A stretch of DNA of 40,555 bases from Patescibacteria group bacterium (GTDB lineage: Bacteria > Patescibacteriota > Minisyncoccia > Phycocordibacterales > JACZSL01): NCBI GenBank assembly GCA_022561335.1, contig JADFRL010000006.1, positions 1 to 40,555 on the forward strand. Direction: 5' to 3'. Under the pieces are notes generated by a model, which searched no databases, was not told the origin of the DNA, and worked only from the letters and a program-made list of their open reading frames with translations. Below, in pieces: positions 1 to 40,555 of the stretch. Position 1 is the first letter of the stretch; each line of letters opens with the position of its first letter. The translations under genes were made by a program, and so were the position numbers.

Positions 1-1359
1 ATCTTTCCGAGTCATTTCCCTTTCGTGTTGGAAATCATCCTCTGTTTCTTGACGATCATGCATATGCTTGGGTATTTTGACTATTTCTTCCCACACGATA
101 TCCTCGGAAGTATTGAGTCTGCGCGCTACTTTTCCTACAAAATGAGCTTGGTCTACTTTATTTGCAATACGAGCTACAAAGGGCAGTACTCGGTCAACCA
201 CCGCTCGCCCATACGATCGATCATCCTTTCCCTCTGCCTTAAGCACATCAAGATAAAAATCAACAATATGCTTCGAGGTTCGTATAGCTTCCTTAAAATG
301 TCCTGCTCCCATACGCACCAGGTCAGCGGGATCTATCCCGGAGGGTATAGCCGCTACCTTGACGTCCATGCCGGCTGAGAGGACGAGTCCGGCACTTCTT
401 CCCGAGGAAGCAACTCCTGCTTGATCTGCATCATAGGCTAGAACGATATTACTCGAAAGGCGTCTGAGAGCATTTATTTGAGGGGGCGTGAGAGCCGTAC
501 CTGAAAGAGCCACCGTGTTAGGAAAGCCTGCCTGATGTGACATTAACAGATCCATTTGCCCCTCAACTACAATTGAGAAATTCGACTTACGAATAGTATA
601 TTTAGCCTTGTCATACCCATACAGCACTCTAGATTTATTAAACAAAACAGTTTCAGGACTGTTGATGTATTTTGCACTCTCGTCTATTTTAGGAAACAGC
701 CTGCCGGAGAAAGCAATGATTCTGCCTGAACCGTCAGCAATAGGAAACATGATGCGTCCCCGAAATCGATCATAATATCTTTTTTTATATGCCTGCTTTT
801 CCGAGATAGAGTCATGTTCAGATAATTTTATAAGTCCCGCTTTCTCAATTTCTTTATCCGAGTACCCCATGCCTTGTAAATGACCGTGGAGGGCATTCCA
901 CTCCTCTTTTGCATATCCAAGCCGAAACTTTACACTGGTATCTGCAGTTAATCCTCTCTTAATAAGATACTCCTGTGCTTTTTCCTCATTTTTTAAAGAA
1001 CGTTCAAAGTAGGAAGTAGTTTCCGCAAGTAATTCATACATACGAGTTCGCTCGTCACGAATTGACCGACTCTCAAGTGCAAGAGGAACTCCCGCATGTT
1101 CAGAAAGCACTTTGAGAGCTCCTCTAAAATCAAGTCCTTCAAACTGCTCAATGAAAGTAAATATGTCGCCTTTGACACCACATCCGAAACAATAAAAAGT
1201 ATTTCTACTTGGAGAAACAAAAAAAGAGGGGGTCTTTTCATTATGAAAGGGACACTTGGCTTTCAAGTTGCTCCCTGCTTTCTCCAAGGTAAGGTACCTA
1301 CTTACCACATCGACAATTCCCAGCCGTTCCTTTATTTGATCTACTGAGGAAGAAGACAT
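1..1359 (-). CDS. dnaG: DNA primase DnaG, truncated by the left edge
   Basis: Minus-strand translation from ATG at 1359: MSSSSVDQIKERLGIVDVVSRYLTLEKAGSNLKAKCPFHNEKTPSFFVSPSRNTFYCFGCGVKGDIFTFIEQFEGLDF (CHC2-type zinc motif), followed by TOPRIM-like sequence. Not in the ORF track because it runs off the edge. Confidence 0.93.
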   Translation of the reverse strand, partial: MSSSSVDQIKERLGIVDVVSRYLTLEKAGSNLKAKCPFHNEKTPSFFVSPSRNTFYCFGCGVKGDIFTFIEQFEGLDFRGALKVLSEHAGVPLALESRSIRDERTRMYELLAETTSYFERSLKNEEKAQEYLIKRGLTADTSVKFRLGYAKEEWNALHGHLQGMGYSDKEIEKAGLIKLSEHDSISEKQAYKKRYYDRFRGRIMFPIADGSGRIIAFSGRLFPKIDESAKYINSPETVLFNKSRVLYGYDKAKYTIRKSNFSIVVEGQMDLLMSHQAGFPNTVALSGTALTPPQINALRRLSSNIVLAYDADQAGVASSGRSAGLVLSAGMDVKVAAIPSGIDPADLVRMGAGHFKEAIRTSKHIVDFYLDVLKAEGKDDRSYGRAVVDRVLPFVARIANKVDQAHFVGKVARRLNTSEDIVWEEIVKIPKHMHDRQETEDDFQHEREMTRKD

Positions 1360-1436
1360 AATGTATACCACTTAAGACCCTCTCAGTCTATGAGATATCT
1401 CATAGAACTTCAAACACATATACACCGTACTGCTAA

Positions 1437-4400
1437 CTACACCAACTCCTTGTCTTCAATAGGTTCATGTGAGATGTCAAGTTCTTGAATGCTATTAAAT
1501 TTAGAGCTGCCTTTGAATCCAGTGCCAGCAGGAATGAGACGCCCAATAATGACATTCTCTTTGAGTCCCACCAGCATGTCCTCAGCACCTCGTATAGCTG
1601 CGTTAATAAGAACTTTAGTCGTATTTTGAAATGATGCTGCCGATAAGAAGCTCCTGCGTGTAAGCGAAACTTCTGAAATCCCCAGCACGAGTGGTTCTAC
1701 TGTTGCCTGAACTCCCCCCGCTGCTTTTACTCTTTCCTGAGTTGCAGTAAGATCGTAATCCTCGACAATATCTCCAGTTGTAAAATGGGTATCACCCGAA
1801 TCTTTGATTTTTTTTCTGGAAAACATTTGCTTAATAATAACCTCTATATGTTTTCTGGAGATAGTGGCCCCTTGAAGCTCATATACTTTACTTACTTCAC
1901 TGATTATGTAATTCTGGGTTCGTTCTTTACCTCCATACTTAAAGAGCTGACCCAGTTCCACAGACCCATCAGTCATAATATCACCCCTTTCAACTTGATC
2001 CCCCACATTCACGAGCGGCATTCGTCTGAACTGAGCAGTGTACTCGGTATCCTTACGTGTCGCCTTTGAGGACTCCTTCCCGCCAGACTTAGGAAGTATA
2101 ATAATAATCTTCTCCTTATCTTCATCTCGAATCTCTGAAATTGTACCGGTTATCCTTGCTATAGCTGCTTCACTTTTTGGAGTACGTCTTTCAAAAATTT
2201 CTTCAACTCGAGGTAAACCTTGAGTTATATCTCCTCCCACCGATGCCGTACCTCCTGAGTGAAACGTCCTCATAGTAAGCTGCGTGCCTGGCTCACCTAT
2301 AGCTTGTGCTGCAATCGTTCCTACAGCCTCCCCAACCTCCACAAGGTTATCAGTCGTAAGATCTATACCATAGCATTGTCTGCAAATACCTCGGATTGTT
2401 CTGCATGTCATGGGGGAGCGAACACATACTCGGGAAATATCAGAATCGTCAATTTGTTGTGCTTCATCTGAAGACAGAAGATGACTTTTTTTAAAGGAAA
2501 TGCCGCTATGAGCTGTAATACTTTCTGCAAGAATTCTCCCCTTTATATTCTTGGCAAAGGAAATTTCAATTCCAGAAGCGCTCGCACGGTCTATAGTAAT
2601 TTTATCCTTCGTACCGCAATCTTCTTCCATAATAACGACGTCTTGCGCCACATCAAAAAGTCTTCGAGTCAAATACCCCGCCTTTGCGGTCTGAAGTGCT
2701 GTGTCGGCTAAACCCTTGCGAGCGCCGTGGGTCGTAATGAAGTATTCTATGGGGGTAAGGCCTTCTTTCATTGAGGCTACTATGGGAAAATCTATTGTCT
2801 CACCTCGGGGGTTGGTGATTAGTCCTTTCATACCTGCCATTTGTGTAATGTTCCCTATAGAACCGCGCGCACCCGATTTCCACATATCGTACACAGAGCC
2901 GTTTTTATCAATGGAATCCGGCAATATTTTTTCTATCTCATTTTTTGCCGCATGCCAAATTTCAATAACCTTCCTGCGGCGCTCCTCCTTTGACAACAGC
3001 CCCTCATTGTACTGAGCGACAACTTTCTTTTCATGACCTCGTGCTCTCTCAATAATTTCCTCCTTACCCTCTGGAACTTTCAAGTCATCCATGCTCCACG
3101 TAATACCTGAGTGGGTTGCATAACGAAATCCAAATGATTTAATTTTATCAACAATATCCGGAATACGATCAAGGCCGTACTTTTTGATGAGATTATCTAC
3201 AAGATCCATCATCATTTTATGATTTATCTCTTCATTAATGAAGGGGTAATCACTGGGAAGTATGCCGTTAAACAAAAGACGTCCTACAGAAGTTTCAAAC
3301 ACCTGTCCCTTAAAGTTTACGTACCGAGCGCTGTCTGTCGGGAGCACTTTTACCTTCGCTCGAAAATCTGTCTCATCAAAGTCATAGGAAGTAATAGCAC
3401 TGTTAGGAGTCGGGAATATTTTACCTTCACCCTTGGAGCCTTCAATAATTTTGGTCATCCAGTAAACACCGAGTATTATATCGAGCATCTTGTTTGATAT
3501 TACGGGAGAACCGTTTCCCGGCTTTAGTATATTTTTGTTCGCTGACATAATAGTTTTTGCCTCAAACTGTGCGGCTATTGAAAGAGGAACATGGACAGCC
3601 ATTTGGTCTCCGTCAAAATCGGCATTGAACGCAGAGCACACCAAAGGGTGAATTTGAATAGCGTTTCCTTCAATGAGGACAGGTCGAAATGCTTGAATGC
3701 CCTGACGGTGCAGTGTCGGAGCCCGATTGAGAAGTACATACTTGTCTTTGATGACATCCTCAAGAATTGCCCATACTTCCGGTATGGCATCATCAATAAG
3801 ACGATTGGCGCCGCGAATATTGTAAGCAAGTTCTTTTTCGAGAAGTTTTGAAATAACAAAAGGCCTGAAGAGTTCAAGTGTCATGTGTTTAGGCAATCCG
3901 CATTGATCAAGCTTTAAGTCAGGTCCGACCACTATTACACTGCGTCCAGAATAATCCACTCGCTTCCCCAGAAGATTCTGCCTGAAATATCCCTGTTTCC
4001 CTTTGAGATAATCAGAAAGTGACTTAAGAGGCCTACGCTGAGCTTGGCTCATGGCTGAAAAAGTCGTATTCCCATGTCGAATCGAATTGTCGATGAGAGC
4101 ATCCACCGCTTCCTGTAAAATACGCTTCTCGTTTCGAAGAATGACGTCAGGTGCATTAATATCCTTAAGTTTTTTTAGTCGATTGTTTCGATTAATGACA
4201 CGCCGGTAAAGATCGTTTACATCGGATGTTGCGTGCCTACCTCCTTCAAGAGCGACCATGGGCCTGAGAGCGGGAGGTATAATGGGGACGCGAACAAGAA
4301 ACATCCATTCAGGCCGCACGCCTGCTTTTACCATTGAACGAGTAAGACTTAATCGTTTGTTAAGTTTAGCTCGCTCGACTGAACCGGCCTTTTGAAGTCT

Positions 4401-5114
4401 CTCCTCAAACTGTTCTACCAATGTAGAAAGGTTGATTCCTTTAAAAATATTATATATGGCTTCTGCGCCGATGTTAGCCTCAAACATCGTGCCGTACTTA
4501 ACAGAAAATCTGTGATGCGTTACCTCGTCTATTACACGTCCTTCGACAATACTTTCAATTTCAGCTTTTGTATCAACGAGCAGACTTTTAAGGCTAATCT
4601 TAGCCTTAGACTCGGTAAGCGATTTGACTTTACTCTTATACTCACTGTCAAGATCCTGCAAAATACGCCCTTTCTCCTTGGCGATTACACTGGTTATAAT
4701 ATAACCAGCAAAATAAATTACTTTTTCAACTTCACTTGCAGGAATTCCTAAGATAAGACCAATACGAGAAGGAATGCCTCGCAGGAACCAAATATGAGAA
4801 ACAGGGGTTGCAAGCTCTATGTGTCCCATGCGTTCACGGCGTACTATAGAACGCGTAATCTCTACTCCGCACTTTTCACATTCTATGCCTTTATAGCGAA
4901 TACCGCGATATTTTCCGCAATAGCATTCATAATCTCGTTCAGGTCCAAATATTTTTTCGTCAAACAGCCCATTCTTCTCGGCACGCTGTGTCCTATAGTT
5001 AATGGTCTCAGGCTTTAAAACCTCTCCATATGACCAATCCTTGATTCGTTCAGGAGACGCAAGCTTTAAAGTAATTGAATCGAAATTATTTGTATTGAAT
5101 ATAGTTTTTCTCAT
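1437..5114 (-). CDS. rpoC: DNA-directed RNA polymerase subunit beta'
   Basis: 1225 aa ORF with [36 protein letters not shown] and zinc motifs. Confidence 0.99.
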
Positions 5115-5125
5115 AATACTCTTGA

Positions 5126-8100
5126 TTACACTGCCTTATCTTCAATTACGGAACGTGTCAGTTGTACATCAAGCGAAAGTCCCCGCAGTTGAGCTAAAAG
5201 CACATTGAATGCCGCTGGGGTGTGTGAGTGTGTTATGCGCTCACCTTTCACGATAGCATCGAATGCCGCTGTACGACCGACAATGTCATCAGATTTAATG
5301 GTTAACATCTCACGTAGTGTGTGTGCCGCACCATATCCGAGAAGCGCCCACACTTCCATCTCCCCAAAACGCTGCCCCCCAGACTGTGCCTTACCCCCAA
5401 GAGGCTGCTGTGTAATAAGTGAATACGGTCCAATAGAACGCATGTGAATCTTATCTTGAACCATGTGGTGCAGCTTCATAATATACATATAACCCACAGC
5501 AATATCTTGATCAAACGCTACACCCGAGCGTCCATCGAAGAGCTCCGTCTTGCCGTTTTCACTGAATCCTGCCTTCTTAAGTTCTTCCCTGATTTCACTA
5601 TCCGTTGCCCCCGCAAAAGGCGGGACGATAGCTTGATAGTTTAACAAGTTTGCCGCAAGTCCTAAGTGCATCTCGAGAATTTGACCTAGGTTCATGCGTG
5701 AGGGAACGCCGAGTGGAGTTAGGATTATATCAATAGGCGTACCATCCTTCATAAAAGGCATGTCCTCCTCGGGCAGGATCCTCGAAATCACTCCCTTATT
5801 ACCGTGCCGTCCGGCAAGTTTGTCGCCGACGGAAACATTTCGCAGTTGAGCAACAGTGACATGAATGCGCTTTATAATTCCCGAGTCCATAGCGTTTCCT
5901 TGCTCCCTGGAAAAAACTTTCACGCCGATAACACGTCCGCGCTCTCCCCCCTCAAGCCGAAGCGATGTATCTTTAACATCTTTTGCCTTTTCACCAAAAA
6001 TTGAGCGGAGCAGCCTCTCTTCAGGAGTAAGCTGTGTCTCGCCCTTGGGCGTCACTTTCCCGACCAATATATCTCCCGGGCGCACTTCGGCCCCAATTCT
6101 TACAATGCCATCCTCATCAAGATTCTTAAGCTTGATCTCTCCCACGTTCGGTATGTCGTGTGTAGTGACTTCCGGCCCCAGTTTGGTGTCTCGAACCCTC
6201 ACCTGGAACTCCTTCATGTGGATACTCGTAAACTTACTGTTTTTAACCAACCGCTCAGAAATAATCATGGCATCCTCATAATTGGCACCCGACCATGACA
6301 TGAAGGCAACTAAGATATTTTGTCCAAGCGCCATTTGTCCTCCATCTGTTGAGGAAGTATCAGCAAGAAGAGCGCCCTTTTTTATTTTTTGCCCGATGGA
6401 AACAACCGGACGCTGATGAAACACAGTGAAGTGATTGGTGCGATTAAAGTTAATAAGCTTGTACTTAATTTCCTTTCCACCTCCTCCTAGGATTACGATT
6501 TCACTGGCATCAACTTTTGTTATCGTTCCGCTCTCTTTTGCGAGTACTATTCTTCCCGTGTCCTGAGCCGCTTTTTCTTCAATTCCTGTCGCCACCAGAG
6601 GCGCTTCGGGAATCACACAAGGTGTTGCCTGCTTTTGCATATTACTTCCCATGAGAGCTCTGTTTGCATCATCATGTTCAAGAAAAGGAATCATAGAGGT
6701 GGCAACTGAGAACGCCTGATTAGTCGCAATATCGATAAAGTCAACCTGATCGCGAGGTACTCTGCCCGGCACACCTGCCGTACGGACTTCCACAGGCCCG
6801 TCCACGATAGTGCCTCCCTCATCATGAACCGTTGCGGCATGGGCTATATTATACTTTTCCTCTTCGAATGCATTCATATACTGTATTTCTTCGGTTATCT
6901 TTCCTCCCTCAACTTTTGCATAGGGCGTTTCTATGAGACCAAATTCATTTATTCGAGCATATACTGATAGCCTCAAAATTAAACCAATATTAGGCCCCTC
7001 GGGAGTATGAATGGGACAGAGTCGTCCATAATGCGACGGGTGGACATCACGCACTTCAAAGCCAGCCCTCTCGCGTGTAAGTCCTCCCGGACCGAGTGCA
7101 GAAAGCGTCCGCATATTCTCAAGTTCCGAGAGTACATTTTCCTGCTGTATAAACTGAGAAAGCTGATTGGTTGTAAAAAATTCTTTTATTCTAGCCTGAA
7201 GAGGCCTTGGATTTAAAAATTGGATAGGAAGTGATGTCTCAATGTCTACAGTAGACATTCGATCTTGAATATTTCGCTTCATGTGGCTCATCCCGACTCG
7301 CACCTTCTGTTGAAGCATTTCCCCCACATAGCGCACGCGCCTGAAGCCAAGATGATCAATATCGTCCGGGAGAGCTCCCGGTGTATGGTTTTGCTTAATG
7401 ATGTAGGCGACGGTTGATACAATATCATCAAGAGATACGACCCTCCGCGCAAGCTCATGTTCATCCAAACTCTTCTTAAAACGCTCATTAAAACGATACC
7501 TTCCCACAGGGGAAAGATCGTAGCGCTCCTCACTGAAAATTGAGTTAACATAGTCATGTGCATTTTGGGCAGTAGCAAGATCCCCATCTCGAAGCTTTTT
7601 ATGAATTTCAATATAAGCTTCTTCAACGGTCCCCGCAGGGTCTTTTTCAAGTGAACTCTCTATATAAGCTTTAGCATGAGAATCGCTTGCAAAAAGTGAA
7701 TACATATCCCGATCAAAATGCGCTCCTAGAATACGCAATAGTGACGTAACAGGAAATTTTCGCTTGCGATCAATCTTTACGTAAATAGCGTTGTCTGCAT
7801 CACTTTCTATTTCTATCCATGCACCTCGAGATGGTATGATTTTTGCTCCAAAGAGCCTCTTCCCGCGCAACTCACGTACTGTAAAAAATACACCAAACGA
7901 GCGGGCAAGTTGGGGTACGATGACTCGCTCTATACCATTTATTATAAACGTTCCATGCCCTGTCATAATAGGAAAATCGGCCAAGAATATTTCCTGCTCT
8001 TTACTGATATTGAGCGTTTTATTTATGAGTTTTACGTTTACACGCAGTACAGCATCATACGTGAGCATATTTTCTTTTGCATAATACTCATCAAACTTCG

Positions 8101-8365
8101 GCTCGCCAATCTCAAAATTCGAAAACTCGAGTTCAAACTTTTTCTCTGAATAATCTTTTATGGGAGTAAACTCTTTAAATGTTTCTCCAAGCCCCACTTT
8201 AATAAGCCAATTGAATGAATCCAATTGGGCTTTAACCAAGTTAGGAATTTCAACAAGCGGTTTATTGAATCTACTGAAATATTTTTTCTCTCGTGCTGCT
8301 ATACTTTTCATCCCGCTAAAAGCCTCTGAGTCAGTTGATTTATTTACTGTCTTTTCTATAGCCAT
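5126..8365 (-). CDS. rpoB: DNA-directed RNA polymerase subunit beta
   Basis: 1079 aa ORF with RpoB signatures (GRLCPIHTPEGPNIGLI, GRHGNKGVISRILPEEDMPF, GGKAQSGGQRFGEMEVWALLGYGAAHTL). Confidence 0.99.
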   Translation of the reverse strand: MAIEKTVNKSTDSEAFSGMKSIAAREKKYFSRFNKPLVEIPNLVKAQLDSFNWLIKVGLGETFKEFTPIKDYSEKKFELEFSNFEIGEPKFDEYYAKENMLTYDAVLRVNVKLINKTLNISKEQEIFLADFPIMTGHGTFIINGIERVIVPQLARSFGVFFTVRELRGKRLFGAKIIPSRGAWIEIESDADNAIYVKIDRKRKFPVTSLLRILGAHFDRDMYSLFASDSHAKAYIESSLEKDPAGTVEEAYIEIHKKLRDGDLATAQNAHDYVNSIFSEERYDLSPVGRYRFNERFKKSLDEHELARRVVSLDDIVSTVAYIIKQNHTPGALPDDIDHLGFRRVRYVGEMLQQKVRVGMSHMKRNIQDRMSTVDIETSLPIQFLNPRPLQARIKEFFTTNQLSQFIQQENVLSELENMRTLSALGPGGLTRERAGFEVRDVHPSHYGRLCPIHTPEGPNIGLILRLSVYARINEFGLIETPYAKVEGGKITEEIQYMNAFEEEKYNIAHAATVHDEGGTIVDGPVEVRTAGVPGRVPRDQVDFIDIATNQAFSVATSMIPFLEHDDANRALMGSNMQKQATPCVIPEAPLVATGIEEKAAQDTGRIVLAKESGTITKVDASEIVILGGGGKEIKYKLINFNRTNHFTVFHQRPVVSIGQKIKKGALLADTSSTDGGQMALGQNILVAFMSWSGANYEDAMIISERLVKNSKFTSIHMKEFQVRVRDTKLGPEVTTHDIPNVGEIKLKNLDEDGIVRIGAEVRPGDILVGKVTPKGETQLTPEERLLRSIFGEKAKDVKDTSLRLEGGERGRVIGVKVFSREQGNAMDSGIIKRIHVTVAQLRNVSVGDKLAGRHGNKGVISRILPEEDMPFMKDGTPIDIILTPLGVPSRMNLGQILEMHLGLAANLLNYQAIVPPFAGATDSEIREELKKAGFSENGKTELFDGRSGVAFDQDIAVGYMYIMKLHHMVQDKIHMRSIGPYSLITQQPLGGKAQSGGQRFGEMEVWALLGYGAAHTLREMLTIKSDDIVGRTAAFDAIVKGERITHSHTPAAFNVLLAQLRGLSLDVQLTRSVIEDKAV

Positions 8366-8692
8366 ATTTTTTGCTTACTTTTTTACTCACCAGTGCTTCT
8401 AACGGGATTCATGTCAATATATATATACCGCCTAGAGGCACGCATACAAACCAACCTTAACTCAATAAGGCTTGCTTGCTACTTTCTGTGACGTGTTAAA
8501 CTCTGCCCAACAAAGTAAAAAAAATTAAAAAAACGCCTTTGACGTTTATTTAGTATGAATAAAAGAGACGATACTATTATGAATAGTGAAATTCAAGAGT
8601 AACTCAATCGGCTTCAGAAGTTAAAAGGGATTATAGCTAAACTTTATTCTGCTGTCAATCTGACTTTATAAGCTAGAGGACATATATTATAT

Positions 8693-8824
8693 ATTGTCAA
8701 CTTCATCAGAAGCAGAAGACAGACAGTTCCAAAAAAGAACGTGGTATGAAAAGAGATTCATTTTCTCACTTCTAATTATATTTCCGCAAGAAAAAAGTAT
8801 GCGTGTCTTATAAACAGGGTCAAC
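8693..8824. repeat. Degenerate copy of a ~125-130 bp intergenic element with GTCAA...TTGAC ends (copy 1)
   Basis: Shares aaagag.ttca.tttt.tca.tt.taattatat.tcccgc with 10874-10997, with similar ends. Confidence 0.55.
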
Positions 8825-8962
8825 CTCCACACCAAACGAGCTGTTGCTGCTAATTTCTTTTGATACACTTGCGAGATAATAAACTGACTCACTGTCTAGA
8901 AAATTGTAAAAAGTATAAACGCACAGCAGAAATTAACAGCGCGTTATGGTGTGGAGGTTAAC
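8819..8962. repeat. ~144 bp intergenic element with long imperfect terminal inverted repeats
   Basis: Left arm GTCAACCTCCACACCAAACGAGCTGTTGCTGCTAATTTCTT; reverse complement of right arm GTTAACCTCCACACCATAACGCGCTGTTAATTTCT. The right arm includes the trmD stop codon. Confidence 0.75.
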
Positions 8963-9638
8963 TCCCCTGCTTTTTCTTTTTCCATTTTTCAATGTTCCTG
9001 TGATGACCTGACAGGAGCACTTTGGGCACGCAATATCTCCTGCCTTTATATAAGATAACCTCAGGACGGGTATATACGCTTGGGCTTGCAAAGCGATCTT
9101 CCTCAAGAGACTGCTTATTGCCCAGTACTGTGGGAACATATCGTGCGACCGCATCAAGGATTATCAAGGCTGGAAGTTCTCCTCCTGTTAAAATATAGGG
9201 CCCTACTGATACCTCATCGGCTCGAACCATTTTTTTAATCCGTATATCAATGCCTTCATAGTGTCCTGCAATAAGAACAACATGCTTAAAATCACTTGCC
9301 ACTTTCTTTGCATAGCTTCCTGAAAAGTTTCTTCCTGCCGTCGAAAAGAAAATAATTTTCACCTTTCTCTTTTTACCAACCGCTTTTTCGACGGCTCGTG
9401 CCACAGGAAGTGCCTCAACGACCATTCCTGGCCCCCCGCCATACGGACGCCTATCAATTCTTCTATGCCTGTCTGTCGTAAAATCCCTTGGATCATAAAA
9501 AGAAACCGTAATCTTTTTGTCCTTAATCGAACGGCCTATAATGGACTGAGCGAGGTAGGAGTTAAAGGCGCCCGGAAACAGTGTCACTATATGAAAATGT
9601 ACCACGTTAGAAGATACTGATGATTCTCTTTTGCTCAT
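8958..9638 (-). CDS. trmD: tRNA (guanine-N1)-methyltransferase
   Basis: 226 aa; HIVTLFPGAFNSYLAQSIIGRS, YGGGPGMVVEALPV, VGPYILTGGELPALIILDAVARYVPTVLGN. Confidence 0.97.
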   Translation of the reverse strand: MSKRESSVSSNVVHFHIVTLFPGAFNSYLAQSIIGRSIKDKKITVSFYDPRDFTTDRHRRIDRRPYGGGPGMVVEALPVARAVEKAVGKKRKVKIIFFSTAGRNFSGSYAKKVASDFKHVVLIAGHYEGIDIRIKKMVRADEVSVGPYILTGGELPALIILDAVARYVPTVLGNKQSLEEDRFASPSVYTRPEVILYKGRRYCVPKVLLSGHHRNIEKWKKKKQGS

Positions 9639-9838
9639 AGTATATATACTAACTAGATGACGCTAGAGTGAATGTTCACGTTTTATTATTAAATCTCTAA
9701 CGGGGTGTATCCTATTAGAAGATTCTGATGATTCTACTTTATTCATAGCCAATATACTAAACGTAGAAAAAACCGTGAAGCAAACATATCACGGTTCTTC
9801 TATCCAGTCTATATTATTCAGTCTATATCTTTCTATAG

Positions 9839-10153
9839 CTACACTTTGAGATCCTCCATGGCTTCGTCAACTGTCTTGGTTGCTGATTGCTCTATAGTGC
9901 TCCCTCCCCCCTGCGGCTCATTTATTTTTAGATTCACGCGGGCATTATTTTTCATGCCGACAACCCGAAGCAGTGTCCGAATAGCTTTTGCGGTGTTGCC
10001 TGACCGTCCGATAATCTTGCCCATATCCTGTGGATCAACATCAAGGGTAAGAAGTACTCCCATCTCATCGACAACTCTATTTACTTTAACAGCATCCGGA
10101 CTGTCGACGAGAGTCTTTACAACAAACTCGAGAAAATCTTTATCTGCAGTCAT
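9839..10153 (-). CDS. KH domain RNA-binding protein (KhpA-like)
   Basis: 104 aa with KH core MGKIIGRSGNTAKAIRTLLRV; lies between rpsP and trmD. Confidence 0.9.
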   Translation of the reverse strand: MTADKDFLEFVVKTLVDSPDAVKVNRVVDEMGVLLTLDVDPQDMGKIIGRSGNTAKAIRTLLRVVGMKNNARVNLKINEPQGGGSTIEQSATKTVDEAMEDLKV

Positions 10154-10307
10154 AAGTTCTAACTCATCTTAGCTCGTAAAATTGCGGATCGACTATCTAC
10201 CCTACCGAAATTCAGGTAGTTCTGAAACTAAAGTATACTGCCTTATATAAAAAATTCAACCCCCACATGAGAGAGCCCACGAGAGGCATATTCACAATAT
10301 ACATTTA

Positions 10308-10850
10308 TTACTGAGCTGTCTTCCTAAAATCCTTCTGACCGTTACCCGAATCAGATTTAGCTCGGGACCCATCTTCTTTATCTTGGTCACCTCCCGACTC
10401 TCCTGACTCAGAAGAAATTTTCTCCTCTGAGTTCTCTGATGAAGTCCCCGTATCTTCCCTGTCGCTTTCAATTGGAGTCGCCTCTGGCTGCCCCTTCGGA
10501 GATCCGTGTTTTAATGTCTCATTATCCTCTGATACTGCTGTTTCCTTGTCTGACTCTTTGGAAGCCACCTGCACAATAGGAGATTTTTTAGGTAAGACAT
10601 TCACTTTCTTTCCGGAGGTAATTTTTTCCTTGATCAAAAGATTGTGCATAGTACCCGTAACCTTTGCACCAACAGACATCCAGTATTTTATACGATCCCC
10701 ATTTAAAACGACACTCTTCTGCCGTGGATTGTATGAGCCAAGCATTTCAATATACTTGCCGCTCTTTGGACCCCTCGTTGAATCAGTAACAACCACCCGA
10801 AAAGAGGGATCGTTGCGTCTCCCGACACGCTGTAATCTTACTTTTAGCAT
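10308..10850 (-). CDS. rpsP: 30S ribosomal protein S16 with a long charged C-terminal extension
   Basis: MLKVRLQRVGRRNDPSFRVVVTDSTRGPKSGKYIEMLGSYNPR, followed by a Ser/Glu/Asp-rich tail of about 90 aa. Confidence 0.96.
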   Translation of the reverse strand: MLKVRLQRVGRRNDPSFRVVVTDSTRGPKSGKYIEMLGSYNPRQKSVVLNGDRIKYWMSVGAKVTGTMHNLLIKEKITSGKKVNVLPKKSPIVQVASKESDKETAVSEDNETLKHGSPKGQPEATPIESDREDTGTSSENSEEKISSESGESGGDQDKEDGSRAKSDSGNGQKDFRKTAQ

Positions 10851-10873
10851 TGCACTACCTTACCAGAATTGAT

Positions 10874-10997
10874 GTATGCGGTCAATCCCGTTAGAAGTAG
10901 AAACGGATAGTGTTAAAAAAGAGTTCACTTTTTCATTTTTAATTATATTCCCGCGAGACGAGAAAAGAGTGTCCGTGACTCCTAACGGGGTTGACAA
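10874..10997. repeat. ~124 bp intergenic element with GTCAAtCCCGTTAGaAGT terminal inverted repeats (copy 2)
   Basis: Left end gtcaatcccgttagaagt; right end actcctaacggggttgac (reverse complement gtcaaccccgttaggagt). Confidence 0.65.
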
Positions 10998-11162
10998 AGG
11001 CCTCTCAAGTGTCAGGCCGCCAAGCGGAGAGATTGAACGAACTTGAAGAGCAGGAGTGGTCTCACGAAGCCGAGGAAGGAGCACCAATCATTCAAGAAAG
11101 AAAATATACCCAGTTATGTCCCTCATTTCTGCTATACTTTACATATAACATACGGGAAAAAT

Positions 11163-13115
11163 ATGGCAAAAATGAAAAGTAGAGATACACACACAAAAAG
11201 CAGGCATAATATTCAAGGTATTATTGCGATTACACGGCGTGGTACCGGATACATAAAAAACAGCCTCTACGACAGAGACATTGAAATAGGGAGAGAAAGC
11301 TTAAATACCGCACTCAATGGCGACTTGGTGGATATTATAATTGTCAAAAAAAATGACAAAGGCCGCATTGTTGGAGAAGTAACAACAATTGTTGAACGCT
11401 TTCGCGAGGTATTCGTCGGTGTAATTGAACATGAAAGAGGATTGTGTTTTGTTGTGCCGGACGACAAGCGTATGTACACAAACATCCTGATTCCTGAGAA
11501 AAAAGCTCAACAACTAGAAAGCGGGACAAAGGTTCGGATCAAACTAGCCATATGGAACGATCCTAAAAAAAATCCCGAAGGCGAGATACTCGAAATCCTC
11601 GGACCGAAAGGAGACAACAATGTCGAAATGTCCGCCATTGTATTTGAGCATGGATTTCAAATTTCATTCCCCGAGGCAGTTACGGCAGAGGCAAAAGTCC
11701 TTAAAGAGCAAGGGTCCATCACGGCCCGCGAAATCGAGAAACGGAAAGATTTTCGAGGCGTCGTCACCTTCACCATCGATCCTCATGATGCTAAAGACTT
11801 TGATGACGCCCTCTCCATTGCCAAACTTCCAAGCGGAGACATAGAAGTAGGCATTCATATAGCTGATGTCTCCTATTATGTGCGACCGGCAAGCCCCCTT
11901 GACAAAGAAGCGCAACGTCGGGGCACTTCCGTTTATCTGGTTGATCGCACCATACCGAAGCTTCCCGAGATACTTTCAAACGATCTCTGCAGTCTAATCC
12001 CTAATACTGATCGTCTGACATTTTCTGCGACGTTTGTATTCTCTAAAGATGGATCCGTGAAGAACCGCTGGTTCGGCCGATCAATAATTCATTCGAATAA
12101 ACGATTCACCTATAAAGAAGCTCAAAAAATACTGAATGCTAAAGAGGGAGTGCTTCACGAAGAACTCTCTCTGCTCAATAAGCTTGCAGGCAAACTCAGA
12201 AAGGAACGATTTAAAGGAGGGGCGATCGAATTCGACCATGAAGAAATTGCTTTTGAATTAGATAAGAGAGGAAAACCTCTCAAGATAGTTAAAAAAATAA
12301 GGCAAGATACCAACAAACTTATAGAAGAATTTATGCTTCTTGCCAATCGTGAGGTAACTGAATACATCTATAGGTTATCCAAAAAAAATAATAAAAATGT
12401 CGCTTTTGTCTACCGAGTTCATGATGTCCCTAATCCCGAAAAAATAGAAGAACTTGCCATTTTTCTGCGAGCTATTGGGCATGATTTAAATACAAATGAA
12501 GGCGTCGTATCAGCTTACGATATTAATAAGCTTTTCAAAAAAATTGAAGGCACCCCCGAAGAACAGCTTATTAAAACAGCCACTATTCGTTCCATGGCAA
12601 AAGCTGTATATTCCACAAAAAATATCGGACACTTTGGACTTGCGTTCAAACACTATACCCATTTTACCTCCCCCATCAGGCGCTACCCTGACATTATGGT
12701 GCATCGTATTTTAAAAAAATACCTAGAGGGGGCACAAATAAGTGCGCAGGAATTTGCCGTCTACGAAAAACTCGCTATACAGTCATCACAGCGTGAAATT
12801 AAAGCTGTTGAAGCTGAGCGAGATTCAATTAAATATAAACAGGTCGAGTATATGGAGAGTCGTTTAGGTCAGACATTTGACGGTATCATCAGCGGAGTAA
12901 CCGATTGGGGTATTTATGTTGAGGAAAATGAAACTAAAGCGGAGGGATTAATACGCATCAGCAATTTAGGAGATGACTTTTATACTTTCAACAAGAAAAA
13001 GTATGCTCTCATTGGAGAGCGTACAAAGAAAAAGTTTACATTAGGAGACAAGGTAAAAATCAAACTCACAGGAGCAAATCTCGATGCGAAAACACTCGAC
13101 TTTATGCTTGTTTGA
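11163..13115 (+). CDS. rnr: RNase R / RNase II family exoribonuclease with S1 domain
   Basis: FTIDPHDAKDFDDALSIAKLPSGDIEVGIHIADVSYYV, HFTSPIRRYPDIMVHRIL, C-terminal S1 domain. Start set at MAKMKSRD rather than the longer ORF start. Confidence 0.95.
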   Translation: MAKMKSRDTHTKSRHNIQGIIAITRRGTGYIKNSLYDRDIEIGRESLNTALNGDLVDIIIVKKNDKGRIVGEVTTIVERFREVFVGVIEHERGLCFVVPDDKRMYTNILIPEKKAQQLESGTKVRIKLAIWNDPKKNPEGEILEILGPKGDNNVEMSAIVFEHGFQISFPEAVTAEAKVLKEQGSITAREIEKRKDFRGVVTFTIDPHDAKDFDDALSIAKLPSGDIEVGIHIADVSYYVRPASPLDKEAQRRGTSVYLVDRTIPKLPEILSNDLCSLIPNTDRLTFSATFVFSKDGSVKNRWFGRSIIHSNKRFTYKEAQKILNAKEGVLHEELSLLNKLAGKLRKERFKGGAIEFDHEEIAFELDKRGKPLKIVKKIRQDTNKLIEEFMLLANREVTEYIYRLSKKNNKNVAFVYRVHDVPNPEKIEELAIFLRAIGHDLNTNEGVVSAYDINKLFKKIEGTPEEQLIKTATIRSMAKAVYSTKNIGHFGLAFKHYTHFTSPIRRYPDIMVHRILKKYLEGAQISAQEFAVYEKLAIQSSQREIKAVEAERDSIKYKQVEYMESRLGQTFDGIISGVTDWGIYVEENETKAEGLIRISNLGDDFYTFNKKKYALIGERTKKKFTLGDKVKIKLTGANLDAKTLDFMLV

Positions 13116-13127
13116 TGTGACTTCTCT

Positions 13128-13202
13128 ACCCCCACACTAATAAACATGAAGTGGCATGGCGCGTTACCTTTGGTAACATCATGTGTTATTGGTGTGGGGG
13201 GT
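13128..13202. repeat. Structured palindromic element, CCCCCACACC family (copy 1), between convergent rnr and smc
   Basis: ACCCCCACACTAATAAACATGA...TCATGTGTTATTGGTGTGGGGGGT inverted repeat; aligns along its length with 36182-36259 in reverse complement. Confidence 0.8.
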
Positions 13203-15470
13203 CTACTTCGCTGTCTGGACGGCCTCCTCAAGTCTTACTGAGAGGAGTTTTGATACTCCGTCACTCCCCATAGTAATACCATACAGAACACCAGCGCGGC
13301 TCATAGTTTCCCGATTGTGAGTGATGAGAATCAACTGACTGCTTTTAGAAAGATTCTCGATCATATCTCCGTACTTTCTAGAATTAGCCTCGTCAAGCGC
13401 CGCATCAGTTTCATCAAGAATAATAAAGGGAGGTGGATTTACCTGAGACATAGCAAATAATAGTGCTATCGATGTAAGTGCACGCTCTCCGCCTGAGAGC
13501 ATTTCAAGCCCTTTGATGCGCTTGTGCGGTAAATTCACATGCACTTCTATCCCTTCATAGCTCTCTTCGGGGGAAGCCTCCTCCCCTGCCTCAAGTTCTT
13601 CGGAGAGTCTTGCCCGCCGCAGCTCTTTTACCACCGATAGATGTGCAGTACCGCCATCAAAAAGAATTGAGAAAAAATTTTGAAATACAGCATTAATTTT
13701 GCTGATACCCTCCTTAAATTGCACATCTAACTTCTTCTCAAGTTCAGAGATCAACTCTCCAAGAGACTGCGCTGATGCCTTCAAATCTTCAAGCTCACGC
13801 CCTAAAAAATCATCTCGCTCCTTAGCCTCCTTGAACTCGGTCATAGTATCGTCCCCTGTACCTCCCCCAACATCCTCAAGACGAATTTTTATCTTCTCAA
13901 TAGCACGTCTTCGCTCCTCCTGAACCGTACGCGGCTCTTTTACTATAGCGGCACGATCCAGCTTATTGCCTTCTTTATCGACGACGTGATAATCTAGAAA
14001 ATCTATAACGGCTTTCCCCACAAGCACTCTCGCTTCGGTAATTTCTCGCTCAAAGTTCTCCCTTTCTACATGAACTCTTTCCTCCAAAGCTTCGGTCATA
14101 TTAAGCTTGCCGCGCAATTCGCTCTGTTCAGACATAATATGAAACATCTCACGCTCAGCCATTCTACTTTCATCCTTGACGGCTTCTACTTCACGCCTTA
14201 GAGATTCATAAGCCTTCATCAAGTTATCCTCCTCTTTGGCAAGCCTCTCTACATAATCTTCAAGTTCCTCTTTAGTGTTGCTTAGAGTCTCAAGCTCACG
14301 TTTAAAAGAAGACTCCTCGCCACTGCCTGCTGTACGTCTTATTGATAGAAATTGTTTAAGAGTGTCAATAACCAGAGAAAGTGCTGTTTTTACTTTTGAA
14401 ATATCTGTCTGTTTCTGCACTTTTTCAATATCGCTCTTAATATTCCCCACCAATTCCTCAACCTCTTTAAGCGGTACCATTTTATGTACCCCTTGCTTTT
14501 GCTTTTCCGCCTCAAGAATCCTCCTTCGCTCTTCAAAAACTAACTGCCCCTCTATGCGCCCCAACTCACGTGATTTAGCATCCTTTTCTGTACGTACAAT
14601 CCCCAAATCTTCCTCAATTTTTATCACTTCCCGACCTTTTTTATCTCCATGCTCCCCTTGAGAAAGGAGCTCTTTTGTCTCGGCAAGTTTTCTTTCAAGA
14701 TGTATGAGTTTCTTCGCTGGTTCTTTCTTTTCCTGCTCGATGCGGCTCCTTTGATATTTAAGATATTCATCCTCCCGTTTTAGATATTCATTATAAAGCT
14801 CCTTTACCTCATCACGCATAGCAAAGGATTTTTCAATCTTTTTGACTTGCCGTTCAAGAAACATTAAGTGTGGAGAAATCTCCTTGCGCAACGACATGAC
14901 TTGAGCAATGTTTTCCCCTGTTTTAGACAGCTTCCGCTCGCTTTCCTGTTTTTTGTACTGAAAAATCTTGAGGCCGAGTGCGTCTTCAATCATTTCCCGA
15001 CGCTCTCTAATGCCCGCATTCAGTATTCGATCAGACTCTCCCTGAGAGATAATATGGTGCCCTGAAGAGCCGATATTGGCATGGGCGAGAAGTTCAATTA
15101 CATCCTTGAGACGCACTTGACTTCCGTTTATTATGTACTGATTGATACCGTCTCGATGCACCGTCCGTTCGATGACCACTTCATCATAATCAATATCCAA
15201 AAAACGCTTACTGTTGTCAAAGAAAACTTTTACTGAAGCTCGGTTGACTCGAGGTATACTTGGGGAACCATTAAAAATAAGATCCTCCCCACGCCTGCCG
15301 CGCATTGATTTCATTGATTGCTCTCCCAACACAAACCGAAAAGCTTCGGCTATATTTGATTTACCGGATCCGTTGGGCCCCACAATAGCAGAAATAGGTG
15401 ACGTAAATGACAAAACATCCTTTTTCACAAAAGACTTAAAACCGGCAATTTCAATTTTTTTTAGATACAT
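13203..15470 (-). CDS. smc: SMC-family ATPase, shortened
   Basis: 755 aa; Walker A GPNGSGKSN; signature LSGGERALTSIALLFA; Walker B PPFIILDETDAALDE. Confidence 0.95.
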   Translation of the reverse strand: MYLKKIEIAGFKSFVKKDVLSFTSPISAIVGPNGSGKSNIAEAFRFVLGEQSMKSMRGRRGEDLIFNGSPSIPRVNRASVKVFFDNSKRFLDIDYDEVVIERTVHRDGINQYIINGSQVRLKDVIELLAHANIGSSGHHIISQGESDRILNAGIRERREMIEDALGLKIFQYKKQESERKLSKTGENIAQVMSLRKEISPHLMFLERQVKKIEKSFAMRDEVKELYNEYLKREDEYLKYQRSRIEQEKKEPAKKLIHLERKLAETKELLSQGEHGDKKGREVIKIEEDLGIVRTEKDAKSRELGRIEGQLVFEERRRILEAEKQKQGVHKMVPLKEVEELVGNIKSDIEKVQKQTDISKVKTALSLVIDTLKQFLSIRRTAGSGEESSFKRELETLSNTKEELEDYVERLAKEEDNLMKAYESLRREVEAVKDESRMAEREMFHIMSEQSELRGKLNMTEALEERVHVERENFEREITEARVLVGKAVIDFLDYHVVDKEGNKLDRAAIVKEPRTVQEERRRAIEKIKIRLEDVGGGTGDDTMTEFKEAKERDDFLGRELEDLKASAQSLGELISELEKKLDVQFKEGISKINAVFQNFFSILFDGGTAHLSVVKELRRARLSEELEAGEEASPEESYEGIEVHVNLPHKRIKGLEMLSGGERALTSIALLFAMSQVNPPPFIILDETDAALDEANSRKYGDMIENLSKSSQLILITHNRETMSRAGVLYGITMGSDGVSKLLSVRLEEAVQTAK

Positions 15471-15654
15471 AATGAAAAATCAAAATGCAAGATGCAAAAA
15501 CCAAATAGGATCAATCTTCTCCATATCTGCTACCGCTCATTTGATAAGCTTCTTTTTCATATTTCTCTTTCCTCTAGTCCTGTCATGGGATAAACAACAA
15601 CGCAACGGGACAGCCCGCAAAAGTTCAGGATATAGTCAAAATAAAAGAGGCATC

Positions 15655-15969
15655 CTCATTTTATCATTTTAGCGAAGTTCTGTCGTAGAGGAAACCTCTT
15701 GTAACTATTTTTCCCGTCAAAGCCAGATTTCCTGTTTGAAATGTCTTACGCAGTCCATTTTTTTCTATGAGAGCGAGGGTTTCTATTTGAAATACCACGG
15801 GCAGTTCCCTTTTCTCGCCAAAGCGAGGGTATTCCATTTTCAAAACCTCGCGCAGGGCAAGCAAGCATGGTTCTCGACTAAGAAGGGATTGCTTAGCCGA
15901 GCGGAGCACAAAATTTGCGCTGGCAAATTTTAATGCGTGTTTTGAAAATGGATATATCTGAGCGACCCT
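15655..15969 (-). repeat. Repeat array A: four ~51-nt units (three clear, one degenerate) plus a leader beginning at the rnc stop codon
   Basis: Units 15805-15855, 15754-15804 and 15703-15753 are exactly 51 nt each, with a degenerate unit at about 15655-15702. Minus-strand consensus resembles CTGCgnnAGG-(palindromic A/T core)-nCCTCGCTTT....GAAAAnGGA. Confidence 0.85.
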
Positions 15970-16665
15970 TTACCACCTCTTTGATTGCAGAGCCTTTTCA
16001 GCGGCAGCTTGTTCTGCTTCTTGTTTTGATTGCCCCTCTCCCTCGACTACATGCTCATCATTTAAATAAACAGCGACAACAAAACGTTTATCATGATCAG
16101 GGCCAATCTCTTTAACCGTGCTGTATGTCGGTGTGATACCGGTGCGTTCCTGAGCTTCTTCTTGAAAATGGCTCTTACTATCTTGCCATAGACGCTTCTC
16201 AACAATGGTACCCAAGAGCGACAGTAAATTCTTAGAAATAAATTCAGCAACTTTATCATATCCTTGATCAAGATAAAACGCCCCTATGAGCGCCTCAAAC
16301 GTATCAGCAAGAATATATTGACGTGCTCGACCCTCATCTTTCGATTCCCCTCGTGAAAGCAGTAAGTAATCGTTCATGCCCAGTTTCATTGCCACTGAGG
16401 CGAGCATCGTGGTGTTCACGAGCGCCGAGCGGTATGCCGTAAGCTCTCCTTCTGCCTTGTTTTCAAAATTCTTAAATAAATAGTCAGTGACTACAAGTTC
16501 TAAAACAGCATCTCCTAAAAATTCGAGACGCTCGTTGTGCTCAAGTTTAGCATCCCGATTTTCATTGAGATAAGAACGGTGCGTAAAGGCCTGAACAAGA
16601 AGATTCTTGTTTTCAAAGGTTAATCCATTTTGTTGTTCAAATCTATTAAAATCTTTTTCACCCAT
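15970..16665 (-). CDS. rnc: Ribonuclease III
   Basis: 231 aa; NERLEFLGDAVLELVVTDYLF, ADTFEALIGAFYLDQG, C-terminal dsRNA-binding domain. Confidence 0.97.
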   Translation of the reverse strand: MGEKDFNRFEQQNGLTFENKNLLVQAFTHRSYLNENRDAKLEHNERLEFLGDAVLELVVTDYLFKNFENKAEGELTAYRSALVNTTMLASVAMKLGMNDYLLLSRGESKDEGRARQYILADTFEALIGAFYLDQGYDKVAEFISKNLLSLLGTIVEKRLWQDSKSHFQEEAQERTGITPTYSTVKEIGPDHDKRFVVAVYLNDEHVVEGEGQSKQEAEQAAAEKALQSKRW

Positions 16666-16682
16666 AAAAGTAAAATCTATTA

Positions 16683-17594
16683 TTATTTAGGAGTTGTATC
16701 CTTCTTAAGTAAGATATTTATTGCTTTGGTAACGATAGGTAAAATATCATTATAAATATTAAGGCCAAGAATATCAACTAACTTAAACCACTTCGCGTCG
16801 TCGAGACCTCCTTTCTTCTCAAGTGTGATATCGACAAACAATGACTCGGCAAGAAAATAGGTTACATGTTTGCGGTATTTTCCTTTTTCAGGGTGTGATG
16901 CAACATATTCATTTTCCCCAAGCCTCTGTTTTATGATAACATCAAGTCCAATTTCTTCTTTGATCTCCCGCACCATTCCATCCTCGGCGCTCTCCCCATC
17001 TTCTAATTTACCTTTCGAGAGTGTCCAATGCCCAAACACATCATGTACGAGTGCCAAATACACTTCTTCTCCATCGCGGGCAAACACCACAGCTCCTCCT
17101 AAGCGTTGTACAAGCATTTCCTCATAAGGAATATCCTTTTTCTTTTTTTTTGGTGAAACATCATCCCTGCCCGGTTCGCCCATCTCTTTATAAACGGCCC
17201 CAAGAACTCCATTTATAAATCGGCCGCTGGACTCTCCCCCATAGGTCTTGGCCAGCTCTATAGCTTCATTAAGAGCAACCTTGGCCGGGACCTCGCTCCT
17301 GTCTGCAAACAAAAGCTCACAGAGCCCTATGCGCAGTATATTTCGGTCTACAATGGAAATTTTGTCTATCGGCCACTCAGGAGCGGCTTTCTCTATAATG
17401 GTGTCTATATCACTTCGTCTCTCAAGAATGCTTGTGATCAGTCTCCTTACAAATGAAAAATCTCCCATACCGGGAGCAAATTCCTTTGCAATACGAACAA
17501 GGATATCTTCAATCTCATCATCGCTTTTCTTAGCGAAGTCCCATTCAAAAAGTGTCTGAAGAACTATAGATCGAGCCAAATGCCTGTTTGCCAT
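16683..17594 (-). CDS. nusB: NusB domain fused to a C-terminal Nudix hydrolase domain
   Basis: aa 1-140 NusB-like (MANRHLARSIVLQTLFEWDF...SGRFINGVLGAVYKEM); aa ~160-303 Nudix with box GKLEDGESAEDGMVREIKEEIGL (GX5EX7REUXEEXGU). Confidence 0.93.
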   Translation of the reverse strand: MANRHLARSIVLQTLFEWDFAKKSDDEIEDILVRIAKEFAPGMGDFSFVRRLITSILERRSDIDTIIEKAAPEWPIDKISIVDRNILRIGLCELLFADRSEVPAKVALNEAIELAKTYGGESSGRFINGVLGAVYKEMGEPGRDDVSPKKKKKDIPYEEMLVQRLGGAVVFARDGEEVYLALVHDVFGHWTLSKGKLEDGESAEDGMVREIKEEIGLDVIIKQRLGENEYVASHPEKGKYRKHVTYFLAESLFVDITLEKKGGLDDAKWFKLVDILGLNIYNDILPIVTKAINILLKKDTTPK

Positions 17595-17647
17595 ATACTA
17601 GACCATAACTACGACTTTTTATCGTAACCGGCTATTTATATTGTACA

Positions 17648-17977
17648 CTATTTTTTGGAAAGATCAGTCGCGTCAAGAGGTCTTTTTGATACTTCCTTCA
17701 AAGTTGTATCCTCCTCTTTCTGTTCGGATTTCTCCTCTCTTCCGGGGGATGCTCCAAGTGCTGCTCTTTTCGCCTTGGCTTTCTTTTCCTTCTTCTCGAT
17801 TTGGGCAGCCATATCAATAATGGTGCGGCCGCGATACTTACCACAGTTATTGCAAATATGATGACGTATATGCATTTCACCGCAGTCGGCACACGTTGAA
17901 AGACGTGGGGCAATGAGGCCGTGATGTGAACGTCTGTTGCCAGTATGGCTTCTTGTAGCACGCATTCTAACCGTCAT
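17648..17977 (-). CDS. rpmF: 50S ribosomal protein L32 with C-terminal extension
   Basis: RMRATRSHTGNRRSHHGLIAPRLSTCADCGEMHIRHHICNNCGKYRGRTIID, four-Cys zinc ribbon. Confidence 0.93.
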   Translation of the reverse strand: MTVRMRATRSHTGNRRSHHGLIAPRLSTCADCGEMHIRHHICNNCGKYRGRTIIDMAAQIEKKEKKAKAKRAALGASPGREEKSEQKEEDTTLKEVSKRPLDATDLSKK

Positions 17978-18031
17978 GAGTCAATCCTACGTACTTTCTT
18001 GGGAATAGCAAGGGTCATACATAGTAGAAGC

Positions 18032-18050
18032 GGATGCTGTGCATCCGCCC
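18032..18050. terminator. Hairpin GCGGATGC-TGT-GCATCCGC between the hypothetical gene and rpmF
   Basis: Perfect 8-bp stem with 3-nt loop; no clear T run. Confidence 0.4.
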
Positions 18051-18096
18051 CCCCTGTTCAAATGATGTAATACCCGTTGGCGTAGTTTTTAAGTTG

Positions 18097-18483
18097 CTAT
18101 CCCGTCTTGATAACCAGTACCAGGAGCACATCACGTTCAACATCCTGTGCCAACCGATGTCGGAGTGAAAAGTTTAGGCAGTGACCTCCTTCCGGCTCCT
18201 CTCCTGTCTTCTTCAGATGGCATCCTTCTCCGTTCAGCTTCCCGCACCAGGCATGGCATAGACACACTTCTGCGCATTCTCCCCCTTTCGCCAGAATATC
18301 CTGCAACACTTTCGGGTCGCCATAGTAATCAAGCAACTCCTCCTCGGACGGCTCTTGTTCCCCATTAAAAAGTGTCAACGTCTTTCTCCCCTTAATACGA
18401 TTAGGAACTCTCCAGAAGGTATTGTAATACGTTTTTTTTAGATTGTCAATTTTGTAAGAAAACTTCTTCTGTGGAGAATGCAT
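18097..18483 (-). CDS. Hypothetical cysteine-rich protein overlapping the rnhB 3' end
   Basis: 128 aa ORF with GGECAEVCLCHAWCGKLNGEGCHLKKTGEEPEGGHC; no family recognised. Confidence 0.55.
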   Translation of the reverse strand: MHSPQKKFSYKIDNLKKTYYNTFWRVPNRIKGRKTLTLFNGEQEPSEEELLDYYGDPKVLQDILAKGGECAEVCLCHAWCGKLNGEGCHLKKTGEEPEGGHCLNFSLRHRLAQDVERDVLLVLVIKTG

Positions 18484-19058
18484 AATCCGTGCTTTTTGAT
18501 TTGTCGGTAGTGTTCTTTTGTCCCGTATCCCTTATGCGCCTCGAATGCAAAATGTGGATACAACTCTCCCAACCGAATCATTTTTCTATCGCGTTTGACC
18601 TTAGCAACAATTGAAGCGAGTGTAATAGCAAGTTCGGATTCATCACCTCTAATGATAGTTTCTTGATAGTGAAATTTCTTTGGAGCCTGAAGCCCTCCAT
18701 CAAGAAGTATAAGTGCCTGCCGCGGGACAATATCCAAACGTGAAAGTGCTCTCCGCAGTGCATCGCGGGTAGCGGGCATTATACCCATAACATCGATACG
18801 GTGAGGAGCAGTAGTTGAAATGCAATAATCAAGCTCACCCCGAATTTTTGCGATATTTATTTTTTCAAACCACATCTCTCGCTCCTTTTGTGTAAGCTTT
18901 TTTGAGTCTTTTACTCCCTTAAACGGAGAGGATCTAAAGGGAGGCAGCAGCACAATCGCACCAACAGCAACAGGTCCAGCTATAGGGCCTCGCCCGACTT
19001 CATCCACCCCAACAATACATCGATACTTTTTTCGCCCTTTTCGCCTGTAGATCAACAT
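18438..19058 (-). CDS. rnhB: Ribonuclease HII
   Basis: YRCIVGVDEVGRGPIAGPVAVGAIVL, ILLDGG, SIVAKVKRDRKM, AHKGYGTKEHY. Start set at MLIYRRKG. Confidence 0.95.
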   Translation of the reverse strand: MLIYRRKGRKKYRCIVGVDEVGRGPIAGPVAVGAIVLLPPFRSSPFKGVKDSKKLTQKEREMWFEKINIAKIRGELDYCISTTAPHRIDVMGIMPATRDALRRALSRLDIVPRQALILLDGGLQAPKKFHYQETIIRGDESELAITLASIVAKVKRDRKMIRLGELYPHFAFEAHKGYGTKEHYRQIKKHGLCILHRRSFLTKLTI

Positions 19059-19117
19059 GATGAAATTATATGTCAACTTTGAGGAGCTACATAGAGCAGA
19101 GTATAATAACATTGACT
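19059..19117. promoter_or_regulatory. Compact divergent promoter region for rnhB and dnaE
   Basis: Plus: TTGAGG (19079-19084), 17 nt, TATAAT (19102-19107), ATG at 19118. Minus: TATAAT (19070-19065) 6 nt before the rnhB ATG at 19058. Confidence 0.6.
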
Positions 19118-22100
19118 ATGACATCTAAATTCGTACATCTTCACACGCATAGCCATTACAGTTTGCTGACAGCATTGCCAAAAATTAACGAGCTCGTAGA
19201 AGCGGCAAAAAAAAGAGAGATGCCTGCTCTCGCTCTCACCGATAATGGCAATCTCTACGGAGCAATAGAATTTTATAAGGCGTGCAACAAAGAGAAGATT
19301 AAACCTATTATTGGCATCGACGCATATGTTTCTTGCAGGACAAGACACGATAAAGATGCCGGCATTGATAATCGAAGAGCGCGACTCGTCTTGCTCGCCA
19401 AAAGAAAGCAGGGCTATAAAAATCTTATTCAGCTAGTTACCAAATCGAATCTAGAGGGATTTTACTATAAACCACGCGTTGACCATGAACTCCTTGAACA
19501 ATACGGGAATGATCTCATCGCTATCATTCCTTCGTTTAGCGGTGAAACAACTCTTGCGCTCAAAGCTCGTGATACAGAAAAAGCTGCAGAACTTGTAACG
19601 CTGTATAAAAAAATCTTCGGCAGGGAAAATGTATACCTTGAAATTACACATCACAGAGAGATAGAAGGCCACGAGGATCTTATGGAGCGCATTATAAAAC
19701 TCTCCCAAGATACAAAAACTCCGCTCGTTGCCGCTCACGATGTCTATTATATTGACCCGAAAGACAGGCGTGCCCGAGACACTCTACTCAAAATCCAAAC
19801 GAATACTGACTTCCATGACAGCCCGTCTGCTGATCGGAATGAGGATTTTTCATTCATCAACTCTTCCCGGGCAGAAGAGCTTTTCAAGAAGACCCCCGAA
19901 GCCCTCGAAAACACGCTTGATATTGCTGACCAGTGTGACATCAAACTGGAACTTGGAAAATGGGTTTTTCCTAATTTAAATATTGAGAAAGGACATTCTT
20001 ATGATGAAGAGCTTAGATTTAACGTATATGAGAACATCAAGAAAAGGGGGCTTAAAAAAACATCGGAGGTAGTTAAGCGTATTGAGTATGAACTTAAAAT
20101 TATCAAGGACAAAGGATATGCATCCTACTTTCTTGTCGTAAGTGACCTCCTCAACTATGCACATGAGCACAATATACTCACCACAACTCGAGGTTCAGCC
20201 GCCGGTTCAATTGTTTCCTACTTAAGCAAGATTACAAATGTGAATCCTCTTGAGTACAAACTGCCCTTTGAACGTTTTCTCTATCCTGAACGTCCTTCAG
20301 CCCCTGACATTGATATGGATTTCGCCGATAATCGCAGGGATGAAATGATCCAGTATGCAAAAGATAAGTATGGTGAAGACAAAGTAGCACAAATCGGAAC
20401 TTTTGGAACTATGATGGCGCGAGGAGTGGTGCGCGACGTAGCTCGTGCTCTTGGATATCCTTATGACACCGGTGACAAAATTGCTAAACTCATCCCTTTT
20501 GGCTCGCAAGGTTTTCCCATGACCATTGATCAGGCATTGGATACGACACCCGAGCTTAAAGAACTATACAAAAAAGATACTGACGTAAAAGATGTTATTG
20601 AACTCGCCAAACAACTTGAAGGCAATGCCCGTCATATTTCCACTCATGCCGCAGGTGTCGTCATAGCTCCGACACCGCTTACTGACTTCGTTCCTGTGCA
20701 GTTTGACCCCAAAGGTGGGAAGATTGTCACACAGTATGATATGTATTCTATAGAAGACGCCGGCCTTCTTAAATTTGATTTCCTCGGCATAAAAAACCTT
20801 TCAATTCTTTCTGACTCAGTACAAAGAGCAAAAGAGCGGCACAATGTTGATATTGATATTGAAAATATTTCACTTGATGATAAAAAAACCTATGAGATGA
20901 TCTCGAGAGGTGAGACTATGGGACTTTTCCAGTTAGGAGGTTCCGGGATGACGAGATACATCAAAGAACTAAAACCTTCTTCTATTCATGATATTAACGC
21001 CATAGTTGCTCTCTATCGCCCCGGACCTATGGAAGTAATCCCCGAATACATCAGGAGGAAAAACAATCCCAAACTTGTTTCCTATTTAGATCCGAGGATG
21101 GAGAAGTATCTTAAGGAATCATATGGACTCATCATTTATCAGGATGACCTTCTCTTAAGCGCCATCGAACTTGCGGGTTACTCTTGGCTCGAAGTTGATA
21201 AATTTAGAAAAGCCGTCGGCAAAAAAATTCCAGCCGAAATGGCCGCACAAAAAGAAAAATTCACCAAAGGTATCATAGAAGGCGGTCAAACAGAACAATT
21301 CGCCAAGAAACTCTGGAAATTGGTCGAGCCCTTCCAGTCATACGGTTTCAATAAGGCGCACGCGGCAAGCTACGGAAAGGTTGCTTACCAGACCGCTTAC
21401 ATGAAAGCCAACTTTCCCATCGAATATATGACAGCCCTCCTTACGGCTGATGCCGGCAACGTAGAAAAAATTGCTGAAATTATCACTGAATGCAGTAGAA
21501 TGGGCATCCCCGTATTACCACCTGATGTAAATGAAAGTTTCAGCGACTTTACAATTGTACGAGACAATACCGGCAAAGAAGCCATACGATTTGGATTGTA
21601 TTCAATAAAAAATTTCGGGGAGGGTGTCTCGGGCGCAATAATTAAGGAACGCGGGGAAAAGGGAAAATTTAAGTCGCTTGCCGATTTTCTCTCTCGAGTG
21701 CAAGACAGAAATCTAAACCGTAAGTCCCTTGAATCACTCATTAAATGTGGAGCACTTGATATATTTGCTGAACGCGGTGTCATGTTTTCAAATATCGAAA
21801 ATCTTCTTGTTTACAGTAGAGAGTTTGCAGTTATGTCGAAGAACCAAGATTCTCTTTTTAAGACACTTCCGCAACAAGAAGACGCTCCCCCCATTACGCT
21901 TGAAAAAACAGCCCCTATAGAGAAAAACAAAAAACTTGCTTGGGAAAAAGAGCTTCTGGGCCTTTATATATCAGGCCACCCACTTGATAGCTTCAAAAAA
22001 ATACTCGAAAAGCGCACCGTGACCATTAAAATAATCGAAGACAAACTCAAGGAAGGCATGCTCACAGTCGCTTGCGGCATTGTTGATGAAGTAAAGCCTA

Positions 22101-22318
22101 TCGTAACTAAAAGCGGTAATAGGATGGCATTCCTTAAAATATCAGATTTTACAAGCAGTATTGAAATTGTCGTCTTTCCAAAAATATTTTCTGCATATAA
22201 AGATTTACTTCAGCCTGAATCGTGCATTGTCATCAAGGGAAGAAAATCCCTGCGCAACGGAGAAGTAAGTCTCATCGCTGAAACAATAACAAAGCTCGAT
22301 CCTGAAACAAAAAAATGA
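19118..22318 (+). CDS. dnaE: DNA polymerase III alpha subunit
   Basis: PHP domain FVHLHTHSHYSLL; RPSAPDIDMDFADNRRDEMI; YGFNKAHAASYGKVAYQTAYMKANFP; C-terminal OB fold. Start set at MTSKFVHLHTH. Confidence 0.97.
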   Translation: MTSKFVHLHTHSHYSLLTALPKINELVEAAKKREMPALALTDNGNLYGAIEFYKACNKEKIKPIIGIDAYVSCRTRHDKDAGIDNRRARLVLLAKRKQGYKNLIQLVTKSNLEGFYYKPRVDHELLEQYGNDLIAIIPSFSGETTLALKARDTEKAAELVTLYKKIFGRENVYLEITHHREIEGHEDLMERIIKLSQDTKTPLVAAHDVYYIDPKDRRARDTLLKIQTNTDFHDSPSADRNEDFSFINSSRAEELFKKTPEALENTLDIADQCDIKLELGKWVFPNLNIEKGHSYDEELRFNVYENIKKRGLKKTSEVVKRIEYELKIIKDKGYASYFLVVSDLLNYAHEHNILTTTRGSAAGSIVSYLSKITNVNPLEYKLPFERFLYPERPSAPDIDMDFADNRRDEMIQYAKDKYGEDKVAQIGTFGTMMARGVVRDVARALGYPYDTGDKIAKLIPFGSQGFPMTIDQALDTTPELKELYKKDTDVKDVIELAKQLEGNARHISTHAAGVVIAPTPLTDFVPVQFDPKGGKIVTQYDMYSIEDAGLLKFDFLGIKNLSILSDSVQRAKERHNVDIDIENISLDDKKTYEMISRGETMGLFQLGGSGMTRYIKELKPSSIHDINAIVALYRPGPMEVIPEYIRRKNNPKLVSYLDPRMEKYLKESYGLIIYQDDLLLSAIELAGYSWLEVDKFRKAVGKKIPAEMAAQKEKFTKGIIEGGQTEQFAKKLWKLVEPFQSYGFNKAHAASYGKVAYQTAYMKANFPIEYMTALLTADAGNVEKIAEIITECSRMGIPVLPPDVNESFSDFTIVRDNTGKEAIRFGLYSIKNFGEGVSGAIIKERGEKGKFKSLADFLSRVQDRNLNRKSLESLIKCGALDIFAERGVMFSNIENLLVYSREFAVMSKNQDSLFKTLPQQEDAPPITLEKTAPIEKNKKLAWEKELLGLYISGHPLDSFKKILEKRTVTIKIIEDKLKEGMLTVACGIVDEVKPIVTKSGNRMAFLKISDFTSSIEIVVFPKIFSAYKDLLQPESCIVIKGRKSLRNGEVSLIAETITKLDPETKK

Positions 22319-22345
22319 TTGACAAACGTATGTCCCGTGGGTACC

Positions 22346-22414
22346 ATGAAAATGATGATCCGCACTACTGCAACTGAAACTGCTGTACCGGCAGTAAAAG
22401 CCCTTGGAAGGTAG
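22346..22414 (+). CDS. Candidate threonine-rich leader peptide MKMMIRTTATETAVPAVKALGR
   Basis: 22-codon ORF with ACT ACT GCA ACT GAA ACT, followed by a strong hairpin and then thrS. Shorter than the ORF-track minimum. Confidence 0.3.
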   Translation: MKMMIRTTATETAVPAVKALGR

Positions 22415-22436
22415 TCTCAGTTGTAAGTACGTACAT

Positions 22437-22472
22437 GCGTAAAACGGTCTCCAAAGGATGACCGTTTTGCGT
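22437..22472 (+). terminator. 13-bp stem hairpin GCGTAAAACGGTC...GACCGTTTTGCGT
   Basis: Inverted repeat with one wobble pair and a 10-nt loop, between dnaE and thrS. Confidence 0.6.
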
Positions 22473-22652
22473 TAGTGGTATTTGAGAAGAGTTGTGTATA
22501 ATAAAGGTTCCTCGGCTTGAAGACACAAGGTTATTGAGCATGTATTATTTCCTTACAGGAACAGTGCATTTTTTGGATATTTTATTTCACTTTGCTCATA
22601 AAATACCTCAAAAGGTCTTCCAGCGCTCAGCGGGGTCGCACTTCAACCTTGG

Positions 22653-22698
22653 CCCCGCCTGCCAGTCGCCTTGAGGCTCCAGCCGATTGGCGGGCAGG
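22653..22698. repeat. ~45 bp hairpin repeat (copy 1)
   Basis: ccccgcctgccagtcgccttgaggctccagccgattggcgggcagg; reverse complement of 34307-34351 with a few substitutions. Confidence 0.8.
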
Positions 22699-22763
22699 TC
22701 GAAAATGCTCAAGCTTTTAGCTTGGCGTTTCGCTCGCTCTACGCCGCTAATAACGCATACACT

Positions 22764-24509
22764 ATGGAGAAAAAAGAACATCTTGAACAAGTGCGCCACT
22801 CGCTTGCTCATCTGCTTGCGGCGGCTGTTATGGAATTATGGCCGTCAGTTATGCGCGCCATAGGACCAGCAATTGATAACGGTTTTTATTATGACTTCGA
22901 ATTCAAAAAGCCTATTTCAGAAAATGATTTCCCCAAGATAGAGGAAAAAATGCGAGAAATATATCCGACGTGGAGCACATTTAATAAAATTAAACTTTCA
23001 AAAAAAGATGCGCTTCTCGAATATAAAGACAACCCGTACAAAAAAGAGCTCATCGAAGAATTCTCAAAAGAGGATGTACCGCTGTCTTTTTATCAATCGG
23101 GAGACTACAAGGATCTGTGCAAAGGCGGACATGTAAAAAATATGCAGAGCGTCGACATGAATGCTTTTAAACTCAACCGTATGGCAGGAGCCTACTGGAG
23201 GGGAGATGAAAAAAATACCATGCTCACCCGCATTTACGGACTCGCTTTTCATACTAAAGAAGAACTCGATTCATATATCGTTCAGCTTGAGGAAGCAAAA
23301 AAGAGAGACCACCGTAAGCTTGGAAAAGAGCTTGATTTGTTTATATTTTCAGAATTGATTGGCTCCGGACTCCCACTTTTCACACCAAAAGGCACTGTCT
23401 TGCGTGAAGAAATCAATACCTTTTCACAAGAGCTTAGAATCAAGCGTGGTTTTCTGAGAGTTTGGACACCGCATATAACTAAAAATGATTTATATAAAGT
23501 ATCCGGACATTGGGACAAATTTGGAGACGAACTCTTTTTGGTTACAAGTCAGGAGACAAAGGACCAATTGGTAATAAAGCCTATGAATTGTCCCCATCAT
23601 CAGCAAATTTACGCGTCACGCCCGCGAAGTTACCGCGACCTTCCCATTCGCTATCTCGAAACAACAACCATTTATCGAGATGAAAAGGCTGGTGAATTAC
23701 TCGGCCTCTCTCGTGTTCGCTCGATCACACAAGACGATTCGCATATTTTTTGCACTCCGCAGCAACTTGAAAAGGAATACGAACAAGTCATTGAGGTAGT
23801 TAAAGAATTTTATGAAAAGCTCGACATGCCGCTACGAATTCGCCTCTCATTCTGCGATCCTAAAACGCCTGAAAAATATCTCGGCGGTCAGTCCTTATGG
23901 GAGAGTTCGCAGGCGATTCTTACTAACGTGGTCAAAAAAAACAACATGGACTTCTTTATCGCAGAGGGAGAGGCGGTATTTTATGGTCCTAAAATTGACT
24001 TCATGGCTACCGATGTGCTTGGCAGAGAATGGCAGCTGGCAACAGGACAGCTCGATTTTGTCCAACCAGACCGTTTTAATCTCACCTATACTGACCTAGA
24101 CGGCAAAGATAAGACACCTATCATGATTCACTTTGCCGTTGCAGGCTCCCTCGAACGTTTTTTATCCGTCTATATCGAACACACGGGAGGAGCATTCCCC
24201 CTGTGGCTGTCACCTGTGCAAGTAAAGATACTGCCCATCAGTGAAAAACATCGGAAATATGCGCAAGAGATTCTTGGGAAATTGAGTGACGCTCAAATAC
24301 GAGTGGAACTTGATGGGAGTGATGAAACGCTTGGGAAGAAAATACGTCTTGCCAAACTCGAAAAGGTACCCTACTTTCTTGTTCTTGGAGACAAAGAAAT
24401 TAAAGAAAAAACTGTGACACTTGAGAATAGATACGGGAAACCATCAGAGTCTTTCTCTGTAGAAGAGTTGCTCACGAAACTCAAAGGAGAGATTGAAGCT
24501 AAAAAATAA
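22764..24509 (+). CDS. thrS: Threonyl-tRNA synthetase, no N-terminal TGS domain visible
   Basis: SAD-type editing region FKLNRMAGAYWRGDEKNTMLTRIYGLAF; catalytic motifs MNCPHHQQIYASRPRSYRDLPIRYLE, GLSRVRSITQDDSHIFC; anticodon-binding domain. Start set at MEKKEHLEQVRHSLAHLL. Confidence 0.96.
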   Translation: MEKKEHLEQVRHSLAHLLAAAVMELWPSVMRAIGPAIDNGFYYDFEFKKPISENDFPKIEEKMREIYPTWSTFNKIKLSKKDALLEYKDNPYKKELIEEFSKEDVPLSFYQSGDYKDLCKGGHVKNMQSVDMNAFKLNRMAGAYWRGDEKNTMLTRIYGLAFHTKEELDSYIVQLEEAKKRDHRKLGKELDLFIFSELIGSGLPLFTPKGTVLREEINTFSQELRIKRGFLRVWTPHITKNDLYKVSGHWDKFGDELFLVTSQETKDQLVIKPMNCPHHQQIYASRPRSYRDLPIRYLETTTIYRDEKAGELLGLSRVRSITQDDSHIFCTPQQLEKEYEQVIEVVKEFYEKLDMPLRIRLSFCDPKTPEKYLGGQSLWESSQAILTNVVKKNNMDFFIAEGEAVFYGPKIDFMATDVLGREWQLATGQLDFVQPDRFNLTYTDLDGKDKTPIMIHFAVAGSLERFLSVYIEHTGGAFPLWLSPVQVKILPISEKHRKYAQEILGKLSDAQIRVELDGSDETLGKKIRLAKLEKVPYFLVLGDKEIKEKTVTLENRYGKPSESFSVEELLTKLKGEIEAKK

Positions 24510-24553
24510 ACACTCTTTCTCCACGGCTCTCCTCAATACCACAATACCAAACC

Positions 24554-24599
24554 AAAACAACCTAACACTTTCACGATCGTGAATCATTGAGGTTGTTTT
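24554..24599 (+). terminator. Nested hairpin terminator after thrS
   Basis: AAAACAACCT...AGGTTGTTTT outer stem enclosing TTCACGATCGTGAA. Confidence 0.7.
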
Positions 24600-24683
24600 C
24601 TGAAGAATACTAAAATCACTCTTTCTTGTCCGCTGGTATAGCGATGGGATATTTCCTCTCCCCAGTCGAGCCTTATCCTTTAA

Positions 24684-24950
24684 AAGGCCTCCCGCCGCCC
24701 AAGCGAAAGTTAGTCATCTTAGAACCTTTCGCAGCTCTTTTATTTCATGCCTGAGCAAGGATTCCTCTTTGAAATGCCTTACATTTTTCAGTAAAGCAAG
24801 GATTGTTTTTTAGAAAACCTCACGGAGCTCCCTCTTCCCGTTAAAACGAGGGTTTCTATTTGAAATGCCTTGCACAGTGCGACGGCGCGAGCAGAGCAAA
24901 TTTTCAGTAGAAAATTATGTGTGTATTTCAAATAGAAATCCGAGTGCCCC
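24684..24950 (-). repeat. Repeat array B: about four units related to array A plus a leader beginning at the gyrB stop codon
   Basis: Units ~24828-24877, ~24784-24827 (shortened), ~24735-24783 and ~24684-24734 share AGCnAGG(G/A)TT...GAAAT/CCT...CAG with array A. Confidence 0.8.
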
Positions 24951-27200
<2,250 letters not shown>

Positions 27201-27266
27201 CTATTTTACAAAATCATACACAGTTAAATAAGCGCTAAAAATTGACTTTTCAAAAATAGTATGACT

Positions 27267-27806
27267 TTAAAATCCCTTGGATTGAAAATTAAATTCGCAG
27301 TGGATATTCCATCTTTTCCCATCGTGTTTAAGAAGTGCGATGGAGTCAAATGAATTTTTAAAATATGGTTTATCATCCTTGATAAAATTCCAAATATAAT
27401 TAAATTTTTGCTGAATATATCTTACTGCTATCGTCGTATGGAGTTTTCTGTTGTTTTCATACCGTCCAAAATTTAACCATTTTAGCTCCATTAATTTCTT
27501 ATTTAAACAATCAATTGTTCTCATCGCCTCATACGATGCATGCACATCAATATAGATAACCTTATTGTTGAAGTGACCAAAACCGCTGAGAGTAATCGTT
27601 GACGATACCTGCTTCTGCGCAAACGCCTCCAAAAGTTTCTCTACCTCGTCAGTAGTCTTGGTTTTAAACGGAGCTTTAAATGTGATATGGGGTGGAATTT
27701 TTAAATGAAGAGGATAAGTATTAAATGTTTCAGAAATTTCCTTGCGGAGCGCATTGTGGTAGGCTCCAGCTTTTCCTCGAATTAAATAACCTATAAAATA
27801 AAGCAT
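27267..27806 (-). CDS. 2'-5' RNA ligase / 2H phosphoesterase family protein
   Basis: Two HxT motifs: IPPHITFKAPF and RKLHTTIAVRY. Confidence 0.85.
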   Translation of the reverse strand: MLYFIGYLIRGKAGAYHNALRKEISETFNTYPLHLKIPPHITFKAPFKTKTTDEVEKLLEAFAQKQVSSTITLSGFGHFNNKVIYIDVHASYEAMRTIDCLNKKLMELKWLNFGRYENNRKLHTTIAVRYIQQKFNYIWNFIKDDKPYFKNSFDSIALLKHDGKRWNIHCEFNFQSKGF

Positions 27807-27848
27807 ACTGCGCTTATTTTGTATACCTCTTTGAATCTATTTCGAGTT

Positions 27849-30209
27849 TTATCGTATTTTCCAAACTGCTTTCGACTCAAGTTTCTTAGTAATGTTTTCT
27901 ATAACTCTGTTTATCTCGGTATCAGACAATGTTTTTTCCTGTGATTGAAAGACAAGTCTAAATGCATACGATATTTTCTCATCTTTCTTATACGTATCAA
28001 AAAGTGTAACCCTCACGAGTAACTCTCCTGCTTCTTTTTTTATTGCTTTAAGCACCTCGCCATCTCGTACATTTTTTGGCACCCAGACGGCAATATCACG
28101 CAATACAAAAGGATACATCGATATGATCTGATACAGTATCTTCTTCGGTTCTCTCTCGACACGTCTATACGTTTCAGGCTGTGGCAGTTTTTCAAGAACT
28201 TCATCGAAATTTATTTCAAAAATACCGTCTTTTATTTCCCCCTTTATTTCGACTCTAAGTTCCTTTGAAATCAGTGCAATCATATTCTTTACTTCATCAT
28301 CATCTTCCTCTTTCTTGCCTTTCTTAGTGTTGCGTATACCAAGAGCAAATGAGGTATACTCCTTTTCCTGTTTAAAAACGGTCCCATATCCAAAAATATT
28401 AATCACCTGAAGCCCTAAAAGATCAGCGTAGTGCGCATTAAATTCTAGACTCTCCCCTATCCCCTCCCGTAAATTGCTACGAAGCCAATTCTTGTCAGAA
28501 GCTAAGGCGTTTTCTAGTTCTACTTCTCCACTGCCCCGAAACGTATACGTATACACTTCACTGAAACCTCTCTCTTCAAGCAAGTTTCTGATTTGTTCTC
28601 CATAGTAAAATCGCTTGTTTACAATTACATCTGTATCGAGCTTCCTTAGTGTATCAGATGCAATGTTTTCGTAGCCGTAAATCCGTCCGATTTCTTCAAT
28701 TAAATCTTCCTTAATACGTAAATCGAGTCGTTCAAAGGGCACGGTGATCACATATCGAGCATTATTATCAGTCATGCGCCGATATCCAACAATATTTTTA
28801 AAATCAGGACTCTTATCGAGCTTCTCGATTACCACCTTTCCTTTACTGTCCTTGCCAGATGCATGAATCACTTTCCCCTCTCCTAGATACAAACCGCAAT
28901 GGCTCACACCCGTAGGAACATCAGTCCCGGGCATAAAAATGATCGTCTTGTGATGAATTTGATCTGCATCACCACCAACAGAAAAAACGAGATCCCCCGG
29001 CTGGACGCTCTCTTCATTTATTTTTTGTCCATAGACGAATTGATCGACAGAAATACGGGGAATACCGACGCCGCCTTCTATGAACAGATGGCGCGTGAAC
29101 GAAGAACAGTCAAAGGTCGCTGTTCCGTCATAGGCAAGACTTGAAAAATATTTATATGGAGTTCCTACATAGGCGGGCGCAAGACTCAGTACCGTATCTA
29201 CAGGTCTTACTTTTTTATACTCGAAGCCAAGTCGATCTAAAATATCCTCTACACCCCTTTCCTCCATATGTGAGCCGAGCAACTTATTAATCTCGGTAAT
29301 TGATACTCCCAACTTATAGGGTCCGGGCTTCCGAGGAAAAAAATCAACGTAACCAGCAAGCTTCCCCCCAGCAATATCTAGGATAAGTTCTACCGCATAA
29401 CAAAGCGCTGGCTCTGTCAATTGAACAGGTAGCTCATTTTCAAAACGCGTCGATGCATCAGTGCGAAGTTTCAGTGACTTTGATGTCCTGCGCACACTAA
29501 CCGGATTAAAATTCGCGCACTCTATAATAAGATTCTTCGTAGTACTATCAATTTCAGCAGCCTTTCCCCCTTTAACGCCGGCTATACCTATTGGTCGGCC
29601 GCTTTGACCATCTGTTACAAGCACGTTACTTTCGATGAGTTCATACTTCTCCCCGGTCAACACGGTCAGACTCTCACCCTCTTTTGCGTTCCTAACAGTT
29701 ATCGTGTACCTGCCATTCTTTTGAACCAACTTACCACTGTCAAACGCGTGAAGTGGCTGGCCAAGATCGAACATTACATAATTAGTCGCATCAACAATAT
29801 TATTGATAGATTTTTGGCCAAGTGCCAGAAGATGATCTTTAAGCCAGGTGGGTGTCGGACCGACAGAGACACCTTCAATAACTGCAGCGCTAAAACGTCT
29901 GCACAGTGTATTGTCCTCTACAATCACTTCAAGCAAATTTGTAGTGGGCTCAAGAATTCTATTTTCAGAGAGGATATCCTTTTTAAGCGGGAGATCCAGT
30001 ATCGTCGAAATTTCTTTAGCTATCCCCCGATGTGAAAGACAGTCATGAGCCCGATTAGGCAGCACGTCAACGTCAAGAACTGAATCATTCTCAATTTCTT
30101 CAACCCCTTCAACTTCAAAGGCGTGAAATGTCAATATACGGGCAAGCTTGTCTGACTTGGGAAGCGGTTTGTCAAAGTATTTTTGGAGCCATTGTTTGCT
30201 AACGAGCAT
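27849..30209 (-). CDS. pheT: Phenylalanyl-tRNA synthetase beta subunit with an inserted NlpC/P60 domain
   Basis: B3/B4-like N-terminal half, B5 (SITEINKLLGSHMEERGVEDILDRLGFEYKKV ... YVITVPFERLDLRIKEDLIEEIGRIYGYENI), C-terminal ferredoxin-fold anticodon-binding domain; NlpC/P60 between the two B5 halves. Confidence 0.95.
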   Translation of the reverse strand: MLVSKQWLQKYFDKPLPKSDKLARILTFHAFEVEGVEEIENDSVLDVDVLPNRAHDCLSHRGIAKEISTILDLPLKKDILSENRILEPTTNLLEVIVEDNTLCRRFSAAVIEGVSVGPTPTWLKDHLLALGQKSINNIVDATNYVMFDLGQPLHAFDSGKLVQKNGRYTITVRNAKEGESLTVLTGEKYELIESNVLVTDGQSGRPIGIAGVKGGKAAEIDSTTKNLIIECANFNPVSVRRTSKSLKLRTDASTRFENELPVQLTEPALCYAVELILDIAGGKLAGYVDFFPRKPGPYKLGVSITEINKLLGSHMEERGVEDILDRLGFEYKKVRPVDTVLSLAPAYVGTPYKYFSSLAYDGTATFDCSSFTRHLFIEGGVGIPRISVDQFVYGQKINEESVQPGDLVFSVGGDADQIHHKTIIFMPGTDVPTGVSHCGLYLGEGKVIHASGKDSKGKVVIEKLDKSPDFKNIVGYRRMTDNNARYVITVPFERLDLRIKEDLIEEIGRIYGYENIASDTLRKLDTDVIVNKRFYYGEQIRNLLEERGFSEVYTYTFRGSGEVELENALASDKNWLRSNLREGIGESLEFNAHYADLLGLQVINIFGYGTVFKQEKEYTSFALGIRNTKKGKKEEDDDEVKNMIALISKELRVEIKGEIKDGIFEINFDEVLEKLPQPETYRRVEREPKKILYQIISMYPFVLRDIAVWVPKNVRDGEVLKAIKKEAGELLVRVTLFDTYKKDEKISYAFRLVFQSQEKTLSDTEINRVIENITKKLESKAVWKIR

Positions 30210-30261
30210 GATAGATTCTCTTAACGAATGCGCGTGCAGACGAACTTAAGTCCCAAAGAAT

Positions 30262-30299
30262 CACCACCCAGCGCCTTTCGCGAAAGGCGCTGGGTGGTG
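30262..30299. repeat. Perfect 38-bp palindrome in the pheS-pheT spacer
   Basis: CACCACCCAGCGCCTTTCG|CGAAAGGCGCTGGGTGGTG. Confidence 0.9.
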
Positions 30300-30306
30300 T
30301 CTCGCA

Positions 30307-30348
30307 CCCATGATTGGGGATGCAACTCGTTGTGTTCCCGATCATGGG
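30307..30348. repeat. 42-nt hairpin with a 20-bp stem in the pheS-pheT spacer
   Basis: CCCATGATTGGGGATGCAAC-TC-GTTGTGTTCCCGATCATGGG, fully paired if G.T pairs are allowed. Confidence 0.8.
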
Positions 30349-30356
30349 CAAAGCTA

Positions 30357-31082
30357 TTAGAACTGATTAACAAATCGTAAATCACCATTATGAAAAAGCC
30401 GTACGTCATCGATGCCATACTTCAACATACCCAACCGTTCGATACCGCCGCCAAACGCAAATCCCTGCCATTTTTTTGGGTCAACACCGGCACTCTCAAG
30501 TACAAAAGGATGCACCATGCCGGCACCCATCATTTCAATCCACCCAGTACCTTTACAAATTGAGCACCCCTTTCCGGCACACTTGAAACACTGCATGTCT
30601 ACCTCAACCGCCGGCTCAACAAAAGGAAAATACCCGGGGCGAAACCTGACTTCAGTATCCTCTTTAAGCAACTTGCTGAAAAATATTTCTAACGTACCTT
30701 TGAGTGCCGCAAGTGTCACATCTTCATCGACCACCAAGCCTTCGATCTGGTAAAACTGCGCTTCATGCGTCGCATCAGTCGCCTCATTGCGAAAAACCTT
30801 TCCCGGTACGATGATACGATATGGCGGCTTGTGGTTTTCCATGTAGCGTACCTGAACCGGTGATGTGTGCGTGCGCATGACCATTCCCTTCTGCCCTTTA
30901 ATAAAAAACGTATCCTGCATATCACGAGCTGGATGATCGGGCGGCACGTTCAAGGAATCGAAATTATAATATTCAGTCTCAAGTTCGGGCCCCTCGGCAA
31001 AATCAAACCCCATCTCATAAAAAATAGAGTTCATCTCGCGTATAAGCGCCGTGATTGGATGTACATGTCGTTCCGATGGCAT
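30357..31082 (-). CDS. pheS: Phenylalanyl-tRNA synthetase alpha subunit, short form
   Basis: [88 protein letters not shown]. Starts directly at the catalytic domain. ATG set at 31082. Confidence 0.95.
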
Positions 31083-31147
31083 GGTAGAGACAGTATACAA
31101 AAAATGTGGCTCTGTTGAAAGCTTATTAGCGACATAGAGCGAGTGAA

Positions 31148-31175
31148 TGAAAAGCGGCGGAATTGCTTTTCATCG
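31148..31175. terminator. Hairpin ATGAAAAGC...GCTTTTCAT downstream of tRNA-Thr
   Basis: 9-bp inverted repeat between tRNA-Thr and pheS. Confidence 0.45.
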
Positions 31176-31238
31176 TCTCCTACTTTTGTATTTCCAACCT
31201 GCCCCGCCTGACAAAGACCCGAGCCTATTACTATTTCA

Positions 31239-31315
31239 TGGAGCCTGAGGAGGGATTTGAACCCACGACCTACGGTTTACAAAACCGTTGCTCTGACCAA
31301 CTGAGCTACTCAGGC
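31239..31315 (-). tRNA. tRNA-Thr (anticodon UGU), CCA encoded
   Basis: GCCTGAGTAGCTCAGTTGGTCAGAGCAACGGTTTTGTAAACCGTAGGTCGTGGGTTCAAATCCCTCCTCAGGCTCCA folds as a 77-nt cloverleaf with anticodon TGT. Confidence 0.95.
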
Positions 31316-31522
31316 TTTGACGGGCGAATCTGCCAACTGCTTGCCTGCGGCATCAGGGCTATGCCGGCTTAATCAGATATTATAATTCCTCGCATACATT
31401 CCCCTAAAAGTACACACCAGATTAGCTGTTACGACAGCTATGCTGGTTCAAAATCAGCAATTATTATATTGGATGAGTGAAATAGGCGCTGCAGCAGCAA
31501 AAATCCAGGCATGAGAGCAAAT

Positions 31523-31924
31523 TTATTTCTCTTCGTATCGATTCTTCTGGTCACCGTTTACTTGCTGTTTATGCTCTGTCATACTCTGTAAAAATGTAGA
31601 TGGCACCTCGTTGCGTTGAAAATTTTTTTTCCTTCCCTTTGCTACGTTAACAAATTCATACAATCGCCGCTCAAGCGCTCGCACTATGTTGAGCAATACA
31701 AGACCATATTTGTGTACTAGAGATATTGCAATACTATGCGTGACACGCACCAGTGTTTTTGGAAACGTATGGACAATATAGTGAATACTGCGCTCAACCA
31801 GTATATCCATACGAAATCGCACATCCTCTGCATACCTCTTTCCTCGTCCCATTTCAATATACCGGAGTGCAATAAGTCCTGCAATAAGAAACGCCGAAAC
31901 AAAAAAAGATATAATGGTACCCAT
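31523..31924 (-). CDS. Hypothetical protein with one N-terminal transmembrane segment
   Basis: 133 aa, MGTIISFFVSAFLIAGLIALRYIEMG..., directly after tsf. Confidence 0.7.
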   Translation of the reverse strand: MGTIISFFVSAFLIAGLIALRYIEMGRGKRYAEDVRFRMDILVERSIHYIVHTFPKTLVRVTHSIAISLVHKYGLVLLNIVRALERRLYEFVNVAKGRKKNFQRNEVPSTFLQSMTEHKQQVNGDQKNRYEEK

Positions 31925-31925
31925 A

Positions 31926-32510
31926 CTACTCGCGAATTGAATAGCGTGTGAAGCTGACTAACTCAATCCTTTCACCAAATTTTTGCACTGCGCTATCCAG
32001 AAGATCTTTTATAGTATGTTGTTGATCTTTTATATAGGATTGCTCCAGTAAAATTTTATCTTTAAAATATGCGTCCAGCTTACTCTTTAGTATTTTCTCT
32101 TTTAGATTTTTAGGCTTACCTTTAACTTCATCAGAGAATACTTCTTTTGCTGCTTTAAAATCTTTTTCATCCACACTACCCGCGTCTTTAAATTCCGGAT
32201 TTGTGGCGGCAATATGCATTGCAATATTATACGCCAATTGAATAAACTCTTCATTCTTCGCCACAAAATCAGTCTCGGATGAGAGTGCCACCATAGCCCC
32301 CACATTTTTAGTATTGTGTATATAAGCCTGTACAACTCCCGCAGTGAGATTTCGACCGGACTTTTTGACTGCATCTTGACCTCCTTTCTTCTTTAAAATG
32401 ATAATTGCCTTTTCCATATCACCGCCTGCTTCCTCAAGAGCCTTCTTGCATTGCATGATAGACACACCCGTTTTGAGACGCAGCTCCTTTACCTCCAGAA
32501 TGGTTACCAT
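31926..32510 (-). CDS. tsf: Elongation factor Ts
   Basis: ELRLKTGVSIMQCKKALEEAGGDMEKAIIILKKKG; SSETDFVAKNEEF. Confidence 0.97.
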   Translation of the reverse strand: MVTILEVKELRLKTGVSIMQCKKALEEAGGDMEKAIIILKKKGGQDAVKKSGRNLTAGVVQAYIHNTKNVGAMVALSSETDFVAKNEEFIQLAYNIAMHIAATNPEFKDAGSVDEKDFKAAKEVFSDEVKGKPKNLKEKILKSKLDAYFKDKILLEQSYIKDQQHTIKDLLDSAVQKFGERIELVSFTRYSIRE

Positions 32511-32513
32511 TTT

Positions 32514-33299
32514 TTATTCCTTAGTCTTCCCTTTAGAGTTTTCTTGCTCAGATTCGTCGGAACCTGTTTGTTGAGGTGCTTGTCTTTGCCCTTCTTGATA
32601 TGCATTAACAACTTCAGTAACAAAAAATTGAATGCTCGCCATTCCGGCATCATTCCCTATCAAATGGTAAGAAGCCTCTTTCGTATTACAATCTGAATTA
32701 AGAATACCAACAATAGCTATTCCTGCTTTCTTCGCTTCGGACACTGCTATGGTTTCTTGTTTGGTATCTACAATAAATAAAACATCAGGCAGTGCCTTCA
32801 TCAAGCGAAGACCTCCAAATGTTTTATCAAGATCTTCTATTTCTCGATCTATATGGAGCCGCTCTAATTTTGTAAATTTCGAAAGTTCTCCTTTTTCGCG
32901 ATCACCCTCGAGTTCAGCAAGCAGTCCAATACGTTTCTTGATTTCAGAGAAATTAGTAATAGTTCCCCCAATCCATCGTCCTGCAACATAAGGCATCGAA
33001 ATAGCGGCAGCTCCATTTCTTATAGCATCACGGGCTTCAGTCTTTCCTCCAACAAACAGTATCTTTTTCCCCTCTTTACCGCATTTTCTAATAAACTCTT
33101 TTGCTTCTTTCAGAGACTCCGTCGTCTTTTCAAGATCGAAAATTTCCACTTTGTTTTTAGAGCCAAAAATATAGGGTGTCATGGAGGGATGTCGGCGTGA
33201 TTTTGAATATCCAAAATGCGCCCCTACCTTAAACATAGACTCAATAAGTTCTGTATTTTTTACCGCTGATTCCTGCTGCATTGAGAGTGAGTGTAGCAA
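32514..33299 (-). CDS. rpsB: 30S ribosomal protein S2
   Basis: MFKVGAHFGYSKSRRHPSMTPYIFGSKNKVEIFDLEKT; YVAGRWIGGTITNFSEIKKRI. Confidence 0.98.
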   Translation of the reverse strand: MLHSLSMQQESAVKNTELIESMFKVGAHFGYSKSRRHPSMTPYIFGSKNKVEIFDLEKTTESLKEAKEFIRKCGKEGKKILFVGGKTEARDAIRNGAAAISMPYVAGRWIGGTITNFSEIKKRIGLLAELEGDREKGELSKFTKLERLHIDREIEDLDKTFGGLRLMKALPDVLFIVDTKQETIAVSEAKKAGIAIVGILNSDCNTKEASYHLIGNDAGMASIQFFVTEVVNAYQEGQRQAPQQTGSDESEQENSKGKTKE

Positions 33300-33319
33300 A
33301 TTGGCTATATATTAGCAAC

Positions 33320-34276
33320 TTAATTGGCCCTACTTGCTTCCTGAAGAGTATTTATAATATCGCCAATTCCACCTGCAAATATATGCTCAATATTATGCCA
33401 TGATTTCTTAATTCTGTGGTCAGTCACCCTATCCTGCAGTATATTATAGGTTCGAATTTTTTCAGATCTGTCTGCCGTGCCAATTTGTTTTCGGCGCTGC
33501 TCTGAACGCTTCTTGGCTTCGGCCTCCTCCGCAGCCGATTCGAGTTTAGCAAGAAGAAATTGCATTGCTTTCTCTCGATTTTGCTGCTGGCTTCGCTCAG
33601 AAGAACATTTTGCATCAATGCCGGTAGGTTTGTGTATAATACGTACCGCCGTTTCAACCTTGTTTACATTCTGCCCGCCAGCGCCGCTTGATCGAGAAAA
33701 CTCCACCTCAATATCATTTTGGTTAATTTCAATGTCATGATGTCTGCGTATAGGCATAATAGCGACCGAAGCGGTCGACGTATGAATACGCCCTGATTTT
33801 TCTGTAGCGGGAATACGCTGTATACGGTGCACACCAGTTTCAAATCGCAAATATTTATATACATCCTTTCCCCTAAACTCAAAAGATGCCTCCTTATACC
33901 CTCCGAGTGAGCTGACTGATTCGTGCAGCTTCTTAACGTCCCACCCCTCTTTCTCAGCGAAACGTGTGTACATGAGCGCAAGGTCATATGCAAAAAGCGC
34001 CGCTTCATTCCCACCGGCACCTGCCCGCACCTCAAGAATTATTTCATTGGGAAATTTTTCTTCCTCTGCCTCTGCCGCAATAATATCCTCCATTTTCTGA
34101 AGAAGTTCCTTTTGCTGCACCTCAATATGTCCCAGCTCCTCAGCGGCTAATTCCTTGAAGGCGGGGTCCTGATGAGCCATAGACTCCGTCTCGCGCACCC
34201 TCTCTGACATCTTCTCGTATTGTTCTGCAAGATACTTGGTTTTATGATTCTTTTTGTAAATCTCAAGATCATCCAT
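33320..34276 (-). CDS. prfA: Peptide chain release factor 1
   Basis: GGQ motif [20 protein letters not shown]1 PxT motif [22 protein letters not shown]. Confidence 0.95.
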
Positions 34277-34306
34277 ACTATATATATTAATACAAAAACC
34301 TCATCA

Positions 34307-34351
34307 CCTGACCGCCAATCGGCTGAAGCCTCAAGACAACTGGCAGGCGGG
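34307..34351. repeat. ~45 bp hairpin repeat (copy 2), inside an outer AAACCTCA/TGAGGTTT stem
   Basis: cctgaccgccaatcggctgaagcctcaagacaactggcaggcggg; inverted copy of 22653-22698. Confidence 0.8.
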
Positions 34352-34383
34352 AAAGTGAGGTTTCCTGTAACAGTCAGAATATG

Positions 34384-34713
34384 TTATTTACCGCTTTTCT
34401 TATTGTTACCTTCGTCGACAGATGGAATTTTACTTTTGACAGTTTTTTTTACCGCCTCAATCTGCTTACCCGCCGTTGTTTTCACTGTGGCAGTTCGGGT
34501 CTGTCTCGACTCTGCTTCAGCAAGGCGGGCCTTAAACTTTTCAACACGTCCTGCAGTGTCAACTATCTTTTCAACGCCGGTATAGAAGGGGTGGCATGCA
34601 CTGCAAATCTCAACCGTCATTTCCTCAACGGTTGACCCTATTTCAAAAGTACGCCCGCACGCGCAGGTTACCTTGGCGTTCTTGTAATATGTCGGATGTA
34701 TATCTGTCCTCAT
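34384..34713 (-). CDS. rpmE: 50S ribosomal protein L31 with C-terminal extension
   Basis: [46 protein letters not shown]. Confidence 0.95.
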
Positions 34714-34786
34714 AAAAGAAAAATAAAAAGCAAGTATATCAGTAAAATCCGGCTAATTTAAGCTTGCATCATAATATCATATCATA

Positions 34787-34832
34787 GACCTATATATTGT
34801 AAGTGACGACCGTCACTTACAATATATAGGTC
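34787..34832. repeat. 46-nt inverted repeat with 22-bp perfect arms
   Basis: GACCTATATATTGTAAGTGACG-AC-CGTCACTTACAATATATAGGTC. Confidence 0.95.
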
Positions 34833-34843
34833 ATAAGACAGTA

Positions 34844-36178
34844 CTACGATTGCGCCAAAATATCAATCAAACCTTGATATTTTTCAGCCAATTCCATCAC
34901 CTCATCGCCGTAAAACGCATACGACGGCTTCTCGGCATTTCTCCACCCGGCAAAATAGCGAAGTGCTGCCAGACGTTCATTATAGTAGCCGCCTCGATCT
35001 GCACCATTGTCGGAAAGAAGTAACCCTGAAGCAATAAAAGCTGTTCGGGGATCCCATGGGCTTGGTGGAACTTGACCCGATACACGACCTATTCTATCTT
35101 CATATAAAATCCACGTCGAAGGTATAAACTGCGCCGGCCCCATGGCTCCGCCCCAGCCATACCAAGGCTTTTTTGATACGGGCATAAGATCTGGGTCCAA
35201 TCCAAGTCGATTGGTAATATCCTCAAAAATAGGCTGGTCGCGTGTCGGGTGCATGTCAGTTTTCCAATTTCCCGTACCAACATTTTCTCCCAAGTTTGAC
35301 TCTTCAGCTATCACCCCCAAGATAAATGCAGGCCGGACGCCTGTAAGGACCGACACCTCATTGGCATAGGTAAGCGCCCGATCAAAAGGAATAGCCGCAG
35401 AACCACGCAACACAAAGAGTGTTGCCCTAATTTCTGCCGCACTCTTCTGCTTTGATTTAAGCACCTGCTGATAGGCTGCTTCCACACCTTTTGTTATGTC
35501 AAGAATCTCTTGCTTCTCATTTTCCTGTACTTCAATTTTTCTCTTTTGCAGTTCCTGAAGACCTCTCAGTTCCAGCTCCTCAGACTGCTTTCCTTCAAGT
35601 GCCTCTTTTTGTTCCTGAGTATATCCCTTGGTCTGCGCTATTTCATAAAACGATTCATTGAGTGACCTCTTGATGACATCGAATGAATCGAGATCTGAGA
35701 AAAATTCTGATATATTTTCATTGGCAAGCACTATTTCTATAATTGTAAAATCATCAATCTCATTCGTTTTCCTTATGAGTTGAGCCAGCGACTCCCTCTG
35801 CCGATCAAGTTTTTCATTTAGACCGCCGATAGTGTTCTCTTTTCCTCTGATCTCGGAGTCTAACTTTTCAATGGAAAGATCCCGAGCCCTGATTTCAAGA
35901 CGTGCCCGGTCAATTTTCGCATTTAAAATAGCTACATCGCGCTCAATAGACACACGCTCACGCTGTTTGCTTCCGACAAGAGCCTGCTGAACAGTAATTT
36001 CCGCCTCTAATTCAGCAAGCTCTGCTTCAAGTTCTGCTCTTCGCTTTGAGACATCACTGCCATCTGCCTGAGCATACAGCAACTGAGGAGTTGAATATAA
36101 ACTCAAAGAAAGCCCCAGTATTATAAAGACTGCTACAGCAAAAGAAACCTTTTGTCGAGTTCGATGCGACATATGCAA
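34844..36178 (-). CDS. Secreted coiled-coil protein with C-terminal lytic-transglycosylase-like domain
   Basis: N-terminal hydrophobic segment, long coiled coil, then YANEVSVLTGVRPAFILGVIAEESNLGENVGTGNWKTDMHP...GGAMGPAQFIPSTWILY...ALRYFAGW. Confidence 0.85.
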   Translation of the reverse strand: MHMSHRTRQKVSFAVAVFIILGLSLSLYSTPQLLYAQADGSDVSKRRAELEAELAELEAEITVQQALVGSKQRERVSIERDVAILNAKIDRARLEIRARDLSIEKLDSEIRGKENTIGGLNEKLDRQRESLAQLIRKTNEIDDFTIIEIVLANENISEFFSDLDSFDVIKRSLNESFYEIAQTKGYTQEQKEALEGKQSEELELRGLQELQKRKIEVQENEKQEILDITKGVEAAYQQVLKSKQKSAAEIRATLFVLRGSAAIPFDRALTYANEVSVLTGVRPAFILGVIAEESNLGENVGTGNWKTDMHPTRDQPIFEDITNRLGLDPDLMPVSKKPWYGWGGAMGPAQFIPSTWILYEDRIGRVSGQVPPSPWDPRTAFIASGLLLSDNGADRGGYYNERLAALRYFAGWRNAEKPSYAFYGDEVMELAEKYQGLIDILAQS

Positions 36179-36181
36179 TAG

Positions 36182-36259
36182 TATACCCCCACACCAATAA
36201 ACATGATATTACTGGAGGTAATGCGCCATGCGCTTCATGGTTATTGGTGTGGGGGTATA
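36182..36259. repeat. Structured palindromic element, CCCCCACACC family (copy 2)
   Basis: TATACCCCCACACCAATAAACATGATATTACTGGAGGTAATGCGCCATGCGCTTCATGGTTATTGGTGTGGGGGTATA. Confidence 0.85.
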
Positions 36260-36316
36260 GCAAAGGATATTTTTGGATTCTTGTTAGTTGTCCCTTGATT
36301 GCGGCTCTTCCTCAGA

Positions 36317-36997
36317 TTAAGCTGAAGATTCTTTGTTTTCTCCACCTTCTTCCTCGGAAGCCTGCTTCCCTTTGGCTTCTACCTCAATAGACTCGATATC
36401 TGCCGCTGGTTTCTCCTCCTCAATTTCCTCTTTTGCTTCTGCTACAGATGCCACCGCTTCGTCCAGTGAGACAAGGGTAACGACCCCTTCCGGAAGTGCA
36501 ATGTCTCTTACGTAAAGCGATGTCTCAAAATCCTTAATGGACGAGATGTCCACTTCTATACTATGAGGCAAATCTTTCGGCAGCACTTCAATTTCAAGCT
36601 CATGCAGTGTTTTGACAAGAATGCCCCCAAGCTCTTTCACCGCCGGAGCCTCGTGAGTAAATTCAAGTGGCACTTTGACGCTGATCTTCTTATCTTTTTC
36701 AACAGTATAAAAATCTACATGACGCGGTTCACTTGTTACAGGGTCAAAATCTACATCATGGATCAGAACCTGCTTTTCATCACCGAGTCCTTTTATCGAA
36801 ACAATCGAAGACTCCCCCGCCATCTTGAATACTTTTTTAAAATCGCGCTGTGAAATTTTTATAGATGCTGTTTTTTCTTTCCTTCCATAAATTACTGCAG
36901 GCATAAAACCCTCATCCCGAAGAGATACAAGTGCGCGTTTTCCGGCTCGTTTCCTCTCTGTCGCTTCAAGTTCAAGCATGAGCATTATTATAGACAA
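36317..36997 (-). CDS. rplY: 50S ribosomal protein L25 (CTC family)
   Basis: LELEATERKRAGKRALVSLRDEGFMPAVIYG; HVDFYTVEKDKKISVKVPLEF. Confidence 0.93.
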   Translation of the reverse strand: MSIIMLMLELEATERKRAGKRALVSLRDEGFMPAVIYGRKEKTASIKISQRDFKKVFKMAGESSIVSIKGLGDEKQVLIHDVDFDPVTSEPRHVDFYTVEKDKKISVKVPLEFTHEAPAVKELGGILVKTLHELEIEVLPKDLPHSIEVDISSIKDFETSLYVRDIALPEGVVTLVSLDEAVASVAEAKEEIEEEKPAADIESIEVEAKGKQASEEEGGENKESSA

Positions 36998-37088
36998 AGT
37001 GTACTAAAAATCAATAAATGATTTGACAAATAATGATTGTTTAGGAAGAATATAAAAAGCTACCTGTCACCTTAAAAGGAGACACGAA

Positions 37089-37256
37089 ATGGACTATCAA
37101 GCTATTGGTTGCATGCTTCTTGCCATTGTGGTGACCTTCTACTTGATGAGGTGTATAACAACACTCGTCAAGACAAAAAGAGAAGGAAGGAAAAGGGAAA
37201 TGCAGAGGCTCCAGAAACAACCTTTCCAAGATTCATCTCCCGATAGATTTGGCTAG
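37089..37256 (+). CDS. Small single-pass membrane protein, 55 aa
   Basis: MDYQAIGCMLLAIVVTFYLMRCITTLVKTKREGRKREMQRLQKQPFQDSSPDRFG*; Shine-Dalgarno-like AAAAGGAG upstream and an intrinsic terminator downstream; below the ORF-track length cutoff. Confidence 0.7.
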   Translation: MDYQAIGCMLLAIVVTFYLMRCITTLVKTKREGRKREMQRLQKQPFQDSSPDRFG

Positions 37257-37279
37257 GGAATCCTGTGATATACCCCCAT

Positions 37280-37322
37280 TGAGAGGCCGGACATACAACG
37301 AAGTCTGGCCTCTAATCTTTTT
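37280..37322 (+). terminator. Intrinsic terminator
   Basis: GAGGCCGGAC...GTCTGGCCTC stem followed by TAATCTTTTTT. Confidence 0.85.
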
Positions 37323-38290
37323 TAAGTAACAATATTAGGAGGAGTCCTTCCTTCCAAAAATTCAATAATATTTTGTGCGGCAATCTCACTCATCTTGCCG
37401 CGTGTCTCCTCGGTTGCTGAAGCAATGTGAGGAGTAAGCACAACATTATCAAGCTCCGCCAGCCCGGGCGTTAATTGAGGTTCTTCTTCGAACACGTCAA
37501 GTGCCGCGCCTTTTATGACTTTATTTTTAAGTGCCTGAACCAGTGCTTTTTCATCAATGACCGGCCCCCGAGAAGAATTAATTAAATAGGCAGTTGGCTT
37601 CATGAGTGCTAGCCGTTCGGCATTAATTAAGTGCCGGGTTGAGTCCAAAAGCGGCACATGGATAGTTACCACATCGGCTTCAATGAGCACTTCCTCAGGT
37701 GTGGCTTTAAATACGGCTCCATACTCCTTTTCGAATTCCTTATTCTGCGCTATGTCATAGTAAATAACTCTCATATCAAATCCGCGCACACCATGATATG
37801 CTACACGTTGGCCGATATGTCCTGCTCCTAATATACCGAGTGTCTTATCTCTAAGGTCTGTCCCTAAAAAAAGCAGGGGCGCCCATCCTTTATATTTGCC
37901 AGCACGAGTAAATCTATCCGCCTCAGGAATACGCAGCATAATAGCAAGGAGAAGTGCAAAGGTGTGCTCTGCTACCGTCTCGGTGAGTACGCCCGGCGTG
38001 TTAGTTATTAAAACACCTCTACTCTTGGCGTCTTCAACATTAATGTTATTGTAGCCCACAGCATAATTTGCAAAAATTTTTGCGGTCGGTACTGCATCAA
38101 ACACTTCCCCGGAAATGTCATCAGTGAGAAGACAGAGAACTGCGTTATACTCCTTTTGTTTTAGTGCACCGATAAGTTCTTCTTTGGTCATCACCCCGTC
38201 TTTCTCACTTACATCCACCTCGTATCCTGCCTCCATCAGCATAGTGATACCGTCCTCAGGAATTTTTCGTGTTACGTAAACTTTGGACAT
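37322..38290 (-). CDS. D-isomer-specific 2-hydroxyacid dehydrogenase (glyoxylate reductase-like)
   Basis: LGILGAGHIGQRVA; INSSRGPVIDEKALVQALKNKVIKGAALDVFEEEP; LTPHIASAT. Confidence 0.93.
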   Translation of the reverse strand: MSKVYVTRKIPEDGITMLMEAGYEVDVSEKDGVMTKEELIGALKQKEYNAVLCLLTDDISGEVFDAVPTAKIFANYAVGYNNINVEDAKSRGVLITNTPGVLTETVAEHTFALLLAIMLRIPEADRFTRAGKYKGWAPLLFLGTDLRDKTLGILGAGHIGQRVAYHGVRGFDMRVIYYDIAQNKEFEKEYGAVFKATPEEVLIEADVVTIHVPLLDSTRHLINAERLALMKPTAYLINSSRGPVIDEKALVQALKNKVIKGAALDVFEEEPQLTPGLAELDNVVLTPHIASATEETRGKMSEIAAQNIIEFLEGRTPPNIVT

Positions 38291-38337
38291 GCTTTTATTT
38301 AAATTATTGATTAATGCAACAAGAACTCTTCTTTCTC

Positions 38338-38363
38338 CACTACTCTAGTATACTGGAGTAGTG
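38338..38363. terminator. 26-bp near-palindrome CACTACTCTAGTATACTGGAGTAGTG downstream of fba
   Basis: One mismatch pair; between fba and the dehydrogenase. Confidence 0.4.
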
Positions 38364-38414
38364 TCATCCCGAAGATAAAGTCATTATGTACGCTGAAATT
38401 TAGTTATTTTATTT

Positions 38415-39281
38415 TCATAATCCGTTAAATAACATAAGTCGCTGTTTGACTACTTCAAAAAGTGCTCTCTGGCCCCCCTTCATAAACCTATATGGTGCTA
38501 TCTCATCAGGATTTTCCTGAAGTGAGAGTTGGATGCCTTTTCGATATGCAACCCTAATTTCTGTATTGATATGCACAATGGAAATTCCTGCCTGTATCGC
38601 CTTCATAAAATCTTCGCTGGAAATGCCGGAACCGCCGTGGAGAACCATGGGCACTCCCCCAGCGCTGCGCAACTGCCGAACACGTTCTATATCAATGTTG
38701 GGATTTTTGCCGCTCTTGAGCATGCCGTGTAAATTACCAACCGCAGGCGCTATGAGGTCAACGCCGGTCTCTTCAACGAACGCTTTCAGGTCATCCGGTT
38801 TGGTCAGCATATCACTTGTTATTTGAGCCCCTTCCGGAATACTCTCAAGCATTTTCGAGGATGTGCCAATGTTCCCCAGTTCAGCTTCAACAAGAACTTC
38901 CCTCCCGGATTTACGCGCGTACTGCACACACTGCCCCGAAATACTCACATTCTCTTCGGGGGTTACCTTACTTCCGTCAAAAATAACGGCATCGTAACCT
39001 GCATCAATCGCTTCCTTAACCTTTTCAAAGGAGTACGTATGGTCGGCGTTTATGTAAATGGGATAGTCGTATTCTTCTCGCAGGCTTTTCACAAGTGCAA
39101 CCGCCTGCCTTTGTCCAATAAAGCTGCGTTCCCCCTCAGATGTGCCGATAATAACCGGAAGATTAAGCTCTCTCGCGGCATTAAAAATCCCCCAGAGCTG
39201 TTCTGAGTCTGAAATATTGAAATGCCCGACAGCAACTTTTCTCGCTTCAGCATCCGCAACTATCTCACGAAGTGTTTGCAT
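38415..39281 (-). CDS. fba: Class II fructose-bisphosphate aldolase family protein
   Basis: AVGHFNISDSEQLWGIFNAA; INADHTYSFEKVKEAIDAGYDAVIFDGS; LHGGSGISSEDFMKAIQAGISIVHINTEIR. Confidence 0.9.
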   Translation of the reverse strand: MQTLREIVADAEARKVAVGHFNISDSEQLWGIFNAARELNLPVIIGTSEGERSFIGQRQAVALVKSLREEYDYPIYINADHTYSFEKVKEAIDAGYDAVIFDGSKVTPEENVSISGQCVQYARKSGREVLVEAELGNIGTSSKMLESIPEGAQITSDMLTKPDDLKAFVEETGVDLIAPAVGNLHGMLKSGKNPNIDIERVRQLRSAGGVPMVLHGGSGISSEDFMKAIQAGISIVHINTEIRVAYRKGIQLSLQENPDEIAPYRFMKGGQRALFEVVKQRLMLFNGL

Positions 39282-39287
39282 ACGCCC

Positions 39288-39321
39288 TATTGTATCATAG
39301 GTAAATACCTATGATACAATA
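39288..39321. promoter_or_regulatory. 34-bp palindrome forming the whole fba/PfkB divergent promoter region
   Basis: TATTGTATCATAGGTA-AA-TACCTATGATACAATA, 6 nt from the fba ATG and 8 nt from the PfkB ATG; TACAAT -10-like hexamer on each arm. Confidence 0.75.
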
Positions 39322-39329
39322 AAGTAATC

Positions 39330-40328
39330 ATGGAAAAACAATTTGATTTTGTAGCCATCGGTGATATTGCCACTGATGCATTTATAGAACTCAAGCATGT
39401 GACCATTCATAAGCATGTGGACGAGGAGGCTAAGCTCCTGTGCATGAACTTTGGCGATAAGATTGAATATGAGAACGTGGTAGTAATACCTGCTGTAGGC
39501 AACAGTCCCAACGCTGCCGTATCAGCCCATCGTCTGGGACTTAACTCGGCAATTGCAACTAATTTGGGAGATGACGATTTTGGAAAAGAAGATCTCGAAA
39601 CGCTTAAAAAGGAAGGAGTCAACATCGATTATGTAATAGTGCACCCCGGAAAAAAGAGCAATTACCATTATGTGCTTCGCTATAAAGCTGAGCGCACCAT
39701 TTTAGTTAAGCACCATGAATACGATTACAAACTCCCTGAATTTCCTTCGCCTCCCAAATGGATATACTTAAGCTCGCTTGGTGAAAATTCAATTCCCTTC
39801 CATCACAGCATTGCAGAGTATTTGAAAAGCACACCTGATGTAAAATTTGCCTTTCAACCCGGTACATTCCAAATCAAATTAGGTTTCGAGACTCTGAAAG
39901 ATGTATACGCACAAACAGAACTTTTTTTCTGCAACAAAGAAGAAGCTAAACGCATCCTTGAAACTGAGGAGGATGACATAAAAATATTACTTAAAAGTAT
40001 GCATGAGCGCGGACCAAGCATTGTTGTGATTACTGACGGACCAGCGGGGGCAAACACTTATGACGGAAGTGTTATGTGGCATATGCCCATGTACCCTGAC
40101 CCTGGCCCTCCCGTTGACCGAACCGGCGCGGGAGACTCTTTCTCGTCTACGTTTACCTCGGCTCTCGCCCTCGGGTATGATATACCGACCGCACTTTTAT
40201 GGGGCCCTATAAATTCAATGAACGTGGTTCAGCACATAGGCGCACAAAAAGGACTGCTTACCCGACAGCAGCTTGAAAAACTTCTCGCTGACAAACCGGA
40301 AGACTATATTCCGGTTAAAATTTCCTAA
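39330..40328 (+). CDS. PfkB family carbohydrate kinase
   Basis: 332 aa; GNSPNAAVSAHRLGLNSAIATNLGDDDFG; PVDRTGAGDSFSSTFTSALALGYD. Confidence 0.93.
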   Translation: MEKQFDFVAIGDIATDAFIELKHVTIHKHVDEEAKLLCMNFGDKIEYENVVVIPAVGNSPNAAVSAHRLGLNSAIATNLGDDDFGKEDLETLKKEGVNIDYVIVHPGKKSNYHYVLRYKAERTILVKHHEYDYKLPEFPSPPKWIYLSSLGENSIPFHHSIAEYLKSTPDVKFAFQPGTFQIKLGFETLKDVYAQTELFFCNKEEAKRILETEEDDIKILLKSMHERGPSIVVITDGPAGANTYDGSVMWHMPMYPDPGPPVDRTGAGDSFSSTFTSALALGYDIPTALLWGPINSMNVVQHIGAQKGLLTRQQLEKLLADKPEDYIPVKIS

Positions 40329-40408
40329 GAAATTTTTTTGTGCGCTCCAGTTAAACTAAATTAAGTTCGAGACCTGTCACCGGAGCCAAATTGTATGTTC
40401 GGCGTTTG

Positions 40409-40555
40409 TTGCCTCGCTCCTGCGGGGCTCATATTCAGTGGATAAGTAAAGTATCAGACAAGATTCACGTTTGGACAGGGGCGACGCTGGTTGTGGTCGG
40501 TGCATTCATCCTTACTGTACGGCCTTTTTGGTATAGACTCAGGTATGGGGCACGA
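40409..40555 (+). CDS. Partial ORF running off the right edge, possible membrane protein
   Basis: Open frame ...SDKIHVWTGATLVVVGAFILTVRPFWYRLRYGAR; start unclear (TTG candidates only). Confidence 0.35.
   Translation, partial: MPRSCGAHIQWISKVSDKIHVWTGATLVVVGAFILTVRPFWYRLRYGAR

Follow-up and report, generated by a model that had tools for sequence, protein, structure and literature searches.

The repeat array next to gyrB in the window (the whole 40,555-nt stretch of DNA analysed here) raises the question of whether its complementary parts belong to an array that grows by copying or to a structure kept by selection. A sequence-only reading had described the locus as a leader with an array of units, the second copy of a system also present after rnc, and had offered both explanations.

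The elements after gyrB and rnc and their shared fold

In array B, the core of unit 1 (TTTCTATTTGAAAT, nt. 24853–24866) and its 14-nt perfect complement at nt. 24925–24938 can be read directly from the sequence, exactly as first described. A covariance model made from 25 loci (model R1) matches a complete element with a core of ~86 nt on the + strand of this site (nt. 24854–24939; 99.9 bits, E-value 1.2e-25). Its 5′ arm (the unit-1 core, nt. 24854–24868) forms a locus-specific stem with the 3′ arm (nt. 24923–24937), formerly termed the leader arm. Between them lie the 5′ strand of the junction helix P2 (CTTGC, nt. 24869–24873; partner GCAG, nt. 24891–24894), the covarying side hairpin 1 (GTGC GACG GCGC, nt. 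24877–24888), a conserved linker (GAGCAGAGCA, nt. 24889–24898), the final bases of which pair with nt. 24919–24920, and side hairpin 2 (AATTTTC AGTA GAAAATT, nt. 24899–24916), which is the inner leader hairpin of the earlier account and has a covarying stem. The loop of side hairpin 2 is conserved as A-N-N-A, with AGCA in 79 of 102 copies. The motif GCTC(C/T)GCTCG, reported before unit 1 at both loci, is likewise real and represents the conserved cap linker on the opposite strand, where GAGCAGAGCA reads as GCTCTGCTCG. With its outer box (ACGAGG ... CCGAGTG, containing tandem G.A mismatches), the entire hairpin spans nt. 24846–24946 (+), and its base lies a few nucleotides from the stop codon of the Pfam-confirmed gyrB (nt. 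24951–24953). The + strand folds far better than shuffled sequences, with z-scores of -6.8 (RNA) and -6.9 (DNA), and the - strand gave weaker values of -4.6 and -4.5, respectively.

Array A lies downstream of rnc (RNase III by Pfam) and holds a pair of its own, TCCATTTTCAAAAC at nt. 15833 with nt. 15939, so that, as the sequence-only reading had held, the pairing sequences differ between the two arrays and pairing is kept in both. Element A is complete (nt. 15832–15955, +; 45.4 bits with model R1) and carries a longer side hairpin 1. Such an extension, of ~20–45 nt, was noted in some copies (nt. 15855–15905 in the window; L076, 1485–1613; L206, 1555–1673; L096, 6049–6156). Within the window, 14-bp perfect inverted pairs at a spacing of 1–150 nt occur at six places, two of which are arrays A and B, and 20 random windows (order-1) contained none at the same spacing; the remaining four are likely ordinary terminators.

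Across 28 loci that we read, a ~56-nt conserved cap is carried on arms that are locus-specific yet complementary. In the fold, the arms form a stem of 15 bp, joined by a short helix at the junction and by the two side hairpins, the second of which is extended by two pairs; the cap is thus a conserved three-way junction with two side hairpins on a locus-specific stem. In an alignment of 25 loci, 26 of 32 structure pairs had at least one sequence in which both partners had changed, 92.5% of cells paired (71.4% in shuffles), and double-change cells numbered 155 (43 in shuffles), counts that are favoured by the structure having been set out by hand from these same sequences. This signal was lost when the pairing partners were slid along the alignment, and RNAalifold, unaided, returned essentially the same fold (30 pairs, 24 with double changes). 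In the junction helix P2, a C-G pair is replaced by A-U in 4 of the 25 loci, and own arms scored a median of 17.8 against 2.2 for arms exchanged between loci. Pairing of the 3′ arm with unit 1, both side hairpins, and the junction helix covary across dozens of genomes, and selected structure, one of the two explanations first offered, is strongly supported by these comparisons of sequence. What had been taken for a leader with an array is mainly an ~86-nt core hairpin on a longer stem, the pairing of which stands and to which the array is secondary.

Distribution and the constrained strand

The genome from which the window derives contains at least five clear copies. A BLAST search with a 101-nt block found five related places besides array B, and model R1 found six places, the sixth being weak (27 bits). 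Unit 1 still pairs with the 3′ arm in five of the six loci that were compared by arm (13–17 matches of ~15–17), and the pairing is degraded in the other, C32 (11 matches), so the expectation that leader arms elsewhere would match their own unit 1 holds at all but one locus. At L011 of the same genome, a long hairpin (AAGGCAGTGTGCGG...CCGCACACTGCCTT, 1733–1836) sits between the RNase P RNA and a copy of the element.

By BLAST, 99 of 297 sampled genomes of the bacterial order (about one third) carry the element, and model R1 with stricter filters finds it in 23 of 287 sampled from the phylum as a whole; the two figures differ in method and sample and should not be compared. Distant families hold up to 12 copies. 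All 24 genomes of the genus g118 carry it, at 2–34 copies each. In three genomes, copies resemble each other more closely within the genome (medians 0.81–0.86) than between genomes (0.57), a pattern that does not extend to all genomes; in G087, copies are no more similar to one another than to those of different genomes. Rfam 15 gave no match at gathering scores, and seven loci remained without one at E ≤ 5; three exact letter patterns had no match in virus contigs, which bears on those letters alone. We found no earlier description in the open-access literature searched, a body that leaves most subscription journals outside it. Copies placed back to back with inverted orientation, a layout also known from REPIN/BIME pairs, were noted at G079:C4:55016/55146, G477:C65:1220/1379, G146:C37:34955/35079, and G591:C3:13758/13915.

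Mismatches in the stems point to one strand as the folded one. With gapped pairing and both strands scored alike over 51 non-redundant copies, G.T exceeded A.C (43 vs. 14; p = 1.5e-4, a value that is too small given that the copies are related) and G.A exceeded T.C (74 vs. 5), part of the latter excess being contributed by the conserved outer box (GCGAGG...CCGAGC). Isolated mismatches alone gave 30 G.T and 6 A.C, and the G.T/A.C bias was absent from an ungapped count of arm mismatches, in which the arms are out of register. Because G.T and G.A far exceed A.C and T.C, the + strand of the window is the folded, constrained strand, and the consensus folding term also favours it (-22.1 kcal/mol vs. 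-14.7 kcal/mol for the other strand).

Placement beside genes and turnover at dnaK

In 37 of 102 copies, the right-hand antisense gene has its stop codon no more than 15 nt from where the model ends on the 3′ side, and 5 copies show the mirror case (a sense stop codon at the 5′ end), counts made from lists compiled by hand, with genes taken as longest ORFs and a 15-nt limit picked post hoc. The commonest gene context is (-,-). The relatives of gyrB bear the labels Parcubacteria/Paceibacterota, which places the window in Patescibacteria; among 80 named relatives, three (L096, L114, and L124) have the element at the 3′ end of gyrB.

Such placement would suit a cis-acting 3′-end RNA, in which the hairpin ends or protects the neighbouring transcript or makes ribosomes slow down at the stop codon. 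In E. coli, ribosomes stall at REPs situated up to 15 nt from a stop codon (PMC12306157), the base of the present hairpin lies equally close in many copies, and at dnaK-dnaJ the element stands where some congeners have a plain terminator hairpin. However, the adjoining gene is mostly antisense to the constrained strand, and some copies sit 5′ of start codons (those of dnaK in L084, G146, and G591). The T run of an intrinsic terminator is also missing from the family as a whole: out of 101 copies, just 15 (+) and 19 (-) show TTTT where the hairpin ends, a minority that may qualify. A cis-acting 3′-UTR or terminator role is the main rival reading, although we consider it rather unlikely as the explanation of the family.

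A small RNA that acts in trans and is transcribed from the + strand of every copy would agree with the fold and with the G.T/G.A bias, both of which suit a + strand RNA. Against it, sense -10 boxes lie upstream of 49 of 102 copies and antisense boxes in the same stretch of 53, giving no excess, the (-,-) context prevails, and the copies have no stem sequence in common to serve as a fixed target site; we regard this explanation as improbable.

The growing array of the sequence-only reading, which would take on new units at its leader end through inverted copying of the leader-proximal unit, draws on the units that precede three elements (A, B, and C30b), on the fit of unit 1 to the 3′ arm, and on template switching, which is able to create and mend inverted repeats (PMC8794818). 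In array B, the upstream units are 5′-half fragments on the + strand, namely unit 4 (AAGCGAAAG ... CTTTCGCAG, nt. 24700–24733, by direct reading), unit 3 (nt. 24753–24783), and unit 2 (nt. 24793–24827), and in array A units 3 and 2 are two such fragments (nt. 15720–15804, +). Those of C30b are 5′-half fragments as well, and the match of the upstream units does not follow their own arm; unit 2 of array A has 14 matches to the arm of array B and 10 to that of array A. The exact half pattern occurs at only three places in this genome, two of them complete elements, and 5′-half units were found mainly in this genome, most loci elsewhere being single and without an array. The simplest reading of the upstream units is duplication debris, i.e., left-over 5′ halves. 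Since the helices of the cap itself also covary, arm copying would be insufficient, and growth by inverted copying is very improbable, with mostly single elements and, at the dnaK sites compared, no one-armed site.

These dnaK sites show turnover of the element. Upstream of dnaK in g118, a related genus, the element is present in one orientation in G146 and G591, in the opposite orientation in G575, and absent from seven genomes; flanks of filled and empty sites match on both sides, and neither arm is present at the empty sites. The whole palindrome is thus present or absent as a block, with no one-armed intermediate. Between dnaK and dnaJ, with sites sorted into classes by eye, the element is present in 9 of 20 genomes, the spacer is nearly absent from three, and the others have plain or different hairpins. 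The sister genomes G573 and G574 carry different elements at this site, and the distribution of the element here requires about 5–6 changes or more on the 20-genome tree; the entire spacer differs, hence there is no clean empty site here. The direction of change, gain or loss, is not fixed event by event, and loss of the element could be the source of some empty sites. The same intergenic sites beside dnaK were also seen to be occupied by further hairpin families that have long arms but another cap (L274, L285, L272, L283, L278, L280, and L289).

A candidate mobile hairpin and similar systems

We lean, by a modest degree, towards a non-autonomous, REP-like mobile hairpin that is recognised as one folded strand and constitutes a family unlisted in Rfam. 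Arrays A and B each end in a copy of this one small, probably mobile family, which may spread as REP/REPIN sequences do. One strand, in the form of ssDNA or possibly RNA, would fold, and a putative enzyme of the host or the element would read the conserved bases left unpaired. After insertion, only the fold would be constrained, so stem letters would change in compensating pairs, possibly aided by template-switch repair; mending one arm from the other in this way could help keep the arms paired, although repair alone would be insufficient since it leaves the mismatch bias and the conserved cap unexplained. Copies would be best kept where a stop codon directly precedes them, a position in which a long hairpin may be tolerated or may be useful as a 3′ end.

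As candidate drivers we considered two enzymes. The Y1 transposase is absent from the element-rich genomes G087, G172, and G421 and present in the element-free G027, G044, and G301; a search for Y1 (PF01797) in the element-bearing G087, G172, G421, G453, and G477 found none, and loss after spread is possible. Nor does the occurrence of reverse transcriptase follow that of the element, and no target duplication was identified at element copies. It is conceivable, if tentative, that the family belongs to a phylum-wide class of mobile elements defined by fold and not by end sequences, in which a folded single strand, its arms free to vary, is recognised by an uncharacterised Patescibacteria enzyme that is neither Y1 nor reverse transcriptase.

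The closest likeness is to the REP/BIME/REPIN sequences (RAYT, Y1, IS200/IS605-type), which are also non-autonomous, dispersed, multicopy extragenic palindromes with strand-specific hairpins, lie near stop codons, and sometimes form back-to-back inverted pairs. The element differs in several respects. REPs keep a conserved palindrome sequence within a genome, whereas here the arms differ per locus and the cap is conserved; the cap is a branched three-way junction, unlike REP/BIME/REPIN; copies number 2–34 per genome in g118, whereas REPs often exceed 100; the GT(A/G)G head that REPs have at the 5′ foot of the palindrome was not seen as a family feature on reading by eye, with GTAG in only a few copies; and the occurrence of the Y1 transposase does not follow that of the element. 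MITEs are likewise short, non-autonomous intergenic insertions with inverted repeats, but their transposase reads conserved terminal sequences, whereas the arms here vary and only their pairing is kept; conserved terminal repeats matching an autonomous transposon were not found, nor was an autonomous partner among Y1 and reverse transcriptase genes.

Mitochondrial double-hairpin and repetitive hairpin elements (PMC2800124, PMC7218506) are similarly compact, structured, intergenic, and apparently mobile; they belong to organelle genomes, and the likeness is one of description. TIGR repeat arrays have been reported from Patescibacteria (PMC12045711) and have a dual-repeat unit, which the element lacks. 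The Nop domain of Tas (PF01798) was found in none of nine element-bearing genomes, including that of the window, and we ruled out a TIGR-Tas identity on the lack of this gene in those nine (incomplete) genomes.

The family is still kept in the very small genomes of Patescibacteria, in as many as 34 copies, and its fold is legible from sequence alone; annotators gain a new family and a working covariance model. The pairs of filled and empty dnaK sites are natural material for how a fold-defined element moves, and, if the element acts at 3′ ends, it would bear on how transcripts end in these little-studied cells. Elsewhere in the window, we noted that a PheT-like protein (nt. 27849–30209, -) has an NlpC/P60 match (Pfam PF00877, residues 349–474, E-value 3e-15), which sits between its B3/4 and B5 regions.
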